From a virus: a stretch of DNA of 64,000 nt. Below the pieces are notes generated by a model, which was not told the origin of the DNA, did not search any database, and saw nothing but the letters and a program-made list of their open reading frames with translations. How positions within the stretch are numbered: position 1 is the stretch's first letter; each line of letters begins with the position of its first letter. This document shows, piece after piece, positions 1 through 64,000 of this stretch. The translations under genes and the position numbers were made by a program. The stretch is from the IMG/VR virus record IMGVR_UViG_3300047557_002560, positions 1 to 64,000 of that record; one strand, 5' to 3'.

Positions 1-12
1 ACCTTATATATT

Positions 13-20
13 CTATTTAT
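13..20 (+). promoter_or_regulatory. CTATTTAT late-promoter-like motif
   Basis: CTATTTAT, 67 nt upstream of the first gene. The same octamer precedes many genes in this window on both strands. It is inferred to be the -10-like element read by the gp55-like sigma factor at 51885-52658. Here it would drive the lysis-like operon. Confidence 0.45.
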
Positions 21-87
21 GTAGGTAAGGTTTTGGTACTGGTTATTCAAGGTTTATAAAAAAAACAATAAAACCAATCACTAAAAC

Positions 88-351
88 ATGACGAAGCTAC
101 CAATTTCTTTTAAAGAATTCAGTAAGGATCCAGTTAAGGGTCTTTTATTTATTGTTATCATTGCGGTAGGTTACTTATATATTGACGGCAAGTTAAATTA
201 CACAAACCAAATAGACAAGCAGGGTAAAAAGATTGAAGTACTTGAAACTAAAGTAGAAGTACTTACTACACAACTAAGGAGATCAGATAGTGCCTTAGCA
301 GCTGCTATATCTAAGATAACCGTATTACAAGAACTAGGTAAAATAAACTAA
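88..351 (+). CDS. Membrane-anchored coiled-coil protein, possible inner-membrane spanin
   Basis: An 87-residue protein with one hydrophobic segment at about residues 18-33, followed by a coiled-coil-like stretch at about 40-80 (heptads such as KIEVLETKVEVLTTQL). A short N-terminal cytoplasmic tail, one membrane span and a periplasmic coiled coil is the layout of Rz-like inner-membrane spanins. The next gene encodes a lipoprotein, which would fit a two-component spanin pair, and holin-like genes follow. No sequence signature proves this, so the function is inferred from layout and neighbours. It is the first gene of an operon that ends at the terminator at 2039-2070. Confidence 0.6.
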   Translation: MTKLPISFKEFSKDPVKGLLFIVIIAVGYLYIDGKLNYTNQIDKQGKKIEVLETKVEVLTTQLRRSDSALAAAISKITVLQELGKIN

Positions 352-352
352 T

Positions 353-721
353 ATGAAAGGATTATTCTTTTTTTGTATTCTGTTTGTTTTAGGTTGTAGT
401 TCTGAGAGTGCTGTTAATGTTGAATCTAAAAAAATTGAGGAAGTAGATAGTGTTATTGCTCATAGTGAGAGAGTGGTAGTAGAATCTTTTGTAGTTACTG
501 AGAAAGTAGATTCAGTAGTAAAGCATGATATAGTACAATTTTTTGATGAGCTACAGCAAGCAAAAGAAGAAGTTAAGAGTCTAAAGTCTATACAGAAGAT
601 AGAGAAAGTTAGAATTGATACAGTTTATATAGAGACTAAGAAAAACTTTTGGGGTAAGGAAAAAACTAAAACTACTGTAGTATCAGATAGTATAGTTCTT
701 ATAGATTCACTAGAAAATTAA
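353..721 (+). CDS. Small lipoprotein, possible outer-membrane spanin
   Basis: A 122-residue protein that starts one base after the previous stop. The N-terminus is a lipoprotein signal peptide: MKG, a hydrophobic run, then LFVLGC with the lipidated cysteine at residue 15. The rest is rich in Val, Glu, Lys and Ser and is probably periplasmic, with a helical segment at about residues 60-85. Paired with the coiled-coil membrane protein upstream it could be the outer-membrane partner of a spanin complex. That is inference; the lipoprotein assignment is secure. Confidence 0.65.
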   Translation: MKGLFFFCILFVLGCSSESAVNVESKKIEEVDSVIAHSERVVVESFVVTEKVDSVVKHDIVQFFDELQQAKEEVKSLKSIQKIEKVRIDTVYIETKKNFWGKEKTKTTVVSDSIVLIDSLEN

Positions 722-725
722 AAGT

Positions 726-974
726 ATGAAAAATTTAGTAAGCAAACTTATGCCTTTAGTGCAAAAATTAAAAGGGAAAAAGAAAATTGTTATAATTTTA
801 TCTGTGGTAGCTATTGCTGCATATCTGTTTGCTGTACAAAAAGGATACATTGCAGAAGATGCTATTAAGTTAGATGTAGTTATAGATTACATCAGTAACA
901 CTTTCACTGACAGCATTGCTGTTCCTGTAGACACTTTATCTCTTGAAAACGTAGATAGTCTAGTAACTCAATAA
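726..974 (+). CDS. Single-span membrane protein of unknown function
   Basis: 82 residues. A lysine-rich stretch (KLKGKKK, about residues 14-20) precedes one transmembrane segment at about 21-37 (IVIILSVVAIAAYLFAV). The acidic, Ser/Thr-rich C-terminal half would then be outside the cytoplasm. Its stop codon directly abuts the next start (TAAATG). It is a member of the lysis-like operon, but no family is recognised. Confidence 0.6.
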   Translation: MKNLVSKLMPLVQKLKGKKKIVIILSVVAIAAYLFAVQKGYIAEDAIKLDVVIDYISNTFTDSIAVPVDTLSLENVDSLVTQ

Positions 975-1727
975 ATGAAAAATCTATCTAAGGAAGAATT
1001 ACTTAGTAGATTAGAAGCGATCAATAGAAGTAATGCTATCATCTACTTTGACCTTAACGGGTACATATTAGGTATGAATACTATCTTTCTAAAAGCAATG
1101 GGATATCAGGAAGAGGAGCACAAGCAACTGATCGGAAAGCACCATAGTATATTTGTTACTTACGAGTATTCAAAATCAGATGAATATAAAAAGTTTTGGG
1201 AAACATTAAGAAGCGGCAAGTTCTTTGAAGGTGAGATTGAAAGAAAGAAAGTAGACGGGAGCCCTATCTACTTACGAGCAACGTACAATCCTATCTTTGA
1301 CGAAAGTGGAACTGTTACTAAGGTAATGAAGATTGCTACTGACATCACAGAAGCTGTCAACAGTAAAAACAAGATAGATACTCTCTCAAAAAATTTGCAA
1401 ATTGAGTTAGATAAATCTCAAAAATTAAAAGATGCCATAGAGATAGAGAAAAACGCTGCGTTAAATGACTTGGATGTGGTTATGAAAAAAAGTCAATCCG
1501 AATTAATTAAGGTAATCGTTAAGGTTGCTTTGGCAGTCATTGTTGGAGTAGGTGCTGTAACAACTGTATTATATTGGATGGCTATGCTTACTGGAAAAGA
1601 TACACAGATTATTGGCTCGACTTGGAGTAACATGTTTAGTGTATTATTAACAAATGCATTTTCAATAGTTGGTACAATTATGGGTATTAAGTATGCCACA
1701 CAAGAAGGCGGAAAAGAAAAGAAATAA
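975..1727 (+). CDS. PAS-domain membrane protein
   Basis: 250 residues. The first ~125 form a PAS sensory domain of the chemoreceptor/Aer type: an NAIIYFDLNGYILGMN start, a GYQEEE helix, GKHHSIFV, then an ERKKVDGSPIYLRATYNPIFDESG strand region and a final ATDITE motif. A helical linker follows at about 125-175. Two hydrophobic segments lie near residues 178-198 and 215-233, and the tail is charged. PAS domains bind flavin, haem or small ligands and sense redox state or energy. No kinase, cyclase or methyl-accepting output domain is present, so the output appears to be the membrane segment itself. The holin-like neighbours suggest it could link host energy state to lysis timing, but this is inference. 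Confidence 0.75.
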   Translation: MKNLSKEELLSRLEAINRSNAIIYFDLNGYILGMNTIFLKAMGYQEEEHKQLIGKHHSIFVTYEYSKSDEYKKFWETLRSGKFFEGEIERKKVDGSPIYLRATYNPIFDESGTVTKVMKIATDITEAVNSKNKIDTLSKNLQIELDKSQKLKDAIEIEKNAALNDLDVVMKKSQSELIKVIVKVALAVIVGVGAVTTVLYWMAMLTGKDTQIIGSTWSNMFSVLLTNAFSIVGTIMGIKYATQEGGKEKK

Positions 1728-1759
1728 CATATTTAAAATCAAACAATAAAATCAAAATC

Positions 1760-2014
1760 ATGAAAAACTTCTTTAAAAAACTATTTGACGACAAGAATAC
1801 AATCAATGAAAAGTCGTTTATTGGTTTCATAGCATTCTGTTGTATGGTACTAGCTCTTGTTGTAGATCTGGTAACAGGATGGTTAGGTCAAGAGTTACTT
1901 ATCAACAAATTTATCTTTGACGGCTTTATGATAATCACATTAGGTGCTTTCGGTATAGCATCTGTAGACAAGTGGATTAATTCTAAAAGCGGAGAAAATA
2001 GTTCTGAAGAATAA
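1760..2014 (+). CDS. Holin-like two-span membrane protein
   Basis: 84 residues with two hydrophobic segments (about 22-40, FIAFCCMVLALVVDLVTGW, and 52-68, FDGFMIITLGAFGIASV). They are separated by a short turn and followed by a charged tail. Size and layout are those of class II/III holins. It is the last gene before the terminator at 2039-2070 and directly follows the PAS membrane protein. Confidence 0.55.
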   Translation: MKNFFKKLFDDKNTINEKSFIGFIAFCCMVLALVVDLVTGWLGQELLINKFIFDGFMIITLGAFGIASVDKWINSKSGENSSEE

Positions 2015-2038
2015 GTCTAAAGTCTATTACATTAAGAG

Positions 2039-2070
2039 AACTCACTTACACAGTGAGTTTTTCTTTTTTA
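2039..2070 (+). terminator. Rho-independent terminator
   Basis: AACTCAC (2039-2045) and GTGAGTT (2053-2059) form a 7-bp stem with a 7-nt loop, followed by a T-rich tract. It closes the 88-2014 operon. Confidence 0.85.
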
Positions 2071-2089
2071 CACAAACAGCTATTTATTA

Positions 2090-2097
2090 GACACCAG
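2090..2097 (+). promoter_or_regulatory. CTATTTAT late-promoter-like motif
   Basis: CTATTTAT followed by TAG, 7 nt before the start codon at 2105 and directly downstream of the terminator. This is the arrangement expected of a new transcription start. Confidence 0.5.
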
Positions 2098-2104
2098 TTG
2101 ATAT

Positions 2105-2332
2105 ATGATCAAGTACGTCAAACACGGTAAGAAAGACTATATAGTAATAGATAGTACATTTCAAATTAATGAAATAAACTGTCCTATACAAGTTCAAGTT
2201 GACGTAACAAAACTAAAACAAGGTGAAAGATTAACTATATTCAGAGCAGCACAAATTGCTTTCCATAGAAATATAGATGTATCAAAAAAGAAAACATCTA
2301 ATGAAAAGAAGCCTTGGTGGAAAATTTTCTAA
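2105..2332 (+). CDS. Hypothetical protein
   Basis: 75 residues, mixed beta/alpha composition with a basic tail (KKKTSNEKKPWWKIF). No family recognised. It is preceded by the late-promoter-like motif and followed by the metallophosphoesterase gene. Confidence 0.55.
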   Translation: MIKYVKHGKKDYIVIDSTFQINEINCPIQVQVDVTKLKQGERLTIFRAAQIAFHRNIDVSKKKTSNEKKPWWKIF

Positions 2333-2381
2333 AAGTATATGAAGCGGTTGTAGTTTAAAATTAAAAAAGTAATTTAAAGTT

Positions 2382-3131
2382 ATGCGAGTAGTTTGCATTA
2401 GTGATACACATAACCAACACAACTCAACGCCATCTATACCTGATGGTGATATCCTACTACATGCCGGAGATATAACTGGTATCGGTAAAAGGGAAGAAGT
2501 TAAGTCTTTCTTTGAGTGGGCTATAAAAGAAGCCAAGAGGTTTACTTATGGTATAGCTTTCATAGCTGGTAATCACGACAGATGTTTTGATCCTAAATTT
2601 GGAGAATATGATCCGGAAGATGAATATAAGGAAGGTCCTAGACGAAAACCAAAATGGCTTGTTGATGCTTTACATAATCTTAAATTTGGTAATACTGGGG
2701 TTCATTATTTGGAGGATAGTTGGATAGAAGTAGGAAGTGGGGAGGATAAACTAAAGATATGGGGATCACCATACTCCCCTTGGTTTCACGGAGATAGATG
2801 GGCATTCAATGCACATCGTGGTGAAGACATTAGAAATGTGTGGGATGAGATATCAATGACAACAGACATCCTAATGACTCATACACCAGTCTCTTACAAA
2901 CTAGACTACGTACCAAGATCACAAGAATACGTAGGTTGCGAAGATCTACACAAGGTTGTAACCACAGTGAAGCCTATAATGCATGTTTGCGGTCATATTC
3001 ATGAAGGTTACGGTTTAGATTACAATTTAGATACTACCTTTGTAAATGCTTCTATTTGTAATGAGTATTATAATCCTACTAACGAACCTTGGGTATTTGA
3101 TATAGTAGGTAAGGAGGTTACAGCAATTTAA
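2382..3131 (+). CDS. Calcineurin-like metallophosphoesterase
   Basis: 249 residues, full length for the MPPED/239AB-type metallophosphoesterases. The metal-binding signatures appear in order: DTH (residues 8-10), GD (29-30), GNHD (63-66), THTP in the C-terminal half and GHIH near the end. These supply the two-metal site that hydrolyses phosphomono- or phosphodiesters. Substrate is unknown; phage members have been linked to nucleotide or RNA-end processing, but nothing here decides. Start is the ATG at 2382 preceded by an AATTTAAAGTT leader. Confidence 0.9.
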   Translation: MRVVCISDTHNQHNSTPSIPDGDILLHAGDITGIGKREEVKSFFEWAIKEAKRFTYGIAFIAGNHDRCFDPKFGEYDPEDEYKEGPRRKPKWLVDALHNLKFGNTGVHYLEDSWIEVGSGEDKLKIWGSPYSPWFHGDRWAFNAHRGEDIRNVWDEISMTTDILMTHTPVSYKLDYVPRSQEYVGCEDLHKVVTTVKPIMHVCGHIHEGYGLDYNLDTTFVNASICNEYYNPTNEPWVFDIVGKEVTAI

Positions 3132-3141
3132 AATTAGCAAT

Positions 3142-3396
3142 ATGGCAGACATTTTTTATTTTAGCACCACTTGGTGCCAACCATGCAAGACATTTAAACC
3201 TGTAGTACAGCAAGCATCTTCGGAAGCAGGTAAGCATGTGAACTTTGTAGATGCAGATTCGAACAAAGAGCTGGCTACTAGATATGGTATTAATTCGGTA
3301 CCTACTATTGTAGTAGTTAAGGACGGTCAAGTTGCATTTAGGAACAGTGGAGTTATGAGCAAAAGAGATTTATTAAATTTATTCAATAATTTTTAA
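3142..3396 (+). CDS. Thioredoxin
   Basis: 84 residues, slightly shorter than host thioredoxins. It has the active-site WCQPC (residues 11-15) and the cis-proline loop VPT in front of the last strands. Phages encode thioredoxins and glutaredoxins to reduce ribonucleotide reductase or virion proteins. A glutaredoxin-like protein is also present at 50281-50601. It lies 10 nt after the phosphoesterase. Confidence 0.92.
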   Translation: MADIFYFSTTWCQPCKTFKPVVQQASSEAGKHVNFVDADSNKELATRYGINSVPTIVVVKDGQVAFRNSGVMSKRDLLNLFNNF

Positions 3397-3403
3397 TAAA
3401 CGC

Positions 3404-3434
3404 TTGTTGTTTAAAGTAGGTTCCGTATATTTAT
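3404..3434 (+). promoter_or_regulatory. Bacteroidota-type promoter of the tmRNA
   Basis: TTG at 3404-3406, a 19-nt spacer, then TATATTTAT at 3426-3434. This fits the Bacteroidota TTTG / TAnnTTTG promoter pattern. The mature tmRNA 5' end lies 26 nt further on. Confidence 0.5.
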
Positions 3435-3459
3435 ATATACAGTAGATCTTTGATAATAT

Positions 3460-3854
3460 GGGGATAACCGGTATCGATCCGGATGTAGAGGTAATACTAC
3501 ATGCAGGCATTTGAGTATACTGCCTTAGAAGATACTAAACAATAAATGACGAAATGTCAGAAATGACCTACGATGACCTTATGGCTTTCGTAGGCGCCGA
3601 CTACGCTCTTGCAGCCTAGTTCGCATCGGGCGGTAGAGAGCCTAGGAACAGAACACAACAGCGAGTCATACGCTAAAGAGATGGCATCCGGACGCATATT
3701 GCGAGCCGTAGTTTTCTTGATAGTCATAAAATCAAGTGGTGGATCCGACCACAACAGGTCAGCCCTTACGGTGCAGCGCAAGCAGTACTAAGCATGTGAG
3801 ACGTTAGTATTATTGTCTCTTTCGGAGACGTGGGTTCGAATCCCACTATCTCCA
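3460..3854 (+). ncRNA. ssrA: Phage-encoded transfer-messenger RNA (tmRNA)
   Basis: The ends fold into an alanine-type acceptor stem: GGGGATA (3460-3466) pairs with TATCTCC (3847-3853), including the G3-U wobble that identifies alanyl acceptors. The discriminator base is A3854. A T-arm follows the tRNA rule (GTGGG, TTCGAAT, CCCAC at 3830-3845). The CTAAGCATGTGAGACGTTAG block before it matches the conserved tmRNA 3' domain. An internal reading frame ending in YALAA-stop gives the proteolysis tag. tmRNA rescues stalled ribosomes and tags incomplete proteins for proteases. The CCA end is not encoded. Reading frames across this segment are not genes. Confidence 0.93.
3596..3619 (+). other. tmRNA tag reading frame (ADYALAA)
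   Basis: GCC GAC TAC GCT CTT GCA GCC TAG encodes ADYALAA. The resume codon is chosen because the four bases before it (AGGC, A at 3592) match the AGTC that precedes the E. coli resume codon. With the tRNA-borne alanine the tag would be 8 residues, compared with 11 in E. coli. The C-terminal ALAA recognised by ClpXP-type proteases is kept. Confidence 0.75.
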
Positions 3855-3869
3855 CTAAATACAAAAATG

Positions 3870-4150
3870 TGGCCGAATAAATCCTTGAGAGGGATTAAGG
3901 CACTGACAAGGTAGCTGAAAAGTTACTGAGTTGGGTATCACAGACGGATGAGTTAAAACCACCATCACACAGGGTAGAATGTACAACCCGAAGGTGCTCT
4001 GGGTACGCCGAAGTTGAATACAACTGATCTCTGCAGGCGTTGCTGGTAATTAATCCAGCTAGTCTTAACACTAGAACTGATCATTTTAGTGGACTATGGG
4101 TGAAAAGGGGTCCGTCCTAGGATTATGGGTGATCAGTACTCCCATCAATT
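3870..4150 (+). ncRNA. Unassigned structured RNA downstream of tmRNA
   Basis: About 280 nt with no credible reading frame and much higher GC than neighbouring genes. Visible local hairpins include AATCC/GGATT near 3879-3896, GTAGCT-GAAA-AGTTAC near 3911-3926, CTGG/CCAG near 4045-4060, GGAC/GTCC around the AAAAGGGG motif (4092-4114), and ATGGG/CCCAT near 4125-4145. It contains GGTGAAAAGGGGT, a 13-mer also found in the D-arm position of the tRNA-like RNA at 4961. It ends at a perfect hairpin. I cannot match it to RNase P, group I introns or a known riboswitch. Exact ends are unknown. Confidence 0.55.
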
Positions 4151-4154
4151 TTAA

Positions 4155-4178
4155 GGGTGACCATTTCGGTGGTCACCC
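4155..4178 (+). terminator. Strong hairpin ending the RNA island's first part
   Basis: GGGTGACCA (4155-4163) pairs perfectly with TGGTCACCC (4170-4178) across a 6-nt TTTCGG loop. The downstream tract is A/T-rich rather than a pure T run, so it may be a terminator or an RNA-processing or stabilising hairpin. Confidence 0.6.
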
Positions 4179-4201
4179 AAATTAATTTTAAATTATTTCT
4201 T

Positions 4202-4429
4202 ATGTTTTGGTACATCTATATTATTAGCATTGCTTATTGTCTTTGGAGAATTATAAAGAGCTATGACAAGGCTTTTGGCAACTCACAAATAGGACCAACC
4301 CCAGGATTAGATACACTAGTGGTAATAGTTTTCGCACCAGTGTTAGCTATCGTTGATGTTTCAATAACTTGGATTCGTTTAATGCGAGAAGCAGAAGAGT
4401 CAAGAATAAAGAAAAATAAATTCTTCTAA
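4202..4429 (+). CDS. Small membrane protein, hypothetical
   Basis: 75 residues from the ATG at 4202. A longer reading with a GTG at 4157 would start inside the 4155-4178 hairpin and is rejected. Two hydrophobic segments are visible (residues 1-17, MFWYIYIISIAYCLWRI, and about 33-52, LDTLVVIVFAPVLAIVDVSI), followed by a basic tail. No family recognised. Confidence 0.6.
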   Translation: MFWYIYIISIAYCLWRIIKSYDKAFGNSQIGPTPGLDTLVVIVFAPVLAIVDVSITWIRLMREAEESRIKKNKFF

Positions 4430-4432
4430 TAC

Positions 4433-4594
4433 ATGAAAACAAAAAAGGTTATGACAAGGTTATCTTTGATGGGTAGATTAAAAAATCTAAACCAAAGACT
4501 CTATCTTTTGTATAGAAGACTTTTTTCAAAACGCCAGCCAAAACAAAACCTAAACGAACAAGTAACAGATCATAACTGGTGGGAGTGGGTATAA
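4433..4594 (+). CDS. Small basic protein, hypothetical
   Basis: A 53-residue reading frame starting 3 nt after the previous stop. It is rich in Lys, Arg and Leu (KTKKVMTRLSLMGRLKNL) and ends in WWEWV. Tight spacing suggests it is translated with 4202-4429. No family recognised. Confidence 0.45.
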   Translation: MKTKKVMTRLSLMGRLKNLNQRLYLLYRRLFSKRQPKQNLNEQVTDHNWWEWV

Positions 4595-4603
4595 ACTTAT
4601 AGG

Positions 4604-4680
4604 TTGATTGGGGAACGATCGATAAAGTAGGTACTTTATCTTTCAGAGGTGAGAGAAGATCTCAAGAAAAGCCAATCGTA
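4604..4680 (+). ncRNA. Multi-stem RNA element upstream of a lipoprotein gene
   Basis: GATTGG (4606-4611) and CCAATC (4672-4677) close a domain. It contains a perfect 8-bp hairpin, GATAAAGT-AGGT-ACTTTATC (4621-4640), and a smaller GAGA/TCTC hairpin. It lies between two genes, 65 nt before the ATG at 4745, so it could be a leader control element or a processed RNA. Confidence 0.4.
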
Positions 4681-4744
4681 AAAGTAGATGTCCACGCACC
4701 CATCTTCTACTTTCCTTAACTTAAAAAACAAAAACAAATATAAA

Positions 4745-4951
4745 ATGAAAAAAGTAGCAATCTTAATCATCTCTAGTTTTATTCTTGCATCTTGTGCAGG
4801 AGCAGATCCAGTTTCAGAAGTATCAGACTCTACAGTAGTCGACAGCGTTGCAGTTGAAGAGGTAGTAGCAGATACTAACACAGCACACATTCCAGTATCT
4901 GATCCTGTAGGTAGTGGTGGTGCTGCAACTCACAAGCAGCCAATTAAATAA
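4745..4951 (+). CDS. Small lipoprotein, hypothetical
   Basis: 68 residues. MKKVAILIISSFILASC is a clear lipoprotein signal with the lipidated Cys at residue 17. The mature part is acidic, Val/Ser/Asp-rich and probably disordered. The start is the ATG after an AAACAAATATAAA leader. Confidence 0.65.
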   Translation: MKKVAILIISSFILASCAGADPVSEVSDSTVVDSVAVEEVVADTNTAHIPVSDPVGSGGAATHKQPIK

Positions 4952-4960
4952 GTTATTTAA

Positions 4961-5121
4961 TGTTGAGTGGTGAAAAGGGGTAGCTACCGTGGCAAACACA
5001 CCCACTCGTCTCGTGGGCGCTGAAAAACGAGATAGGTATTTAGATATGGGTTGACCACAAAGCCGGCTTATTTTGTCAAATACTGAATCGCAGCTTGGAG
5101 GTTCGAATCCTCCCTCAACAG
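4961..5121 (+). ncRNA. tRNA-like RNA with enlarged interior
   Basis: A 161-nt RNA whose ends form a perfect 7-bp acceptor stem (TGTTGAG 4961-4967 with CTCAACA 5114-5120) and a perfect T-arm (GGAGG 5097-5101, TTCGAAT, CCTCC 5109-5113). The discriminator is G5121. A D-arm-like segment containing GGGGTAGC follows the acceptor. CCCAC/GTGGG (5001-5005, 5013-5017) forms an anticodon-like arm with loop TCGTCTC. It lacks U33 but would centre GTC, the Asp anticodon. Instead of a short variable loop there are about 75 nt that fold into a long arm (GCTG 5019-5022 with CAGC 5091-5094; GTATTT 5036-5041 with AAATAC 5078-5083). ACGA (5027-5030) can pair with TCGT in the anticodon-like loop as a pseudoknot. 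It could instead be a tRNA with a short intron. Confidence 0.6.
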
Positions 5122-5130
5122 CAAAAGAAA

Positions 5131-5151
5131 AAGGTCGGCACAGCCGACCTT
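5131..5151. terminator. Hairpin terminator between convergent units
   Basis: AAGGTCGGC (5131-5139) pairs perfectly with GCCGACCTT (5143-5151) across a 3-nt loop. It lies between the + strand tRNA-like RNA and the minus-strand holin gene and can end both transcripts. Confidence 0.8.
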
Positions 5152-5173
5152 CCCTTTAACAGTGTTTTGAGTA

Positions 5174-5335
5174 TTACTTCTTCTTAGAAATAACAGACCA
5201 AACACCTCCAACAACGGTTAGGATACCACCGATGATTTCTTCAGTTAAACTAGATTCTGCTAAACCTTTAGCAACAATAATACCACCTACAAAGGTGAGA
5301 ACGTGTCTGATAAGACCTAAAATTTTGTCATTCAT
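5174..5335 (-). CDS. Holin-like membrane protein
   Basis: 53 residues: MNDKILGLIRHVLTF, VGGIIVAKGL, then TEEIIGGILTVVGGVWSVISKKK. It has two hydrophobic segments, a small-residue first segment (VGGIIVAKG) and a second segment ending in VWSVISKKK. This closely resembles the small Pam3-gp28-type phage holins (RHVLTxxGG...AKG...GVVWSxxSKK). The start is the ATG at 5335 read leftward. It is one of only two convincing minus-strand genes in the window. It faces the tRNA-like RNA across a hairpin and has a CTATTTAT motif 42 nt upstream on its own strand. Holins make membrane holes that time host lysis. Confidence 0.8.
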   Translation of the reverse strand: MNDKILGLIRHVLTFVGGIIVAKGLAESSLTEEIIGGILTVVGGVWSVISKKK

Positions 5336-5376
5336 AGTAATGAATTTAAGTTAACAATATGCACCTTAGTGCACTA

Positions 5377-5384
5377 ATAAATAG
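5377..5384 (-). promoter_or_regulatory. CTATTTAT late-promoter-like motif (minus strand)
   Basis: Reads CTATTTAT then TAG on the minus strand, upstream of the minus-strand holin gene. Its orientation follows the gene, which supports a directional, sense-strand promoter motif. Confidence 0.55.
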
Positions 5385-5454
5385 TTTTGAAATTCTGCAA
5401 AATGGTTTTGGTAGATTGTAATAAATTTCTTAAGGTTAATTAAAATACATAATA

Positions 5455-5682
5455 ATGGCACAACAGAATTTAAACATTAACGTTTCCCTAGAACAGACAA
5501 CTCCCATTGTTTGCGAAGAGTGCGAGTCTGAAACTTTTACACAGGTTGTCTTTTTGAGAAAGGTTAGTCGCTTTTTTATTGGTACACCACAAGATGGTCT
5601 TACTCCGATCCCAAGCTTTGCTTGCAGTAAGTGTGGTCACGTAAATGAAGAATTCCAACCTAAAAACCTACAGCAGAATTAG
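5455..5682 (+). CDS. Zinc-ribbon protein, phage conserved type
   Basis: 75 residues with CEEC near residues 20-23 and CSKC near 57-60, which would bind one zinc. Between them lies LRKVSRFFIGTPQDGLTPIPSFACSKCGHVNEEF. I recall similar short zinc-ribbon proteins in T4-like marine phages, but I know no function for them. It is divergently arranged with the holin gene. Confidence 0.65.
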   Translation: MAQQNLNINVSLEQTTPIVCEECESETFTQVVFLRKVSRFFIGTPQDGLTPIPSFACSKCGHVNEEFQPKNLQQN

Positions 5683-5685
5683 AAT

Positions 5686-5997
5686 ATGAAGTATGTTAAG
5701 ATAAATAACTTTAATCAAGTTATAGAAGAGATCGAAAGACCTAAGGATGATATTACTTGGGCTGTTATGAATGATCTTACTTCAAGAGCTAAGAGAGGAG
5801 TAGAAAAGTATAACACAACTTTAAACGAAAACAACCATCAGAACATGCTTCAACATGCTTATGAAGAAGCACTAGACCTTGCTCAGTACTTGAAGAAAGA
5901 AGTGACAACTTTAAATACAGTTCAAGATCTAGTTAAGAACAATTCAGATGACACAGAGTTGGGAAAAAAAATAAGAGAATTATATAGTGGAAGATAA
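5686..5997 (+). CDS. MazG-like (all-alpha NTP pyrophosphohydrolase) protein
   Basis: 103 residues. DLTSRAKRGVEKYNTTLN followed by MLQHAYEEALDLAQYLKKEV (about residues 28-70) resembles phage MazG-like proteins, in which an E-x-x-D helix carries the metal ligands. Such enzymes hydrolyse (d)NTPs or alarmones. The family match is by eye and the catalytic set is incomplete, so an inactive relative is possible. The next gene's GTG start overlaps its end by 11 nt. Confidence 0.5.
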   Translation: MKYVKINNFNQVIEEIERPKDDITWAVMNDLTSRAKRGVEKYNTTLNENNHQNMLQHAYEEALDLAQYLKKEVTTLNTVQDLVKNNSDDTELGKKIRELYSGR

Positions 5998-6850
5998 ACA
6001 CGTTTCGTTTTCGCAGTATTCAATATACAAAACTTGTCCTCATCAATGGTATTTGTCTTATGTGAAGGGACTTCAAACATACAGACCTTCAGTGCATACT
6101 GTATTCGGTACAGCTTTTCACGAGACAGTACAGAACTACCTACAGGTTATGTACGACTCCTCAGCTACAGAAGCTGACAAGATACATCTAGCTACTTACT
6201 TCAAATCTAAATTCATATCTCTTTACGAAGAGAGTTCAAAAGAAGGTCACTTCTCAACACCTGAAGAACTTACTGAGTTTTTTCAAGATGCTGAAGCCAT
6301 CCTTGAGTTCTTTAAGAAGAAGAGAAATCTATTCTTTAGTAAGAAGAATACAGAGCTTATTGGTATTGAGGTTCCTATACTAGCTCCTGTTGTTGAAGGA
6401 GTTAATAATGTTAACTTGAAAGGGTTTATAGATTTAGTAATCTATAACAAAACTGTAGACAAGTATACAATATACGACATCAAGACTTCTACAAGAGGCT
6501 GGTCAGAATATGAGAAAAAAGATCAAACCAAGATCAACCAGATACTCTTTTACAAGAAGATGTTTTCTAAACTCAAGAATGTACCAGAAGAAAAGATTGA
6601 TGTACAATTCTTTATAGTTAGGAGAAAGGTAAATGAAAACTTAGAATATCCTCCAAGCAGAATACAAGAGTTCATACCAGCTCATGGTACAAGAAAACTC
6701 AACGAAGCTTTTGAGGATTTACAAAACTTTGTTAAGGATGGTTTTACTGCTGATGGCAACTACCAAGATAAGACATATCCAAAGAATCCAAGCAAGTGTA
6801 GATTCTGTCCTTACAATAATAATCCGGACCTCTGCGATAGAAAAGTTTAA
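5987..6850 (+). CDS. PD-(D/E)XK nuclease, RecB/Cas4-like
   Basis: 287 residues starting at GTG 5987, inside the end of the previous gene. It shows the order expected of PDDEXK_1 nucleases: YKTCPHQWYL near the N-terminus, GTAFHE (first catalytic helix), GFIDLVI (metal-binding Asp) and YDIKTS (D-x-K active-site strand). The C-terminus has KCRFCPYNNNPDLC, and with the N-terminal Cys this forms the set of cysteines that hold a 4Fe-4S cluster in Cas4/AddB-like nucleases. It probably acts as a DNA exonuclease in replication, recombination or host DNA breakdown. Confidence 0.85.
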   Translation: MEDKHVSFSQYSIYKTCPHQWYLSYVKGLQTYRPSVHTVFGTAFHETVQNYLQVMYDSSATEADKIHLATYFKSKFISLYEESSKEGHFSTPEELTEFFQDAEAILEFFKKKRNLFFSKKNTELIGIEVPILAPVVEGVNNVNLKGFIDLVIYNKTVDKYTIYDIKTSTRGWSEYEKKDQTKINQILFYKKMFSKLKNVPEEKIDVQFFIVRRKVNENLEYPPSRIQEFIPAHGTRKLNEAFEDLQNFVKDGFTADGNYQDKTYPKNPSKCRFCPYNNNPDLCDRKV

Positions 6851-6879
6851 AAAATATATACTTCTGTATATACTTTGTG

Positions 6880-6887
6880 CTATTTAT
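6880..6887 (+). promoter_or_regulatory. CTATTTAT late-promoter-like motif
   Basis: CTATTTAT, 11 nt before the ATG at 6899, in a 48-nt gap between genes. Confidence 0.5.
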
Positions 6888-6898
6888 TATAAAATAAT

Positions 6899-7111
6899 AT
6901 GCACATTGGAAAGAAAGGAGATATTTTAACAACAGTTAGACTCCAAGATAAACTATTTGAAGACTTCAAAGCTGAAGCTATTAGAAATAAAATAACAATG
7001 AGAAATCTATTAGAAAGAGCAATGTATCTCTATATGACAGATGAATCATTTAAGCGCTTGATAAATAATCAACTTAACGTAAGTTATACTAGTAGTTCTG
7101 AAAACAAATAA
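6899..7111 (+). CDS. Ribbon-helix-helix-like small protein
   Basis: 70 residues. ILTTVRLQDKLFEDFKAEAIRNKITMRNLLERAMYLYM (residues 9-46) has the strand-helix-turn-helix pattern of ribbon-helix-helix DNA-binding proteins. In these an N-terminal beta strand (TTVRL) contacts DNA. It directly precedes the glycan cassette and could regulate it, but that is inference from position. Confidence 0.5.
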   Translation: MHIGKKGDILTTVRLQDKLFEDFKAEAIRNKITMRNLLERAMYLYMTDESFKRLINNQLNVSYTSSSENK

Positions 7112-7116
7112 AATAA

Positions 7117-8568
7117 ATGAAAGACGGTTACATTCCTAAAGACAGAAGAAAGAAGATTCTTTTTTTATGTGATGATATTAGATTTACTTCTGGTATCTCG
7201 ACTATGGCTAAAGAGATTGTTATAGGAACATCTCACAGATTCAATTGGATTAATTTAGGTGCAGCAATCAACCACCCAGAGATGGGTAAGAAGTTAGATG
7301 TATCCCAAGATACAAATAACATAGCAGGCATAACTGACTCTCATGTGTTCATCTATCCTGTATCAGGGTATGGATCTCAAGAGCTAGTAAGACAAATTAT
7401 CTCACTTGAAAAGCCTGACGCCATAATGTTCTTCACTGATCCAAGGTATTGGATTTGGTTATTCCAAATGGAGAATGAAATTAGAAAGACCATTCCAATG
7501 ATCTATCTAAACATATGGGACGACTTACCAGCTCCTATCTATAATAAATCATACTACGAGTCATGTGATACTTTAATGGCTATCTCTAAACAAACTGAGA
7601 ACATTAACAGGTTGGTACTTGGTGAGAAAGCTAAGGATAAGATTATCAAGTATGTGCCTCATGGTATCAACGATAGTATGTTCTATCCAATCACAGAAGA
7701 CAAGAAGGAAGACTTTACCAAGCTTCAAGATATGAGAAAGAAGTATTTTGGAGATAACCAACCTGAGTTTGTTATTACTTACAATGCAAGAAACATTAGA
7801 AGAAAGTGTACTTCTGATATTATAGCAGCGTATGCTTTGTTCTGTGATAGTATTGGTAAGGAGAAAGCGAAGAAGTGCGCACTCCTATTACATACTCAAA
7901 TGGTAGATGAAAACGGAACTGATCTTCCAGCAGTATCTGAACTACTCTGCAACCCTGAGTATCAAAGAGTAGTATTCTCAGACTACAGATATTCAACACC
8001 AGAAATGAATCTAATGTACAACTGTGGTGATGTGATTATTTTAACATCCTCTAATGAGGGATGGGGATTATCTCTAACAGAAGGTATGATGTGTGGTAAA
8101 CCTGTTATTGGAAATGTATCAGGTGGTATGCAAGATCAACTGAGATTTGAAGATGAGAACGGAGAGTGGATTAAGTTCAGTGAGAAGTTTCCTTCCAATC
8201 ACTTTGGTACTTACAAGAAACATGGTAAGTGGGCATTCCCAATCTATCCTAGCAACATGAGTATTGTTGGATCTATTCCCACACCTTACATCTGGGATGA
8301 TAGAGCAGACTTCAGAGACATTGCTAAGCAGATGGAAAAGGTTTACGATATCAAAGTCAACAAACCAGAGGAATACAAAGAAATAAGTAAGGCTGCAAGA
8401 GAGTGGGTCACTTCAGACGAGTCTATGATGTCAGCAAGAATAATGTGTAACAATGTTATTGATACTATCGAAGAGACATTTGAAAAATGGAAACCTAGAA
8501 AGAAGTACGAATTTATAAAAATTGAACCTGCTAAAAGAAAATCAATACTGCATCCCATTGTTTATTAA
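7117..8568 (+). CDS. GT-B glycosyltransferase (GT4-like)
   Basis: 483 residues. The N-terminal Rossmann half starts with KKILFLCDDIRFTSGIST and the C-terminal half has ITYNARNIRRK. The donor-site EX7E-type motif appears as NEGWGLSLTEGMMCGKPVIG, typical of retaining GT4 enzymes that use a nucleotide-sugar donor. Acceptor and donor cannot be told from sequence. It is the first gene of the glycan cassette that runs to 23825 on one strand with little or no spacing. Confidence 0.88.
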   Translation: MKDGYIPKDRRKKILFLCDDIRFTSGISTMAKEIVIGTSHRFNWINLGAAINHPEMGKKLDVSQDTNNIAGITDSHVFIYPVSGYGSQELVRQIISLEKPDAIMFFTDPRYWIWLFQMENEIRKTIPMIYLNIWDDLPAPIYNKSYYESCDTLMAISKQTENINRLVLGEKAKDKIIKYVPHGINDSMFYPITEDKKEDFTKLQDMRKKYFGDNQPEFVITYNARNIRRKCTSDIIAAYALFCDSIGKEKAKKCALLLHTQMVDENGTDLPAVSELLCNPEYQRVVFSDYRYSTPEMNLMYNCGDVIILTSSNEGWGLSLTEGMMCGKPVIGNVSGGMQDQLRFEDENGEWIKFSEKFPSNHFGTYKKHGKWAFPIYPSNMSIVGSIPTPYIWDDRADFRDIAKQMEKVYDIKVNKPEEYKEISKAAREWVTSDESMMSARIMCNNVIDTIEETFEKWKPRKKYEFIKIEPAKRKSILHPIVY

Positions 8569-8590
8569 AAAGAATTAAGTATATTACATT

Positions 8591-9880
8591 ATGAAACAGT
8601 TGTGTGTTATAAGTGCTCCTCCAGATACGTTTTCAGGATATGGTGCAAGGTCTAGAGATTTCATTAAAGCTTTATATGAACTAAAAAAAGATGAATGGGA
8701 ATTCAAAATCATACCACAGAGATGGGGTGCGACTCCTTGGGGCTTTTTAGAAGAGTATAAACAAGAGTGGGGATGGATGAAAGAGTTTTTTGTATATGAT
8801 GGAAGACTTACTCAACAACCTGATATCTGGTTTCAAATTACTATCCCAAATGAATTCCAACCTGTAGGTAAAGTAAACATTGGAGTTACTGCTGGTATTG
8901 AAACCACAGTATGTGATCCTTCTTGGATTGATGGTTGTAATAGAATGGATGTAACTCTTGTATCTTCTGTACATGCGAAAACTGTTTTACATGCAAGTAC
9001 CTTTGAAGAGAAACATAAAACCAATAATACAGTAAGACAGATAAAATTAGAAAAGCCTGTAGAAGTTATATTTGAAGGTGTTGATTTAAATAAGTACTTC
9101 TTCATTCCAAAAGAAGAATTACCAAGGATAGAACTTGTCAAGGATCTAGATTCTATTAAAGAGTCCTTTTGTTTCCTGCATGTAGGCCACTGGCTACAAG
9201 GTGAACTTGGGGAAGATAGAAAGAACACAGGATTGATGTTGAAGTTATTTTTAGAAACGTTCAAAGACAAAAAAAATCCTCCAGCCTTTGTTATTAAGAC
9301 TTCTCACGCAGGAGCAAGTATTATGGATCGTGATGAAGTGTTAAAGAAGATAGATATAATTAGAAATAGTATTGGTTCCAAAAACTTACCTAACATTTAT
9401 TTAATTCATGGTGACATTGATGATAGTGATGTAAACGTTTTGTATAATCATCCTAAGGTTAAAGCATTTGTTTCTTTTACTAAGGGTGAAGGATATGGTA
9501 GACCACTTGCTGAGTTCTGTCTTTCAAAAAAACCAGTTATAGCATCAGGATGGTCAGGTCACGTAGACTTTTTAAATCCTGAGTATTCAATTCTACTTCC
9601 TGGTAAGTTGACTCAAGTACATCCTAGCTGTGTAGTACAGAACATAATTCTAAAGGAAGCTTCTTGGTTCTCAGTAGATCCAGGTGCTGCTAGTAAAGCA
9701 ATGCAGGACGTTTATGAAAACTATGAGAAGTATGAAGTGATGGGTAAGAGACAAGGTCATAAGATCAAAACAGAATTTAGTTATGATAATATGGTATTGT
9801 TGTTAGGAACTTACTTAGATAGGTATACTCTTAAGAAAGTTGAAATCAAGTTACCACAACTCAAAAAGATATCTCAATGA
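8591..9880 (+). CDS. GT-B glycosyltransferase (GT4-like)
   Basis: 429 residues. It begins CVISAPPDTFSGYGARSRDFI, a GT-B N-domain acceptor loop. The C-domain carries FLHVGHW near the linker and FTKGEGYGRPLAEFCLSKKPVIASGWSGHVDFL, the donor-binding motif. It is similar in layout to the preceding enzyme but not a recent duplicate. Its stop overlaps the next start (ATGA). Confidence 0.88.
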   Translation: MKQLCVISAPPDTFSGYGARSRDFIKALYELKKDEWEFKIIPQRWGATPWGFLEEYKQEWGWMKEFFVYDGRLTQQPDIWFQITIPNEFQPVGKVNIGVTAGIETTVCDPSWIDGCNRMDVTLVSSVHAKTVLHASTFEEKHKTNNTVRQIKLEKPVEVIFEGVDLNKYFFIPKEELPRIELVKDLDSIKESFCFLHVGHWLQGELGEDRKNTGLMLKLFLETFKDKKNPPAFVIKTSHAGASIMDRDEVLKKIDIIRNSIGSKNLPNIYLIHGDIDDSDVNVLYNHPKVKAFVSFTKGEGYGRPLAEFCLSKKPVIASGWSGHVDFLNPEYSILLPGKLTQVHPSCVVQNIILKEASWFSVDPGAASKAMQDVYENYEKYEVMGKRQGHKIKTEFSYDNMVLLLGTYLDRYTLKKVEIKLPQLKKISQ

Positions 9881-10119
9881 CATCAGAACAGTTTGTAATA
9901 TGGTTAAAAGGTTTTACAGAAGCTTGTAATGACTTTACTGCTACACCTGAACAATGGGATAGAATCAAAGAAGAATTAGGGAATGTGAATGATAATAGAT
10001 CTGTATCTATTGGAGTAGGTGCAACTGGAGTTTTGAATATTACTGGGAGGACAGACGTTACATCTTTACCAAAGGGAACAAATATTACTTACACAACTAA
10101 ACAACAACTCAATGACTGA
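9877..10119 (+). CDS. Conserved phage small protein (QFVIWLKGF type)
   Basis: 80 residues. MTSEQFVIWLKGFTEACNDFTATPEQWDRIKEELGNV matches a short N-terminal motif I recall from many Bacteroidota and other phages. I know no function. The C-terminal half is Gly/Thr-rich. It overlaps its neighbours by 4 and 8 nt. Confidence 0.6.
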   Translation: MTSEQFVIWLKGFTEACNDFTATPEQWDRIKEELGNVNDNRSVSIGVGATGVLNITGRTDVTSLPKGTNITYTTKQQLND

Positions 10120-10552
10120 TAAATTATCTATATGTCCTAAGTGTGGATGCGATGGTTGTTACGTAACTCCAATCAACGAAACTAAGAGCAATTACTTTTG
10201 TTGGGGATGTGGGTTTCAAACAAATGATCTAATGAAAGAAGGAGAGTTTGACTTTGAAGGTTATGAAGAAAGTCTACCAGAACTATACAAGGATGTAAAG
10301 TACAAAGACGAAGAAGGTAGGATATGGTATCCAATTAGTATAAACATTCAAGAGAAGGGTACTGTATTCTTAAATGGTAAGTCTAAAGATGAAGTAGTTT
10401 GGTCTGCTATCAAGACATCTCTTTTAACAGAGGAAGAAAAGAAACAACCAAAGTATAAGAATCTTACTTACAAATCAGATCCAAAATCAATGAAACATTT
10501 TGGTAGTGATTTCATTGAAGCATTAGATTATATTGGTATGTTTGATAAATAA
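10112..10552 (+). CDS. Zinc-ribbon protein, hypothetical
   Basis: 146 residues. An N-terminal zinc ribbon (CPKCGCDGC at about 8-16 and CWGC at about 30-33) is followed by an acidic region and a basic domain with WYPISINIQEKGTVFLNG. Unknown function. It sits inside the glycan cassette but need not act in it. Confidence 0.6.
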   Translation: MTDKLSICPKCGCDGCYVTPINETKSNYFCWGCGFQTNDLMKEGEFDFEGYEESLPELYKDVKYKDEEGRIWYPISINIQEKGTVFLNGKSKDEVVWSAIKTSLLTEEEKKQPKYKNLTYKSDPKSMKHFGSDFIEALDYIGMFDK

Positions 10553-10555
10553 GTT

Positions 10556-11179
10556 ATGCTACAAATAAGTTTTGCTATTCCCGTATGCAATGAGCATAGA
10601 GAGTTAGATAGATTGCTAACTCAATTAGTTACTCACAAAAGAGACAATACAGAGATAGTTGTACAATGTGATGAAGGAAATACAACACCTGAAGTCTTTC
10701 AAGTACTTGATAAGTTTGTTAATAAAGTTAATGTCATTCAGTTTCCACTTAAAGGAAACTTCGCTCAGTTTAAAAATAATTTAAAGAAACATTGCAAAGG
10801 TGCTTGGATCTTTCAGATAGATGCAGATGAATATCTCCACGAAGACTTTTTAATTAACTTACCAGTTATCCTTCAAGAGAATCCTCAAGTAGAACTTTTC
10901 TTATTACCTAGAATCAATACGGTAGAAGGTCTTACAGAAGAACATATAAAGAGATGGGGATGGAATGTAAACGAAAAAGGTTGGGTTAACTTTCCAGACT
11001 ACCAAACAAGGATCCTTCAAAACTCTCATAAGATTGGTTGGGCAAGTAAAGTGCATGAAGTCATTACAGGACATTCAAACTATACATTCTTTCCAGCTGA
11101 AGAGTTGTATTGTTTAATACATCCAAAGACAATACATAGACAAGAACAACAAAATACTTTTTATAATAATCTACGATGA
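10556..11179 (+). CDS. Family 2 glycosyltransferase (GT-A)
   Basis: 207 residues. ISFAIPVCNEHRELDRLLTQL is the GT2 N-terminal strand-helix. WIFQIDADEYLHEDFL contains the DAD metal/nucleotide-binding motif at about residues 88-90. It is shorter than many GT2 enzymes, but the catalytic N-half is complete. Its stop overlaps the gmd start by 4 nt. Confidence 0.85.
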   Translation: MLQISFAIPVCNEHRELDRLLTQLVTHKRDNTEIVVQCDEGNTTPEVFQVLDKFVNKVNVIQFPLKGNFAQFKNNLKKHCKGAWIFQIDADEYLHEDFLINLPVILQENPQVELFLLPRINTVEGLTEEHIKRWGWNVNEKGWVNFPDYQTRILQNSHKIGWASKVHEVITGHSNYTFFPAEELYCLIHPKTIHRQEQQNTFYNNLR

Positions 11180-12150
11180 ATAAGGTTGCTTTGATAACTG
11201 GTATAAATGGTCAGGATGGATCTTATTTAGCTGAGCATTTATTAAAACTTGGATATGAAGTTCATGGAATTTTAAAAAGAAACTCGGTAGCAGAAAATCA
11301 AACATCTAGGCTAGAAAAAATATTTGGTTTAGTTAACTTACACTATGCAGACGTGACTGATATGTCATCTCTATTTAAAGTAATTAATAAAATAAAACCA
11401 AACGAAATATACAACCTCGCAGCTCAATCACACGTGCGTATTTCATTTGACCAACCAATCTATACAGCTACGACAACTGGACTAGGTGTATTAAATCTCT
11501 TGGAAGCAACTAAGGAAATCAATCCTCATATTAAGATTTACCAAGCATCCTCATCGGAAATGTTTGGAAACTCAATAGACCCAGACGGCTTCCAAAGAGA
11601 GACTACACCAATGAATCCAGTATCTCCTTATGGATGTGCTAAGGTATTTGGATATAACATATCAAGAAACTATAGACACTCTTATGACATGTTTATATCA
11701 AATGGTATTCTATTTAATCACGAATCTCCTAGAAGAGGTACTAACTTTGTAACAAACAAAGTATGTAAACAAGCAGTCAAGATTAAGTACGGCTATTCAG
11801 ATAACTTAGTACTTGGTAACCTAGAAGCTTCAAGAGATTGGGGTCATGCTAAAGATTATGTAGAAGCCATGCACATGATACTTCAGTTAGATGAACCTGG
11901 AGATTTTGTATGTGCAACAGGAATATCGCACACAGTAAGAGAGCTTTGTAAATATGCATTTAAGGAAGTTGGATTAAATTATTTGGATCATGTAACTACC
12001 CACGAAAAGTTTCTTAGACCTGAGGAATTAGAATTTTTAAAAGGTGATCCAACTAAACTTCAAGAAGCTACTGGTTGGAAACCTAAATATAGTTTTGAAA
12101 GTATGATTACTGAAATGATTGAGTATTGGGACGAAATTTATAGAAGATGA
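11176..12150 (+). CDS. gmd: GDP-mannose 4,6-dehydratase
   Basis: 324 residues, near full length. The Rossmann motif is TGINGQDGSYLAE. RNSVAENQTSRLEKIF is the NADP-binding arm. The catalytic set is seen as ASSSEMFGNS (Ser/Thr and Glu) and YGCAK (Tyr-x3-Lys, about residues 152-156). HESPRRG is the GMD family signature. It converts GDP-D-mannose to GDP-4-keto-6-deoxy-D-mannose, the first committed step to GDP-L-fucose. It overlaps fcl by 4 nt, so the two are likely translated together. Confidence 0.93.
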   Translation: MNKVALITGINGQDGSYLAEHLLKLGYEVHGILKRNSVAENQTSRLEKIFGLVNLHYADVTDMSSLFKVINKIKPNEIYNLAAQSHVRISFDQPIYTATTTGLGVLNLLEATKEINPHIKIYQASSSEMFGNSIDPDGFQRETTPMNPVSPYGCAKVFGYNISRNYRHSYDMFISNGILFNHESPRRGTNFVTNKVCKQAVKIKYGYSDNLVLGNLEASRDWGHAKDYVEAMHMILQLDEPGDFVCATGISHTVRELCKYAFKEVGLNYLDHVTTHEKFLRPEELEFLKGDPTKLQEATGWKPKYSFESMITEMIEYWDEIYRR

Positions 12151-13043
12151 AAATAGTAGTAACAGGAGGAACAGGATTAGTTGGAAGATACCTACAACAG
12201 TATGTTGATGCTGTCTACTTAAGTTCTAAAGATTATGATCTAACTAATGACAAAGAAGTGTACCGGATGTATGCAGAACATAAACCAGATGTAGTAGTAC
12301 ATCTTGCAGCTAGAGTAGGAGGTATCATTGATAACATATCATATCCATTTGAATACTACGAAGACAATCTATTAATGAATACGTACTTAATAAAGTACGC
12401 TAGAACGTTTAATGTTAAAAAGTTTGTAGGAGTTTTATCTTCGTGTATCTTTCCTGATATCTCAGATCACTATCCAATGCTAGAAGAAGATCTACACAAC
12501 GGTATGCCAACAGCTACAAATTTTGGATACGGTTATGCAAAAAGAGTAATGGGTGTTCACATAGACATAGCCAGAAAACAAGGTTTAAATTTTAACTATA
12601 TTATTCCTTCAAACTTGTATGGAGAGTATGAGCATGGTGATGTAAGTAAAAAACATTTTGTTGGAGCTTTACTTGAAAAAATATATCATGCTGAAAAAAA
12701 CGGAGATGGTTATATAACTTTGTTTGGTGATGGTACACCACTTAGACAATTTACTTTTGCAAAAGATGTAGCAGAGATTATAGATCTGGTTGTTAAATAT
12801 GATATAAAAGAGAATCTAAATGTAACAGTTCCAGAGAATCTTTCAATACATCAAATGGCTCAAATGGCTTTAGAAGCTACTAACAACACAAACTTGGAAA
12901 TCAAATATGATACTTCTAAGCCTAATGGACAGATGCAAAAAGATATTAGTCCAGAAAAACTTTTAAAGATATTTCCTAATTACAAATTTACTTCTTATAT
13001 TAAAGGTATACAACAAACTTATAATACATTATATGGACAATAA
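12147..13043 (+). CDS. fcl: GDP-L-fucose synthase
   Basis: 298 residues, slightly shorter than E. coli Fcl. The NADP-binding motif is TGGTGLVGRYL. VLSSCIFPD and YGYAKR (Tyr-x3-Lys) give the epimerase/reductase active site, and IIPSNLYGEYEHGD is a family signature. It carries out the 3,5-epimerisation and 4-reduction that finish GDP-L-fucose. Gmd directly upstream and the fucosyltransferase domains at 15346-17757 make the pathway coherent. Confidence 0.93.
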   Translation: MKIVVTGGTGLVGRYLQQYVDAVYLSSKDYDLTNDKEVYRMYAEHKPDVVVHLAARVGGIIDNISYPFEYYEDNLLMNTYLIKYARTFNVKKFVGVLSSCIFPDISDHYPMLEEDLHNGMPTATNFGYGYAKRVMGVHIDIARKQGLNFNYIIPSNLYGEYEHGDVSKKHFVGALLEKIYHAEKNGDGYITLFGDGTPLRQFTFAKDVAEIIDLVVKYDIKENLNVTVPENLSIHQMAQMALEATNNTNLEIKYDTSKPNGQMQKDISPEKLLKIFPNYKFTSYIKGIQQTYNTLYGQ

Positions 13044-14376
13044 GAAACAAGCTATTTTAGATTTAGTATCAGATTACATTAAAGAAAAGAAAAGTAGTAA
13101 AACGTGGATAGCAGGTAAAGACTGGGTTCAGTATTCAGGTCCTTGGTTTAACCAAGACGAATTTGTCAATTGTGTAGATACACTTCTTGACGAATGGTTT
13201 ATTCTTGGAGGTAAGGGAAGAGAATTTGAACAGAAGTTTGCACCACACCTAGGAAAGAGAGACGGCATTGTAGTAAACTCAGGGAGCTCGGCTAACTTGT
13301 TGATGGTTAGTTTGTTGACAACTAAGAGAGGAGGAGCATTACCAAAAGGTTCTAAGTTCATCACTCCAGTAGTATGTTTCCCTACTACTATCAATCCTTT
13401 ACTGCAGAACGGATACAAACCTGTCTTTGTAGATGTTGAGTTACCCAACTTGAATTTAAACTTAGATCAAGTCGAAGACTTATTAAAGAAGGATGAGAAT
13501 AGAGAAATTAAGGGAATTATCTTTGCACACGTATTAGGTAACCCTCCTGATATGGATAGACTGATGAGTCTAGTTGAAAAGTATGATTTAATTTATTTAG
13601 AAGATACTTGTGATGCTTTAGGAAGTACTTGGGATAATAAACCATTAGGATCTTTTGGTGACATCTCAACTTGTTCTTTCTTTCCTGCACATCACATGAC
13701 AATGGGTGAAGGAGGTTTTGTTGCAGTTAACTCAGCAAAGAAGAGAATGGCTTTAGCTTCATTGAGAGATTGGGGTCGTGCATGTTATTGTAATACAGCT
13801 AAGCCAGGAAATGTAATGACAGGTACAGCTTGTGGATGTAGATTTGATTCTTGGTTCAAAGGACATGATGATATTATATTTGATCATAGGTATGTGTTTG
13901 AAGAGATTGGATATAATCTTAAGCCTACTGAAATGCAGGCTGCTATGGGTTTAGCTCAGTTGGATAAACTAGATGAGATGCATGCTAGAAGAAAGCATAA
14001 CTTTGCTAGATTGTATAACATATTTGCTAAGTATGAAGAGTACTTCTATCTACCATCATGGCATGATAAAGCTGATGTTAGTTGGTTTGGTTACTTAGTA
14101 ACTTTGAAAGATAATCTACCATTTTCTAAATCTAACATGGTTGACTTTATGGAGTCTAAGTTAATTCAAACTAGATCTTACTTTACAGGCAACGCCTTGT
14201 TCCACCCAGCTTATGAAGAGTTAGCAAACGAATATATTGATCCTCGTAATACATTTCCAATAGCAACTAAAACAACTTTGGATACTTTCTTCTTAGGAGT
14301 TTATCCTGGTATAACTGATGAGCAGTTAGATTATATTGAAACAGTTGTTGATGAGTTTATAAATAATCACAAATGA
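13033..14376 (+). CDS. RfbH/E1-like PLP- and iron-sulfur-dependent sugar 3-dehydratase
   Basis: 447 residues of the DegT/DnrJ/EryC1/StrS fold. In place of the usual PLP-binding Lys there is SFFPAHHMTMGEGG (about residues 215-228) with His. This is characteristic of 3-dehydratases (ColD and the CDP-sugar E1/RfbH group) rather than aminotransferases. GRACYC (about 248-253) and TACGCRF (about 264-270) place four cysteines where E1 enzymes hold a 2Fe-2S cluster. This argues for E1/RfbH over ColD. Such enzymes remove the C3 hydroxyl on the way to 3,6-dideoxyhexoses. The substrate here may be a GDP- or CDP-4-keto-6-deoxy sugar. It overlaps fcl by 11 nt. Confidence 0.85.
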   Translation: MDNKKQAILDLVSDYIKEKKSSKTWIAGKDWVQYSGPWFNQDEFVNCVDTLLDEWFILGGKGREFEQKFAPHLGKRDGIVVNSGSSANLLMVSLLTTKRGGALPKGSKFITPVVCFPTTINPLLQNGYKPVFVDVELPNLNLNLDQVEDLLKKDENREIKGIIFAHVLGNPPDMDRLMSLVEKYDLIYLEDTCDALGSTWDNKPLGSFGDISTCSFFPAHHMTMGEGGFVAVNSAKKRMALASLRDWGRACYCNTAKPGNVMTGTACGCRFDSWFKGHDDIIFDHRYVFEEIGYNLKPTEMQAAMGLAQLDKLDEMHARRKHNFARLYNIFAKYEEYFYLPSWHDKADVSWFGYLVTLKDNLPFSKSNMVDFMESKLIQTRSYFTGNALFHPAYEELANEYIDPRNTFPIATKTTLDTFFLGVYPGITDEQLDYIETVVDEFINNHK

Positions 14377-15359
14377 AAATAGCTTTTCTAACTGAAATGG
14401 GATTTGAAGGTAAGATACCTTCAGACCATCCTAACATGAGAACTGAGTTTGCTTGGATGTTTGCATTGGAAGCAGATCATTATAACATTTGGAACTTTAA
14501 AGAAGTAAGAGATTACGATCACGTACTTATTATATTTCCTAAAGGTGAAGTAAGTCTTAATGCTTTTGCAGTTAAACAAAAGGATATAGTGAATCCAGTA
14601 ACTCCACTTCTTACTCAAAGCATTCCTACTAAACTAAAAGAACATAACAAAAAGGTTCACTTCGTACAAGAAGGTCCTCATTGGTTATGGAATGATTATG
14701 AACTAATCGATCAGATTAACTTCTATAACTTTATAGGAGAGTGTGACTCTATACTAGCTCACAACGAACATGACTTTGCTTACTACAAAGGTATGTTTCC
14801 TACCAAACCAGTAGGAGTTCTTGATACGTTAATGATTGAGAACCTGATCAAAGATATAGAACCAAGTAAGGAAGATAAAGTTATTGTAGGTGGAAACTTT
14901 GCAAGATGGTATGGAGGATTTGAAAGTCACATAGTAGCATCAGAGTTTGATGTGCCAATCTACGGTCAATCATCTCATGCGAAGAGAGAAGGTGAGGATC
15001 AATTAGTCAACATACTTCCAAGGATGTTATGGGTTGATTGGATAAAAAAACTTTCAACTTTCAAGTATGCTGTTCATCTTATGCCTACTGTAGCTGCCGG
15101 TACATTTGCTTTGAACTGTGCTTACTTAGGTATTCCTTGCATTGGTAACAGAGAAGTAACTACTCAGAAGTTATGCCACCCTAATCTCTCAGTGGATGTT
15201 TGGGATGTAAGATATGCAAGAGAGTTAGCACAGAAGCTTGCAAAGGATAAAGATTTCTATAACGATTGTAGTATAACTGCAAAACTAAATTACAGATCTC
15301 ATTATGATATCTCAACTTGGAGAGCTAGATTAAACTTTGCACTCAATGAAGCAAAATAA
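14373..15359 (+). CDS. Probable GT-B glycosyltransferase
   Basis: 328 residues. The N-terminal MKIAFLTEMGFEGK strand and later YGGFESHIVASEFDVPIYG, plus the C-terminal PTVAAGTFALNCAYLGIPCIGN donor-type loop, resemble a GT-B fold. No classical EX7E is evident, so family and donor are undetermined. It overlaps both neighbours on the same strand. Confidence 0.65.
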   Translation: MKIAFLTEMGFEGKIPSDHPNMRTEFAWMFALEADHYNIWNFKEVRDYDHVLIIFPKGEVSLNAFAVKQKDIVNPVTPLLTQSIPTKLKEHNKKVHFVQEGPHWLWNDYELIDQINFYNFIGECDSILAHNEHDFAYYKGMFPTKPVGVLDTLMIENLIKDIEPSKEDKVIVGGNFARWYGGFESHIVASEFDVPIYGQSSHAKREGEDQLVNILPRMLWVDWIKKLSTFKYAVHLMPTVAAGTFALNCAYLGIPCIGNREVTTQKLCHPNLSVDVWDVRYARELAQKLAKDKDFYNDCSITAKLNYRSHYDISTWRARLNFALNEAK

Positions 15360-17757
15360 ATTCAAGATAGTAATACCATCCTACAATAATGAGAAATGGT
15401 ATGAAGCTAACATAGCAAGTATTCTAAATCAAACATATAAGAACTACGATGTTCTTTACATTGATGATGCTTCCACTGACAACACTTACCAAGTAGTTAG
15501 TAATATAGTTTCAGACTTACCAAACTGGAAAGTTGTATCTAATGAGCAGAACATGCGTAGAGGTTATAACCTAAGTCCATACAATCCTCTACTTATAGAT
15601 TTCATTGAGAGCGATGACGATATACTTGTTTTCATAGATGGTGATGATTGGTTGTATGACGATAAGGTTTTAGAGTCTCTAAACAATCTATACAATGAAA
15701 ACGAATACTGGATGACCTATGGAAAGTTTGTATGTTATCCATCAGGTGATCTAGGTAATCCACAGAATACTCCCTACCCTATTGAAGTTCATGAACAAAA
15801 TGCTTACAGAAGAGATACATGGAGAGCTTCACATCTGAGAACCTTTAGATGGCATCTATACAAACAAATCAAGAAAGAAGATCTGATCTTTAGTAAGACT
15901 GGTGAGTTTTATTTTCACGCAGAGGATTTAGCTACAAGTTTTCCTTGTCTTGAAATGTGTCCAAAGGATAAGATTGGTGTGGTAGATTTTATAACATACG
16001 TCTACAATGTTAGTCAAGAAGCAAGAGAAAGAGTGGAAAAGGATCTATCAAGAGAACCAGGAGGATACCAATACGAATTACAAATTAGAGAATCAGAAAT
16101 TAGAAACCGTAAACCTTACAATGTGATAGACAATCAAAAGATAATAATTAGTTCTCTTGGAGGAGGATTAGGCAATATGTTATTCATGACAGCAGCAGCT
16201 ACCGGGTTGTCTAAGAAACATAATCACAAACAATTCTTTTATGACAATCATTATGGAATACTTCACGGTAAACCAATGTCGTATAAGGATACAGTATTTA
16301 GAAACCTACCTTTATTAGAACATAATCTAGCAGAGGTAGTTCCTGTTGGTGAAAGATCCTTTCACTATACTCCGATAGAAGCTCCAAATGAGAATGTTAT
16401 TGTTAATGGATACTTCCAATCACAAAAGTACTTCGAACATTGTAAAGATGAAGTACGAGAGTTATTCTCGTGTCCTGATAATATTAGAGAGACTTTGTTA
16501 TCTAAGTATGATGTAACTGATACAGTATCACTACACATAAGAAGAGGTAACTACGTTCAGTTATCTTATAACCATTATAACCTATCATTAGGATACTATA
16601 GGAATGCAGTAGATTACTTTAAAGGCTATAAGTTCCTAGTGTTTAGTGATGATATTGAATGGTGTAAGGAAAACTTCAAAGGTGAGGAGTTTACTTTTGC
16701 AGAAGGAAAGAATGAAGTTAAAGACTTATACTTAATGAGTCTATGTACTCATAATGTAATAGCAAACTCTACTTTTAGTTGGTGGGGTGCTTTCTTAAAT
16801 AAGAATCCAAACAAGACTGTAATCTATCCGGATAAATGGTTTGGTCCAGGTTATAAGGATTGGAAGACATCTGATCTATTTCCTGAGGAGTGGATTTGTT
16901 TGACTGAAGATGAACCTCAAATTACAGTAAACCTTTTTGATGGAGCATTTGGTCACTTAGTGAAACCTAATGGCAGGTATTCATCTGTTCACGATAAGAT
17001 ATCAAGACTTGTTAAGTATACTAAGAACAATCCTAACTTTGATGGTATCACTATTTTTACAGATGGTGATATAAAGAATCCTGCTGTAGCCAGTGTACAG
17101 AGTAAGTATAAGATTGGATGGTTACTGGAAACTAGAGAGTTGCATGGAGGTTTGTATAATGAGTTTGAGAGCTACAAAGATAACTTTGACTTTGTAATGA
17201 CACATGACTCTGAACTACTAACTAAGTATCCAGATAAAACTAGACTATGCATCTTTGGTGGTACTTGGATCAAAAATAAGAACTATTGGATACACAATAA
17301 GACTAAGAATGTATCTATGATCTATTCAGGAAAGCAGTACATGACTGGTCATAAGTTAAGACACGAGGTTGCTAGCAATGTGGAAGGTATTGATTTGTAT
17401 GGTCACGGTTCTCCAAGACCTATTAGATTTAAAGAAGAAGCTTTATTGGATTATAGGTTCTCTATTATTATTGAGAACTCTAAGACAGACAACTACTTTA
17501 CAGAGAAGCTTGTAGATTGTTTTATGGTTGGTACTGTTCCGATTTATTGGGGTGCACCTAACATAGACAAGTACTTTGATACTAGAGGAATGATTATTGT
17601 TAATTCTTTAGAAGAGATAAAAGAAGTTGTTGGAAAGTTAAATGAAAATGAGTATGTTAGTAAGATGGAGTACATTAAGACTAATCTAGAAACTGCTCGT
17701 AGTTTTGATGTAACAGAGGATTGGATGTATAATAACATATTAAAAGATCTAAAGTAA
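15346..17757 (+). CDS. Three-domain GT2-GT11-GT10 glycosyltransferase (double fucosyltransferase)
   Basis: 803 residues from ATG 15346. Residues ~1-250: family 2 glycosyltransferase (FKIVIPSYNN start; VFIDGDDWLYDD near 96). Residues ~262-520: GT11 alpha-1,2-fucosyltransferase-like domain (GGGLGNMLFMTAAA near 270; SLHIRRGNY near 395; NSTFSWWGAFL near 474). Residues ~525-803: GT10 alpha-1,3/4-fucosyltransferase-like domain (FSIIIENSKTDNYFTEKLVD and GTVPIYWGAPN from about 705). GT10 and GT11 both use GDP-L-fucose, the product of gmd and fcl two genes upstream. All three core motifs look intact. The fusion could add a sugar and then fucose in two linkages on the same glycan. Confidence 0.9.
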   Translation: MKQNKFKIVIPSYNNEKWYEANIASILNQTYKNYDVLYIDDASTDNTYQVVSNIVSDLPNWKVVSNEQNMRRGYNLSPYNPLLIDFIESDDDILVFIDGDDWLYDDKVLESLNNLYNENEYWMTYGKFVCYPSGDLGNPQNTPYPIEVHEQNAYRRDTWRASHLRTFRWHLYKQIKKEDLIFSKTGEFYFHAEDLATSFPCLEMCPKDKIGVVDFITYVYNVSQEARERVEKDLSREPGGYQYELQIRESEIRNRKPYNVIDNQKIIISSLGGGLGNMLFMTAAATGLSKKHNHKQFFYDNHYGILHGKPMSYKDTVFRNLPLLEHNLAEVVPVGERSFHYTPIEAPNENVIVNGYFQSQKYFEHCKDEVRELFSCPDNIRETLLSKYDVTDTVSLHIRRGNYVQLSYNHYNLSLGYYRNAVDYFKGYKFLVFSDDIEWCKENFKGEEFTFAEGKNEVKDLYLMSLCTHNVIANSTFSWWGAFLNKNPNKTVIYPDKWFGPGYKDWKTSDLFPEEWICLTEDEPQITVNLFDGAFGHLVKPNGRYSSVHDKISRLVKYTKNNPNFDGITIFTDGDIKNPAVASVQSKYKIGWLLETRELHGGLYNEFESYKDNFDFVMTHDSELLTKYPDKTRLCIFGGTWIKNKNYWIHNKTKNVSMIYSGKQYMTGHKLRHEVASNVEGIDLYGHGSPRPIRFKEEALLDYRFSIIIENSKTDNYFTEKLVDCFMVGTVPIYWGAPNIDKYFDTRGMIIVNSLEEIKEVVGKLNENEYVSKMEYIKTNLETARSFDVTEDWMYNNILKDLK

Positions 17758-18371
17758 TGGATTACGTTTCTTTTAATCAGAATGAATTTAACAGGTGGAT
17801 TCAAGATAGAGGTGATATGACCTTACGTCTCACTTATCCTCTTAATGAAAGTTCAGTTGTTATTGATGCAGGAGGGTATAAAGGTGATTGGGCAGAAAAT
17901 ATCTTTATTGGATACGAATGTTTTGTTTATGTATTAGAACCTCTAAAGTCATTTCACGATAGTATAGCTTACAAGTTTCAAGGCAATAATAAAATTGTTC
18001 CTTTAAACATAGCATTATCAAATAAGAACGAAGAAGCAAAGATCTCTACTGCAGGTGATTCATCTTCTATGTTTGCTGGAGGTGACAAAGTAGAAACTAT
18101 TAAATGTATTGATGTAAAGGATTTCTTTATTACCAACAAGATAGATGAAGTTGATCTAATGAAGATTAACATTGAAGGATCTGAGTACGATCTACTAGAA
18201 AGAATTATAGAATTAGATCTACACAAAAAAATTAAAAACTTCCAAATTCAGTTTCATAGGTTTATTGAGAACTGTGATGTAAGAAGAAAAGCAATACAAG
18301 AAGCTTTATCAGAAACTCACAACTGTACTTGGAACTATGATTGGATTTGGGAAAACTGGCAAATAAAGTAA
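17757..18371 (+). CDS. FkbM-family methyltransferase
   Basis: 204 residues. VIDAGGYKGDWAENI is the SAM-binding motif I. YVLEPLKSFHD, the NIALSNKNEEAKIST strand and DLMKINIEGSEYDLLERI are FkbM hallmarks. These enzymes methylate hydroxyls, often of sugars in surface glycans. Its start overlaps the stop of the GT fusion (TAATG). Confidence 0.9.
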   Translation: MDYVSFNQNEFNRWIQDRGDMTLRLTYPLNESSVVIDAGGYKGDWAENIFIGYECFVYVLEPLKSFHDSIAYKFQGNNKIVPLNIALSNKNEEAKISTAGDSSSMFAGGDKVETIKCIDVKDFFITNKIDEVDLMKINIEGSEYDLLERIIELDLHKKIKNFQIQFHRFIENCDVRRKAIQEALSETHNCTWNYDWIWENWQIK

Positions 18372-18372
18372 T

Positions 18373-19332
18373 ATGAAAGTTGTATATGTTACAGGTTGTT
18401 TAGGATTGATAGGATCACATATAACTAGACTTTGCTTGGAGAAAGGATGGTATGTTATAGGAGTTGATAAGAAAACCTATGCAGCAAACCTAGACTTCCT
18501 TCAGGAATTTGAAATGGAACACAACTTCAAGTTCATTGAAAGTGATATAAATGATCTACAATTTCTATACGAATGTGATTACATTATCAACACTGCAGCA
18601 GAGACTCATGTTGGAAATAGTATAGCTAACAGTGATCAGTTTATAGATTCGAATATAACTGGTGTACACCATTTACTAGAGTTGATTAGAAACTATAGAG
18701 GAGAATCTAAAGTACCAACTCTATTACATTTCAGTACAGATGAAGTATATGGAGATATTGTAGAAGGTGCCCACAAAGAAACTGACTTACTTAAACCTTC
18801 CAATCCTTACTCAGCTACTAAAGCAGCAGCCGATATGTTGATACTAGCTTGGGGTAGAACCTACAACTTACCTTACATTATAGTCAGACCTACAAACAAT
18901 TATGGTATTGGTCAGTATGCAGAAAAATTAATACCAAAGGCATGTAAGTGTTTAGAACTAAATAAGAAGATTCCTTTGCACGACTTAGGTAAACCAATTA
19001 GGAATTGGTTACATGCAGGTGATACTGCTAGAGCTGTAATAACAATAATTGAAAGTGGTACGTGTAATGAAATCTATAACATAGCTGGAGGCTACGAACA
19101 AAGTAACTATGAAACTGTAAGAAAGGTTGTTTATGAGTTCTTTAGTATGAACGAAGAAAAGTTTACTGGTATAGATGATTACTTAGATTTGACCTATTCT
19201 AGAAAAGGACAAGATGTAAGATATGCATTAGAGGATTCTAAGTTAAGAGCTTTAGGATGGGAACCGAAAGCAGTATTTGATGAAGAACTAAAAGAGATAG
19301 TTAGATATTATAAACTAAATTTTATTTGGTAA
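18373..19332 (+). CDS. NAD-dependent epimerase/dehydratase, RmlB-like
   Basis: 319 residues, extended SDR. Motif TGCLGLIGSHI; FSTDEVYGD (Asp/Glu of dTDP-glucose 4,6-dehydratases); YSATKAAAD (Tyr-x3-Lys); RPTNNYG and RNWLHAGD are RmlB-type signatures. It probably acts as a dTDP- or other NDP-hexose 4,6-dehydratase supplying another deoxysugar. Substrate nucleotide is not decided by sequence. Confidence 0.85.
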   Translation: MKVVYVTGCLGLIGSHITRLCLEKGWYVIGVDKKTYAANLDFLQEFEMEHNFKFIESDINDLQFLYECDYIINTAAETHVGNSIANSDQFIDSNITGVHHLLELIRNYRGESKVPTLLHFSTDEVYGDIVEGAHKETDLLKPSNPYSATKAAADMLILAWGRTYNLPYIIVRPTNNYGIGQYAEKLIPKACKCLELNKKIPLHDLGKPIRNWLHAGDTARAVITIIESGTCNEIYNIAGGYEQSNYETVRKVVYEFFSMNEEKFTGIDDYLDLTYSRKGQDVRYALEDSKLRALGWEPKAVFDEELKEIVRYYKLNFIW

Positions 19333-20030
19333 TGGGATTATTTAGAATTCAACACACAGACTTTGAACAGAAGTTCAACATGAATGACTTTGATACTGAG
19401 CATTCAAACGAATGGGAAGATGCAGGTAGATTACAAGAAGATGCTTGGCAAAGAAGATATGAGTATGAAGCTAATCTAGTTAAGCTTGTTGTTGATTCTT
19501 ATCCAAGCATTAATACTGTACTTGAGATTGGAAGTGGACCTGGCATACTGTCTCAAAAAGTATTAGAAAAGAAGCCAGATCTTGAATACGATTTAGTAGA
19601 CAAACCATTTGCTGAAAAGTATTTTAAAGAGCATAACTTCAAAGGAAGATTCTTTGTCAAAGACTTATCTAATAGCTTTGATGTAAATGGTTTAAGAAAC
19701 AAATACGATTTAGTTATTGCTAATGATTTCTTAGAGCATGTATACAATCCTCACATCATCCTAAAAACAATTTATAAACGTACACATAAAGATTCTGTAT
19801 TGTTTGTAAGTAATCCTAACTGGAGAATGTCACATCAATATGTTTATAGAGGGTTGTTTGACTTTGATAATTTCGTATATTTGTTATACACACATAACTT
19901 TGCTCTCCAAGGCTTTTACGGATCTGAATTGAAAACTCCTAACTATCCTAGGATAAGTTCTGAGAGTCTACTACCAGAAGAGAACCTAACAGATTGGAAT
20001 CATTATATGATCTTTCAACATAGAGTATGA
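19332..20030 (+). CDS. SAM-dependent methyltransferase
   Basis: 232 residues from the ATG overlapping the upstream stop; a TTG two codons earlier is less likely. VLEIGSGPGILSQKVL (about 60-75) is motif I, and YDLVIANDFLEHVYNPHIILKTI is motif II/post-motif of class I methyltransferases. It resembles enzymes that methylate sugars or lipid-linked intermediates in glycan clusters. Acceptor unknown. Confidence 0.82.
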   Translation: MGLFRIQHTDFEQKFNMNDFDTEHSNEWEDAGRLQEDAWQRRYEYEANLVKLVVDSYPSINTVLEIGSGPGILSQKVLEKKPDLEYDLVDKPFAEKYFKEHNFKGRFFVKDLSNSFDVNGLRNKYDLVIANDFLEHVYNPHIILKTIYKRTHKDSVLFVSNPNWRMSHQYVYRGLFDFDNFVYLLYTHNFALQGFYGSELKTPNYPRISSESLLPEENLTDWNHYMIFQHRV

Positions 20031-20647
20031 ATTTAAAAAAGAGAATAGCAGAGATAGCTTTTAAACATAAGCTAGGTCACTTAGGTAGTTACTTTTCTAC
20101 TGTAGGTATTATAGATAAGATCTATAGTAAGATGAAAGAAGATGATATCTTCATCTTATCATCAGGGCATGCTTCATTAGCTTTGTATGTTTGTTTAGAA
20201 AAATATAAAGGCTTTGATGCAGATGTATTATTTCAGAAGTATGGAGGCCATCCTCACAGAGATGAGGCTCACGGAATTTATTGTTCTACTGGTAGCCTTG
20301 GTATGGGATTACCAATTGCTTTAGGCAGAGCTGTTGCTAATCCGAATAGAAAAGTTTATGTTCTCGTTAGTGATGGTGAGTGTGCAGAAGGAAGTATATG
20401 GGAAGCTCTTCAGACTATATGGGAACAAGGTATTCTTAATATAGAAGTTCACGTTAATGTAAATGGGTATGCAGCCTATAAGAAAGTAGACAAGGACAAT
20501 CTAATAGATAGGCTTATCGCTTTCCTACCTGATATCAGAATACACCATACTAACGTAGAGCAGTATAGTTTCCTAAAAGGCCTCAATGCTCACTACCATG
20601 TTATGAATGAAGAAAACTATCAAGAGGTTTTAAATACAGAAGAATGA
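20027..20647 (+). CDS. Transketolase-like protein, N-terminal (TPP-binding) subunit, short
   Basis: 206 residues. HKLGHLGSYFSTVGIID, SSGHASLALY, STGSLGMGLPIALG and SDGECAEGSIWEALQ...N correspond to the thiamine-diphosphate domain of transketolase; the GDG-type metal motif is SDGE. It is shorter than the ~270-residue subunits of split transketolases. The next gene supplies the second half, overlapping by 4 nt. In glycan clusters such pairs are thought to transfer two-carbon units to make unusual or branched sugars. Exact reaction unknown. Confidence 0.85.
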   Translation: MNLKKRIAEIAFKHKLGHLGSYFSTVGIIDKIYSKMKEDDIFILSSGHASLALYVCLEKYKGFDADVLFQKYGGHPHRDEAHGIYCSTGSLGMGLPIALGRAVANPNRKVYVLVSDGECAEGSIWEALQTIWEQGILNIEVHVNVNGYAAYKKVDKDNLIDRLIAFLPDIRIHHTNVEQYSFLKGLNAHYHVMNEENYQEVLNTEE

Positions 20648-21120
20648 GAAAGCAGTTTGCTAAGTTACTATTTGATGAGATGGCTAAGAATGAAGACATC
20701 TATCTTATAACTGGAGACCTAGGTTATGGTTTGTGGGACTCAATCAGAGATACCTACCCAGATAGATTCTTTAATGTAGGCTCAGCAGAGATGGCTATGA
20801 TGGGTATGGGAATTGGATTAGCTATGGAAGGAAAGATTCCGTATGTTTATTCTATAACTCCTTTTGCAATATACAGACCTTTTGAAATGATACGTAACTA
20901 CATAGATCATGAAAAGATTCCTGTTAACATAATTGGAGGTGGAAGAGATCAAGACTACGGATACTTAGGCTTTTCACATTGGTCACACGATGATATGAGA
21001 GTTATGACTTCTTTTAGTGACATAGCATTATATAAACCTAACAACGATCTAGATCTTCAGCAAGCATTTGACTTTAGCTTAACAAAAACTAAAGGTTGTT
21101 ATATAAATTTAAAAAGATGA
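20644..21120 (+). CDS. Transketolase-like protein, pyrimidine-binding subunit, short
   Basis: 158 residues. ITGDLGYGLWDSIRDTYPDRFFNVGSAEMAMMGMGIGLA contains the catalytic Glu (SAEM) of the pyrimidine domain. SITPFAIYRPFEMIRNY and GGGRDQDYGYLGFSHWSHDD are typical. The usual C-terminal third domain of transketolase (about 130 further residues) is absent. It forms a two-gene unit with 20027-20647 and overlaps the following epimerase. Confidence 0.83.
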   Translation: MRKQFAKLLFDEMAKNEDIYLITGDLGYGLWDSIRDTYPDRFFNVGSAEMAMMGMGIGLAMEGKIPYVYSITPFAIYRPFEMIRNYIDHEKIPVNIIGGGRDQDYGYLGFSHWSHDDMRVMTSFSDIALYKPNNDLDLQQAFDFSLTKTKGCYINLKR

Positions 21121-21947
21121 AAATACTACTAACAGGAGCAAATGGTTACATTGGAAGATCGTTGAATGAAGCTTTAAAGGATAAACATGAGGTAACAAGG
21201 CTAACTAGAGAGGAGTGTGACCTAACATCTCTCCACAGAGTAGCTTTATACTTTTGGAAACTGTACGATGCTAAAGAAAGGTTTGATGTGGTAATTCATT
21301 GTGCAGCCGTTGGTGGTAATAGATTAGTTGAAGACAACGCAAAGGATGTACTTGATACTAACCTTCAAATGTTCTATCATCTAGCTCAACATCACAAATC
21401 ATTCTTTGATAAGTTTATATGTTTTGGATCAGGTGCTGAGATTTACAGTAGTGATAAGCCTTACGGACTGAGCAAAAAAATCATAGCTGATTCAATAAAC
21501 GAGAGAGAAGGATTCTACAATCTTAGAATCTTTGGAGTGTTTGATGAGAATGAACTAGACAGAAGGTTTATCAAGGCTAGCATTCTAAGATATCTAAGAG
21601 GTGAAAGTTTAGAGATTCACGACAACAGATACTTTGATTTCTTTTATATGCAAGACCTAGTTAAGTTAGTAGAGTATTACTTAGCAGAAGAGAATCCTCC
21701 AAAGGTTACTGAATGTAGATATGATTCAACTAAGAACTTAAGTGGCATAGCCAATTTAATCAATGAGTTAGATGAACACAAAGTAGATATCTCTATATCG
21801 AATCCTTATGGTGGTGCTTACGTTGGAACTTTACTTCCTCCGTCTTTAGACTATGTAGGACTTGAACAAGGAATCAAAAACGTGTATTCGTCTCTATTTA
21901 TAATAAACGAAAAGAATGGCAGTAGTGTATCAACACAGAAGAAATGA
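21117..21947 (+). CDS. NAD-dependent epimerase/reductase (SDR), WcaG-like
   Basis: 276 residues from ATG 21117, the ATGA overlap with the previous stop. [11 protein letters not shown] is the cofactor motif and KPYGLSKKI gives Tyr-x3-Lys. Probably a nucleotide-sugar 4-reductase or epimerase. The last ~10 residues ([10 protein letters not shown]) lie inside the start of a homing endonuclease gene in another frame. The native C-terminus may therefore have been replaced when that gene was inserted. Confidence 0.82.
21894..21901 (+). promoter_or_regulatory. CTATTTAT late-promoter-like motif
   Basis: CTATTTAT, 14 nt upstream of the GIY-YIG gene start and inside the end of the epimerase gene. It could have arrived with the mobile gene and gives it its own late expression. 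Confidence 0.45.
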
Positions 21948-22551
21948 TAATAATGAGATTTTTTATATAGGCATTGGTAAAACTAAAGCAAGAGCTTATA
22001 GTAAAACTAACAGAAATAAATATTGGTATAACATTGTTAATAGTGTAGGGTATTCTGTTGAAATTCTAGAATATAATCTTTCTTGGGAAGATGCATGTAC
22101 GAAAGAAAAAAATTTCATAGAAGAATTTGGAAGGAAAGATTTGAATACCGGAATCTTAGTTAATATGACTAATGGAGGTGATGGAGTGGTAGGAAGAAAT
22201 GTCACTGATCAATGGAAAAACAAAATATCTAAAAGCAGCAAAGGAAGGTTTATATCAGAAGAAACTAGACGTAAGATGTCGGAAGCTAGGATAGGTAAGA
22301 CAACAAGTGATGAAACTAAAAGAAAACAATCAGAAGTTAAAAAGGGAAAGAAACATACCGAAGAAACTAAAAGAAAGGTATCTTTGGCTAGAAAAGGTAA
22401 GCCAGCGTGGAACAAAGGCAAAAAAATGTCAGATGAGTTTAAAGCTAAGATATCAGAACTACAAAAAGGTAAACCTGGTACCAAGCATACCGAGGATACT
22501 AAGCGTAGGATATCTGAAACACTAAAAAATAGAAAATTAAAAAATAAGTGA
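21916..22551 (+). CDS. GIY-YIG homing endonuclease with NUMOD3 repeats
   Basis: 211 residues. The N-terminal GIY-YIG nuclease has [18 protein letters not shown] (YIG and catalytic Arg), EKNFIEEFG (metal-binding Glu) and NMTNGGDG. From about residue 105 there are four to five NUMOD3 repeats of the type [11 protein letters not shown]-x-x-G-K, which bind DNA as a chain of small helices. It is a free-standing mobile gene. It overlaps the preceding epimerase by 32 nt and the following glycosyltransferase by 4 nt, so it has been fitted into the cassette with no loss of spacing. Confidence 0.92.
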
Positions 22552-23825
22552 AACAAATAAGTTTTGTAATCAATACATCAGTTAATACAAGAGACCACGT
22601 AGAACTCCTGCTAAAGTCTCTTAAACATAATCTAGTAGGAAAGGAACATGAGATACTCATCTTTGTAGATTCAGACAATGAAGGAACAACTGAGTACTTA
22701 AGAGATCAGAAGAAAGAGTTTAATGATTTAAAGATTATAACTCATAAGCTCAAGCCTTGTGTGGGATATAGTAGAAACAATAACCTACTAGTAGAGTTAG
22801 CTAAGTATGACATAGTTAGTTATCTACAATCTGATATGGTGATTGGTCCTAACTATGACCAATATGTATTAGATGAGTTGGAAGATAACTGCATACTCAG
22901 TGCAACTAGAATAGAACCACCACTCCATGGATTGTCAGATAAGACTATCACTTATGACTTTGGAACTGATCCAACACAGTTTAACTTAGAAAGTTTCAAT
23001 AGTTTCTCTTTGCAAGTTAGACAAAAGAAAGATGTAGAATTCTTCTTTGCTCCTTACACATTCTATAAAAAGGTATGGTTGGATGTAGGAGGATATGATA
23101 CTTTGTTTAGAAGATCAAGAGAAGACTCAGATCTACTTCAAAGGTTTATTCAGAAAGGGATAAAGATAAAACAATCCTTCAATGCTAATGTGTACCACTT
23201 TAGTTGTGTGAGTTCAAGAGGTAAGAAGTGGTTTGATACTCAGAACTTAGATGCACAATCAAGAGTGCAGCTACAAAACTTTGCAGATAACATAGAGTTA
23301 AAGAGATTTATTAGAAAGTGGGGTAGGTTTAATCACGGAGAAGAAAAGTTGAGAAGACTTGATATGGATTTAGTTCTTATTTCTAATCCTGAAGACAGAC
23401 TTTCCTTACTTGGTCAACTCGAACCTTACTTTACAAGAGTTTGGGTTGACAGCGAAGCAGAGAAGGAAAGATTGTTAAGTTTCTATAAAAGAGAACACAA
23501 TGCTGCAAATGAACTATTGAAGTTTACAGAAGAGGATTGGGAATATGCTAAACAGTTCTACAATCAAACAGATTATGAATCCAAGATCTGTGTTGGTGAT
23601 CCTGTTGATTACAATATGAAAGTTGTAATTGATATAAGTAAGCCTGATCCCAACTACTTCTTCTCTAACATAAATCATCTATCAGATATAATTCAAGATC
23701 CTGATCCTGGAGTATATGAATTAGGGATAGCTACAATAGAAGTAGTTAATGTAGTTAACTTAGCTGATAATCAGATAGTTATAAACAATCCACCTTTCGA
23801 CTACAATCTACTTTCTGTAGAATAA
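22548..23825 (+). CDS. Family 2 glycosyltransferase with C-terminal extension
   Basis: 425 residues, GTG start at 22548. [22 protein letters not shown] and [12 protein letters not shown] (SDN at the DXD position) are the GT2 N-half; [11 protein letters not shown] and [20 protein letters not shown] give the second metal and acceptor loops. Residues after ~270 are an extra domain of unknown role. It is the last gene of the glycan cassette. Confidence 0.87.
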
Positions 23826-23833
23826 CTATTTAT
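23826..23833 (+). promoter_or_regulatory. CTATTTAT late-promoter-like motif
   Basis: CTATTTATATAC, only 4 nt before the ATG at 23838. If it acts as a -10 element, the transcript would be leaderless or nearly so. Confidence 0.5.
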
Positions 23834-23837
23834 ATAC

Positions 23838-24602
23838 ATGCGAAGTATAAAAGAATTATTATTAGAAGAGGACATAGTACCTGATGATAGGTTCAAAAGA
23901 AAGCTAGAAAAGGCTGTGAAGTATCTTAATACTAAGAATAAAGTATTGTTACTAACTACTTCAAACAGATCTAAACACTCTTCAAAGGATGGTCAGGATG
24001 TACCAAAGTCTACCAGGATTGCTCAAGTAATTCAAAGAAGCTTAGGTGAGAGTAAGTGTACTCTTGTAGATGTTTCTAAACTTCTTATCTATGAATGTGA
24101 AGGTAATGTATCTAGTAAAGACGGAAACAACTGTGGTGTGAGAGGTTCTAAGTTAGAAGATGAAGAAAAGAATCCAACAGGCTATCATAGGTGCTGGGCT
24201 TCGATAAATAATCCAGATGATGAATTATGGAAAGTATCTCTACCCTTATTCGAATCAGATGTTGTAGTATTTCTAGGTTCAATAAGATGGGGACAGACTA
24301 ATGCTATCTATCAAAGACTAATTGAAAGATTGGATTGGATTGAGAATAGATGGACTACGTTAGGTGAGAGGAATGTAGTAGAAGGAATGGAGTCTGGATT
24401 TATATTCATTGGACAGAATTGGAACGGATCAGATGTAGTTAAAGTTCAAAAGCAAGTACATGAGTTCTACGGATTTAAAACTCCAAGTGAATTATATTTT
24501 AACTGGCAGTACACTGATGACATTAATGACGAATCTAAAGAAAGTTATAAGAAGGCTGTTCATGCTTTAGATAACATAATAGACATTAGAACTTTAATAT
24601 GA
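23838..24602 (+). CDS. Flavodoxin-fold NAD(P)H-dependent FMN reductase-like protein
   Basis: 254 residues. LLLTTSNRSKHSSKDGQDVPKSTRIAQVIQRSL is an FMN phosphate-binding loop region, and VVVFLGSIRWGQTNAIYQRLIERLDWIENR resembles the second flavin loop of FMN_red/flavodoxin_2 proteins. Two cysteines near residues 96 and 103 are unusual for the family. The first ~15 residues (MRSIKELLLEED) resemble the N-termini of the candidate internal virion proteins at 46953-48763. Confidence 0.65.
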   Translation: MRSIKELLLEEDIVPDDRFKRKLEKAVKYLNTKNKVLLLTTSNRSKHSSKDGQDVPKSTRIAQVIQRSLGESKCTLVDVSKLLIYECEGNVSSKDGNNCGVRGSKLEDEEKNPTGYHRCWASINNPDDELWKVSLPLFESDVVVFLGSIRWGQTNAIYQRLIERLDWIENRWTTLGERNVVEGMESGFIFIGQNWNGSDVVKVQKQVHEFYGFKTPSELYFNWQYTDDINDESKESYKKAVHALDNIIDIRTLI

Positions 24603-25201
24603 CTTTAAAACCTTGGAAGATATATCCTGATCTAGTACCTCATGATAGCTTTCATAAAGGCTATTGGTTAAATATTGATGGACCTGACTCTTGGTATTAT
24701 TTTTTTCCAACAAACAGACCCTACAAGATACCAGCAAACAATAACTTCTATGATACCTTAGATAGTGATTTACTTAAAATTGTAAAACTTTTGCATTCTA
24801 ATAATATACCAACAACTCCTTCATGCAGTGGTCATTTTGATTCAGAAGATCACTACGTTAAGATATTTGAAAGATTATTAAACAATGCAAGTAAGATCAA
24901 TACAAGTGGAGTTATTTTAAATAACCCTGAAACAGGTAAAAGATATCTTTATAAAAATAGAAACTATAAGTTACCTTGGAACCTTGAAACGTTTGTAGAC
25001 ATGAGTATGGATTACCAAACTAAAGGTGTGCTTGGGTTCATAGATCCAAATGGTATGTATTACAACTTGGTAAATAATGACTTCGATTGTAAACATGATA
25101 ACGAAATCACTTTGATATTTGAAAACTCAGCTTCAAAACAAGATAAAAGTTCGAAATGGAACAAACTGTATGAAGTTATGGCTAACTATTTATTAGTATG
25201 A
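24599..25201 (+). CDS. Hypothetical protein
   Basis: 200 residues, rich in Tyr, Asn and Trp. It has PSCSGHFDSEDHYVKIFERLL near residue 80, whose Cys/His/Asp cluster hints at a metal site. No family recognised. It overlaps both neighbours by 4 nt. Confidence 0.6.
   Translation: MTLKPWKIYPDLVPHDSFHKGYWLNIDGPDSWYYFFPTNRPYKIPANNNFYDTLDSDLLKIVKLLHSNNIPTTPSCSGHFDSEDHYVKIFERLLNNASKINTSGVILNNPETGKRYLYKNRNYKLPWNLETFVDMSMDYQTKGVLGFIDPNGMYYNLVNNDFDCKHDNEITLIFENSASKQDKSSKWNKLYEVMANYLLV
25186..25193 (+). promoter_or_regulatory. CTATTTAT late-promoter-like motif
   Basis: CTATTTATTAG, 4 nt before the start codon at 25198 and inside the 3' end of the previous gene. Confidence 0.45.
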
Positions 25202-25662
25202 AAAATAGAATAAAAGAAGCAATGCAGCCTTTGGTACCAGAGTTTCCTGTAAACATAGCAGGACACAAGCTTACATTGAGGTTTGATGTAAATATAAATA
25301 AAACAAAAAAGGGTGTTAAACTACAATTTGTCCTTCCTCAGGTACCAGAAGATCCTAGAAAGTTACAAGATCTTGCTAATGAAATAGGTTCAGAACTACA
25401 GGAGAAGTTTGGTCAACACAATTTGCAAATTGTATACGACTTAGAGAATCCATATAGAAATGTGATTGGCTTTTTAGTTCCACTACCATCTCTAGCTGAC
25501 TTTATGATTAATACTGTACTAAAAGGAAGTAGTGAGGAAGTAGAAGTTGATCAAGAAGAAGAGGAAGTAGTAGAGCCAGAAGAAGAATTACCACCAGCAG
25601 AGCAAGAACCTCAAGAAGAACCTGTAAAGGAAATCTTTATGAGAAGAGCTGGATTGAAATAA
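25198..25662 (+). CDS. Hypothetical protein with acidic tail
   Basis: 154 residues. The N-terminal ~105 residues look like a compact alpha/beta domain. Residues ~112-145 are almost all Glu, Asp, Pro and Gln, and the end is basic (FMRRAGLK). Acidic tails of this kind occur in virion assembly or DNA-mimic proteins; no family recognised. Confidence 0.58.
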   Translation: MKNRIKEAMQPLVPEFPVNIAGHKLTLRFDVNINKTKKGVKLQFVLPQVPEDPRKLQDLANEIGSELQEKFGQHNLQIVYDLENPYRNVIGFLVPLPSLADFMINTVLKGSSEEVEVDQEEEEVVEPEEELPPAEQEPQEEPVKEIFMRRAGLK

Positions 25663-25676
25663 ATAAAACTTTAGTT

Positions 25677-26066
25677 ATGTCCAAAAGAAGAATACCAAAG
25701 GCTATCTTTGAGCCAATGGAGAATTTTCAAGCATCCGATTTATTAGATAATGAAGCCTTAATTGGTATGGTAAAGAGGGAAGCACCTTTAGCCATTGAGG
25801 ATGCTCTTAAGAATAAAAAAACCTTTGCATCTATCTTTGAAATTAGTAGCAGTGGCTACTATGTAGACATTCCGAAATCTTATTGGGTAACAGCTTTAGA
25901 AAAGTGTATTAGCTATAAGCTAGAAGAAGAAAACTTTGAAGACTGTATTAGTCTCAAGAAACTTATTGACGACATTAACAAAGCTCAGAAAACAATATCC
26001 ACGAAACAACCAAAAAAGAAGAAAGATGGAGCAAGAATTGACGGAGATTCAATTAGCGATCAATGA
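25677..26066 (+). CDS. Hypothetical protein
   Basis: 129 residues, helical, with a Lys-rich C-terminus (KQPKKKKDGARID). It overlaps the next gene by 41 nt in another frame. No family recognised. Confidence 0.55.
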   Translation: MSKRRIPKAIFEPMENFQASDLLDNEALIGMVKREAPLAIEDALKNKKTFASIFEISSSGYYVDIPKSYWVTALEKCISYKLEEENFEDCISLKKLIDDINKAQKTISTKQPKKKKDGARIDGDSISDQ

Positions 26067-26433
26067 GATCCTAAACATTAAAAGTCTACTCAGGAAGAAA
26101 AGAAAGTCTCAAACAGACAAAAAGAGAGAGCTTTTCATATCAGTAATAAACTCAATCGAAAGACTTATTACGAGGCAGAACCTAATGTATTCAGATTTTC
26201 AATTAGATTTTGCAAACTACGACGATCCCTTCCTAGATACAATAGATGCACTTATTGTATTACACTTTGGTAAGGAGGGTGCAGAGATTATTGTGTACTA
26301 TCTTTGGGATAGACTGAACGACGACGGTACTGTAAATCCATTAATGGACGAAGGTGGTAATGAAATCTTTTTAAACAATGCTGGTGAACTTTGGGACTTA
26401 TTAGTTAAAATTAATCCAAAGTATGGGGACTAG
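26026..26433 (+). CDS. Hypothetical protein
   Basis: 135 residues from ATG 26026. An earlier ATG at 25936 would overlap the previous gene by 131 nt and adds a low-complexity basic stretch, so it is rejected. The N-half is helical and basic, the C-half acidic. It overlaps the next gene by 11 nt. Confidence 0.55.
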   Translation: MEQELTEIQLAINEILNIKSLLRKKRKSQTDKKRELFISVINSIERLITRQNLMYSDFQLDFANYDDPFLDTIDALIVLHFGKEGAEIIVYYLWDRLNDDGTVNPLMDEGGNEIFLNNAGELWDLLVKINPKYGD

Positions 26434-27082
26434 GAAAGCAGGTAGACCACCTAGGAGTTTGAGTGAAAGTGTAATTAGAAATGCTATGAAGCATACTCAA
26501 TCTAACTTTCAAGCAGCTAGGTATCTAAACCTAACTATTGAAACATATAGGAAGTATGCTAAGATGTATGTGGATCAAGACACAGGAAAGACTCTCTACG
26601 ATCTACACAAAAATAACTCAGGTAAAGGTATTAAGAAGTTAGTTTGGAGACAGGATATCTCTATTGATAAGATCAATCAGATAATGGAGAGTGATAGTTA
26701 CAGAGCTGTTAACCTACAGAAGTTAAAGAATAGGTTGATCTACGAAGGTATACTTAAGATGTATTGCTATAACTGTAATCATTGTGAGAAGAGAGTTGTA
26801 GATTACAAGCAACCATTAATACTAAACTTCATAGATGGTAACAAACACAACTGGAAGATTGAGAATCTTAGAATGTTGTGTTACAACTGCTACTTCCTAT
26901 ACGTTGGTAATTTGTTTTCAGAGAAACAAATACTAAGAATGGAAGACGCTACAGCTCCTCTTCTAAAAAAGGGAGAAGTGGATTGGGATGTAGATGAAAA
27001 CTTCCTAGCACACTTCCAAGAGCTTGGTCTCGAACCGAAGGAAGACTACGAAGAAGGTGATGAATTCATTGCTAGAATATAA
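26423..27082 (+). CDS. HNH-fold zinc protein with N-terminal helix-turn-helix, probably catalytically altered
   Basis: 219 residues. Residues ~15-50 (SVIRNAMKHTQSNFQAARYLNLTIETYRKYAKMY) look like a Fis-type helix-turn-helix. A ββα-metal region follows: CYNCNHC, then LILNFIDGNKHNWKIENLRMLCYNC. The DGN-HN-NL-LCxxC frame is that of HNH nucleases. The catalytic His before the DGN loop is replaced (LNF instead of HH-type), so it may bind DNA without cutting. The C-terminus is acidic. Confidence 0.62.
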   Translation: MGTRKAGRPPRSLSESVIRNAMKHTQSNFQAARYLNLTIETYRKYAKMYVDQDTGKTLYDLHKNNSGKGIKKLVWRQDISIDKINQIMESDSYRAVNLQKLKNRLIYEGILKMYCYNCNHCEKRVVDYKQPLILNFIDGNKHNWKIENLRMLCYNCYFLYVGNLFSEKQILRMEDATAPLLKKGEVDWDVDENFLAHFQELGLEPKEDYEEGDEFIARI

Positions 27083-27091
27083 AATATAAAA

Positions 27092-27271
27092 ATGGAAAAA
27101 CAAACAAGCTATCAGGAAGAAATGGAATCCATTGGTAAGTTATTGGATATAGCTTTAGAGTATGGTTTAGAAGTAGAAACAATATACTATGCTTTAGAAA
27201 AAATGAAAGAAAATCCTAATTTATCTCCACTAGAAGCGTTTTCTTTAGGTGTTACAGAGTTTGTTAAGTAA
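27092..27271 (+). CDS. Small hypothetical protein
   Basis: 59 residues: MEKQTSYQEEMESIG, then LDIALEYGLEVETIYYALEKMKENPNLSPLEAFSLGVTEF. All-helical and acidic. No family recognised. Spacing of 9 nt to the upstream gene supports a real gene. Confidence 0.55.
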   Translation: MEKQTSYQEEMESIGKLLDIALEYGLEVETIYYALEKMKENPNLSPLEAFSLGVTEFVK

Positions 27272-27280
27272 GTATATAAC

Positions 27281-27288
27281 CTATTTAT
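27281..27288 (+). promoter_or_regulatory. CTATTTAT late-promoter-like motif
   Basis: CTATTTAT, 7 nt before the ATG at 27296, in a short intergenic gap. Confidence 0.5.
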
Positions 27289-27295
27289 CATTAGT

Positions 27296-27517
27296 ATGAT
27301 TAAGTCAACTATCTACGATGCCTTGACCGATCTTTCTGAGAAGTACATTCCAGAAGGAAAACATCCTCTTTTACACATAAACTCAAGAGAGAAATGGAAG
27401 CAGTTGATGAGTGATTTAATTGAAAGGAATTCAATTCCTAAAAAGGTTTCTTTTCTTACAAAATGTGCCATCAATTGGGAAGCACTACTTTCTCAACGTC
27501 AAAGCATTTTAAACTAG
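27296..27517 (+). CDS. Small hypothetical protein
   Basis: 73 residues, helical and basic. No family recognised. It is followed one base later by a membrane protein gene. Confidence 0.5.
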   Translation: MIKSTIYDALTDLSEKYIPEGKHPLLHINSREKWKQLMSDLIERNSIPKKVSFLTKCAINWEALLSQRQSILN

Positions 27518-27518
27518 A

Positions 27519-27704
27519 ATGAAAGAAACTACAGCAGAAATCGCCACAGCAGGGGTTTGGGGATTACATATTAGCAGTTACCTTATGGCAAGCTTACCCT
27601 ACCTACAAGCAATATCACTAGTGTTAGCTATAACTGTATCTGTAATAACTTTATGGAAGTTAGTAAAAGGATCCTCTAAAAAGGATGAAGAAGGGATCAT
27701 ATAA
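27519..27704 (+). CDS. Small membrane protein, possibly holin-like
   Basis: 61 residues with a hydrophobic region from about 10 to 48 that could cross the membrane twice (AGVWGLHISSYLMASL and LQAISLVLAITVSVITLWKLV) and a charged tail. A holin or other envelope role is possible but unproven. Confidence 0.5.
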   Translation: MKETTAEIATAGVWGLHISSYLMASLPYLQAISLVLAITVSVITLWKLVKGSSKKDEEGII

Positions 27705-27975
27705 CTTAGAAAGCTTATCAGATAAACTCTTAGAAAGAGATAGCTACTTTCAGAAGCTAAAGAATCTCTCTACTCAAAAAAACTATACATACAAACTCAC
27801 AAAGATTAAAGAAAGGTTATTAGAAGAATTACAACTTTGGGAAAGAAAAAATCCATCTGCTAAGTTGCTAGATTTGCAAAAAGATCTTAACTTCCTTAAT
27901 ACACAAACAGATGAAAAGAATTTAGATAAATATAGAATAGACATTCTATCTCAAAAGTATTCAATCTATGGTTAA
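27685..27975 (+). CDS. Hypothetical coiled-coil protein
   Basis: 96 residues, almost entirely helical, rich in Lys, Leu and Glu. It overlaps both neighbours. No family recognised. Confidence 0.5.
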   Translation: MKKGSYNLESLSDKLLERDSYFQKLKNLSTQKNYTYKLTKIKERLLEELQLWERKNPSAKLLDLQKDLNFLNTQTDEKNLDKYRIDILSQKYSIYG

Positions 27976-28144
27976 GCCTCAAGAAGAAGGAAAAAAATTT
28001 GTTGTTGAGTATAAAGAAAATGGGAAAGTTATATCTAAATGGCATTACGATTATGAGAAGTTTAAGCACGGTCCTATTCTAGTAGAAGAGTTTGATCTTC
28101 CACCAAAGCCAAGAAAAAGTAAATCCAAACCAAAAAAACTATAG
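27968..28144 (+). CDS. Small basic hypothetical protein
   Basis: 58 residues: MVKPQEEGKKFVVEYKENGKVISKWHYD, a beta-rich start, then a Pro/Lys-rich tail (PPKPRKSKSKPKKL). It overlaps the upstream gene by 8 nt. No family recognised. Confidence 0.5.
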   Translation: MVKPQEEGKKFVVEYKENGKVISKWHYDYEKFKHGPILVEEFDLPPKPRKSKSKPKKL

Positions 28145-28146
28145 TT

Positions 28147-28353
28147 ATGAAATTGTGTAAAGTTTGCCAAAAGGAAATTCCTTCCAAGAGAGTTGCTTTA
28201 GGTTATCACGACACGTGTGTAGATCATTCATCCACTTTTAAGTATGTAGGATTTGTAGCAAGTAGTGGTAAGACAGACTACGATATCTCAATAGTCAAAG
28301 ATAGAGATACAGCTACACACATGGAAGATCTAAGAACAAGAAGAACAAAATGA
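28147..28353 (+). CDS. Small zinc-finger-like protein
   Basis: 68 residues with CKVCQKEIP at residues 4-12 and YHDTC at 21-25, a treble-clef-like Cys/His arrangement. The C-terminus is basic. No family recognised. Confidence 0.5.
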   Translation: MKLCKVCQKEIPSKRVALGYHDTCVDHSSTFKYVGFVASSGKTDYDISIVKDRDTATHMEDLRTRRTK

Positions 28354-28910
28354 ATAAGTATGAAAAGCTTACCATACCCAATCAATCTTCTTGGAGTAAG
28401 AGAAGCTGGAAATACTATGCACCAGTTTGGTTAATAAAGATTGTAGAAGGTTTAAGAAATCTAATAGACTGGTTTCCTATCATCTGGCAAGATAGACATT
28501 GGGATGATTATTACATTACCAAAATACTACAAAGAAAGATAGAATTACAAAGAGAACATCTAATAACTCATAATAGGCATGTTGATATAGATAGAGACAA
28601 CTTCTGGATGACTGTAGTTCTTAATTTATTAGAAAAAGAACACGAAGGGTTTTATGAGATGGAGTATACAGACTATTGTAAAGATAGGTTCAAGTTCTTT
28701 GAAAGAGAACTAAAGATTGAACACGTTTGGGAAAACTTGGATGCTTACCTAGAAATGTATCCATCGTCAGTGAGAGCTGTTAAGAAAGCTAGACCAAACT
28801 TAACAGACAAGTATCAACTTAGCCTTTTGGTAGCTAGTCACAGACAAAAGAAGTGTAGGAACTTATTATTTGAAATACTAAAACAAAAGTCGAATCATTG
28901 GTGGGATTAA
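28350..28910 (+). CDS. Conserved phage hypothetical protein
   Basis: 186 residues, Trp/Tyr-rich. WFPIIWQDRHWDDYYITKILQRKIELQREHL is a motif I recall from hypothetical proteins of other large phages, where a function is not known. It is helical throughout and overlaps the previous gene by 4 nt. Confidence 0.55.
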   Translation: MNKYEKLTIPNQSSWSKRSWKYYAPVWLIKIVEGLRNLIDWFPIIWQDRHWDDYYITKILQRKIELQREHLITHNRHVDIDRDNFWMTVVLNLLEKEHEGFYEMEYTDYCKDRFKFFERELKIEHVWENLDAYLEMYPSSVRAVKKARPNLTDKYQLSLLVASHRQKKCRNLLFEILKQKSNHWWD

Positions 28911-28921
28911 GTTAGTTTCAA

Positions 28922-28929
28922 CTATTTAT
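28922..28929 (+). promoter_or_regulatory. CTATTTAT late-promoter-like motif
   Basis: CTATTTATAAAA, 14 nt before the ATG at 28944 in a short intergenic gap. Confidence 0.5.
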
Positions 28930-28943
28930 AAAAAACGTATTAG

Positions 28944-30323
28944 ATGGAATATATAGATCACTCAGATTACAAAAAAGCTTTGGATGCCTTTAAGAAAGGT
29001 TCAAACAAAAAGAAGCTAAATGAATCTGTAGAAGAAGGTAATGCTTTTACCAAGGCTCTTGCAAAGACTCCAAAGGGTGGTAAATTTAAAGTTGGCTCAA
29101 AGTCTTTTAAGGATAAGAGTGGATACGATGACCCGAACGTACAAGAATATCAATATACAGATAACTATCCAGGTTCTTGGGGATATAGGGAAGGTAAACT
29201 TAAGGAGGATGATTATTCGATAGAATCAGATAATGACAATAGTGGTGATACTGATACTGACAATATAGCAGAAGATGGTTTGGATATTACATCTAATCCT
29301 ATGACAAAAGCTGGCAGGGGTAAGATTAACCCTGAAGTGATTAGGCATGTTAAAGGTAATACCTATCTTATTAAGAATCCAAATGGAGAAGAAGTTGAAG
29401 TAGAATTTAATGAACATGAAGTTGAAGAAGAGATAGACTATTATAGTGCTATAGGAAGTGCATACGGAGATGATGGTCAATATGGATATATAGTAGATGC
29501 TAACTTTAGTAGAGAAGGAGATTGGGTTTTAGAGGACTTAGATTTTGATACATTAGTAGCAACTTCTTTATATGAAGGATTGAACCCAGCTCCAATGCAA
29601 GCAACAGGTCAAACAATAAGCACTGCAGAAGAGAAAGAAGATCTAAGTTATATTACAGATCCACACAAAACTAATTATAGTGTAAAGCCATTTAAGCTAC
29701 CAAAGAGAGTAGATACTAGAGACTTAGATTATGATCCACAAGATGTTTCTAGGTTCAAACCAGACTATATGGATATGGATGATCCTGAAGATGATGATGA
29801 GATTGATGACGATTTTTTAGACTTAGATGATGATGATATGTATACAAAACTACCTAAGAACTTTCAAAAATATGTTTCTAAGGATAAAGAAAAGTACTCT
29901 CTAAGAGAGAATCAAGCACCATTTGGTTTAAGTGTTCTATCTGTATCTGAGAGAGAGCAACTTAAAGAATATGTTAAGTCTGTCAAGACTATTCAACAGG
30001 AAATCAAGAAGTTAGTAAACAAAGCTAATGAGGCAAGGATGGGTGGTGACCGTACAGGTTTAGTAATGAATGTCAGCGAAGAAGAAAAAGAAAAGGAAGA
30101 ACCAAAAATACAATCAGTACCACAACAAGATGCACCAAGCTATGAAGAGATAGAAGCAAAGCTGGATCCAGAACTTCATGATAAGACTATAAATGTTTTA
30201 AGTGCTTTGAGAAGAAAGTTAGAAAGTGAAGGAGAGTTAACTCCTTTAGAAATTGAAATGTTTATCAAACACGAAATTAGAAAGATAGCTAGAAAAGCAA
30301 TAATGAGCCAACACGACCATTAA
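28944..30323 (+). CDS. Large acidic protein with DITSNP motif, candidate virion/assembly protein
   Basis: 459 residues, strongly acidic. An N-terminal basic helix (KKALDAFKKGSNKKKLNE) is followed by a Gly/Asp-rich region. Near residue 110 lies AEDGLDITSNPMTKAGRG, which matches the DLSxNP motif of the proteins at 46953-50186. Residues ~270-300 are nearly all Asp/Glu (PEDDDEIDDDFLDLDDDD). The C-terminal ~130 residues are a helical, probably coiled-coil domain. Composition resembles a scaffold or core protein. The function is inferred, not shown. Confidence 0.55.
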   Translation: MEYIDHSDYKKALDAFKKGSNKKKLNESVEEGNAFTKALAKTPKGGKFKVGSKSFKDKSGYDDPNVQEYQYTDNYPGSWGYREGKLKEDDYSIESDNDNSGDTDTDNIAEDGLDITSNPMTKAGRGKINPEVIRHVKGNTYLIKNPNGEEVEVEFNEHEVEEEIDYYSAIGSAYGDDGQYGYIVDANFSREGDWVLEDLDFDTLVATSLYEGLNPAPMQATGQTISTAEEKEDLSYITDPHKTNYSVKPFKLPKRVDTRDLDYDPQDVSRFKPDYMDMDDPEDDDEIDDDFLDLDDDDMYTKLPKNFQKYVSKDKEKYSLRENQAPFGLSVLSVSEREQLKEYVKSVKTIQQEIKKLVNKANEARMGGDRTGLVMNVSEEEKEKEEPKIQSVPQQDAPSYEEIEAKLDPELHDKTINVLSALRRKLESEGELTPLEIEMFIKHEIRKIARKAIMSQHDH

Positions 30324-30331
30324 TCTAATAT

Positions 30332-30808
30332 ATGATTGAGCTTAAGGTTAAAGAGCTGAAACCAGGAGAGTTGGATAAAATTATCCTGGATGCCTTTAAC
30401 TGGTTGGTTGAGTCTTTTGGTGATAGAAGTATAGAGTTAAACAAATTAAATTACAAGAAGAAATACTCTACACTTAAACCTTATTTGTTTAAACATCCTC
30501 TATCCGTTTCTTGGTCGAAGAATCCTGAAAGTTTAGATTGGACCTACTACGGTCAGTTTGCTGAGTACAATGCTGTAGATAATACTATCTACATACTGTG
30601 TAAAAAGAATTATACATTAGAATTTGTATTGGATTCGTTATTTCATGAATACAAGCATTCACAGCAAAACATGACTAAGTATAGCTATCAAACAAATATT
30701 TTGCACACACCTTACGATAAAAATCCACTAGAATTGGAAGCTGTAGAGTTTGCTAAAGATTGTTTACAAAAATTTATTAAAATTTATCCACAAAAAGTTG
30801 CTGGGTAA
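30332..30808 (+). CDS. Zincin-like metallopeptidase (HEYKH)
   Basis: 158 residues. LDSLFHEYKHSQQN holds an HEXXH zinc/catalytic motif near residues 109-113. NPLELEAVEFAKD about 25 residues later could provide the third ligand Glu, as in SprT/ImmA-like and other gluzincin-type folds. It is small and lacks a signal peptide, so it would act in the cytoplasm or in the virion. It follows the acidic 28944-30323 gene. Confidence 0.65.
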   Translation: MIELKVKELKPGELDKIILDAFNWLVESFGDRSIELNKLNYKKKYSTLKPYLFKHPLSVSWSKNPESLDWTYYGQFAEYNAVDNTIYILCKKNYTLEFVLDSLFHEYKHSQQNMTKYSYQTNILHTPYDKNPLELEAVEFAKDCLQKFIKIYPQKVAG

Positions 30809-30847
30809 TACAACCAGTCGGAAGTTCGCCTTCCAATCAACTAAGTT

Positions 30848-31186
30848 ATGCAGCACGAAATCCTTTATCTCAATGAGAATCGTGTGTACGTTAGAGTAGG
30901 CGACACATGGTATGACACGAACAAAGAGTTTGATCCCAAAGTAGGAGCACCTTTTCTACTAGGAAAGATAGCAGAAGTACTTACATTTAGCGATTACATT
31001 TCTCTTTATCCAGGCTCGACAAAAGAAATATTCCAAACCGTTAATGACTCAGTTAACGTGGACGGAGCTATTAGAGCTGCAATAAACAAAAGAGTTTCTA
31101 GGTTCTCTTGGGTTAAAATGGTTAAGTATGGTATAACTAAACAACCAAGAAAGGATATAAATAGTAATGATTCAAGCCAAGAATAG
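30848..31186 (+). CDS. Hypothetical protein
   Basis: 112 residues. The N-half is beta-rich (HEILYLNENRVYVRVGDTWYD), the C-half helical and basic. A small GGAAG-TTCGC-CTTCC hairpin lies just upstream (about 30822-30836). No family recognised. Confidence 0.5.
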   Translation: MQHEILYLNENRVYVRVGDTWYDTNKEFDPKVGAPFLLGKIAEVLTFSDYISLYPGSTKEIFQTVNDSVNVDGAIRAAINKRVSRFSWVKMVKYGITKQPRKDINSNDSSQE

Positions 31187-31188
31187 AA

Positions 31189-31196
31189 CTATTTAT
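31189..31196 (+). promoter_or_regulatory. CTATTTAT late-promoter-like motif
   Basis: CTATTTATATTGG, 5 nt before the ATG at 31202. Confidence 0.5.
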
Positions 31197-31201
31197 ATTG
31201 G

Positions 31202-31522
31202 ATGAATAAGAAGGAAATTATTAGAAAGCTCATAGAAAACATCAAAAAAGAGATCGAGCTTAAAAGTTCTAACCACTATCCAAGCGATGCAGATTGGCAC
31301 ATTGGTTTCAGGTTTGGTGACGACAACTTAACTGCTAATGAATCCGAATACGATCCAAAGACAGGTAAAATTATCAACAACACTAAGGTAGGAAGTAGAG
31401 CTACTTATCTGCAGCAGTGGGATACTGAACCTGAAGGTTATTTTGAGAACAAAGATGTAAAAAGAGATAATGGTATAGGTTTGGTCTCTTTAGTTATGCA
31501 ACAATTAAATCCAATAAAATAA
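31202..31522 (+). CDS. Hypothetical protein
   Basis: 106 residues. It starts with a basic helix (MNKKEIIRKLIENIKKEI), then WHIGFRFGDDNLTANESEYDPKTG. The N-terminus resembles the short helical N-termini of the candidate internal proteins. No family recognised. Its stop overlaps the next start. Confidence 0.5.
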   Translation: MNKKEIIRKLIENIKKEIELKSSNHYPSDADWHIGFRFGDDNLTANESEYDPKTGKIINNTKVGSRATYLQQWDTEPEGYFENKDVKRDNGIGLVSLVMQQLNPIK

Positions 31523-32208
31523 TGACAACAAAAATTCTAAAGCAAGTAGCAATCTTAGTAGTATCAGTTCTACTTCTATACTTTACTGTAGACCTTAATG
31601 GATGTAACCCTACAGATCTAAAAGAAGAGATTACTGTTTTACATTCTCACAATGATTCTTTAGAACATATGATCAACATGAAAGATCAAAACATTATAGA
31701 GCTAAATGCTAAGGATTACGAACTAACAGAACAATTACAAGAAGCTAGAGAAAATGTAAAAGTAGTTAAGGTAAAAGTTGAAAAGAAAGTTGAAGTAATA
31801 AAAAAGTACGATAGTTTAGAGATAGCTAAGTTCTATCTACAAAGATATCCTAACGAATTTAACAGTGTAGATACTTTGGTACCTCTCAACAAACTAGTCT
31901 TAGTAACAGTAGCTTCTGACTTAGTACAATATGATGGAGCAAAGCAGATCATAGAGTTTCAAGATAGCTCTATATCAATTCAGGATAGTAAGATAAAGAT
32001 TAAAGATAGTATCATCTCTGTAATGAATGGTAAAGAACTCAACTATAAAGGAATCATAACAAATAAGAATACTGAAATAGTTGTTCTTGATCAAGTAAAT
32101 AAGAATCTTGAAAGAGATAATAAAAAGCTCAAGAACAAAGTTAAAGTGGTAAAAGTAGTAGGAACAGTAGTGTTGGGCGGATTAATTTATTCAATCTTAG
32201 CAAAATAA
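31522..32208 (+). CDS. Membrane-anchored coiled-coil protein, possible spanin
   Basis: 228 residues. An N-terminal membrane segment (residues ~7-22, QVAILVVSVLLLYFTV) is followed by a long coiled coil with repeats such as DSLEHMINMKDQNIIELNAKDYELTEQLQEA. A basic segment and a second hydrophobic segment close the C-terminus (VVGTVVLGGLIYSIL). Flavobacterial phages and prophages carry similar proteins near lysis genes, but no lysis gene is adjacent here. Confidence 0.5.
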   Translation: MTTKILKQVAILVVSVLLLYFTVDLNGCNPTDLKEEITVLHSHNDSLEHMINMKDQNIIELNAKDYELTEQLQEARENVKVVKVKVEKKVEVIKKYDSLEIAKFYLQRYPNEFNSVDTLVPLNKLVLVTVASDLVQYDGAKQIIEFQDSSISIQDSKIKIKDSIISVMNGKELNYKGIITNKNTEIVVLDQVNKNLERDNKKLKNKVKVVKVVGTVVLGGLIYSILAK

Positions 32209-32258
32209 ACTGTTGTTTATCTGAAATTAGTTACGTAAGTTCATAGAAATCAGTTACA

Positions 32259-32663
32259 ATGTCCGATATCCAAAGTAGTTACATTAAGAATCCTAAAGTC
32301 ATGTATAAGTTTGGCTATACAGACATGGGAGATGCGAATCAAAGATTTTCAGAAGCAACAGCTAGAATAAGAAACTTCAGAGGAGTTCCTCTTGGTAGAG
32401 ATTACGATGCAAGAACTAGATGGTCTATTTGGGTTAAGACCAAAGAAGATGCTTTAGCTTTTGAGGAAATGTTCAAAAGCTTACTACCTCCAAAAAACAT
32501 ATGGACAGAAGAAACCTACAACGGTATAACTGAATGTAGAGCTTTAGAAAGTAAGCAAGCTGAAGCTCTCATTACTGAACTCAAAGAGAAGTATAAGAAA
32601 TCTGAGTATAGCTATAGTCCAGGATACTATAAAGTTTACTTTGTAATGTTTGTAAAGAAATGA
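32259..32663 (+). CDS. Degenerate GIY-YIG-like protein, hypothetical
   Basis: 134 residues. KVMYKFGYTDMGDANQRFSEATARIRNF resembles the T5orf172/GIY-YIG beginning (YKIGxT...R), and a later Glu in AFEEMFKSLL could match the metal-binding Glu. The match is weak and several signature residues differ. Unknown function. Confidence 0.4.
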   Translation: MSDIQSSYIKNPKVMYKFGYTDMGDANQRFSEATARIRNFRGVPLGRDYDARTRWSIWVKTKEDALAFEEMFKSLLPPKNIWTEETYNGITECRALESKQAEALITELKEKYKKSEYSYSPGYYKVYFVMFVKK

Positions 32664-32911
32664 CAAGAGATGAATTTTTAGAAAAGTATGGAGATCACAT
32701 TGGAGATGAAGAGATTATGTTTGCTGACGGATTTGATGATGCTCTAGTGGGATTAGATATAGTAGATCATAGAGTAATATACGACTCAGGAAAGATGGCA
32801 GAGATCCTAGTAAAGGATGAAGGTATGGAATTGATAGATGCTATTGAATATTTAGAGTACAATGTATACAATGCATACGTAGGAGAAAAGACACCAATTT
32901 ATATTATTTAG
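32660..32911 (+). CDS. Conserved phage hypothetical protein
   Basis: 83 residues, acidic. The end, YLEYNVYNAYVGEKTPIYII, is a pattern I recall from many unrelated large phages, where it is annotated only as hypothetical. It overlaps the previous gene by 4 nt. Confidence 0.55.
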   Translation: MTRDEFLEKYGDHIGDEEIMFADGFDDALVGLDIVDHRVIYDSGKMAEILVKDEGMELIDAIEYLEYNVYNAYVGEKTPIYII

Positions 32912-32929
32912 TAACTTAACAATTAAAAT

Positions 32930-33121
32930 ATGGCAAAAGAAACAGTAGTCGTAAGTGAAGTAAAGACATTCACAACATACGCAGTAGTAGTATTTCCAGA
33001 CCTAGCTCAGGTTGTAGCAGAAGTTAATGCATTACTTGCTAGAGGATGGCAACCAGTTGGTGGCATCCAAATTAGTGCACAAGGTAGTAATGTTTATCAC
33101 TACCAAGCTATGGCAAAGTAA
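32930..33121 (+). CDS. DUF1737-like small protein
   Basis: 63 residues. LAQVVAEVNALLARGWQPVGGIQISAQGSNVYHYQAMAK has the GWQPxGG...YYQAM signature of DUF1737 proteins. They are small and of unknown function. It is followed by a terminator. Confidence 0.7.
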   Translation: MAKETVVVSEVKTFTTYAVVVFPDLAQVVAEVNALLARGWQPVGGIQISAQGSNVYHYQAMAK

Positions 33122-33143
33122 AATTTTCTGTAAATTTTCATGT

Positions 33144-33190
33144 AAAAAGTTGGGTCCGATCAGAAATGGTCGGACTTTTACTTTTTAAAA
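33144..33190 (+). terminator. Rho-independent terminator
   Basis: GTCCGA (33154-33159) pairs with TCGGAC (33170-33175), flanked by AAAAAG upstream and TTTTACTTTTT downstream. It resembles the GGTCCCAA/TTGGGACC elements of the 39-45 kb region in spacing: TTG, 20 nt, GACTTTTAC. Confidence 0.75.
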
Positions 33191-33199
33191 CATATAAAC

Positions 33200-33580
33200 A
33201 TGAAAGTAATTTGTGTAGAAAGTAGTTTTCTTATTGAAGACGAGAAGGTTCAGACTGCAGTTAAGGGTTCTATTTACACAGTGATTGATGCTGTAAAGGA
33301 TCCCAAACCAGTTGTTACAAAAGAAGGTGGTATTAGAACGTTTGCTCAAGGATGGTGGTTCAGATTTGAAGAGACAGGAGATTTATGGCATCACCAGTTT
33401 AAGTTCAAGAAAGTTGAAGAGATGGTTAAAGAAAAGATTCCAACTAGCATAGGTCCAAAGCCTGGTGCAGTTAGGATCATATTACCTAAGAAAGAACTCA
33501 TGAAACAAAAAAGTGAAGAATCTGTAAAAAAGATTTCTTCAAAAGTAAAGAATGTTGGTAAAATGTCAAAACTTAAGTAG
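33200..33580 (+). CDS. Hypothetical protein
   Basis: 126 residues. The N-terminal ~75 residues are beta-rich (KGSIYTVIDAV, QGWWFRFEETGDLWHHQFKF), suggesting a small barrel; the C-terminus is Lys/Ser-rich. No family recognised. The leader is AAAACATATAAAC. Confidence 0.5.
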   Translation: MKVICVESSFLIEDEKVQTAVKGSIYTVIDAVKDPKPVVTKEGGIRTFAQGWWFRFEETGDLWHHQFKFKKVEEMVKEKIPTSIGPKPGAVRIILPKKELMKQKSEESVKKISSKVKNVGKMSKLK

Positions 33581-33589
33581 CTTTAGTTC

Positions 33590-33772
33590 ATGAAGATTCA
33601 GATGAAAGATTTATTCGACAAGTACATACAAAAGTCTCTAAACTTCGAAAATATAAAGTCTGAGGCTATTTGGATCAAATGTAGAAATTGTGGCAAGTTG
33701 TTTACTCAGACAGTCTACAAAGGCAAGAAGAGTGTACCAATATGTCCTTATTGTAAAACTATAAACAAATAA
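33590..33772 (+). CDS. Small zinc-ribbon protein
   Basis: 60 residues with CRNC and CPYC pairs (about residues 35-38 and 52-55) forming a rubredoxin-type zinc ribbon at the C-terminus. Probably nucleic-acid or protein binding. Confidence 0.55.
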   Translation: MKIQMKDLFDKYIQKSLNFENIKSEAIWIKCRNCGKLFTQTVYKGKKSVPICPYCKTINK

Positions 33773-33774
33773 AC

Positions 33775-34101
33775 ATGAAGAGGATTTTGATTTCGATTTC
33801 GCTCATTGCTTTGATTGCTGGGTGCAAAGTATTTGCTGTAGCAAAGAAACCAAAGATAGATCATTTTACTGTAGAAGGTAAGATGGTTCTAATGGATAGC
33901 AAGCCTTTTGCAGAGTTACAAGCTATTACTTATTCACTAGATGGAGGTGAGTTGGTTAGAGAGATGAACTTTAAGTTATTTAGGAATGGTAATCAAGAAG
34001 AGGTTGAAGCTTTGATTTACTTCCTTCATGAAAGAAACAAAGATGAAGAGATTGAAGTTGAATTTGATATTAACGACGGTAGTGAACTAATAAAATTGTA
34101 A
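33775..34101 (+). CDS. Small lipoprotein, hypothetical
   Basis: 108 residues. MKRILISISLIALIAGC is a lipoprotein signal with Cys at residue 17. The mature domain is beta-rich then acidic. It starts 2 nt after the previous stop. Confidence 0.6.
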   Translation: MKRILISISLIALIAGCKVFAVAKKPKIDHFTVEGKMVLMDSKPFAELQAITYSLDGGELVREMNFKLFRNGNQEEVEALIYFLHERNKDEEIEVEFDINDGSELIKL

Positions 34102-34105
34102 GAAC

Positions 34106-34426
34106 ATGAATGAAAGAGTAATGCAAGTTGAAGAGATTATTGCAGAGGAGTTTAGTGTTGAATTAAACTTTAAAGAGAATAAGAGTAGAACAAGTAGAAT
34201 TATATTTCCTAAAAAGTTGCTTTGTAGTATTCTATACCATAAAGAGGGACTTAACTTGGAGGCAGTTGGATCCTATATGGGCTTCAAAGATCATTCTAAC
34301 GTTATACATCATCTAAAAACTGGTGAAGGTTTGTATGCTTGTGATGAAGCTTACAGATACAAAGCTGATAAGGTATATAACAAAGTATCTAATATCTATA
34401 CAATTAAAACCAATACAAATGAATAA
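34106..34426 (+). CDS. Stand-alone DnaA domain IV-like DNA-binding protein
   Basis: 106 residues. LLCSILYHKEGLNLEAVGSYMGFKDHSNVIHHLKTGEGL (about 38-76) matches the helix-turn-helix of DnaA domain IV, whose signature is GGRDHSTVLHA; here it is GFKDHSNVIHH (residues 59-69). There is no AAA+ ATPase part. Such a protein could bind DnaA boxes to block host initiation or mark a phage origin. The DNA-binding fold is well supported; its role is inferred. Confidence 0.75.
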   Translation: MNERVMQVEEIIAEEFSVELNFKENKSRTSRIIFPKKLLCSILYHKEGLNLEAVGSYMGFKDHSNVIHHLKTGEGLYACDEAYRYKADKVYNKVSNIYTIKTNTNE

Positions 34427-34526
34427 GAATTACTATCCAGCAGCAGCGTTTGGACTCATAGTAGCACTAAGCCTCTTTGTTTGGTTCTTTGTAGTAAAGG
34501 GAATGATTTGTTATCTCAATCACTAA
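34419..34526 (+). CDS. Very small membrane protein
   Basis: 35 residues from ATG 34419: MNKNYYPAAAFGLIVALSLFVWFFVVKGMICYLNH, a single membrane span. It overlaps the previous gene by 8 nt and is followed 3 nt later by the next gene. A longer reading from 34323 is rejected because of its large overlap. Confidence 0.45.
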   Translation: MNKNYYPAAAFGLIVALSLFVWFFVVKGMICYLNH

Positions 34527-34529
34527 TAC

Positions 34530-34811
34530 ATGACAAGGCAAGAACAAAAAGCAGACAAAGATAGATTACTTCTCAAAGAGCTAATTGACAAGATGTTTGA
34601 GCTTGCAGGTCATAATCTAAAGTTTGAAGATGTAGAAGGAAGAAAAGATAACTGGTTTCAAGAGTATACAATGACCGAGGAACAGAATAAGGAATGGAGA
34701 GAGTGGGGAACTAAGTTGATTGCTAAAAAGAAGAGGCATTTGAAGAAGATAGCTGATCGCGAGATGGCTTGGATAGATCTATATTGCGGACTTAAAATTG
34801 AAAATAAATAA
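34530..34811 (+). CDS. Hypothetical helical protein
   Basis: 93 residues, highly charged and helical (KEWREWGTKLIAKKKRHLKKIADREMAWIDLY). No family recognised. Confidence 0.5.
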   Translation: MTRQEQKADKDRLLLKELIDKMFELAGHNLKFEDVEGRKDNWFQEYTMTEEQNKEWREWGTKLIAKKKRHLKKIADREMAWIDLYCGLKIENK

Positions 34812-34814
34812 ACT

Positions 34815-35093
34815 ATGATCGAATACAAAATCATAAAGAATCAATATATAAACGAAAGAGGTAAAGAACTCTCTCCTTACTACACGATTAGATACAAGGT
34901 GAGATTTCTATGGTTTTGGTGGAGATGGAAATATGTTAGTCATAGTTCATGTGATCGGTATGGCTGTAGTAGTCTTGTAACAGACTTTCCAACATTAGAG
35001 GACGCACAGCGATTTGCAGAAAAGTTTATATGTGGTGGAAGAGTATACGATGGATTTGAGAAAAGAGTAGTTGATTATAAAATTTGTAAGTAA
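34815..35093 (+). CDS. Hypothetical protein
   Basis: 92 residues. VRFLWFWWRWKYVSHSS is an aromatic beta-rich centre, followed by TLEDAQRFAEKFICGG. I recall similar small proteins in other Bacteroidota phages, with unknown function. Confidence 0.5.
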   Translation: MIEYKIIKNQYINERGKELSPYYTIRYKVRFLWFWWRWKYVSHSSCDRYGCSSLVTDFPTLEDAQRFAEKFICGGRVYDGFEKRVVDYKICK

Positions 35094-35096
35094 GTT

Positions 35097-35333
35097 ATGA
35101 CAGCACAAGAAATAGAACAACTAGCCGAAACGCAATGGGAACAGATAGGTGGGTGGAATGATGACTATAAGAAAGTATTCATAGCCGGATTCCAACAAGG
35201 TTATTTGAGTGGTAGGATAGAGGGTATAGATAATCAAATAGAAAAAAACCGTAATAGGATAGCAGACCTATTAATTAATGGTTTGGACTGTCATTATAGT
35301 GACTTACCTTCACCCAAAGCGTATGATAAATGA
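35097..35333 (+). CDS. Hypothetical protein
   Basis: 78 residues, helical: EIEQLAETQWEQIGGW then FIAGFQQGYLSGRIEG. The AGFQQGY segment resembles the mid-part of the paralogous QQTAVEW proteins that follow. Confidence 0.48.
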   Translation: MTAQEIEQLAETQWEQIGGWNDDYKKVFIAGFQQGYLSGRIEGIDNQIEKNRNRIADLLINGLDCHYSDLPSPKAYDK

Positions 35334-35596
35334 AACAACAAACTGCAGCTAATTGGATTTTAATAGAATTACAAAATAAGTTTCCTAAAGAAATAGGTAA
35401 TGCGTATGAGTCTAATCAGTTTTTGTTTGAGTATTTATTTGAAAAAGCAAAAGCAATGGAGAGGGAGCAGCTGAGGAAATGTTACGAACACGCTATGTTA
35501 GCATTATTAGATACTGGTCATGGTGATATCTTTGAAGATTATTATAATAAAACATTTAAAAATAAAATATGGCACAACAAACAGACAACCCAGTAG
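35330..35596 (+). CDS. QQTAxxW-family small phage protein (copy 1)
   Basis: 88 residues. MKQQTAANWILIELQNKF, AKAMEREQLRKCYEHAM and EDYYNKTFKNK match a three-part pattern (QQTAxxW, AKxMExxQ, YYNxTF/Y) shared with 35569-35850 and 36078-36287. I recall this type as common in Bacteroidota phages, with unknown function. Confidence 0.58.
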   Translation: MKQQTAANWILIELQNKFPKEIGNAYESNQFLFEYLFEKAKAMEREQLRKCYEHAMLALLDTGHGDIFEDYYNKTFKNKIWHNKQTTQ

Positions 35597-35850
35597 ACGA
35601 AAACGGCTATCCTGTGTATGGTACATTTAGACAACCAACAAAACAACAAACGGCAGTAGAGTGGTTATGGAGATGGCAAATGGATAACGAATTTGCATCT
35701 TTTAGCGAAGCCAAAAATGCTTATAAACAAGCAAAAGAAATGGAAAAACAACAAATATCCGAAGGGTATAGACAGGGTGTTGAGGAAGATGTGTATAATA
35801 ACCCATTGAAAACGGGTGATGAATACTATAATGAAACCTATAACAAATGA
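35569..35850 (+). CDS. QQTAxxW-family small phage protein (copy 2)
   Basis: 93 residues with an extra N-terminal ~25 residues, then KQQTAVEWLWRWQ, AKEMEKQQISEGYRQG and DEYYNETYNK. It overlaps copy 1 by 28 nt and the next gene by 4 nt. Confidence 0.58.
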   Translation: MAQQTDNPVDENGYPVYGTFRQPTKQQTAVEWLWRWQMDNEFASFSEAKNAYKQAKEMEKQQISEGYRQGVEEDVYNNPLKTGDEYYNETYNK

Positions 35851-36074
35851 ACAGATATCATTTAGATTTAATAGTTGGTGGTCCGTTAGGTATAATAACA
35901 AACCTCATAACAGTTGAAGCCGATGGGATTGGTTGGGGTACTAGCAGTGGTGTATATGATTTTTGGAAGATAATAGGTGAAGATGAGGACGGAATTAAAC
36001 ATAGAGAAACAGTAGCCATGTACCCCATTGTTAGAACGGTGATTAGGAAAATTGAGAAAGATATAAACAAATAA
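35847..36074 (+). CDS. Hypothetical protein
   Basis: 75 residues, beta-rich with LIVGGPLGIITNLITVEADGIGWG. It lies between two members of the QQTAxxW family. No family recognised. Confidence 0.48.
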   Translation: MNRYHLDLIVGGPLGIITNLITVEADGIGWGTSSGVYDFWKIIGEDEDGIKHRETVAMYPIVRTVIRKIEKDINK

Positions 36075-36077
36075 ACT

Positions 36078-36287
36078 ATGTCACAACAAACAGCAGTTGA
36101 GATGTTACTTAGATATGTAAAGCAACACGGCCTTGATTTAGAATATGAAATGGAAATGTCGTTTCTAGATCATGAGAAGGAGCAAATAATTAAGGCTTGG
36201 TGGAGTGGTGAGAATGATTCAAGCATTGATCCTAAATTAATAAAAGATATGGCAGAACAATACTACAACGAAACATATGGAAAATAA
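36078..36287 (+). CDS. QQTAxxW-family small phage protein (copy 3)
   Basis: 69 residues: MSQQTAVEMLLRYVKQH, a central helical part, and AEQYYNETYGK at the end. It is clearly related to copies 1 and 2 at both ends. Confidence 0.58.
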   Translation: MSQQTAVEMLLRYVKQHGLDLEYEMEMSFLDHEKEQIIKAWWSGENDSSIDPKLIKDMAEQYYNETYGK

Positions 36288-36696
36288 GAAACCAAAAAGA
36301 TATAGCTACTCAACAGTTGGGTATGGTGTAATGACTTTATTTGGCGAGAAGTACAGAATGGGTAGGATTGAGATATTTGATAATCAAAGTGGTTCAAGTT
36401 ATCAAATAGAAGAAGGATCCTACTCAGTACCTCATGAAATATCAGAAAAATTTGAAGACTTTATTGAATCGCTAGAAACAGACTTACCAATCAATATAGA
36501 GATAGGAAGTCATGAATGGTGTGAAGATGAGTGTGCAAAAGCACTTGGGTTCAAAGACCAAGAAGAAATGAGAGATCCGGTAAAGGTCAGTGAGTATAGG
36601 AGAAAGCAGAATGACCAGTATGCTGTAACAAGAGGATATAAGGATTGGGATGACTTAAAGGCTAACAGTGAATTTGGATACAAAGATGAGAAGTAA
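36277..36696 (+). CDS. Hypothetical protein
   Basis: 139 residues. N-half beta-rich; C-half has ECAKALGFKDQEEMRDPVKVSEYRRKQNDQYAVTRGYKDWDDL, a helical hairpin with two similar GFKD/GYKD units. No family recognised. It overlaps both neighbours by about 11 nt. Confidence 0.5.
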   Translation: MENKKPKRYSYSTVGYGVMTLFGEKYRMGRIEIFDNQSGSSYQIEEGSYSVPHEISEKFEDFIESLETDLPINIEIGSHEWCEDECAKALGFKDQEEMRDPVKVSEYRRKQNDQYAVTRGYKDWDDLKANSEFGYKDEK

Positions 36697-37213
36697 GTAT
36701 ATCTTTATTGACATAGACGGACCTCTTGCTTGGGGTACTTGGGGTGGAGGTAAAGTAGTCATTCATGAGAATGAACACAACGAATTCACAATACCATATC
36801 CTTGGAACCAAGAAGATGCTACTGCACTTCTAAGAATATTAGAACAAACCAATGCTAAGTTAGTTCTAAGTTCCGATTGGAGAGAACACTATTCGTTTAG
36901 ACAAATGACTTATATCTTTGCACACTACGGTATACATTGGTCTCTTGTTGATATAACTACTCACCAACCACTTTGGAATAAACTTAGTGGAGGTAGTGCA
37001 GATCACATTAGAGCCTTACAAATACTAAAGTGGGTGAAGGATAATAAAGTAAAAAATTGGATAGCGATTGATGACTTAGACTTGGGATCATGTTTCAAGT
37101 TTATGAAACCAAGAGTACCAAAGTGGAGACACGTACAAGTGGATGGCGATCACGGAGAAGGAGGAAGACTAAGAGACAAGATAGAAGAGTGTGTAGAGAA
37201 GTTAAACAGATAG
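36686..37213 (+). CDS. HAD-like hydrolase (HAD_SAK type)
   Basis: 175 residues from ATG 36686; a GTG at 36668 is possible. FIDIDGPLAWG is HAD motif I (DxDG), KLVLSSDWREHYSFRQM is motif II with the SSDWR signature of the HAD domains seen in RNA-repair and phage proteins, and NWIAIDDLDLG is motif IV. It probably hydrolyses a phosphate monoester, perhaps on nucleotides or RNA ends. Confidence 0.75.
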   Translation: MRSKYIFIDIDGPLAWGTWGGGKVVIHENEHNEFTIPYPWNQEDATALLRILEQTNAKLVLSSDWREHYSFRQMTYIFAHYGIHWSLVDITTHQPLWNKLSGGSADHIRALQILKWVKDNKVKNWIAIDDLDLGSCFKFMKPRVPKWRHVQVDGDHGEGGRLRDKIEECVEKLNR

Positions 37214-37256
37214 GTGGTGTCACGACCTATAGTATATATCTTCAAACAGTTAAATT

Positions 37257-37628
37257 ATGTTCACGATGACAAATGCAAAGATTGAATTTCAAAGGATGAT
37301 TGAAAGTGAAGCAACCAAGGTGAAGTGTGTATGGATCATAACAGAGAATAGAGGAAGAGTATGGTCCGAAGAAGGTTCATGGGGTTGGAGTGAAGAAGAC
37401 ACTGCGCCCAGTGCTATAATATTAAAAGAAGGATACACAGAAGAAGAGTATAACGACTTCTTAAGCCAACTGGATTTTGAATACGACTCCGGATACGGAA
37501 TGCAAGTACTTGACGGAACGATTTGGATGCAAGACGGAACTTGGATTGACAGAGGAGAGTACGACGGATCCGAGTGGTGGGTAAAAAGAGAATGCCCCCC
37601 TATCCCACAAAATCTCAAAAGGTCGTAG
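37257..37628 (+). CDS. Hypothetical acidic protein
   Basis: 123 residues, unusually rich in Trp, Glu, Gly and Asp (VWSEEGSWGWSEEDTAPSAI; DGTIWMQDGTWIDRGEYDGSEWW). Base composition is higher in GC than its neighbours, like the following intergenic segment. An alternative ATG is at 37266. No family recognised. Confidence 0.5.
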   Translation: MFTMTNAKIEFQRMIESEATKVKCVWIITENRGRVWSEEGSWGWSEEDTAPSAIILKEGYTEEEYNDFLSQLDFEYDSGYGMQVLDGTIWMQDGTWIDRGEYDGSEWWVKRECPPIPQNLKRS

Positions 37629-37766
37629 CCAAGACACAAGTACAACCCCCAGCAAAATAAAAAGAATAAGAAAGAATATAAGGGGGAGAAATAATAACCC
37701 AGCTAATACTATAAGCCCCCTAGGGATAACTAAATCTACCCCGGGAGAAAGGCTATACCACCCCCT

Positions 37767-37787
37767 AGGTGCAATTCGATTCCACCT
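37767..37787. repeat. Covarying hairpin, copy A
   Basis: AGGTG, loop CAATTCGATTC, CACCT. The loop differs by one base from that of copy B at 37995-38019, while the stem differs by a compensated pair. Confidence 0.55.
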
Positions 37788-37970
37788 TATAAAGTCTAAG
37801 ACAAATTCTAAAGTCTAATTATTATTATATTCTAGTCTAAAGAAAATTGCTAGGGGGGGAAAGAGACTGAGAAAGAGTAAGGGGAGGACACTCGCTCGTT
37901 CCCAACCTCTCTTTTTCTCTCCCCCTCTCAATTATATACCGTATAGATGTATAGCTATGGGGGATAGATA

Positions 37971-37978
37971 CTATTTAT
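37971..37978 (+). promoter_or_regulatory. CTATTTAT late-promoter-like motif
   Basis: CTATTTATAGG, 65 nt before the ATG at 38044. It is farther from its gene than most copies. Confidence 0.35.
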
Positions 37979-37994
37979 AGGGGTAGGCTAGGTG

Positions 37995-38019
37995 TAGGGT
38001 GCAATTGGATTCCACCCTA
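37995..38019. repeat. Covarying hairpin, copy B
   Basis: TAGGGTG, loop CAATTGGATTC, CACCCTA: a 7-bp perfect stem. Relative to copy A the G-C pair replaces A-T, which is covariation. It lies 25 nt upstream of the gene at 38044. Confidence 0.55.
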
Positions 38020-38043
38020 TTAATGCTAGGCTAAGTTGGAAAT

Positions 38044-38388
38044 ATGAAAAATATTCTGGAAACAAAAGGAAAGAAGTATTCAGTATACGAGATCACGAAT
38101 GTGAAGGAGAGATCTAAAAACTACGGAAGGAAGATCTACATTGCGTCAAGTTACATGAAGGAGGAGGATATCCTCTCTCGCATCAGAAGCATCCAAGATA
38201 GCAAGACAGGAAGGGGAGGAACAAAAGACCTAGCTCAGGATATCAGGAGCGCGGGGAAGGATTATAAAGATAGTTTTAAAGTAAAGTTAATCAAGTCAGG
38301 CCTCTCCCGAGAAAGGGCAGAAGAGGTTAAAGCTAATTTTATTGATAGGGCCGGAAAGGTGTACAACCAGGAGATGGAAGTCACCTAG
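38044..38388 (+). CDS. Degenerate GIY-YIG-like protein
   Basis: 114 residues. YSVYEITN, then KIYIASS and ILSRIRSIQDSK, DLAQDIRSAGKDYKDSFKVKLI and RAEEVKANFIDRAG follow the order of a GIY-YIG domain (GIY, YIG, Arg, Glu, helix). The YIG glycine is replaced (YIAS), so catalysis is doubtful. It could be a remnant or a DNA-binding derivative. Confidence 0.5.
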   Translation: MKNILETKGKKYSVYEITNVKERSKNYGRKIYIASSYMKEEDILSRIRSIQDSKTGRGGTKDLAQDIRSAGKDYKDSFKVKLIKSGLSRERAEEVKANFIDRAGKVYNQEMEVT

Positions 38389-38399
38389 GGACATTCCGA

Positions 38400-38531
38400 A
38401 AAAAATTTCTCTGGGGACGGATCCCAACTGCAGAAAATCTAATTTTAAGAAAACTTTAAGGATTTCACCTAGGCACAGCGTACCTCTGATCTCTCCTGTA
38501 CTCCCTCGTGAGGTAACAGCCCGTCTTAATT
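38400..38531 (-). ncRNA. Small RNA family, copy 1
   Basis: Minus-strand transcript downstream of the promoter at 38538-38569, with no credible reading frame. Its core at 38475-38496 reads GGAGAGATCAGAGGTACG then CTGT on the minus strand, matching copies 2 (44105-44126) and 3 (43090-43111) at 18 of 22 positions across all three. The core begins 42 nt after the -7 box. The 3' end is unknown. Confidence 0.6.
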
Positions 38532-38537
38532 GACAAC

Positions 38538-38569
38538 CTAAAGGTACGAACAAAAGAGGCCCCAAGCAA
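38538..38569 (-). promoter_or_regulatory. Promoter of small RNA copy 1
   Basis: On the minus strand: TTG (38569-38567), 20-nt spacer, TACCTTTAG (38546-38538). The -33 TTG lies in the loop of the terminator hairpin at 38558-38580. Confidence 0.65.
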
Positions 38570-38580
38570 CAGTTGGGGCC
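38558..38580. terminator. Hairpin terminator overlapping a promoter
   Basis: GGCCCCAA (38558-38565) and TTGGGGCC (38573-38580) with a 7-nt loop; a T8 run follows on the + strand and TCTTTTG on the minus strand. It ends the minus-strand gene at 38588-38794 while its loop carries the -33 element of the next minus-strand unit. Confidence 0.75.
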
Positions 38581-38587
38581 ATTTTTT

Positions 38588-38794
38588 TTAGTAGTCGAAA
38601 TATCCCTCTTCCGTATTAATTTCTCTACCTACCAGGTTCTGAAGATTAGAACTATCAAAGTCTGAAAACTGATGATAGAAAGTCTCTGCGTAGACCAGGG
38701 CTGTGGTATTGTCCTCAAAGGTTAATTTGTAGACGGACCCTACAGCTGGGTGGTAAGGTAAGTTTGTTAGTGTGATGGCTTTGATTTTTTTCAT
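38588..38794 (-). CDS. Hypothetical protein
   Basis: 68 residues, one of the two convincing minus-strand genes. MKKIKAITLTNLPYHPAVGSVYKLTFEDNTTALVYAE is beta-rich. The start is fixed by the AAAATCAAAGTTATG leader typical of this region and by a promoter at 38819-38850. No family recognised. Confidence 0.65.
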   Translation of the reverse strand: MKKIKAITLTNLPYHPAVGSVYKLTFEDNTTALVYAETFYHQFSDFDSSNLQNLVGREINTEEGYFDY

Positions 38795-38818
38795 AACTTT
38801 GATTTTGATTGTGATAGC

Positions 38819-38850
38819 CTAAAGGTACGAACAAAAATTCGTATTGGCAA
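38819..38850 (-). promoter_or_regulatory. TTG-N20-TACCTTTAG promoter
   Basis: Minus strand: TTG 38850-38848, 20-nt spacer, TACCTTTAG 38827-38819. It serves the gene at 38588-38794. A GGCA/TGCC hairpin with a following T8 on the + strand overlaps its -33 side. Confidence 0.65.
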
Positions 38851-38896
38851 CACTTGGTGCCATTTTTTTTTTATTTTATTTTTTTTCTATAAACTG

Positions 38897-38928
38897 TTGC
38901 CTAGAATGTTAATAGTTGGTATCTTTAG
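38897..38928 (+). promoter_or_regulatory. TTG-N20-TATCTTTAG promoter
   Basis: TTG 38897-38899, 20-nt spacer (CCTAGAATGTTAATAGTTGG), TATCTTTAG 38920-38928. It is nearly identical to the promoters at 40559, 43163 and 44238. Confidence 0.7.
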
Positions 38929-38951
38929 GTTCTAAACCAAAAATCAAAATT

Positions 38952-39155
38952 ATGACAGGTTATCAACAACAGCTATTTAGAGATTTAGTTAATTTGAATT
39001 GGGAAATTGACCATGGTAATTATCCATCAGTAGTTGAATTTGCACTTGTGGAGCAGTATTGGAAGGTGAAGCAGGAATTAATAGATGATATGGGTAAGGA
39101 AGAGTATGAGCAATTTATAGCTGCAGGCAGGGAGATGTTTGCTCCTGCCAAATAA
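38952..39155 (+). CDS. Hypothetical protein
   Basis: 67 residues from the ATG after an AAATCAAAATT leader; an upstream GTG at 38916 lies between promoter and leader and is rejected. Helical, with EFALVEQYWKVKQELIDDMGKEEYEQF. No family recognised. Confidence 0.55.
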   Translation: MTGYQQQLFRDLVNLNWEIDHGNYPSVVEFALVEQYWKVKQELIDDMGKEEYEQFIAAGREMFAPAK

Positions 39156-39164
39156 AAAAAAGTT

Positions 39165-39189
39165 GGTCCCAATGTAAAAAGTTGGGACC
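39165..39189 (+). repeat. Intercistronic hairpin element, copy 1
   Basis: GGTCCCAA (39165-39172) and TTGGGACC (39182-39189). It also reads TTG, 20 nt, GACCTTCAT, so it has the spacing of the local promoters. It may act as terminator, weak promoter or both. Confidence 0.6.
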
Positions 39190-39208
39190 TTCATTTAAAA
39201 TTAAAGTT

Positions 39209-39544
39209 ATGGAAATTATAAACGCTAGTTCTGAAATGCAGATGACACTTTTGTTTGAAGCCTACTATCAGCAATGCCCTGATAGAAAGATTGCTTACAC
39301 TACTTCAGAAGTAAGAGATGGATACCTTCAGTCCTGGATCTGTATGAACGGAATTGAAATGTCCTATATGATGTATCAGGGGGAGTATCAAATTATCTTT
39401 ATGTGTTCAAGGTATTGTGATGAAATGGGAGGTGATGCAAACTACTTGAATACTTTCTACTTCAAAACTTATGAGGAATGCCTCAAAGTTTGGGAAATGA
39501 ATGAAAGTGAACTTTACGAACACTTTAAGATTCTTGAATGTTAA
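39209..39544 (+). CDS. Hypothetical protein
   Basis: 111 residues from the ATG following AAATTAAAGTT. Met/Tyr-rich, mixed alpha/beta (SWICMNGIEMSYMMYQGEYQIIFMCSRY). No family recognised. Confidence 0.55.
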   Translation: MEIINASSEMQMTLLFEAYYQQCPDRKIAYTTSEVRDGYLQSWICMNGIEMSYMMYQGEYQIIFMCSRYCDEMGGDANYLNTFYFKTYEECLKVWEMNESELYEHFKILEC

Positions 39545-39551
39545 TAATTGG

Positions 39552-39560
39552 TATCTTTAG
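39552..39560 (+). promoter_or_regulatory. TATCTTTAG -7 box
   Basis: TATCTTTAG preceded by AATGTTAATAATTGG as in the other early promoters. A TTG exists only 15 nt upstream, so the -33 element is poorer. The expected start lies just before the structured leader. Confidence 0.5.
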
Positions 39561-39574
39561 TTTATCAAAAAATT

Positions 39575-39681
39575 GTTTAAATATCCAATAAGGAGCATAT
39601 CGTCCCTTTTATCACCCACACTGCTGGCGGTGATACGTGGCAGGGTTATCACTAGCTAGAGGCAGATGAGGATATTTAAAC
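39575..39681 (+). promoter_or_regulatory. Structured 5' leader closed by a 12-bp stem
   Basis: GTTTAAATATCC (39575-39586) pairs perfectly with GGATATTTAAAC (39670-39681). Inside is a hairpin ATCACC...GGTGAT (about 39619-39642) and GC-rich single-stranded blocks. The element begins about where transcription should start and ends 21 nt before the ATG at 39703. This is the layout of a riboswitch, ribozyme or other cis-acting RNA. It matches no class I recognise. Confidence 0.55.
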
Positions 39682-39702
39682 TAAATTAAAAAAATCAAAG
39701 TT

Positions 39703-39987
39703 ATGCTTAAAGAACACTTGAAAGAAATTAAAGGAGAACTTGTAAGGCACTATGCAGAAAGTTGTTTGGATATAAGTAAGAATTCTAAAGGGGAAGTTGA
39801 TTATGAAGCCTACTATGAAGATTTAGAACTTTACTTGGGTGATATCTTTAAAATCGATAGCCTAGATGATTTAGATAAATTTATCTATGACACAGGCTTA
39901 GATGAAAGAGGATTTGGATTAGATTATTTTGTTGGGGCATATAGTGAAAAGTTGGTACCTTCACGTAAAGGTGAAATGCAAATTTAA
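39703..39987 (+). CDS. Hypothetical acidic protein
   Basis: 94 residues, acidic and helical (YEAYYEDLELYLGDIFKIDSLDDLDKF). AAAATCAAAGTTATG leader. The gene lies behind the structured leader, so its product may be controlled by it. No family recognised. Confidence 0.58.
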   Translation: MLKEHLKEIKGELVRHYAESCLDISKNSKGEVDYEAYYEDLELYLGDIFKIDSLDDLDKFIYDTGLDERGFGLDYFVGAYSEKLVPSRKGEMQI

Positions 39988-39990
39988 AAA

Positions 39991-40218
39991 ATGAAATCAA
40001 GAGAGGAGTATTTGAAAAGGAGGAAGGAGCTTGGGAGATTATCTGTTGAAAAGCTCGAAGCCTTATTGGGGAAGCTATACGATAAACGATATGTGGATCA
40101 AGACATTGGCTATGAAAGTGAATATCGTTTAGCTTCCTCAGTCTATAGGCAAAAGGTGAAGAAGGGGGGTAGTCTAATCTTCCATATGAAAAATTTTATC
40201 TTATCGGTTGTCGTTTGA
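39991..40218 (+). CDS. Hypothetical protein
   Basis: 75 residues: an N-terminal basic coiled helix (MKSREEYLKRRKELGRL) and a hydrophobic C-terminus (IFHMKNFILSVVV). It starts 3 nt after the previous stop. No family recognised. Confidence 0.48.
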   Translation: MKSREEYLKRRKELGRLSVEKLEALLGKLYDKRYVDQDIGYESEYRLASSVYRQKVKKGGSLIFHMKNFILSVVV

Positions 40219-40238
40219 AATTTTGTTCGTATGGTTAT
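40208..40238 (+). promoter_or_regulatory. Promoter-like element for the Cro-like gene
   Basis: TTG 40208-40210, 19-nt spacer, TATGGTTAT 40230-40238. It deviates from the TATCTTTAG form, so it may be weaker or regulated. Confidence 0.4.
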
Positions 40239-40266
40239 TATATAACTGTAAACAAATTCAATAAAT

Positions 40267-40455
40267 ATGACAACAGCTCAAAAACTTAGCACCTTCCGTA
40301 GGGCTAGAAGAAATGGCGACATCAGCACACTTGCTGAGCGCACTGGCTATTCTGCAGCCATGGTAAGCATGACACTTAATGGTCAAAGGAACAACGAAAC
40401 AATTGTTGATACTGCATACCGCTTGGTACGTAGACGTAAGCAGGCTTTGGCTTAA
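40267..40455 (+). CDS. Cro/XRE-like helix-turn-helix protein
   Basis: 62 residues. STLAERTGYSAAMVSMTLNGQRNNETIVDTAYRLVRRRKQ (about 20-60) is a helix-turn-helix of the lambda-repressor fold, with a basic tail. It is small enough to be a Cro-like regulator or an autoregulator of the early region. Confidence 0.7.
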   Translation: MTTAQKLSTFRRARRNGDISTLAERTGYSAAMVSMTLNGQRNNETIVDTAYRLVRRRKQALA

Positions 40456-40491
40456 ATGCTTTTTTGATTTTGATTTTTAAATTTAGTCTAC

Positions 40492-40522
40492 GGCCCCTGT
40501 TTCTACGGGGGCCTCTTTATTT
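40492..40522 (+). terminator. Rho-independent terminator
   Basis: GGCCCC (40492-40497) with GGGGCC (40508-40513), then TCTTTATTT. It follows the helix-turn-helix gene. Confidence 0.75.
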
Positions 40523-40558
40523 AGAACATATGCCAAAAACAAATATGTGTTGGAACCG

Positions 40559-40590
40559 TTGCCAGCAATGTTTATAGTTGGTATCTTTAG
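40559..40590 (+). promoter_or_regulatory. TTG-N20-TATCTTTAG promoter
   Basis: TTG 40559-40561, spacer of 20 nt, TATCTTTAG 40582-40590, followed by GCC and the AAAAATCAAAGTTATG leader. Confidence 0.7.
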
Positions 40591-40612
40591 GCCATAATCA
40601 AAAATCAAAGTT

Positions 40613-40837
40613 ATGTCAAACATTTATGAAACGCTTTACGAACAAAACGAGCGAAAACTAACTGAAGCTGTAAAACAGCTTGGCTCTTATGATGCATTGC
40701 TTTATTATGCTGTGCAAGCTTTAGAAGGAAGAACAGCTAACTCTCCTGGTGAGGTTGCTTTGATTCTTCGTAAAAGAAATGAAGAACTTAGAAATGACCA
40801 AGACACTTTAATCTTTAACCGTAACCAAAAAGTTTAA
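40613..40837 (+). CDS. Hypothetical protein
   Basis: 74 residues, helical: MSNIYETLYEQNERKLTEAVKQLGSYDALLYYAVQALEG. First of a three-gene unit. No family recognised. Confidence 0.55.
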   Translation: MSNIYETLYEQNERKLTEAVKQLGSYDALLYYAVQALEGRTANSPGEVALILRKRNEELRNDQDTLIFNRNQKV

Positions 40838-40839
40838 TC

Positions 40840-41031
40840 ATGGAAACAAGACACATTTATTCAGCCCCTGAAAGAGAACTTACACTGCAGGAGTGGTGTG
40901 AGGAATTTAGAGTAGGAACTAACCTTCCCACTCCTATTTGCGACAATGCAAAGGATATGATGAAGACTTGGACTGTAGTTGAGGAGAAACCAAAATTCAA
41001 TTTATTAAACTTCTTTTTTAATTTTTTATGA
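40840..41031 (+). CDS. Hypothetical protein
   Basis: 63 residues. ELTLQEWCEEFRVGTNLPTPICDNAKDMMKTW then a hydrophobic end. It overlaps the next gene by 4 nt. No family recognised. Confidence 0.5.
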   Translation: METRHIYSAPERELTLQEWCEEFRVGTNLPTPICDNAKDMMKTWTVVEEKPKFNLLNFFFNFL

Positions 41032-41228
41032 AATACACAATCGATAACAAAGCAGAGTATGTAACAAAGATATTCACAATCTTAGATGAAAACGAAAATG
41101 AATACTTTGTAAGGTTTATGGAAGACTTATCTTATACAGCTGTAGAAGTAGAATCTGATGAAGATGGTTTGTTAGGAGAAGACGACCCAAGGTATAAAGA
41201 GCTTGTAACTCTTTGTGAAGAAAAATAA
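41028..41228 (+). CDS. Hypothetical acidic protein
   Basis: 66 residues, beta-rich N-half (YVTKIFTILDENENEYFVRFMED) and acidic C-half. It ends just before a terminator/promoter element. Confidence 0.52.
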   Translation: MKYTIDNKAEYVTKIFTILDENENEYFVRFMEDLSYTAVEVESDEDGLLGEDDPRYKELVTLCEEK

Positions 41229-41234
41229 AAAAAT

Positions 41235-41257
41235 GGTCCCAACTGTTGCTTGGGACC
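41235..41257 (+). terminator. Hairpin terminator with promoter element in its loop
   Basis: GGTCCCAA (41235-41242) and TTGGGACC (41250-41257), with TTTTG following. The 7-nt loop holds the TTG that is the -33 element of the promoter at 41246-41277, so termination and initiation signals overlap. Confidence 0.7.
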
Positions 41258-41277
41258 AATTTTGTTCGTACCTTTAG
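41246..41277 (+). promoter_or_regulatory. TTG-N20-TACCTTTAG promoter
   Basis: TTG 41246-41248, 20-nt spacer, TACCTTTAG 41269-41277; leader AAAAATCAAAGTTATG to the gene at 41301. Confidence 0.7.
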
Positions 41278-41300
41278 GCCATAACAAAAAAATCAAAGTT

Positions 41301-41603
41301 ATGAAAATCACAAGACAAGAAGCTAAGTCAATGATTGACAAGCTAGACAACGGTACTATCTATTCAGTTACTTTCGTTAAGAAGGACGGAAGTGTTAGGT
41401 TAATGAATTCAATTAAAGGAACAAGAAGAGGAGTAAAAGGAGTAGGATTAAAGTTTGATGCTGAAGAGAGAGGTCTTATTCCTGTGTATGACATTCAGCT
41501 AGCTAAGAAGGACCCTCAGAATCCTGACAAGGCTTGGAGAATGGTGAATGTGAATACTTTAACTGAGGTGTGTGTGAATAAAGAAAGATTTGAAGTAATT
41601 TAA
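41301..41603 (+). CDS. DUF2693-like SH3-barrel protein
   Basis: 100 residues from the ATG after the conserved leader; an in-frame start at 41250 lies inside the promoter and is rejected. GTIYSVTFVKKDGSVRLMNSIKG resembles the DUF2693 / SH3-like beta-barrel proteins of Bacteroidota and their phages, followed by a basic stretch and YDIQLAKKD. Unknown function. Confidence 0.6.
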   Translation: MKITRQEAKSMIDKLDNGTIYSVTFVKKDGSVRLMNSIKGTRRGVKGVGLKFDAEERGLIPVYDIQLAKKDPQNPDKAWRMVNVNTLTEVCVNKERFEVI

Positions 41604-41613
41604 AAAAAAGTTG

Positions 41614-41638
41614 GTCCCAATGTAAAAAGTTGGGACCT
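41614..41638 (+). repeat. Intercistronic hairpin element, copy 2
   Basis: GGTCCCAA (41614-41621), loop TGTAAAAAG, TTGGGACC (41631-41638); reads TTG, 20 nt, GACCTTTAC. Confidence 0.65.
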
Positions 41639-41663
41639 TTACTAAAATTTAAAAATCAAAGTT

Positions 41664-41804
41664 ATGAAACGTTTAATAGTATTATTAGTACTTGTATTAT
41701 TTGTAAGTAGCTGTTATACAGTAACACGTGTCGGTAATTGTAAATATTATACACCTAAAAATTTAAGTAGTAGGGGTAAACCAAATGCTCCAATAGCGTT
41801 TTAA
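41664..41804 (+). CDS. Very small lipoprotein
   Basis: 46 residues. MKRLIVLLVLVLFVSSC is a lipoprotein signal with Cys at residue 17, then YTVTRVGNCKYYTPKNLSS. The AAAAATCAAAGTTATG leader confirms the start. Confidence 0.6.
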   Translation: MKRLIVLLVLVLFVSSCYTVTRVGNCKYYTPKNLSSRGKPNAPIAF

Positions 41805-41845
41805 GGACATTTTCTTATTTTTAATCTAAACCAAAAATCAAAGTT

Positions 41846-42148
41846 ATGCCAAACAATCTAACAAAAGCTTTTAAAGCATTACGCAAGGAAGGTTATTTCG
41901 CTCGTCAGAATTTTATGTGTTGTCAGAGTTGCGGATGGTCAGCAGTACCGGACGGAAAGGATGAAAAGGTAGTTTTCTATCACAGCCAAGACGCATCACG
42001 AATGAGAGCAGGTGATGATTTTCATTTAGCCTGGTCAGGTGACGGTAATGAGATTTGCAGAATCTTGAATGAGAACGGAGTGGATACAATGTGGGATGGT
42101 TCTAACTCTACAAGAATTACTGTAACGTCTTGGGAAAAATATTTGTAA
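41846..42148 (+). CDS. DUF6891-like protein
   Basis: 100 residues. GYFARQNFMCCQSCGWSAVPD and KVVFYHSQDASRMRAGDDFHLAWSG fit the pattern of DUF6891 proteins (FxCCxxCG...FYHxQD). Conserved leader present. Unknown function. Confidence 0.62.
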   Translation: MPNNLTKAFKALRKEGYFARQNFMCCQSCGWSAVPDGKDEKVVFYHSQDASRMRAGDDFHLAWSGDGNEICRILNENGVDTMWDGSNSTRITVTSWEKYL

Positions 42149-42156
42149 TAAAAGTT

Positions 42157-42181
42157 GGTACTAATGTAAAAAGTTGGTACC
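42157..42181 (+). repeat. Intercistronic hairpin element, copy 3 (variant)
   Basis: GGTACTAA (42157-42164) and TTGGTACC (42174-42181). Relative to other copies the fourth pair changes from C-G to A-T. TTG (42155-42157), 20 nt and TACCTTTAC (42178-42186) make this copy a good promoter match as well. Confidence 0.65.
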
Positions 42182-42208
42182 TTTACTTTCTAAACAAAAA
42201 TAAAAGTT

Positions 42209-42481
42209 ATGCACGAAGAAAAAAACACTCCAGAGTACATTGAGTACTTAGAAAAGAATGCTTATCAGAGAGCGGCACTAATGGCACTTCTAGTTAAGCT
42301 TATGACTGAGCAGGATGATACTTACACTCTCCGCAATGTCAAAATTTGTATTACTAATTTCTTTAGTAAGCTTATTGACGAACAGAATTTAGTTTACGAC
42401 TTAATTGAAAAACATGCTTTTGGAGAGGTAATAACTTTTGCAGAGCAAGAGCACCTCTTAGAAATGTTTAAAGAAATTTAG
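42209..42481 (+). CDS. Hypothetical protein
   Basis: 90 residues, helical throughout (YIEYLEKNAYQRAALMALLVKLM). Leader AAAATAAAAGTTATG. No family recognised. Confidence 0.52.
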   Translation: MHEEKNTPEYIEYLEKNAYQRAALMALLVKLMTEQDDTYTLRNVKICITNFFSKLIDEQNLVYDLIEKHAFGEVITFAEQEHLLEMFKEI

Positions 42482-42492
42482 AAAAAAAAGTT

Positions 42493-42517
42493 GGTCCCAA
42501 TGTAAAAAGTTGGGACC
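42493..42517 (+). repeat. Intercistronic hairpin element, copy 4
   Basis: GGTCCCAA (42493-42500), loop TGTAAAAAG, TTGGGACC (42510-42517), then TTTAC. Confidence 0.65.
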
Positions 42518-42559
42518 TTTACAAAGTCAATTATTTTTTAACCATAAAACCTAAAGGTT

Positions 42560-42961
42560 ATGTCTAGATCAACACAAGCAGAGCAAACAATGTTAAATGC
42601 TCTAACAGCTCTTAAGCAAACTTACACCACCACTGCATTCAGAGATTGGAATGCAAGAGAGTTTGTAACTAAAATGAAAATTGGTGGTCAGCTTCCAACA
42701 GTACTCAAAAGAATGAAACTAATTGAGACTGTACCAGGAAGAATAAGGTTAAACGAAAGTATCATGACAGTCAGACCAAGAACAGTTCTGAATGCTATGA
42801 ACAAGTATGCTATTGACCTTAAAACGTCTAGAACCAAAGTTCAAGCACCTACAGTAACTGCTGTAAAGCAAGAACAAGAAAGTTTTGATGAGATTGTAAT
42901 TATGCTAGAAAAGAAAATAAAAGAGAAGGTTCTGAGAGAACTTCTAGCTAAACTGAGTTGA
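42560..42961 (+). CDS. Hypothetical DNA-binding-like protein
   Basis: 133 residues. The N-half (FRDWNAREFVTKMKIGGQLPTVLKRMKLIETVPGRIRLNESI) looks like a winged helix. The C-terminal ~40 residues are a coiled coil (EQESFDEIVIMLEKKIKEKVLRELLAKL). Ends at a strong terminator. No family recognised. Confidence 0.5.
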   Translation: MSRSTQAEQTMLNALTALKQTYTTTAFRDWNAREFVTKMKIGGQLPTVLKRMKLIETVPGRIRLNESIMTVRPRTVLNAMNKYAIDLKTSRTKVQAPTVTAVKQEQESFDEIVIMLEKKIKEKVLRELLAKLS

Positions 42962-42982
42962 TTTTGTGCTTAACTATGGTTT

Positions 42983-43013
42983 ACCCTGAGATTAATTTCT
43001 CAGGGTTTTTTTT
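42983..43013 (+). terminator. Rho-independent terminator
   Basis: CCCTGAGA (42984-42991) and TCTCAGGG (42998-43005) followed by T8. A textbook terminator. Confidence 0.9.
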
Positions 43014-43023
43014 ATGTTAAAAG

Positions 43024-43055
43024 TTGGGTACTATGTATTTTGTTTGTACCTTTAG
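43024..43055 (+). promoter_or_regulatory. Promoter of small RNA copy 3
   Basis: TTG 43024-43026, 20-nt spacer, TACCTTTAG 43047-43055. No reading frame follows before the next promoter, so the product is a noncoding RNA. Confidence 0.7.
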
Positions 43056-43059
43056 GCTG

Positions 43060-43130
43060 TCATCAGGACAGGCGCCCGAAGGAAAGGGTGGAGGGATCGG
43101 AGGTAGGCTGTTCCGTCCGTCATATACTAG
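43060..43130 (+). ncRNA. Small RNA family, copy 3
   Basis: It begins with a hairpin CTGTC-ATCAG-GACAG (about 43057-43071), then GCGCCCGAAGGAAAGGGTGG. The core at 43090-43111 reads GGAGGGATCGGAGGTAGG then CTGT. It contains two GGAGG units separated by GATC. It lies between a strong terminator and the next promoter, so it forms a separate transcription unit. Confidence 0.65.
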
Positions 43131-43162
43131 AAAAAAATATATAAAAATTTTGTTTGGTACTG

Positions 43163-43194
43163 TTGCCTAGAATGTTAAAGGTTAGTATCTTTAG
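43163..43194 (+). promoter_or_regulatory. TTG-N20-TATCTTTAG promoter
   Basis: TTG 43163-43165, 20-nt spacer, TATCTTTAG 43186-43194; AAAAAATCAAAGTTATG leader follows. Confidence 0.72.
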
Positions 43195-43217
43195 GCCATA
43201 ACAAAAAAATCAAAGTT

Positions 43218-44030
43218 ATGACAAACAACAACACTCTCGAGATGGTAACTCTAACAGAAGAGCAAATCCGTCAAGCAGCTCCTCAGGTATATGCTGCTAC
43301 ACCAAAGCCTGGAGTTTCTCAGAAGTACACGTTCTTGCCTACAAGCCGTATCATTGAGGATATGGATAAGCTTGGATGGAAGGTAACTCAAGCTAAGGCT
43401 AACCGTTACAGGAATGCTGACAATGCTGAGTTCGGTAACCACATTGTTCGTTTCTATCACCCAGACATTTTCCTTAAGAACTCTGAAGGTGGTATCGAAG
43501 CTTACATCAATGTAGTTGTAATGAACAACCACACCGGTCGTGGAAGCTTTAGATTCGAGATTGGTATCTTCCGTTTAGTTTGTAGCAATGGACTTGTGAT
43601 AAAGGATAAGGACTTTGGTAGCTTCCAACTTCGTCACTCTGGCTACTCTTTCGAAGAGTTGCAGGGAACTATGCAGACTGCAGTTGACCGCTTACCTGAC
43701 CTTGTAGGTAGAATCAACATTCTCTCTCAGAAGATTATGACAAAGGAAGAGCAGTTCGATTTCGCTCAGAAGGCTTTTCAGTTGAGGTCTGCACCTGAGA
43801 GATTACTTTCACAAGAGGACTTACAGGATATGTTGACTCCAAGAAGGAAGGAAGACGAAGGCGATTCTCTTTGGACAGTGTTCAATAGAATCCAAGAGGG
43901 AGTAATGAGAGGAGGCTTCATGGCAGTAGGTAGCAAGGGAAAGCTAAGGAAGGTGAAAGGGATTAGAAACATTCAGAAGGATATTCAATTGAACCAGTCG
44001 ATGTGGGAAATGGCTATGTCGTACGCATAG
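43218..44030 (+). CDS. DUF932-family phage/plasmid protein
   Basis: 270 residues. YTFLPTSRIIEDMDKLGW, FGNHIVRFYHPD, INVVVMNNHTGRGSFRFEIGIFRLVCSNGL and FELRHS-like SFQLRHSGYS followed by a helical tail are the hallmarks of DUF932 proteins, found on many phages and plasmids. Function is unknown; a DNA-related role is usually suspected. Codon use is less A/T-biased than in neighbouring genes, suggesting strong expression or transfer. Confidence 0.85.
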   Translation: MTNNNTLEMVTLTEEQIRQAAPQVYAATPKPGVSQKYTFLPTSRIIEDMDKLGWKVTQAKANRYRNADNAEFGNHIVRFYHPDIFLKNSEGGIEAYINVVVMNNHTGRGSFRFEIGIFRLVCSNGLVIKDKDFGSFQLRHSGYSFEELQGTMQTAVDRLPDLVGRINILSQKIMTKEEQFDFAQKAFQLRSAPERLLSQEDLQDMLTPRRKEDEGDSLWTVFNRIQEGVMRGGFMAVGSKGKLRKVKGIRNIQKDIQLNQSMWEMAMSYA

Positions 44031-44051
44031 CTTTGATTGGTTACTAAGTAC

Positions 44052-44075
44052 GAAGGCTTCCGAGAGGAGGCCTTC
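44052..44075 (+). terminator. Hairpin terminator between convergent units
   Basis: GAAGGC (44052-44057) with GCCTTC (44070-44075), plus inner TTCC/GGAG around a GAGA tetraloop. It separates the DUF932 gene from the minus-strand small RNA copy 2. Confidence 0.65.
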
Positions 44076-44155
44076 CCTTTGTGTACACCTCTAATAAGAT
44101 AGGAACAACGTACCTCTGATCCCTCCGGTGTCTGTGCCCGCCCTTTCCATAATTG
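44076..44155 (-). ncRNA. Small RNA family, copy 2
   Basis: Minus-strand RNA after the promoter at 44162-44193. Its core (44126 down to 44105) reads GGAGGGATCAGAGGTACG then TTGT. GGCGGGCACAGACACC precedes it, comparable to GACGGGCTGTTACC in copy 1. It probably ends at the 44052-44075 hairpin. Confidence 0.6.
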
Positions 44156-44161
44156 GATAGC

Positions 44162-44193
44162 CTAAAGGTACGAACTAATTTCCGAAATGGCAA
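44162..44193 (-). promoter_or_regulatory. Promoter of small RNA copy 2
   Basis: Minus strand: TTG 44193-44191, 20-nt spacer, TACCTTTAG 44170-44162. Confidence 0.68.
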
Positions 44194-44237
44194 CAGTTGG
44201 GTCCGGAAAAATAAAAAAAATATTTTTTGTTAAACCG

Positions 44238-44269
44238 TTGCCTGGAATGTTAAAAGTTGGTATCTTTAG
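44238..44269 (+). promoter_or_regulatory. TTG-N20-TATCTTTAG promoter
   Basis: TTG 44238-44240, 20-nt spacer, TATCTTTAG 44261-44269. Divergent from the small RNA promoter at 44162-44193. Confidence 0.72.
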
Positions 44270-44306
44270 GCTGTTAACAAATTAATCGAAACCAAAAATC
44301 AAAGTT

Positions 44307-44645
44307 ATGACAAAGCAAGAATTAATCGCACAGTTGGAAGGACCAGCTACAGTAGAATTTACTTTCATGCCTGTATCGAAAGTAATCGAATTATTGAATG
44401 AGCTAGAGGAGACTTCTTCAGTTCCTTCTTTAAGCGATGAAGACATTAGAGACTTAGCTTCAGCAATTACTGAAAGTCTAGAAAGTGAAGGATTGGATTT
44501 AATTTCAGATTATGATTTGAGTATGAGTTACAGAGAGGTTGAACTTGATAGTGTTACTTTAGATTCAAATCAAATTGAGAAAGAAGTGAAGAATGCTTTA
44601 AAAGACTTCTTTACTTCTAAGGCTGAAGAATCTCTAACAATGTAA
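44307..44645 (+). CDS. Hypothetical acidic protein
   Basis: 112 residues, acidic (SLSDEDIRDLASAITESLESEGLDLISDYDLS), helical. Conserved AAAAATCAAAGTTATG leader. No family recognised. Confidence 0.57.
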   Translation: MTKQELIAQLEGPATVEFTFMPVSKVIELLNELEETSSVPSLSDEDIRDLASAITESLESEGLDLISDYDLSMSYREVELDSVTLDSNQIEKEVKNALKDFFTSKAEESLTM

Positions 44646-44654
44646 AAAAAAGTT

Positions 44655-44679
44655 GGTCCCAGTCTAAAAAGCTGGGACC
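44655..44679 (+). repeat. Intercistronic hairpin element, copy 5 (variant)
   Basis: GGTCCCAG (44655-44662) and CTGGGACC (44672-44679). The last pair is G-C where other copies have A-T, a compensated change that supports the stem. Confidence 0.65.
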
Positions 44680-44696
44680 TTCACTAAACTTAATTT

Positions 44697-44975
44697 ATGG
44701 AAGCGAATAAAACAATAGGATGGGAAGTATGCTTCAGTGGATACTCAACATTCAAGGTACAAGAGTATAGTGACTATATCCTTGTAGAGGTAACAAGGAG
44801 TTGGGATGATATGATGTTTGATGAGGAGCACTTCGATGTGGTAGTAGAGTTCGAGTATGGAAAGGAGAAGGACCCTCTAGTGTATGTACACGAAGCCCAA
44901 GCAGTCCTCAAGCCTGAAGAGACAGATATGATTAATATGTTCATAAGAGACTATCTAAACAAGAGTGTGTTGTAA
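44697..44975 (+). CDS. Hypothetical protein
   Basis: 92 residues, beta-rich and acidic (WEVCFSGYSTFKVQEYSDYILVEVTRSWDD). Base composition is slightly GC-richer than the neighbours. No family recognised. Confidence 0.5.
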   Translation: MEANKTIGWEVCFSGYSTFKVQEYSDYILVEVTRSWDDMMFDEEHFDVVVEFEYGKEKDPLVYVHEAQAVLKPEETDMINMFIRDYLNKSVL

Positions 44976-45001
44976 TATAGGTTTAGTCTGTTAATTAAAA
45001 C

Positions 45002-45030
45002 GGAGAGTCTTTCTAGGCTCTCCTCTTTTA
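45002..45030 (+). terminator. Rho-independent terminator
   Basis: GGAGAG (45002-45007) with CTCTCC (45018-45023), then TCTTTT. Confidence 0.75.
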
Positions 45031-45065
45031 AATTTAGTATCTTTAAAACCTAAACAATATAAGTT

Positions 45066-45476
45066 ATGAAGAAAGTACACAAAGCAATGGCTGAAGCAAT
45101 GGTGGAGGCCTTTCAAGTAAACCTAGAAGAAGCTTGGAGAGCTGTAGAGAGCTTCCCTGTAGACCTGGAGAGAGACGAACAGGTGGTCCCTCACTTCAAG
45201 CAACTATGTGAGACTCAAGAACCATTCCTCGGTCACAGAATCAAACAAGTCATCACAGCACCCAAGAAGCTTACAAGATGGAAGCTACAAGGAGAGAAGA
45301 GGGAACGCAAGATGAGAATCAAGACATTCCTAAAAGAATACCCACAAGGCACATTCTTTATAGTAGTACGCAGCCATGCACTCACTATATCAGACTCAAG
45401 AGTGTGGGACCCTAGTCCTAAAGGCATAACAGAGAAGTATGTAGTCAAGTACGCTCTCCTATTAGAAAAACTATGA
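45066..45476 (+). CDS. Hypothetical protein
   Basis: 136 residues. N-half acidic and helical, C-half basic (KLTRWKLQGEKRERKMRIKTFLKEYPQGTFFIVVRSHALTI) ending in beta strands. Leader AATATAAGTTATG with TAGTATCTTTAAAACC upstream as its likely -7 region. No family recognised. Confidence 0.52.
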   Translation: MKKVHKAMAEAMVEAFQVNLEEAWRAVESFPVDLERDEQVVPHFKQLCETQEPFLGHRIKQVITAPKKLTRWKLQGEKRERKMRIKTFLKEYPQGTFFIVVRSHALTISDSRVWDPSPKGITEKYVVKYALLLEKL

Positions 45477-45684
45477 CACACACAGCACCAAGCAGCATCA
45501 CCGCGACCTCACTTGAGAGCAGCATGGTCTCACATGAGCGCACTATAACCCCAACGTGGTTTCAGATGATACCGCACTGATCCCGGGAATGCGGAACGCT
45601 GTTTGGTGTTTAATTCTCAGGTCAAATTTCACCCAACCCTAAAATATATACCAAACAATCGTTTAATCAAATAAAAGTTATATT
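45477..45684. other. Intergenic segment with hairpins, possible RNA
   Basis: 208 nt, GC-richer than the genes around it and without a credible reading frame. CCGCA/TGCGG (about 45573-45595) encloses GATCCCGGGA. On the minus strand the sequence CGGGATCAGTGCGGTA resembles the small-RNA core, and a weak minus-strand promoter-like pattern lies at about 45640-45670. I cannot call it a family member with confidence. Confidence 0.3.
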
Positions 45685-45873
45685 ATGTTAGTTTATGTAT
45701 TCTTTCTAAGTTTTTTTATTCGTCTCACTACCAATGGTTTTGCAAAGAGTTTGTTTGGAGATAGTTATAGAAAGCACATGGCTTGTATAGTGGGTCTTGT
45801 TTTGGTAGGTATGTTTTCGGAGCTCTATCATCAAATCGTGATCAGCCCCGCGGGAAAAATTTTGCTATTCTAA
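45685..45873 (+). CDS. Small membrane protein
   Basis: 62 residues with two hydrophobic segments (MLVYVFFLSFFIRL and ACIVGLVLVGMFSELY). Leader AATAAAAGTTATATT. No family recognised. Confidence 0.5.
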   Translation: MLVYVFFLSFFIRLTTNGFAKSLFGDSYRKHMACIVGLVLVGMFSELYHQIVISPAGKILLF

Positions 45874-45888
45874 AAAAGTATATACCTT

Positions 45889-46404
45889 ATGCCAGACTTA
45901 AAGAGAATCAGTGTAGAGGAGTCTCAGTTTTATATTCCTCTCCAGCATGGTGATATGGATATATGTAAGAAGGCTGTTGCCTTTACTTTAACCTCTTGTG
46001 AAGATCCAGGTTGGGAGGGTTGGGAGAATGTAGACTACTTCGGTGAAAGTATTTTTGATGCTTCAGGATCCGTTAGGAAACCAGAGTGGGTCTATGTGTT
46101 GGTTAATAGAAGTATGCCGGGCATTTGCAAGGTCGGAATGACTACTACCAGTGTTAGAGAGAGGGTGGCTGAAATAAATTCCGCGACGGGGGTGATTACT
46201 CCTTGGTTTCCGGTTTACTCCTACAAGTGTGTTAATGCTTACATCTTGGAACAAGAAGTGCACTCAGAACTAGAACAAAGCGGACACAGAGTGAATCCGC
46301 GGAGAGAAGGTTTTGAAGTAACTACAAATGAAGTAATCGCTCTTATTGAAAAACTCGGTTGGAAGTACCAAGCTCCGACCACAAACACAAACGACAATGA
46401 ATAA
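45889..46404 (+). CDS. T5orf172/MUG113 GIY-YIG nuclease-like protein
   Basis: 171 residues. The C-terminal ~100 residues are a T5orf172-type GIY-YIG domain: WVYVLVNRSMPGICKVGMTTTSVRERVAEINSATG (GIY/YIG strands and Arg), then LEQEVHSELEQSGHR (metal-binding Glu) and GFEVTTNEVIALIEKLG. The N-terminal part is unique. These domains occur in phage proteins, often of unknown role. Confidence 0.82.
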   Translation: MPDLKRISVEESQFYIPLQHGDMDICKKAVAFTLTSCEDPGWEGWENVDYFGESIFDASGSVRKPEWVYVLVNRSMPGICKVGMTTTSVRERVAEINSATGVITPWFPVYSYKCVNAYILEQEVHSELEQSGHRVNPRREGFEVTTNEVIALIEKLGWKYQAPTTNTNDNE

Positions 46405-46690
46405 AGTAGAATATGATGTACACCAATTTATTTGGTCAAAGGAGAATAACAGTTTCTATGCGGATGGATGGGACTTACACACATATGGTCATCACCAGTC
46501 TTTCCCAAATGACAAGGAGCAGTTCTTCATACACAACCCCAATACAAATAACTCCAGGAGGTTCAGATTCTCCAAGCAAACTGATTCTCACTATTTATTT
46601 CTGAGTGAAGATGGCATACGTTGTGTTATCTGTATAGATCCTGATTACTATGAAAAAGAAATCCCTCAGTACCCTCAAGGAAGCTGGTGA
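46397..46690 (+). CDS. Hypothetical protein
   Basis: 97 residues from the ATG overlapping the previous stop by 8 nt; a start at 46346 is rejected. Rich in His, Phe and Tyr, beta-rich. No family recognised. Confidence 0.5.
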   Translation: MNKVEYDVHQFIWSKENNSFYADGWDLHTYGHHQSFPNDKEQFFIHNPNTNNSRRFRFSKQTDSHYLFLSEDGIRCVICIDPDYYEKEIPQYPQGSW

Positions 46691-46928
46691 TATGATTATT
46701 CAACAGCCCTATCTCCCGGATAGGAGACCTGACTTTGTTGAGCTTATAATACGCGAACTGGCTTTAATGATGAAAAAAGGTGCTTTATCACCTAAGCACT
46801 ACTCCTATGCAACTGATCTAGCACATAGAATGAAAGGAATACTAAACGGTATATACGCGGGTAAAGCACACGGGCTCCGATCTGCTGTAGCTGTTGTATT
46901 AGATATGACGCGTAGAAACCTAAAGTAA
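46650..46928 (+). CDS. Hypothetical protein
   Basis: 92 residues, helical and basic (DFVELIIRELALMMKKGALSPKHYSYATDLAHRMKGIL). It overlaps the previous gene by 41 nt. No family recognised. Confidence 0.5.
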   Translation: MKKKSLSTLKEAGDMIIQQPYLPDRRPDFVELIIRELALMMKKGALSPKHYSYATDLAHRMKGILNGIYAGKAHGLRSAVAVVLDMTRRNLK

Positions 46929-46936
46929 CTATTTAT
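46929..46936 (+). promoter_or_regulatory. CTATTTAT late-promoter-like motif
   Basis: CTATTTATTAG, 16 nt before the ATG at 46953. It is placed exactly at the switch from the early-type region to the virion-protein region. Confidence 0.55.
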
Positions 46937-46952
46937 TAGTATCCCTTTTTCT

Positions 46953-47576
46953 ATGATTAAGATAAGAAGTTTATTAAAAGAAGATGAGTTGGATTTAGAT
47001 TACAATCCACTTGCTGTATCTATACCTCAAGGTAAGTACATATTTTACTTATACACTGATTCTGGTAGAGATTTTGGATCTCATGGTAACGCAGATATTG
47101 AACTTAGAAGTGGAGATCCTAAAGTGGATGCTATTGATGTTCTAAAACGTTATGTATTAGATTTCTTAATTGATAAGATTGATTATTATGATCTGGATGA
47201 TGTAGATGAAAAAGAGTTAAAAAGAGAGTTAATTGATGAAGAATATTGGTTTTCGGCAGTATACTGCGATAAGGGATTTTGGGAAGTTACTGGTGTAGAA
47301 GAGTCATTAGGACAGTTTCACGGATCTAAAAGTGAGTTTGCAGGTTTGTTCTATAAGATACTCAAAACGGAATCGCCAACAGGTGATCAAGTAGATTTGT
47401 CTGGAGACAACTTAGAAACTTATGCAGACGACATAATGATGATAGATGCATATAATTTCAATACTGTTATAGAAATATCAATAAGAGATGGGGGATTCGG
47501 AGAGTTTGTTGATTATGTTTTAGATGGAGGTGATCCTGAGAGATTTGATGTAGGTACGATCTTAACTGAAGGTTAA
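46953..47576 (+). CDS. Candidate internal virion protein 1 (DLDYNP motif)
   Basis: 207 residues, acidic. The N-terminus MIKIRSLLKEDELDLDYNPLA combines a short basic/hydrophobic leader ending in L-K-E with the D-L-x-x-N-P motif. The following gene starts almost identically. T4-type prohead proteases cut after L/I-x-E, and T4 internal proteins carry such N-terminal capsid-targeting peptides. The rest of the protein is alpha/beta with no recognised domain. The internal-protein role is inference. Confidence 0.55.
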   Translation: MIKIRSLLKEDELDLDYNPLAVSIPQGKYIFYLYTDSGRDFGSHGNADIELRSGDPKVDAIDVLKRYVLDFLIDKIDYYDLDDVDEKELKRELIDEEYWFSAVYCDKGFWEVTGVEESLGQFHGSKSEFAGLFYKILKTESPTGDQVDLSGDNLETYADDIMMIDAYNFNTVIEISIRDGGFGEFVDYVLDGGDPERFDVGTILTEG

Positions 47577-47580
47577 TACG

Positions 47581-48174
47581 ATGATTAGCATAAGAAGTTT
47601 ACTTAAAGAAGACGAATTTGATTTATCTGATAATCCATTTTCAACTAAGAAAAGGTGGACAGGTATCAAGCGTAATCAATGTATTATGTATAACCCTGAT
47701 CGAGATAATATAGACGGCTCAACTGAAGCTTTGAGAGTAGTTAATGGTTCTGCAGAGGAGGTTGCAGGTAGATATTTTGATCAAGGAGTACAAGAACAGT
47801 TAGATAAAATTAAGGATAACTATCTAAAAGATCCTTATGATTTTAATGAAGAGGACTTTTTAATTAGTTCTGAGGCTTTTGATATTACAAAACTAGATGC
47901 AGATACTTATTCTACTCGATTAATAGACATAAAAGATTCTGACCATATTAGATTATTTTTTATAGGATATAATAGTTCCTTTTTTGAAGAGATGCGTGAG
48001 AATACTCAAATGATTGATGGGGTTTTAGAATTTATGAATGAAGATCATTTTGAAGATAGTTTGCATTGGAGACTTTATAATAGGAATAACAGGTCTAGAG
48101 AAGTAAAAACTCTACCAGACGACTTCTTTAATGAGTATTTTTTAGAGCTAAAAGATAAACTAGCTAATGGTTAA
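47581..48174 (+). CDS. Candidate internal virion protein 2 (DLSDNP motif)
   Basis: 197 residues. MISIRSLLKEDEFDLSDNPFS matches the start of the previous protein, while the rest (KRWTGIKRNQCIMYNPD...) is unrelated. Two different proteins sharing only an N-terminal ~18 residues points to a sorting or processing signal. It overlaps the next gene by 8 nt. Confidence 0.55.
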   Translation: MISIRSLLKEDEFDLSDNPFSTKKRWTGIKRNQCIMYNPDRDNIDGSTEALRVVNGSAEEVAGRYFDQGVQEQLDKIKDNYLKDPYDFNEEDFLISSEAFDITKLDADTYSTRLIDIKDSDHIRLFFIGYNSSFFEEMRENTQMIDGVLEFMNEDHFEDSLHWRLYNRNNRSREVKTLPDDFFNEYFLELKDKLANG

Positions 48175-48763
48175 AAGACTTCAATATCTAGCAGGCCTGA
48201 TAAAAGAAGATCTCGATCTTTCTTATAACCCTATGTCAAATGAAGAAAGGAGAATTGATAGGGGGATTTTACAAGAAGAGTTCGATTTAAGTGATAACCC
48301 TTTTAGTAGTCTGCTATATGATCCTGGTACAGGTTATAAAGAAGAAAAATTAAGAGATTTTTTTAAATCGTTAGATTCTAAACCTTTTTCATTTAACCGT
48401 TATTTGAAAATTGATAATCGGTGGAGTAGTGTTTACAACAATGGATTTGGTGGGGTGTTTGTTGCTGAGGCACCTATGAATCTATTTTTCGTTTTTCAAG
48501 TAATGGTAAAACCTACTAAAAAAGGTGAGCAAGTTATATGCTACTATATTAAACTGGCAAATCACAAAGACCTCTTTGATATATTACGAATACCAGTAAT
48601 AAAGAAAGAATGTGAAACTTTAACAACTTCTTTGACATCGAAAGTACTTAAACAAAGTATTAAAACTAAAATGGACAGTTACTATAGAACAGCCGTTAAT
48701 AGTATAAAAAACAAAAATAGTTATGTGATGGGTTTAATTGATGATTTAAACAAAACTAAATGA
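48167..48763 (+). CDS. Candidate internal virion protein 3 (two motifs)
   Basis: 198 residues. LAGLIKEDLDLSYNPMS (about residues 9-24) and LQEEFDLSDNPFS (about 33-46) are two copies of the motif, each preceded by L/I-x-E. The remaining domain is alpha/beta and basic (FVFQVMVKPTKKGEQVICYYIKL). No family recognised. Confidence 0.55.
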   Translation: MVKRLQYLAGLIKEDLDLSYNPMSNEERRIDRGILQEEFDLSDNPFSSLLYDPGTGYKEEKLRDFFKSLDSKPFSFNRYLKIDNRWSSVYNNGFGGVFVAEAPMNLFFVFQVMVKPTKKGEQVICYYIKLANHKDLFDILRIPVIKKECETLTTSLTSKVLKQSIKTKMDSYYRTAVNSIKNKNSYVMGLIDDLNKTK

Positions 48764-49161
48764 TAAAGATCTCTGAGCTGCAAGCTATAAATAAACAACC
48801 AAGCGAAGAAGTTAAAATGAAGAACTATTTATATAGAGGTTCTCGAGATCAAATTAATTTACATCCAAACGATTACACTGTGGTAGGTAGTAGTAAAGGT
48901 ACAATAGAAGGTAAGGGTCCTTTAACCCCTTCCGACCGTCCTGAGAATAGGTATAGGTCATCTGGTCATAATGCTGGCTATCCTTGGGACTTGCAGGATC
49001 CAAATATTTTTGAAAATGATGAGTTTGAGGATATTCACAAAGCCTTACTTGGTCGTGAATTCCAAACATTAGAAGATATTAGTAAAATGGCTTCTAGAAT
49101 GAGACAGACTGGATTTGAGCAAAGTCAAATAGAAGAATTTGTATTAAATTATTTAAGATGA
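48760..49161 (+). CDS. Hypothetical protein
   Basis: 133 residues. MIKISELQAINKQPSEE resembles the leaders of the preceding proteins but lacks the NP motif. A polar, Gly/Pro-rich middle and a helical C-terminus follow. It overlaps both neighbours by 4 nt. Confidence 0.5.
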   Translation: MIKISELQAINKQPSEEVKMKNYLYRGSRDQINLHPNDYTVVGSSKGTIEGKGPLTPSDRPENRYRSSGHNAGYPWDLQDPNIFENDEFEDIHKALLGREFQTLEDISKMASRMRQTGFEQSQIEEFVLNYLR

Positions 49162-50186
49162 ACACATTTAACATGAAGCAGTGGTTGACTGCTAACAAGG
49201 TTGGTCCTTATGCTAAGACAGTTCTTAGCGAAGAACGTGAAGCTAAAAAAGAATGGATTGAAAAATTTAAGAAGAAGGTCAAAGAATTAGAAAAAGATAG
49301 ATTTATCCAAGATCAAATCTTTATGCAACCTTCAGACTCTATAATTTCTTTTTATAAGATTACTACTCCTCCTGAACAAGCTGCTAAAGAAGCTGTGAGA
49401 ACTTTTAAACATTCTGCAAGAGAGGGTAGAGAAATGAATGAAAGGGCTAAAGAGGTGTATAGAAATGACTCATTCGAATTTGAGTTAAACGGAAAGTATT
49501 ATCTAGCTGATGTAGAACTATCATTAGATGGTAATGATCTAGTTGTTAAGGTATTAGATTTGTATGGTACTAAGGGAGAAGAATACGAAAAGATAACAGA
49601 TCCACAAGAATATAGAAACGTTACTTCCTACCTACAAACTGACGATAAGATTCAGGATAAAATGATGAAATACTCACCTTTCCGTTCTGCTGGTTTAGGT
49701 TTGTTTGAAGATGATTTTGATCTTTCTAACAATCCACTTACAAAACGTTTTAAGAAAACTAAGAATCAAGATCTAGAACAATCCTTTGATAATTTCGAGT
49801 ATCACTTGGACGGTGAAAAATACATAGCTGATTTTAATGTTTACTATAACTACTACCACGATCGTAACGGTGAGATTTATATTAGTGATGTGGAAATAGA
49901 ATTACTTGATTTAGATAAGTTAGTTGATGGTGAATATAGAACAGTAGTGGACGATAATGAAAAAGCAAAAGTCCACTCAGCAATGCTTACTCCAATGAGA
50001 CTAAGCCAAATTGAATATTATTTAGAATTACCCTCTACTGCTAGAGATGAGGATCCGTATGATTGGGACGACTACTACGATGATGACAGACCAGACGAAA
50101 GTAAAACTAACGAACAAATGGGTGTGGGTTATGTAATGAAAACCAAACCTTCTGATCCTTTAGATAGGGAACCGTTGGAAATGTGA
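49158..50186 (+). CDS. Candidate virion protein with internal DLSNNP motif
   Basis: 342 residues. It starts MNTFNMKQWLTANKVGPYAKTVLSEE, a form I recall from virion-associated proteins of T4-like marine phages. A coiled helix with KKEWIEKFKKKVKELEKDR follows. Near residue 185 GLFEDDFDLSNNPLTKRF repeats the shared motif, preceded by L-F-E. Two similar beta-rich units (FEFELNGKYYLADVELSLDGND and FEYHLDGEKYIADFNVYYN) lie before and after it, suggesting an internal duplication that could be separated by proteolysis. Confidence 0.55.
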   Translation: MNTFNMKQWLTANKVGPYAKTVLSEEREAKKEWIEKFKKKVKELEKDRFIQDQIFMQPSDSIISFYKITTPPEQAAKEAVRTFKHSAREGREMNERAKEVYRNDSFEFELNGKYYLADVELSLDGNDLVVKVLDLYGTKGEEYEKITDPQEYRNVTSYLQTDDKIQDKMMKYSPFRSAGLGLFEDDFDLSNNPLTKRFKKTKNQDLEQSFDNFEYHLDGEKYIADFNVYYNYYHDRNGEIYISDVEIELLDLDKLVDGEYRTVVDDNEKAKVHSAMLTPMRLSQIEYYLELPSTARDEDPYDWDDYYDDDRPDESKTNEQMGVGYVMKTKPSDPLDREPLEM

Positions 50187-50280
50187 AAAAAAAGTCGTAT
50201 CTTCTCTTAAAATATTAAGATTGTCTTTCTTAAGTCGCAGAAAGAATCGAAAAAGAAAAAGAAAGAAAAAAAGAAAAGTA

Positions 50281-50601
50281 ATGAAAAGAGTAAGTTTTTT
50301 GGGGCTACCTTCGTGTAGTTGGTGCAAAGCTTTAAAAAAGGAGCTGGATGATGTAGGAGTGTCTTATGAGTTTGTAGATGTAAGTGGTGAGTCTAAGCTT
50401 GCTGACTTCGTAGAAGATTTATTAGAAGTTGAAAACTATCCTATAGTTATAGTACAAGACGACAATCAAACTTACTACATCTATAGAGCTGAGCATGTGT
50501 ACGAAGTTGGAGAAAAGGAATTGAAAGATGGAACTAGGAAGTACGGAACTTTAACCCTTGCTGGATTAGTTGAAGGAATACAAAATTATATAAATAAGTA
50601 A
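50281..50601 (+). CDS. Glutaredoxin/thioredoxin-like protein
   Basis: 106 residues from ATG 50281. KRVSFLGLPSCSWCKALKKELDDVGVSYEFVDVSGE is the redox CSWC motif in a glutaredoxin-type strand-helix. YPIVIV follows with the cis-proline. An upstream TTG start at 50221 would add a poly-Lys/Arg stretch and is rejected. It is the second small dithiol protein in the window. Confidence 0.8.
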   Translation: MKRVSFLGLPSCSWCKALKKELDDVGVSYEFVDVSGESKLADFVEDLLEVENYPIVIVQDDNQTYYIYRAEHVYEVGEKELKDGTRKYGTLTLAGLVEGIQNYINK

Positions 50602-50602
50602 T

Positions 50603-50782
50603 ATGCGTTATAAATCGTTAGTTTTAAAAAAACTTGAAGCTGTTGAAAATAATATAAACGGTCTACATTCTCTTCTCTCTCGTCCTGATCTTACTCGTGA
50701 ACAAATCGAACAGTGGTTCTTGTCTGTTAAAGAAAAGCTAAATGAAATAGAGACTTTAGTTAATACTGAAGCTGAGTCCTAA
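50603..50782 (+). CDS. Small helical protein
   Basis: 59 residues: MRYKSLVLKKLEAVENNINGLHSLLSR then DLTREQIEQWFLSVKEKLNEIETLV. A two-helix coiled-coil hairpin. I recall similar short proteins beside late genes of T4-like marine phages, with unknown function. Confidence 0.55.
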   Translation: MRYKSLVLKKLEAVENNINGLHSLLSRPDLTREQIEQWFLSVKEKLNEIETLVNTEAES

Positions 50783-50834
50783 ATAAAGTTGCTTCCTATT
50801 TGTTTTGTTAGTATATTATTAGTAAACTAATTTT

Positions 50835-51611
50835 ATGCTATCAGCTGAACAAATTCAATCTAATCTAGAACGCTTCTATGAAATCATAGAAAATAATATT
50901 GCTGAGCCTCGTAAATCTCAGCTTCTACAACTTTACAAAAGCCAAGAAGAGATCTTGGTATTAGCTCCAGCTTCTTCAAAAGCATCTTTCCATAATTCAT
51001 TTCCAGGAGGTTATGTTGATCATGTTATTAGAGTAACAGAAGCAGCAATCAATATTAGTAAAGTATGGAATAAAATGGGTGCAGATACAGAAACCTACAC
51101 ATTCGAAGAGTTGGTATTTTCAGCCATTAACCACGACTTAGGTAAGTTAGGCTTAGGTGGCAAACCTCGTTATATCCCCAATGACTCAGAGTGGCACGTA
51201 AAGAATCAAGGTACTAATTACAAGCCTAACGCAGAACTTCCTTTTCTGCCAGTTCAGGATAACTCACTATTTATTTTACAGTCAGCTGGTATACAGGTAA
51301 GTATGAATGAATACATTGCTATTAAGATTCACGACGGTTTGTATGACGAAGCAAATAGAGCTTACTTGATATCAGGACAAAATGAATCTAAATTGAGAAC
51401 AAGCCTACCTCTTATACTTCACCAAGCAGATCTTATGGCTTCCCGTATTGAATGGGAAAAAGAATGGTTAGATAAGGTAGGTGTTGCAAAAGCAAAAGAA
51501 GTGAAGCCTGCTACTGCATCACAATTCAAATTACAAGCTGATGCAAAGAAACTTCAATCAATAGGCAGTAAGAGCAATGCTAGCTTACTAAACGCACTTA
51601 AAACTTTATAA
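50835..51611 (+). CDS. HD-domain phosphohydrolase
   Basis: 258 residues. YVDHVIRVTEAA (His 63), INHDLGKLG (HD at residues 100-101) and a later ILHQADLMASRIEWE (Asp) form the H...HD...D metal site of the HD superfamily. Related phage proteins hydrolyse nucleotides or phosphodiesters. Substrate unknown. A CTATTTGT variant of the late motif lies about 30 nt upstream. Confidence 0.85.
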   Translation: MLSAEQIQSNLERFYEIIENNIAEPRKSQLLQLYKSQEEILVLAPASSKASFHNSFPGGYVDHVIRVTEAAINISKVWNKMGADTETYTFEELVFSAINHDLGKLGLGGKPRYIPNDSEWHVKNQGTNYKPNAELPFLPVQDNSLFILQSAGIQVSMNEYIAIKIHDGLYDEANRAYLISGQNESKLRTSLPLILHQADLMASRIEWEKEWLDKVGVAKAKEVKPATASQFKLQADAKKLQSIGSKSNASLLNALKTL

Positions 51612-51612
51612 T

Positions 51613-51885
51613 ATGACATTTGGATTAATTATGCTTGCTGTTTGGGCAGCAACAGTAGTTGGTTGGGTAATATTCAACCTCTATAGAAAAAACGAAAAAT
51701 TAGAAAACACGGTTATTAATCAAGCAAATTTTATTTCAGGTATACAAGCCTTAATTGGCGAATCAGATAGAGCTCTTAAGGATTTAGATGATAAAATATG
51801 GCTTGAGAGTGATAAGGAGCTTCAAACAGTTTTTCAAAACTTGAAACAAATTCAAAGTGCTTTAAACCAATTTAACAGAGGGTAA
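51613..51885 (+). CDS. Membrane-anchored coiled-coil protein
   Basis: 90 residues. One membrane span at ~3-22 (FGLIMLAVWAATVVGWVIFNLY) followed by a coiled coil. It sits between the HD hydrolase and the late sigma factor. No function known. Confidence 0.55.
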   Translation: MTFGLIMLAVWAATVVGWVIFNLYRKNEKLENTVINQANFISGIQALIGESDRALKDLDDKIWLESDKELQTVFQNLKQIQSALNQFNRG

Positions 51886-52658
51886 TGGTGGATGATATCT
51901 TTAAGCCTGAGGAGACGGAACCTAAATTTACAAAAGACGGGAAAGTAAGAAAAAGAAGACCTAAGAAATCTATAGACTACTTCACTCTAGGAACTCAAGA
52001 TGCTATTCTTAGATACAGAAAGGAGACAAGTATGGCTAAGCGTAATAAGATCTTCAATGAAGAGATCTACCACGCTTTCTATAAACTTGCTGAGAATATA
52101 ATTCACACTTTTAAGTTCTACTATACAGAAGTAGATAATATAAACGAACTAAAGCATGAAGTAATAGCCTTCTTACTTGAAAAGCTTCATTTATACGACG
52201 AATCAAAAGGTAAGGCATATTCCTACTTCGGAACAATTGCTAAGCGATATTTGATAGTCTATAACAATAATAACTACAAGAGATTAAAAGGTAAAGCTGC
52301 TGTAGAGGAAGTAGACGAAGATAAAACTATAACAGGGAGATTAGTAGCACAGCAATCAGACTTTGCAGACGTAACAACTTTCTTTGACATTTTTGTAGCT
52401 TACGTTGACGATAACTTACTTGAGATCTTTCCAAAACCTCAAGAAGCTAGAGTTGGAGATGCCATAGTAGCTTTATTTAAGAGAAAAGAACATATAGATA
52501 TTTTCAATAAGAAAGCACTCTTTATCTATATTAAGGAGATCACTGACGCTCCTACACCAACTATTACAAAGGTTATCAAACACCTAAAACAGATATATAA
52601 GGAAATGTTGAATAAATATCTGGAGGAAGGACCAAAATTTGACATTTTCGCTCAATAG
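51885..52658 (+). CDS. Late-transcription sigma factor, gp55-like
   Basis: 257 residues. Region-2-like core: KRNKIFNEEIYHAFYKLAENIIHTFKFYYTEVDNINELKHEVIAFLLEKLHLYDESKGKAYSYFGTIAKRYLI. The DESKGKAYSYFGTIAKR segment corresponds to sigma region 2.3/2.4 (DPxxGx-A-YF...I..R). It is longer than T4 gp55 (185 residues), with extra charged N- and C-terminal parts. T4 gp55 directs RNA polymerase to simple late promoters with only a -10-like octamer. Here it probably recognises CTATTTAT. It directly precedes the baseplate genes. Confidence 0.82.
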   Translation: MVDDIFKPEETEPKFTKDGKVRKRRPKKSIDYFTLGTQDAILRYRKETSMAKRNKIFNEEIYHAFYKLAENIIHTFKFYYTEVDNINELKHEVIAFLLEKLHLYDESKGKAYSYFGTIAKRYLIVYNNNNYKRLKGKAAVEEVDEDKTITGRLVAQQSDFADVTTFFDIFVAYVDDNLLEIFPKPQEARVGDAIVALFKRKEHIDIFNKKALFIYIKEITDAPTPTITKVIKHLKQIYKEMLNKYLEEGPKFDIFAQ

Positions 52659-52666
52659 CTATTTAT
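52659..52666 (+). promoter_or_regulatory. CTATTTAT late-promoter-like motif
   Basis: CTATTTATTTAA right after the sigma factor stop and 13 nt before the first baseplate-region gene at 52680. Confidence 0.55.
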
Positions 52667-52679
52667 TTAAAAGGGTATT

Positions 52680-53021
52680 ATGGAGAATGATTCTGATCTG
52701 CTGAAAGATATTGTAAAAAATCATAAAAATAAACAATCTCAGATCAAAGTCCTAGTTGAACAGCTGACTGATATGGTAAGTGAGCCTGGTGATGCCGTTA
52801 TGTTAGTACCTCTTATTAAAGGATACTTGGATTCAGATATTAAAAATGACGAGGCTTTAGTTAAGTTAGCTCAGATAGCACAGAAGGCAGCTTCACCAAG
52901 TAGTGCAGATGGTATGGGATTAAATGATAAAGATTTAGAAATGTTATTCAACGATATTCAAAAAAGTACAACTCCACTTCCTGAAAAGGAAGAAGTAAAG
53001 CAATTACCTGATGGCAACTAA
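52680..53021 (+). CDS. Hypothetical protein
   Basis: 113 residues, helical (SDLLKDIVKNHKNKQSQIKVLVEQLTDMV), acidic tail. First gene of the baseplate operon; it overlaps the next by 11 nt. A structural or assembly role is inferred from position only. Confidence 0.52.
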   Translation: MENDSDLLKDIVKNHKNKQSQIKVLVEQLTDMVSEPGDAVMLVPLIKGYLDSDIKNDEALVKLAQIAQKAASPSSADGMGLNDKDLEMLFNDIQKSTTPLPEKEEVKQLPDGN

Positions 53022-54006
53022 TAATTTCGCTTTTCAGACGTTCGCAGAACAAATAACACAAGGTGTAAACAATGCACCTAAGGAACAAGTAATAAAAAAT
53101 TTAGCTAGAGTTATACACGTAGTATATGGTCCAACCATTCCTGGTACAAATATTGCAGATCAATATTATAAAGGACCTATGTCTTTGGGGACTATAACAT
53201 TTCAGTTATTTGGAGCTGCACAAGATAGAACAGCTCAAAGTGCAGGTAATCCACCCGCAACTCCTCTCTTTGGTTCAATGAAAAAGTTACCAGTCAAAGG
53301 TGAAATAGTACAAATTGTAGTAGGTGTAGGTGATATGAATGATGATAAAGAGAATCCTGCATATTACTATACACAACCGATAGCATTATGGAAATCAGCT
53401 CATCACAATGCATTTCCTGATATGGGTGATTACGGTGAATATGTAAACAATGAAATTCAAACATATCAACAAAGTCAACTCTCAAGAACACCTGACAATC
53501 CAGATCCAAAAGCACCAGTTAACTTTCCTTTAGGACCAGGATTTCCTGAAAAACCTAACATAAAAACACTAAGACAATTTCCAGGTGATGTTATATTAGA
53601 GGGTAGATGGGGTAATTCTGTAAGATTAGGCTCAACTACTGCTATATTACAAGATCAAAATACTTGGTCAAATGATTCGGTACCTGGTAACCCAATAACA
53701 ATAATAAGAAACGGTCAAGGTAGACAACTAGAGGAAGAAGGGTTTATTCCAACTGTAGAAAATATTAATAGAGATCCAAGCTCTATTTACTTAACTAATG
53801 GACAAAAGATTATTATAGATGACATTCAAAATAACTTTTCTTTGGCTAGTTTAGGAGTAAATCTTCAAACAAGTATAACTTTGTCAATTCCTGTTCAACA
53901 ATCACTGCAGAGTTTTGAAACAATATCGCCTTTTGAACAAGATCAAAGAGTGGCAGAAGTTACAAATACTCAAGGTACTCCTGAAAGGACTGATTCGTTA
54001 TCTTAG
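53011..54006 (+). CDS. Baseplate hub-associated protein
   Basis: 331 residues. LPVKGEIVQIVVGVGD and FPGDVILEGRWGNSVRLGSTTAI...GNPITIIRNGQG resemble the OB-fold region of gp5-like baseplate hub proteins in T4-like marine phages. No lysozyme domain is seen. The C-terminus is polar. The next gene could supply the spike portion. Confidence 0.6.
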   Translation: MATNNFAFQTFAEQITQGVNNAPKEQVIKNLARVIHVVYGPTIPGTNIADQYYKGPMSLGTITFQLFGAAQDRTAQSAGNPPATPLFGSMKKLPVKGEIVQIVVGVGDMNDDKENPAYYYTQPIALWKSAHHNAFPDMGDYGEYVNNEIQTYQQSQLSRTPDNPDPKAPVNFPLGPGFPEKPNIKTLRQFPGDVILEGRWGNSVRLGSTTAILQDQNTWSNDSVPGNPITIIRNGQGRQLEEEGFIPTVENINRDPSSIYLTNGQKIIIDDIQNNFSLASLGVNLQTSITLSIPVQQSLQSFETISPFEQDQRVAEVTNTQGTPERTDSLS

Positions 54007-54021
54007 GTACAACTTTAAAAA

Positions 54022-54441
54022 ATGGCAACACCACAATTTCCATATTTAGGCAATCAAGCAATAGTAAGCTCAGGTAGAGTGGTTATACATTCCTATGATG
54101 ACTATATTTTCCATTTTGGTAAAAAAGGAGTCTCTATATCAACACCTGGTACATTTACTATGGATGTTGGAGAAAAAACAGTGGTAGCCTCTAATAGGAT
54201 TGAATTAGGTTTCAATGCAGTAGAACCTGTTTTATTAGGTAGATCTACTACGCTAAATTTAAGTTTTCTTTTAGATAACCTTAGTGAATTGTGTGATGGA
54301 TTATCTAAATTAAATGCTAAGAATCTAGAAGCTGCCCTACCTAAAGTAGTTCAACAAGCTATTATATTGAAAGAAGTTAGTTTATCTGTTAAGAATAGGT
54401 TATCGACTGATTGTTTATCTAAAAATACATTTACCAAGTAA
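54022..54441 (+). CDS. Baseplate/spike-type protein
   Basis: 139 residues. The N-half consists of short beta strands (IVSSGRVVIHSYDDYIFHFGKKGVSISTPGTFTMDVGEKTVVASNRIELG), as in a beta-helix or spike domain. The C-half is helical. It lies between two baseplate genes, with its stop overlapping the next start. Confidence 0.55.
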   Translation: MATPQFPYLGNQAIVSSGRVVIHSYDDYIFHFGKKGVSISTPGTFTMDVGEKTVVASNRIELGFNAVEPVLLGRSTTLNLSFLLDNLSELCDGLSKLNAKNLEAALPKVVQQAIILKEVSLSVKNRLSTDCLSKNTFTK

Positions 54442-56387
54442 TGCCTTTAGGTGAAGCATTAGAAAAGATAGTACTGAGAGCTGCTCAATTTGTAGGCACA
54501 TTACAAGTGGGTGTGAATAAGATATTATGGGGTACTAACAGAGAAGTGAGAACACCTACAGCAGTATACAATACAGAAAGTAATCAAGTAGAGACAAAAG
54601 GATTCGTTGGTAGACAAGTACAAGAGATAAAACGTTTTGCCGAATCTGGTTTATTCAATGCACTGGACGTATTAGCTTCTGTTGATTTGTGTAACGTACT
54701 AATGTACATATTTGATAACATCAATATTAAAAAACAGAAGAGACCTGAGAGACCTTGGACAGAAGCACAGACAGGTTTATTTAAAATACAAGACGGAGCA
54801 TTGTTAATACAAACAGCAATAGACAAGTATTTAGCATATCCCAACTTATTTATTGGATCCTATTTAGGTACGGGTCCAAATCCAATTACACAACAGGAAG
54901 CCATAGATCAATCAGGTACACCACTTGATTCAGATAACATATCTGGTATTGCAGTAGAGAAGTATAATGTTTATAATTTAACAAAGTCTATACAAGACAT
55001 AATTAGAACAATTGTTCCACAAGGAGATTCAGGTTTTACTAATGAAGACAGAGAGATACTTAGTCAAGTACCTGCATTGGCTGGTAACTTAAATATACTT
55101 GAAGACATTACTAAATTCTTTTCTAAGTATACTGATTACAGAAACATAACAAACGAAGACCTTGTAAAGCTTCAAAATAAGATTCAAACATTACGTGCTG
55201 TATGTGTTACAATTCAAAATCTTAACTTCCAAAGTGCATTAGCACTGGCTGGGAACTTTTTAGGTAATGACGTTCGTAGCGAAGTACAAAAGATAAGTCA
55301 GTTGATGGATCCTAAAAAGATTCTAAGAATACTTAAACAAATAAGTAACTCAGTTCAATCTTTCATTAGAATAGCTAGAAAGATACAAGGAATTATTCAG
55401 CAAGCTCAGTTTATTATAAAAATATGTATTCTCTTAGTTAAAGTATTTAAGTTTGTAAGAGCATTTTTCAAAGGCAATCCCCTTGGGAGTTTATTTACCA
55501 CAGCTGGTATACAAACTGCTCTATCTGAAGCAAACCAAGCTGCTAGAGAAGCATCTGAAGATCTAATTAAATTGTTAAAAAGTATCAATTCTTTATTACA
55601 AGTAGTTACATCCTTTGTAAGATACTTACTTGCTAATGCAAATGAACTACTTGTTAGATTGAATGCTATTATTTTACAACTAGAAGCATGCGATGCTGTA
55701 AAAGATTCCGATGTAGTAGCTGAGTTAATAAAAACAAGAGATGATTTACAGGCTCTAAGAGATGAACTTAATCAATACATAATTAATGTAGACAGTAGAA
55801 CAAATACAGATCAAACAGAATTTGGTCAGTATTCTATAAGAATTGTAAGAGAGGAATTAACTGATAATGCAATAAGGAATCCTAGAAGAAGAGGTATTGC
55901 ACTAGATCAAAACGGATACATAGCAGTATCATCAGACTTAACTTTTGCAACAAACAACTCGGTTATAATAGAAGAAGTTAAAATTAAACTTATTTCTGCA
56001 GGTTTAGTTTTACCAACCTTAGCAACACTAGATGGAGCAGATTTAGCTATTGTAAGTGAATCTATTGACTTTTTAGACAACAACGATATATTGCAGAATA
56101 ACCTAAACATAGATAGTTTCGAAGGTTTAGATAATCCAGATAACCAAGACGAAAATCAAGGACTTGGACTAAATGCTTTTATAAATAATCTACCTGGTGG
56201 TAAGAGATTGAGAAAGAGGATGAGAACTGCTTTATCGAATGCATCTAGTAATTTGAAAACTAAAATAGACAACGAAAAACAAGAATCAAACTCAACATTA
56301 GGAGTCAACACAAATACAGCCAATGCACAAACAAGGACTAATCAAAATCAAGCACAAGTTGTTAGAAACCCTAGAAGTTCAGGTTAA
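54441..56387 (+). CDS. Large tail/baseplate structural protein, unassigned
   Basis: 648 residues, mostly helical. A long amphipathic to hydrophobic segment (about 290-345, ILRILKQISNSVQSFIRIARKIQGIIQQAQFIIKICILLVKVFKFV) could be a coiled coil or membrane-active region. A second coiled region lies at about 400-450, and the C-terminus is Asn/Gln-rich and disordered. No family recognised; a structural role is inferred from its place in the baseplate operon. Confidence 0.55.
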   Translation: MPLGEALEKIVLRAAQFVGTLQVGVNKILWGTNREVRTPTAVYNTESNQVETKGFVGRQVQEIKRFAESGLFNALDVLASVDLCNVLMYIFDNINIKKQKRPERPWTEAQTGLFKIQDGALLIQTAIDKYLAYPNLFIGSYLGTGPNPITQQEAIDQSGTPLDSDNISGIAVEKYNVYNLTKSIQDIIRTIVPQGDSGFTNEDREILSQVPALAGNLNILEDITKFFSKYTDYRNITNEDLVKLQNKIQTLRAVCVTIQNLNFQSALALAGNFLGNDVRSEVQKISQLMDPKKILRILKQISNSVQSFIRIARKIQGIIQQAQFIIKICILLVKVFKFVRAFFKGNPLGSLFTTAGIQTALSEANQAAREASEDLIKLLKSINSLLQVVTSFVRYLLANANELLVRLNAIILQLEACDAVKDSDVVAELIKTRDDLQALRDELNQYIINVDSRTNTDQTEFGQYSIRIVREELTDNAIRNPRRRGIALDQNGYIAVSSDLTFATNNSVIIEEVKIKLISAGLVLPTLATLDGADLAIVSESIDFLDNNDILQNNLNIDSFEGLDNPDNQDENQGLGLNAFINNLPGGKRLRKRMRTALSNASSNLKTKIDNEKQESNSTLGVNTNTANAQTRTNQNQAQVVRNPRSSG

Positions 56388-56422
56388 TGATATATAACTA
56401 AATTAAGAAACATTTAATCACC

Positions 56423-56430
56423 ATATTTAT
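56423..56430 (+). promoter_or_regulatory. ATATTTAT variant of the late-promoter-like motif
   Basis: CATATTTATTAG, 5 nt before the ATG at 56436. One base differs from CTATTTAT. Confidence 0.4.
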
Positions 56431-56435
56431 TAGAT

Positions 56436-56873
56436 ATGAGCAAATTAGATTCATTAAGACGATTAATTAGAGAGGAGGTAAGAGCTGTGTTCCAAGAAGA
56501 ATTGGCTGGTATATTGAAGGAAGCAATAATGGTTCCAAAAGGCACTTCATCTATTGTAGAATCTGTAAAACCACCAAAACCAAGTATACCTGGCACTCTT
56601 AATAGAGCTAAACCTACCCCATTTGTAGCACCTAATTTAGGAGTAGGTAATCCACTCAACAACCTGCTTGCTGAAACAGCGATATCCATGACCTCTCAAG
56701 ATATTGGAGCTTTTGGCGGACAAGAATTTTCTAGAGAACCACAAGTAGTGGAATCAGTTGATGGTATGTTTGCAACTGCTAGAAAAAGCTCAAATTTTGA
56801 TGCTATAGAAATAACTGACGTACCTGATTTTACTGGATTGATGAACAAAATGAAAACTAACGGAGAAATCTAA
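56436..56873 (+). CDS. Structural/assembly protein with LRRLIREE motif
   Basis: 145 residues. The N-terminus MSKLDSLRRLIREEVRAVFQEELAGILKE is a short amphipathic helix motif I recall from virion proteins of T4-like marine phages. The rest is Pro/Gly-rich and flexible (PPKPSIPGTLNRAKPTPFVAPN). It overlaps the gp25-like start by one base. Confidence 0.55.
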   Translation: MSKLDSLRRLIREEVRAVFQEELAGILKEAIMVPKGTSSIVESVKPPKPSIPGTLNRAKPTPFVAPNLGVGNPLNNLLAETAISMTSQDIGAFGGQEFSREPQVVESVDGMFATARKSSNFDAIEITDVPDFTGLMNKMKTNGEI

Positions 56874-57283
56874 TGGCATACAACATAAAAACTAGAAATG
56901 TCTTAGATCTTAAACCTTCAATAGGAATTGGAGTTTCATTACCTTTTGATAATCCAGCAGTTTTTGAAACAGTTTACACCACTGCAGAACAGTTAAAATA
57001 CAACATAATAAACTTTCTTTTAACTGATAGAAGAGAGAGGATTTTTAATCCTAACTTTGGTGCTAATATAAGAGCACAGTTATTTGAACAGATAAATGTT
57101 GACACTTACGATAGTTTAGAGCAACAGATAAGAAGTGGGATAGAAAACTACTTTCCTAACGTAGTTATAGTAGAATTAAATGTAACAGGTCAACCAGATA
57201 GGAATTTAATTCAAATAAGGTTTTCGTATTCAATAGCAAGCACAGGAGATTCAGATACTATAATACTAGATTTAAATGGCTAA
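56873..57283 (+). CDS. gp25-like baseplate wedge protein
   Basis: 136 residues, the normal size. GVSLPFDNPAVFETVYTTAEQLKYNIINFLLTDRRERIFNPNFGANIRAQLFE is the GPW/gp25 signature, with the conserved RRERxFxPxFG. It forms the sheath-nucleating part of the baseplate wedge, next to gp6. It overlaps the gp6 gene by 8 nt. Confidence 0.92.
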   Translation: MAYNIKTRNVLDLKPSIGIGVSLPFDNPAVFETVYTTAEQLKYNIINFLLTDRRERIFNPNFGANIRAQLFEQINVDTYDSLEQQIRSGIENYFPNVVIVELNVTGQPDRNLIQIRFSYSIASTGDSDTIILDLNG

Positions 57284-59135
57284 TAAAGACATAAGATATT
57301 TAAATAAAGATTTTACAACGTTAAAGAATGCGTTGATTGAGTATGCAAAAGCATACTATCCTAACTCATATAACGACTTCTCAACGTCATCACCTGGTAC
57401 TATGTTTATTGATATGGCTGCCTATGTTGGTGATGTCTTATCTTTTTATTTAGATAATCAAGTACAAGAAACCTTTTTAGAATATGCTAAGCAGACAAAT
57501 AATCTATATGCATTAGCTTATATGTTAGGTTATAGACCAAAAGTAACTTCTGCTGCTATAACAACGTTGGATGTTTATCAACAGTTACCTGCTTCTGGAG
57601 CGCTTTATGAACCGGATTTTAAATACGCTCTAACTGTTAGTGAAGGAATGCAAGTTAGATCGAATGTAAACACTACACAGTTTTATTATGTTCCTAACAA
57701 AATTATTTTTAACTTATCAAGTTCAATAGATCCAACAGAAATATCAGTTTATACAACGGTAGGTGGTAATCCAAATACTTACTTATTAAAGAAAAATACT
57801 CAAGCTATTTCCGGACAAATTAAAACAACTACTTTTACTTTTGGCGCAGCAGAGCGTTTTCCCATCAGATCCATAGTCGATTCAGATATCATTGAGATTA
57901 TAAGTGTTACAGATAATAATGGAAATAGGTGGTATGAAGTACCATATTTAGCACAAGACTACATATTACAACCTGTACAAAATACAGCACTAAACTATCC
58001 TCAACTTTATCAAGAAGCTAATCAAGTACCTTATATTTTAGAAAGACTAAATGTGCCAAGAAGGTTTGTTTCAAGATTCAAAAGTCCATCAATCCTCGAG
58101 TTTGAATTCGGAGCGGGTGTTATAGAAGCATCCGGTTCAATACCAAATCCATTTAATGTAGGAATAGGCACAGTAAACGGTATAGATCTTTTAACTACTG
58201 CTTACGATCCTACAAACTTTGTATCTAATAACTCTTATGGTTTAGCACCTACAAACTTAACACTTACAGTAACCTATTTAGCTGGTGGTGGAGCAAGTGC
58301 TAATGTTCAGGTAAATGAATTAACTAACATTGTAAGTGTGAATTCAAACTTCACACAAACAGTAAATCCAGCAATAGGTAATACTATACAAGCTACATTA
58401 GCTGTTAATAATAGTGTTAGAGGTATAGGAGGTGGAGATGGGGATAGTGATGAAGATTTGAGATTAAACACATTAGCTACCTTTCCTTCTCAAATGAGAG
58501 CTGTAACACAGCAAGATTATCTTGGGTTTGTATTAGGGATGCCTCCTAGGTTTGGACAAGTAGCCAAAGCATACGTAACAAAAGACAGTGCAACTTTTGC
58601 TCAATATTTGTTGAATCAACCAGGTGAAAGAGATCCACTTGCTACTTCAATCTATATTTTATCGTTTAACGAATTAGGACAGTTTAACCAACCTGGTCCT
58701 GCATTATTAAGAAACATACAAACCTACTTAGGTCAGTATAGAATGTTGACTGATACTATAATACTAAAACCAGGTTACGTAGTAAATATTCAAGTATCTT
58801 TTGATGTTATTATAAGACCTAATTACGCTTCAAGAGAGGTTATAGGATTTTGTTTAGAAGCTTTAAAAGTATACTTCAACAGATCAAGATGGCAAATGAA
58901 CCAGCCCATCATTTTATCTGAAATCTTTACTTTGTTAGATCAAATAGCTGGTGTACAAACTGTACAAAAAATCGACATAACAAACATAAGTGGAACTAAT
59001 GCAGGTTACTCACAATATAGTTATGATATACCAGGTGCAACTCTTAATGGTGTAATTTATCCATCATTAGATCCTTGCATCTTTGAAGTAAAGTATCCAG
59101 ACATCGATATTCAAGGACGTGTAGTAACAATATAA
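57276..59135 (+). CDS. gp6-like baseplate wedge protein (baseplate J)
   Basis: 619 residues, similar to T4 gp6 (660). DIRYLNKDFTTLKNALIEYAKAYYP...DFSTSSPGTMFIDMAAYVGDVLSFYLDNQVQETFLEYA is the N-terminal gp6 signature. The middle has the J-type GGGDGDSDEDLRLNTLATFPSQMRAVTQQDYLGFVLGMP, and the C-terminal part has the RxxWQMNQPIxLSEIFxLLDQIAGVQ region. It forms the wedge ring that joins the hub. Confidence 0.93.
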   Translation: MANKDIRYLNKDFTTLKNALIEYAKAYYPNSYNDFSTSSPGTMFIDMAAYVGDVLSFYLDNQVQETFLEYAKQTNNLYALAYMLGYRPKVTSAAITTLDVYQQLPASGALYEPDFKYALTVSEGMQVRSNVNTTQFYYVPNKIIFNLSSSIDPTEISVYTTVGGNPNTYLLKKNTQAISGQIKTTTFTFGAAERFPIRSIVDSDIIEIISVTDNNGNRWYEVPYLAQDYILQPVQNTALNYPQLYQEANQVPYILERLNVPRRFVSRFKSPSILEFEFGAGVIEASGSIPNPFNVGIGTVNGIDLLTTAYDPTNFVSNNSYGLAPTNLTLTVTYLAGGGASANVQVNELTNIVSVNSNFTQTVNPAIGNTIQATLAVNNSVRGIGGGDGDSDEDLRLNTLATFPSQMRAVTQQDYLGFVLGMPPRFGQVAKAYVTKDSATFAQYLLNQPGERDPLATSIYILSFNELGQFNQPGPALLRNIQTYLGQYRMLTDTIILKPGYVVNIQVSFDVIIRPNYASREVIGFCLEALKVYFNRSRWQMNQPIILSEIFTLLDQIAGVQTVQKIDITNISGTNAGYSQYSYDIPGATLNGVIYPSLDPCIFEVKYPDIDIQGRVVTI

Positions 59136-59137
59136 AA

Positions 59138-60385
59138 ATGGCAGTTTATCTAATATTCCCACAGGCAGATGCTACTCTATATTCTAGGTATCCACTTAAG
59201 AATACAGGTAGAGACCCTATCTTAGAAGTATCAGTTGATAACTCACAAGACGGATTGAGATTTTTAAATCGTGTTGGATTAACTCAGAATCCATATTATA
59301 CTTACGATCTAGCTGCTAATAGTAATTTCTCAACTTCAGACGCTTACTTTCCTACTCAGTCCATAAAGAGATCTGTACTACAATTTTCAGCAGCTGATAT
59401 TAACAAACTTAAGACCTACGCTTCACAATCAGTAAGTGGTGCTTGGTCAGCTAGTCTGAATATGTATCTTGCTTCTGCACAAAATTTAAATACTACTTAT
59501 TCATTAGAATTTTATCCAGTATCACAATCATGGATAATGGGTACAGGACAATATGCTCAAGTACCTGAATCTAGAAATGGAGTAAGTTGGACTTATACTG
59601 GAGAGGCATATAATTCTCCTTCATGGGTAACAGGAGGTGGTACGTGGAATGCTAACTTTCAAAGCACTCAAAGCTTTGATTATATGTCAAACAAAGACAT
59701 CAATGTAGGTATAAGCAATATTGTAAATCAATGGTTTAGTGGATCAATAAGCAACTATGGAATCATAGTAAAACATCCAGCTGCAATTGAACAGAACACA
59801 GCATCCTTTATGGATCTTAAATTCTTTTCAGTTGATACTCATACCATTTATCCTCCATCAATACAATTTAAGTGGGATGATTCTTACTACTATCCTCAAG
59901 GAACAAATTACGTTCTAAGTAATGAAATATCCGTAGTATTAGCAAACAATCCGGGCATATTTAGACAGAATGAAGTTTATAAAATGAGAACAGGGGTAAG
60001 AAATACTTACCCTGCTAGACAATTTACAACATCTTCTGTTTATCTTAATCAACTATATTTTTCTGAAAATACTTACTGGGCATTACAGGATGTAAAGACA
60101 GATGAAATGGTAGTAGACTTTGACACTAGGTTTACGAAAATGTCTGCTGATAGTGTTAGTAATTATTTTACTTTGTATACTAGTGGATTGGAAATAAACA
60201 GGTATTATAGAATCTTAATTAAGACAAACATATATTCTACAACCTACGGTCCTCTATCTGTATACAATAACGAACAATCAATCTATAATGCTTTGTCGTT
60301 ATACGGAGCAGAACAATTACAGCTACTTCCAGCTGAAGAAGTAATTTTTACTAACCAAAATTTAGTTTTTAAAATTGTAGGATAA
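59138..60385 (+). CDS. Tail/baseplate protein with DNRLRE-like beta domain
   Basis: 415 residues. Residues ~95-180 (SASLNMYLASAQ...WIMGTGQYAQVPESRNGVSWTYTGE...WVTGGGTWN) resemble DNRLRE jelly-roll domains found in extracellular and virion proteins. The start (YLIFPQADATLYSRYP) fits the same fold. It is probably a wedge or fibre-attachment protein and may contact a carbohydrate. It directly follows gp6. Confidence 0.6.
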   Translation: MAVYLIFPQADATLYSRYPLKNTGRDPILEVSVDNSQDGLRFLNRVGLTQNPYYTYDLAANSNFSTSDAYFPTQSIKRSVLQFSAADINKLKTYASQSVSGAWSASLNMYLASAQNLNTTYSLEFYPVSQSWIMGTGQYAQVPESRNGVSWTYTGEAYNSPSWVTGGGTWNANFQSTQSFDYMSNKDINVGISNIVNQWFSGSISNYGIIVKHPAAIEQNTASFMDLKFFSVDTHTIYPPSIQFKWDDSYYYPQGTNYVLSNEISVVLANNPGIFRQNEVYKMRTGVRNTYPARQFTTSSVYLNQLYFSENTYWALQDVKTDEMVVDFDTRFTKMSADSVSNYFTLYTSGLEINRYYRILIKTNIYSTTYGPLSVYNNEQSIYNALSLYGAEQLQLLPAEEVIFTNQNLVFKIVG

Positions 60386-60729
60386 TGGAGAAAGAGGTAA
60401 AATTAGTTAAAGAGGTTTATGGAAGAAATACCTATACAAAGGTTGTAGACACCTCATTTAGCGAACTTTATGTACCTGTAACTGGATCAGCAGAAACAGA
60501 GCAAACAACTGTAGAGCAATTTTTTGATTTGTATAATCAACTTTTCTTTGAAATACCTGCTACAGGACCAGTTAACTCACACGAATACTTAGTAGTAAGA
60601 AGTACAGAATATTTAGGTGGAGGTGTGTTAACTGACAATGAAAGAGCGTATATTGAAGAGATTAATAATTTAAGACAACAACTTTTAGAGGCAAATCAAA
60701 ACTACCTTAATCTTAGTAGAATAGTATAA
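60385..60729 (+). CDS. Small structural protein, unassigned
   Basis: 114 residues. A central STEYLGGGVLTDNERAYIEEINNLRQQLLEANQNYLNL ends in a coiled coil. Its start overlaps the stop of the previous gene and its stop overlaps the next start (TAATG). Probably a tail or baseplate component by position. Confidence 0.55.
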   Translation: MEKEVKLVKEVYGRNTYTKVVDTSFSELYVPVTGSAETEQTTVEQFFDLYNQLFFEIPATGPVNSHEYLVVRSTEYLGGGVLTDNERAYIEEINNLRQQLLEANQNYLNLSRIV

Positions 60730-63700
60730 TGGAAAATATTGAAGTAAGATATCTCGGAACAGGTGATCAGTATCAAAACTATACTAACTCAGATTTAACT
60801 CTGATCAACAGATCTCTTATTACTCCAAACTTTGGACAACCAGGAGATTACATAGAGTATTTTATTTACGATTTAGATGGCAGTCTTTTAGATGCTAACT
60901 ACTTTGATAGTAATTATACAATAGGTTCAGTAGTAGATCCTGTAACAGGTACAACTACTAGAGTATATGTAGATCCGGTTAGAGATGCAAGTAATTTAGG
61001 TTATGATAGAGGTCAAGTTAACATAGTATACAATTTTCTAAGACCTTACCTCTTGTCAAGTCCAATTCCAAATCAACAATTTTGGATTAAGGAAATTTCT
61101 ACCTCAAGAACTGAAATAAAGGTTGCTAGACAAGATTTATCAAACGAACAATTACTAACATCTTACACTACATTTAATGCAGTTCTAGCATCCGATCCAT
61201 ATTATCCTGATTTCTATCTTAACTTTGGAGATAACCAACTTATAATAGCTGTAAATGCAGTTTATATAGAGGAAGATGGTAATAGTTACATTATCTTCAA
61301 GCTCTATGAACCTTTACCAGAAACCTTTCAATTAAAATCTACTTTTTGGGTTGTAACAGAGGTAGCTGAACCAGCAGAATACAGTGTATCTGTTAATATA
61401 GCACCACTTACAGTAGCTGACAGGTTTCAAATAAGAGGTCCAAATTACAAAGTAAAAATTAATGACACTGTAAACCAAACTACACCTTTTTATAATTATA
61501 CGAGTCTATTTACAACTTCAGTTACTTCATCCTTTCAGCAATTAAAAAGTTTAATGGATGAAAAAGGAATAGAAATAAACGTAGACTATAGTAATTTTAA
61601 TAACTTTGTTCATTTCTCATCTGCAACAGAAAGACTCTATAATTTTGTTTACAAGTTACAATTAATAGAAACTGCATCAGCAGGATTAGTAGCAACAAAT
61701 ACATCGACAGCCAAAGTTCAACTACAATCACAGATTGATAATCTTATTAAAAACTTTGATGGATACGAATATTACCTTTATTTTGAATCACAATCTTTTG
61801 CATGGCCTAAGCGTACAAAAGTACAACCTTTCCAATTATATTCTGTTACTTCTTCACAAGCAGTAAGTTGGTTAGGAGGTGTTGAAACAGTACCAACTAC
61901 CAATGCCCCTAGTTTATACTTTTCCGCTTCCTTGTACGATAATACAAACTCTAATTTATTAGAATACACTAGTCCTCAATATATTAGAGATGATATAAGT
62001 AATGAACCTTATCTTGTTTTCCTTAACATGATAGGTCAACATTTTGATAACATATGGATTTATTTAAAGGATGTAACAAATAGATATTCTGCTGAAAACA
62101 ATCCGTTCGTTGGTATATCAATGGATCAAGTAGCAAATGCTCTTAGATCTATGGGTGTACAACTATACACAAACACAAGTATTTCGGACAACATTTATTA
62201 TTCGTTACTAGGCATTAATGCAGATGGTAGTTTATTACCTCCAACAGGTTCAGAACTTATTACAAATTATGTTACATCTAGTATAGCAACATTACCAGGT
62301 GATCAAATAACTGGAGAAATATATAAAAGATTATATCACAACTTAGCATATCTTTACAAAACTAGAGGTACTGAAAGAGGTGTTAGAGCTCTAATAACTA
62401 CTTTTGGAATACCAGATAGTATTCTAACAACACACGAGTATGGTGGATACAATATCAACCAATATCCAGGTATACAAGAAATAGATAATGTTAAAATAGT
62501 AACAGGAAGTGTATTACAGATATCAAGTAGTCTCCTATCCCCTTATGCAACTTTACAGTATTATGATAACAACATAATGCGAAGTTCTATATCTGTTCAA
62601 TCTGCTTTCTCACCTGCAGATTCAATTAATGCTAGTATAACATCAAGTGGTTATATAACAGCTTCTAACCAACCTGGATACTTTAATATTATGCAGTACA
62701 TTGGAGCTCCAAATCTCCAATACTCTAGCTCTTACACTCCTTTAGATACTCTTGCAACAACCTATTTTAATGCAGAATATACAACAGGTTATAATGTATG
62801 GGACTTTATAAGAATAATTAAATACTACAACAACTCTTTGTTTAAAATGCTTAGAGATTGGTATCCTGCAAGAGCCAGTGCTGACACAGGTATCGTAGTA
62901 AAGTCTCACATGCTTGAAAGGAATAAATATCCAAGGCATGAACCTATAATGACCACAAGCTCATACGACAGCATAATTGACTTAGTGGACGTAAGTGGAT
63001 CTGATGGAGGTGCTGTGATAGGTAATACAAACTATATAGAACTCGTACCAATTCAATACGGACCTAATTCTTTTCCTCTTACACAATCTTTTGGAGCAGT
63101 TTATATTTCATCATCTGATGATGTACAAAAATATACTGGAGAGTTTAGTGGTAGTACAATCTTTACAGATGCTAATTATTTTCCACAAATAGAGCAGTCA
63201 AGTTACATATATCCTTGGACTTCCTCAGTAGCAGCTCCAAGAGTTGAAATGTTCTTGACGTACTCAATAAGTCCAACTTTTCAAAATGTAACAGGTTCAG
63301 TTATTTCACAAAGAGTGTTAGATCTAGACTTTAATAGTACTCAATTTGCACCTGTTAATTACGGATTAGTTACAGCTTCGTTAAACAAAGCATTGCAAAT
63401 TGGATTTGTATCACAAAGCACAGAACCTTATAGTCAGTTTGCTCAATTCCAAGATTATCTACATATTTTCAGACCTACTATGATTCCTAGGTATAGTGGA
63501 TCATACTTATCTGGCTTATTCTATAACACTCATAGTTTAGGAGATATTTCGTATGGTAATGATCCTGTTATCAATTATAATTCAGATAAATTAGGTTTTT
63601 TTAACCAAGTCGAAACTAGTTCATTTTTACCAGGTAAAGTAAATGTTTCATTAGCTTACTTAGCTGATGTATCAGGTGGTTTGTTTGAGCTAAACCAAAA

Positions 63701-64000
63701 CAACAAGAATTGGTCAGACGTTCAAAGAATTTTTAAAGCTGGAGGAACAGCTACAATCAAACAATTTGATAATAAAAAGTTTGGAAATCAAGTTAGTACT
63801 GACGGTATAAAAACATTATATAGTAGTGGATATAATTTTACACCTCAACTATACTTTATATCAGGAGTAGATAATAGGTTGTATTTTCAATACGCCGGTG
63901 TTGAACCAGAGCAAGAAATATTTCAAGGGTATAACTCGGGAACACCAAATGCATTCATTAGTGGTGCTTCATCACCAAGATATGCTGTAACATTAACTAA
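60729..64000 (+). CDS. Large baseplate/tail-fibre-type protein, partial (3' end outside window)
   Basis: The frame opens at ATG 60729 and stays open to the last base (more than 1090 residues). MENIEVRYLGTGDQYQNYTNSDLTLIN begins it. Around residue 530-570 it has YHNLAYLYKTRGTERGVRALITTFGIPDSILTTHEYGGY. I know this motif (KTRGT-RGxxALIxxFGIP-S-L--xEYGG) from large tail proteins of T4-like marine phages. The later part is Ser/Thr/Asn-rich beta structure as in fibre or lectin-like domains. It may be the gp7-like wedge or a fibre protein. Confidence 0.65.
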   Translation, partial: MENIEVRYLGTGDQYQNYTNSDLTLINRSLITPNFGQPGDYIEYFIYDLDGSLLDANYFDSNYTIGSVVDPVTGTTTRVYVDPVRDASNLGYDRGQVNIVYNFLRPYLLSSPIPNQQFWIKEISTSRTEIKVARQDLSNEQLLTSYTTFNAVLASDPYYPDFYLNFGDNQLIIAVNAVYIEEDGNSYIIFKLYEPLPETFQLKSTFWVVTEVAEPAEYSVSVNIAPLTVADRFQIRGPNYKVKINDTVNQTTPFYNYTSLFTTSVTSSFQQLKSLMDEKGIEINVDYSNFNNFVHFSSATERLYNFVYKLQLIETASAGLVATNTSTAKVQLQSQIDNLIKNFDGYEYYLYFESQSFAWPKRTKVQPFQLYSVTSSQAVSWLGGVETVPTTNAPSLYFSASLYDNTNSNLLEYTSPQYIRDDISNEPYLVFLNMIGQHFDNIWIYLKDVTNRYSAENNPFVGISMDQVANALRSMGVQLYTNTSISDNIYYSLLGINADGSLLPPTGSELITNYVTSSIATLPGDQITGEIYKRLYHNLAYLYKTRGTERGVRALITTFGIPDSILTTHEYGGYNINQYPGIQEIDNVKIVTGSVLQISSSLLSPYATLQYYDNNIMRSSISVQSAFSPADSINASITSSGYITASNQPGYFNIMQYIGAPNLQYSSSYTPLDTLATTYFNAEYTTGYNVWDFIRIIKYYNNSLFKMLRDWYPARASADTGIVVKSHMLERNKYPRHEPIMTTSSYDSIIDLVDVSGSDGGAVIGNTNYIELVPIQYGPNSFPLTQSFGAVYISSSDDVQKYTGEFSGSTIFTDANYFPQIEQSSYIYPWTSSVAAPRVEMFLTYSISPTFQNVTGSVISQRVLDLDFNSTQFAPVNYGLVTASLNKALQIGFVSQSTEPYSQFAQFQDYLHIFRPTMIPRYSGSYLSGLFYNTHSLGDISYGNDPVINYNSDKLGFFNQVETSSFLPGKVNVSLAYLADVSGGLFELNQNNKNWSDVQRIFKAGGTATIKQFDNKKFGNQVSTDGIKTLYSSGYNFTPQLYFISGVDNRLYFQYAGVEPEQEIFQGYNSGTPNAFISGASSPRYAVTLT

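Follow-up and report, generated by a model that had tools for sequence, protein, structure and literature searches.

It is highly probable (roughly 85%), judging from sequence comparison, that the phage genome analysed here carries a complete tmRNA with a 23-codon tag, which would work with host factors; a role of its conserved extension as a second recognition segment is a more tentative step. The window, i.e., the whole 64,000-base stretch of DNA that was analysed, covers positions 1–64,000 of an IMG/VR virus record of 68,692 bases (68.7 kb), which is incomplete. A large group of phages steadily uses tags of 22–28 codons, and their extra part is selected as protein, suggesting functions of the tag beyond the ALAA end; the reason why phages carry tmRNA thereby becomes directly testable.

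The tmRNA gene and its resume codon

The preliminary description of this DNA had recognized a tmRNA with an alanine acceptor containing a G-U wobble, a T-arm and a 3' domain, and this identification was borne out by the sequence, by ARAGORN, which places a one-piece tmRNA at 3460–3855, and by the Rfam tmRNA model that had been named as a check. RF00023 matches with 61.8 bits, above its gathering score of 47 (E 1e-21), over model positions 1–374, its full length. The gene comprises the following features:

3460–3857, + strand: tmRNA gene (ssrA), one-piece (RF00023 and ARAGORN)
3460–3466, + strand: 5' strand of the acceptor stem, GGGGATA, pairing with 3847–3853 (sequence)
3505–3536, + strand: pseudoknot 1 (PK1), stem 1 3505–3509/3521–3525, stem 2 3514–3518/3532–3536 (covariation)
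3537–3547, + strand: resume element of 11 nt, AAACAATAAAT, with U at -5 and A at -4 (E. coli comparison)
3548–3592, + strand: tag extension, codons 1–15, DEMSEMTYDDLMAFV (pN/pS)
3593–3616, + strand: C-terminal part of the tag, GADYALAA, with ADYALAA starting at 3596 (conserved end)
3617–3619, + strand: tag stop codon TAG (sequence, ARAGORN)
3830–3846, + strand: T-arm, GTGGG-TTCGAAT-CCCAC (sequence and RF00023 alignment)
3847–3854, + strand: 3' strand of the acceptor stem and discriminator A3854 (sequence)

In the acceptor helix (3460–3466/3847–3853), G3 stands opposite T3851, forming the G.U pair of alanine identity, and 3460–3466 and 3830–3854, including the T-arm, make up an alanine-type tRNA-like domain. 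The encoded 3' end is A-CTA, and CCA would therefore need to be added after processing. Within the full-length RF00023 alignment, the part with pseudoknots 2–4 has low posterior values and aligns poorly to the Rfam model, and this region varies between close relatives. When two other loci (L001/L023) are compared with window positions 3620–3785, PK1 and tag are identical between the two tmRNAs while the pseudoknot 2–4 region differs strongly, which suggests that this module is exchanged between tmRNAs.

The stems of PK1 are AGGCA/TGCCT and AGTAT/ATACT, the last position being 3536. With 11 distinct relatives compared, pairing holds in 98.2% of cells, 6 of the 10 pairs have changed on both sides, and covariation scores 0.633, as against at most 0.291 with partners slid. 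PK1 is followed by 11 nt, AAACAAUAAAU, in which U-5 and A-4 are present; the E. coli resume element, AAAAAAUAGUC, shares this length and both of these residues. An 11-nt resume element has been described in which A86 is nearly fully conserved and its mutation to a pyrimidine abolishes activity (PMC2481249). A simple pseudoknot finder also gave a PK1 spacing of 11 nt in E. coli and in the long-tag family, with the best-scoring pairing extending into the spacer for some relatives. The window shows the order expected of a tmRNA, in which PK1 and the resume codon are separated by about 11 nt carrying U-5 and A-4: PK1 ends at 3536, the 11-nt element with both residues follows, and this identifies GAC 3548 as the resume codon of a 23-codon tag. 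From GAC 3548 the frame is open to the stop, ending in GCC GAC TAC GCT CTT GCA GCC TAG, so that the predicted tag is A+DEMSEMTYDDLMAFVGADYALAA, 24 residues long. ARAGORN likewise reads DEMSEMTYDDLMAFVGADYALAA in the window. The nonpolar degron and stop (ALAA-TAG) close a frame with coding selection, and the terminal ALAA is kept, as had been stated before.

Directly 3' of the tmRNA, at 3863–4158 (+), lies a conserved non-coding RNA of about 295 nt, with 73 predicted pairs, of which 34 show changes on both sides, and a covariation of 0.334 compared with at most 0.099 with partners slid. It is without an Rfam match. The family comprises 30 viral stretches, of which one third lie near a tmRNA; other members lie beside tRNAs or have a promoter-like TTCTTTGACAT upstream, and the 735-kb phage LR756501 contains a partial match. 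This is possibly a new structured phage RNA.

Long tags across phages and selection on the extension

A search for phage tmRNAs that was blind to the tag, finding loci through the 3' tRNA-like domain only (114 stretches), gave tags of 22–28 codons in at least 49 of the 80 loci listed, near-identical contigs being counted separately. Tags were called as 8–14 codons in 16 further loci, some clearly proteobacterial (ANDDNYALAA) and some uncertain, and about 15 gave no tag length, mostly because they are cut by contig ends. The long tags fall into class A (DEMSTMTFDDLMAFVGADYALAA, AEELSSFTFEDAMSFVGADYAVAA), class B (DNTTVELSEYTIDSLLAELSGTELELA), class C (DKTQSSRVAEGEAILASIFGEVAIAA) and class D (AETKSRQEIGASIINMAFANAPVALAA); judged by eye alone, A seems related to B and C to D. 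Two huge-phage genomes contain further tmRNA candidates with tag frames that were likewise read by eye: about 36 codons, GVNNADYESAGFTAEDFAQMDGESLYHGSERKPAAV, in LR756508 (484 kb; L151:1501-1944), and about 33 codons, GDYKMNAEDMMSIPTSLTGKVATESFVEDLVLA, in LR756501 (L155:1501-1844), the latter with a weak Rfam match of 21 bits.

IMG/VR relatives of the window were collected by a pattern search on PK1 plus the resume element and by a tag-alignment search; the latter matched 213 stretches, and the 80 that were read each have 23–24 codons. Nearly all relatives have a tag ending in ALAA or AVAA. One close relative, on a 174-kb contig (L055), keeps the extension and ends in GADEATFA instead of GADYALAA, a natural degron variant. 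Over 42 unique tag frames, pN/pS was 0.19 for all codons and 0.18 for the 15-codon extension, whose other two reading frames gave 1.38 and 2.62. This set had been gathered by peptide similarity, and selection was re-measured on tag-blind sets with fewer sequences. There, the class A extension gave 0.29 in frame vs. 1.57 and 1.77 (12 unique sequences), classes B and C gave weaker ratios (0.45 and 0.46 in frame vs. 0.8–2.4 otherwise), and the C-terminal end of the tag gave 0.08. The 15-codon extension evolves as protein.

The extension region does belong to a structured RNA, and its extra codons could matter as RNA only, through helix 5 or spacing, instead of as peptide. Substitutions there are predominantly synonymous, and this holds for the tag frame alone (pN/pS 0.18–0.46 vs. 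0.8–2.6), and similar length and an open frame recur across tag classes of unrelated nucleotide sequence; we dropped this explanation on the pN/pS values as very improbable.

The same selection bears on where the tag starts. The preliminary description had let it begin at GCC 3596, so that it would have 8 residues (A+ADYALAA) and lack the adaptor-binding part. It had the frame and the stop right, ADYALAA being the last 7 of the 23 codons, and UA.. context does lie upstream of GCC 3596; the start was wrong, as that codon lies 59 nt past PK1 instead of 11 and the frame is open to GAC 3548, from which it gives 24 residues. A resume codon elsewhere, giving a tag of normal length, had been foreseen as the counter-case: the codon indeed sits elsewhere, but the tag is longer, about twice the usual length, which contradicts a shortening with loss of the adaptor-binding part. 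ARAGORN reported ADYALAA in two relatives (L137 and L140) in which the 23-codon frame is nonetheless intact; these are miscalls and hence no evidence for a short tag, and in the window ARAGORN itself reads 23 codons. With the 15 codons upstream of GADYALAA under purifying protein selection and the PK1 spacing against it, resumption at GCC 3596 is scarcely credible, and we dropped it. Across five loci (L137, L140, L458, L459, and L469), ARAGORN gave the tags ADYALAA, ANEYALAA and ADYAVAA although a longer frame is intact. Automatic tag-length annotation of phage tmRNAs may therefore be wrong in places, and caution is due, since automated calls can truncate long tags.

The Bacteroidota chromosomes sampled carry short tags, the added peptide of the likely hosts having 10–11 residues, less than half the roughly 24 of the phage tag. 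A tmRNA match was found in 141 of 148 Bacteroidota genomes, and 67 of 70 sampled tmRNAs could be typed, including four miscalled or missed tags that were re-read; all 67 have 9–10 codons (e.g., GENNYALAA, DNNYSYRLAA, ANDYSYAMAA, and GNTQYAMAA). A peptide pattern for the class A tag, to which this result is limited, gave 14 matches and no confirmed case among 84,980 species genomes, and a chromosomal source of the long tag was dropped on this ground. Neither tblastn nor blastn found the long tag in cultured phages. Although phages integrate at tmRNA genes and prophages can contain fragments of ssrA (PMC9004378), a captured host tmRNA decaying without function is the least credible reading of all, given a complete gene with a covarying PK1, protein-level selection on the tag, its occurrence in many phages and the lack of a confirmed class A tag in the chromosomes searched.

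Host, partner proteins and the possible role of the extension

The best cultured relative by protein is Flavobacterium phage immuto (44% across the entire baseplate wedge protein, 46% for the PD-(D/E)XK nuclease), in which the genes surrounding the nuclease and glycosyltransferases are similarly ordered and no tmRNA match was found; Microcystis phage Mel-JY01 is second. By reading, genes near the tmRNA are without obvious Shine-Dalgarno sequences. The relatedness to immuto and this lack of Shine-Dalgarno sequences make a Bacteroidota host likely, and the source is probably a large tailed phage.

A phage-encoded SmpB or SspB partner was sought and none was found. SmpB (PF01668) was not detected in 15 phage records, several of them longer than 150 kb, so the host SmpB is presumably used. 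SspB (PF04386) was found neither in eight phage records nor in five Bacteroidota genomes; this, and the retained ALAA/AVAA degron, speak against the proposal in the preliminary description that the tag avoids adaptor-dependent proteolysis. ClpP (PF00574) occurs in three of nine phage records and in a Bacteroides control genome, and is absent from the window contig. In many of these phages, the long-tag tmRNA is preceded, about 4 kb upstream, by a ClpP-like protease (L449-L477; L072:763-1305). Of 29 phage ClpP loci, 27 continue downstream for at least 6 kb, and in 22 of these a long-tag tmRNA follows on the same strand, with class A and class D tags both at a similar place. In PHROGs, phage ClpP also matches head-maturation protease families. 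This neighbourhood is shared synteny of related phages and no proof of cooperation.

The tRNA-like domain, the covarying PK1, the resume context and the conservation across many phages make the earlier suggestion of a role in ribosome rescue probable. The phage tmRNA would be charged by the host alanyl-tRNA synthetase, and SmpB and EF-Tu of the host would deliver it to ribosomes that have stalled on broken mRNA. Translation would resume at GAC 3548, A-DEMSEMTYDDLMAFVGADYALAA would be appended, and release would occur at UAG. The ALAA/AVAA end would still be readable by ClpXP-type proteases, while the 15-residue extension might offer a second recognition or engagement segment, for a protease such as Lon or ClpXP or for an adaptor, so that tagged chains in infected cells are cleared efficiently or in a phage-specific way. 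For the extension we tentatively prefer this role as an extra protease or adaptor segment; a Lon-type degron by itself and a handle of non-proteolytic purpose both rank below it. An amphipathic helix is unsupported, the helical amphipathicity of the extension being not above that of shuffles. More speculatively, an extended tag specific to phages, with several interchangeable classes, could have arisen in the phages of Bacteroidota and would re-address unfinished proteins to a protease or adaptor of the phage's choosing, possibly including the phage ClpP about 4 kb upstream.

By analogy with Mollicutes, the extension could instead be a Lon-type internal degron allowing clearance without ClpXP. 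The layout is alike, with a polar start, a hydrophobic middle and a small nonpolar end, and Lon reads the long Mesoplasma tag (PMC9382460, PMC8138137). We think this rather unlikely, as the ClpX-type ALAA/AVAA end is retained and the Bacteroides control genome has ClpP, so that ClpXP is probably available. We give equally little credence to a handle for a non-proteolytic purpose, such as phage factor binding, localisation or counter-defence: that there are several distinct tag classes, alike in length and found even at one and the same syntenic position, might reflect diversification towards different partners, but the C-terminal degron is conserved in most.

Comparison with known tmRNAs and tags

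The phage gene shares with bacterial one-piece tmRNA (RF00023; Flavobacterium ssrA, tag GENNYALAA) the tRNA-like domain, PK1, the 11-nt resume element and the YALAA-type end; it differs from Flavobacterium ssrA in being phage-encoded and in having 23 tag codons instead of 9–10. Phage tmRNAs are known from mycobacteriophages Bxz1 and Wildcat and Bacillus phage G (PMC4131195), huge phages carry tmRNA (PMC7162821), and ssrA is also phage-borne in Melnitz (PMC9004378), where it is two-piece, unlike the one-piece gene here. The accessible parts of these three accounts contain no description of a long-tag family. In the available portion of the report on a 2025 database of 97,179 tmRNA sequences, which includes RefSeq viruses, 10 is the most frequent tag length and long phage tags are not mentioned (PMC11915505). 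The long phage tag may thus be undescribed as far as the open-access literature searched goes, with an earlier description possible. An mRNA-like region can reach 126 nt, as in a plastid (PMC1168896).

Long tags are known in Mollicutes, where the mf-ssrA tag of Mesoplasma florum is read by Lon (PMC9382460, PMC8138137). Like the phage tag, mf-ssrA is longer than usual and has a hydrophobic middle. It ends in NYAFA, in bacteria without ClpXP, whereas the phage tag ends in ALAA or AVAA; instead of the Mollicutes combination of an AFA end replacing ALAA and hosts lacking ClpXP, we found an ALAA end and ClpP in the Bacteroides control genome.
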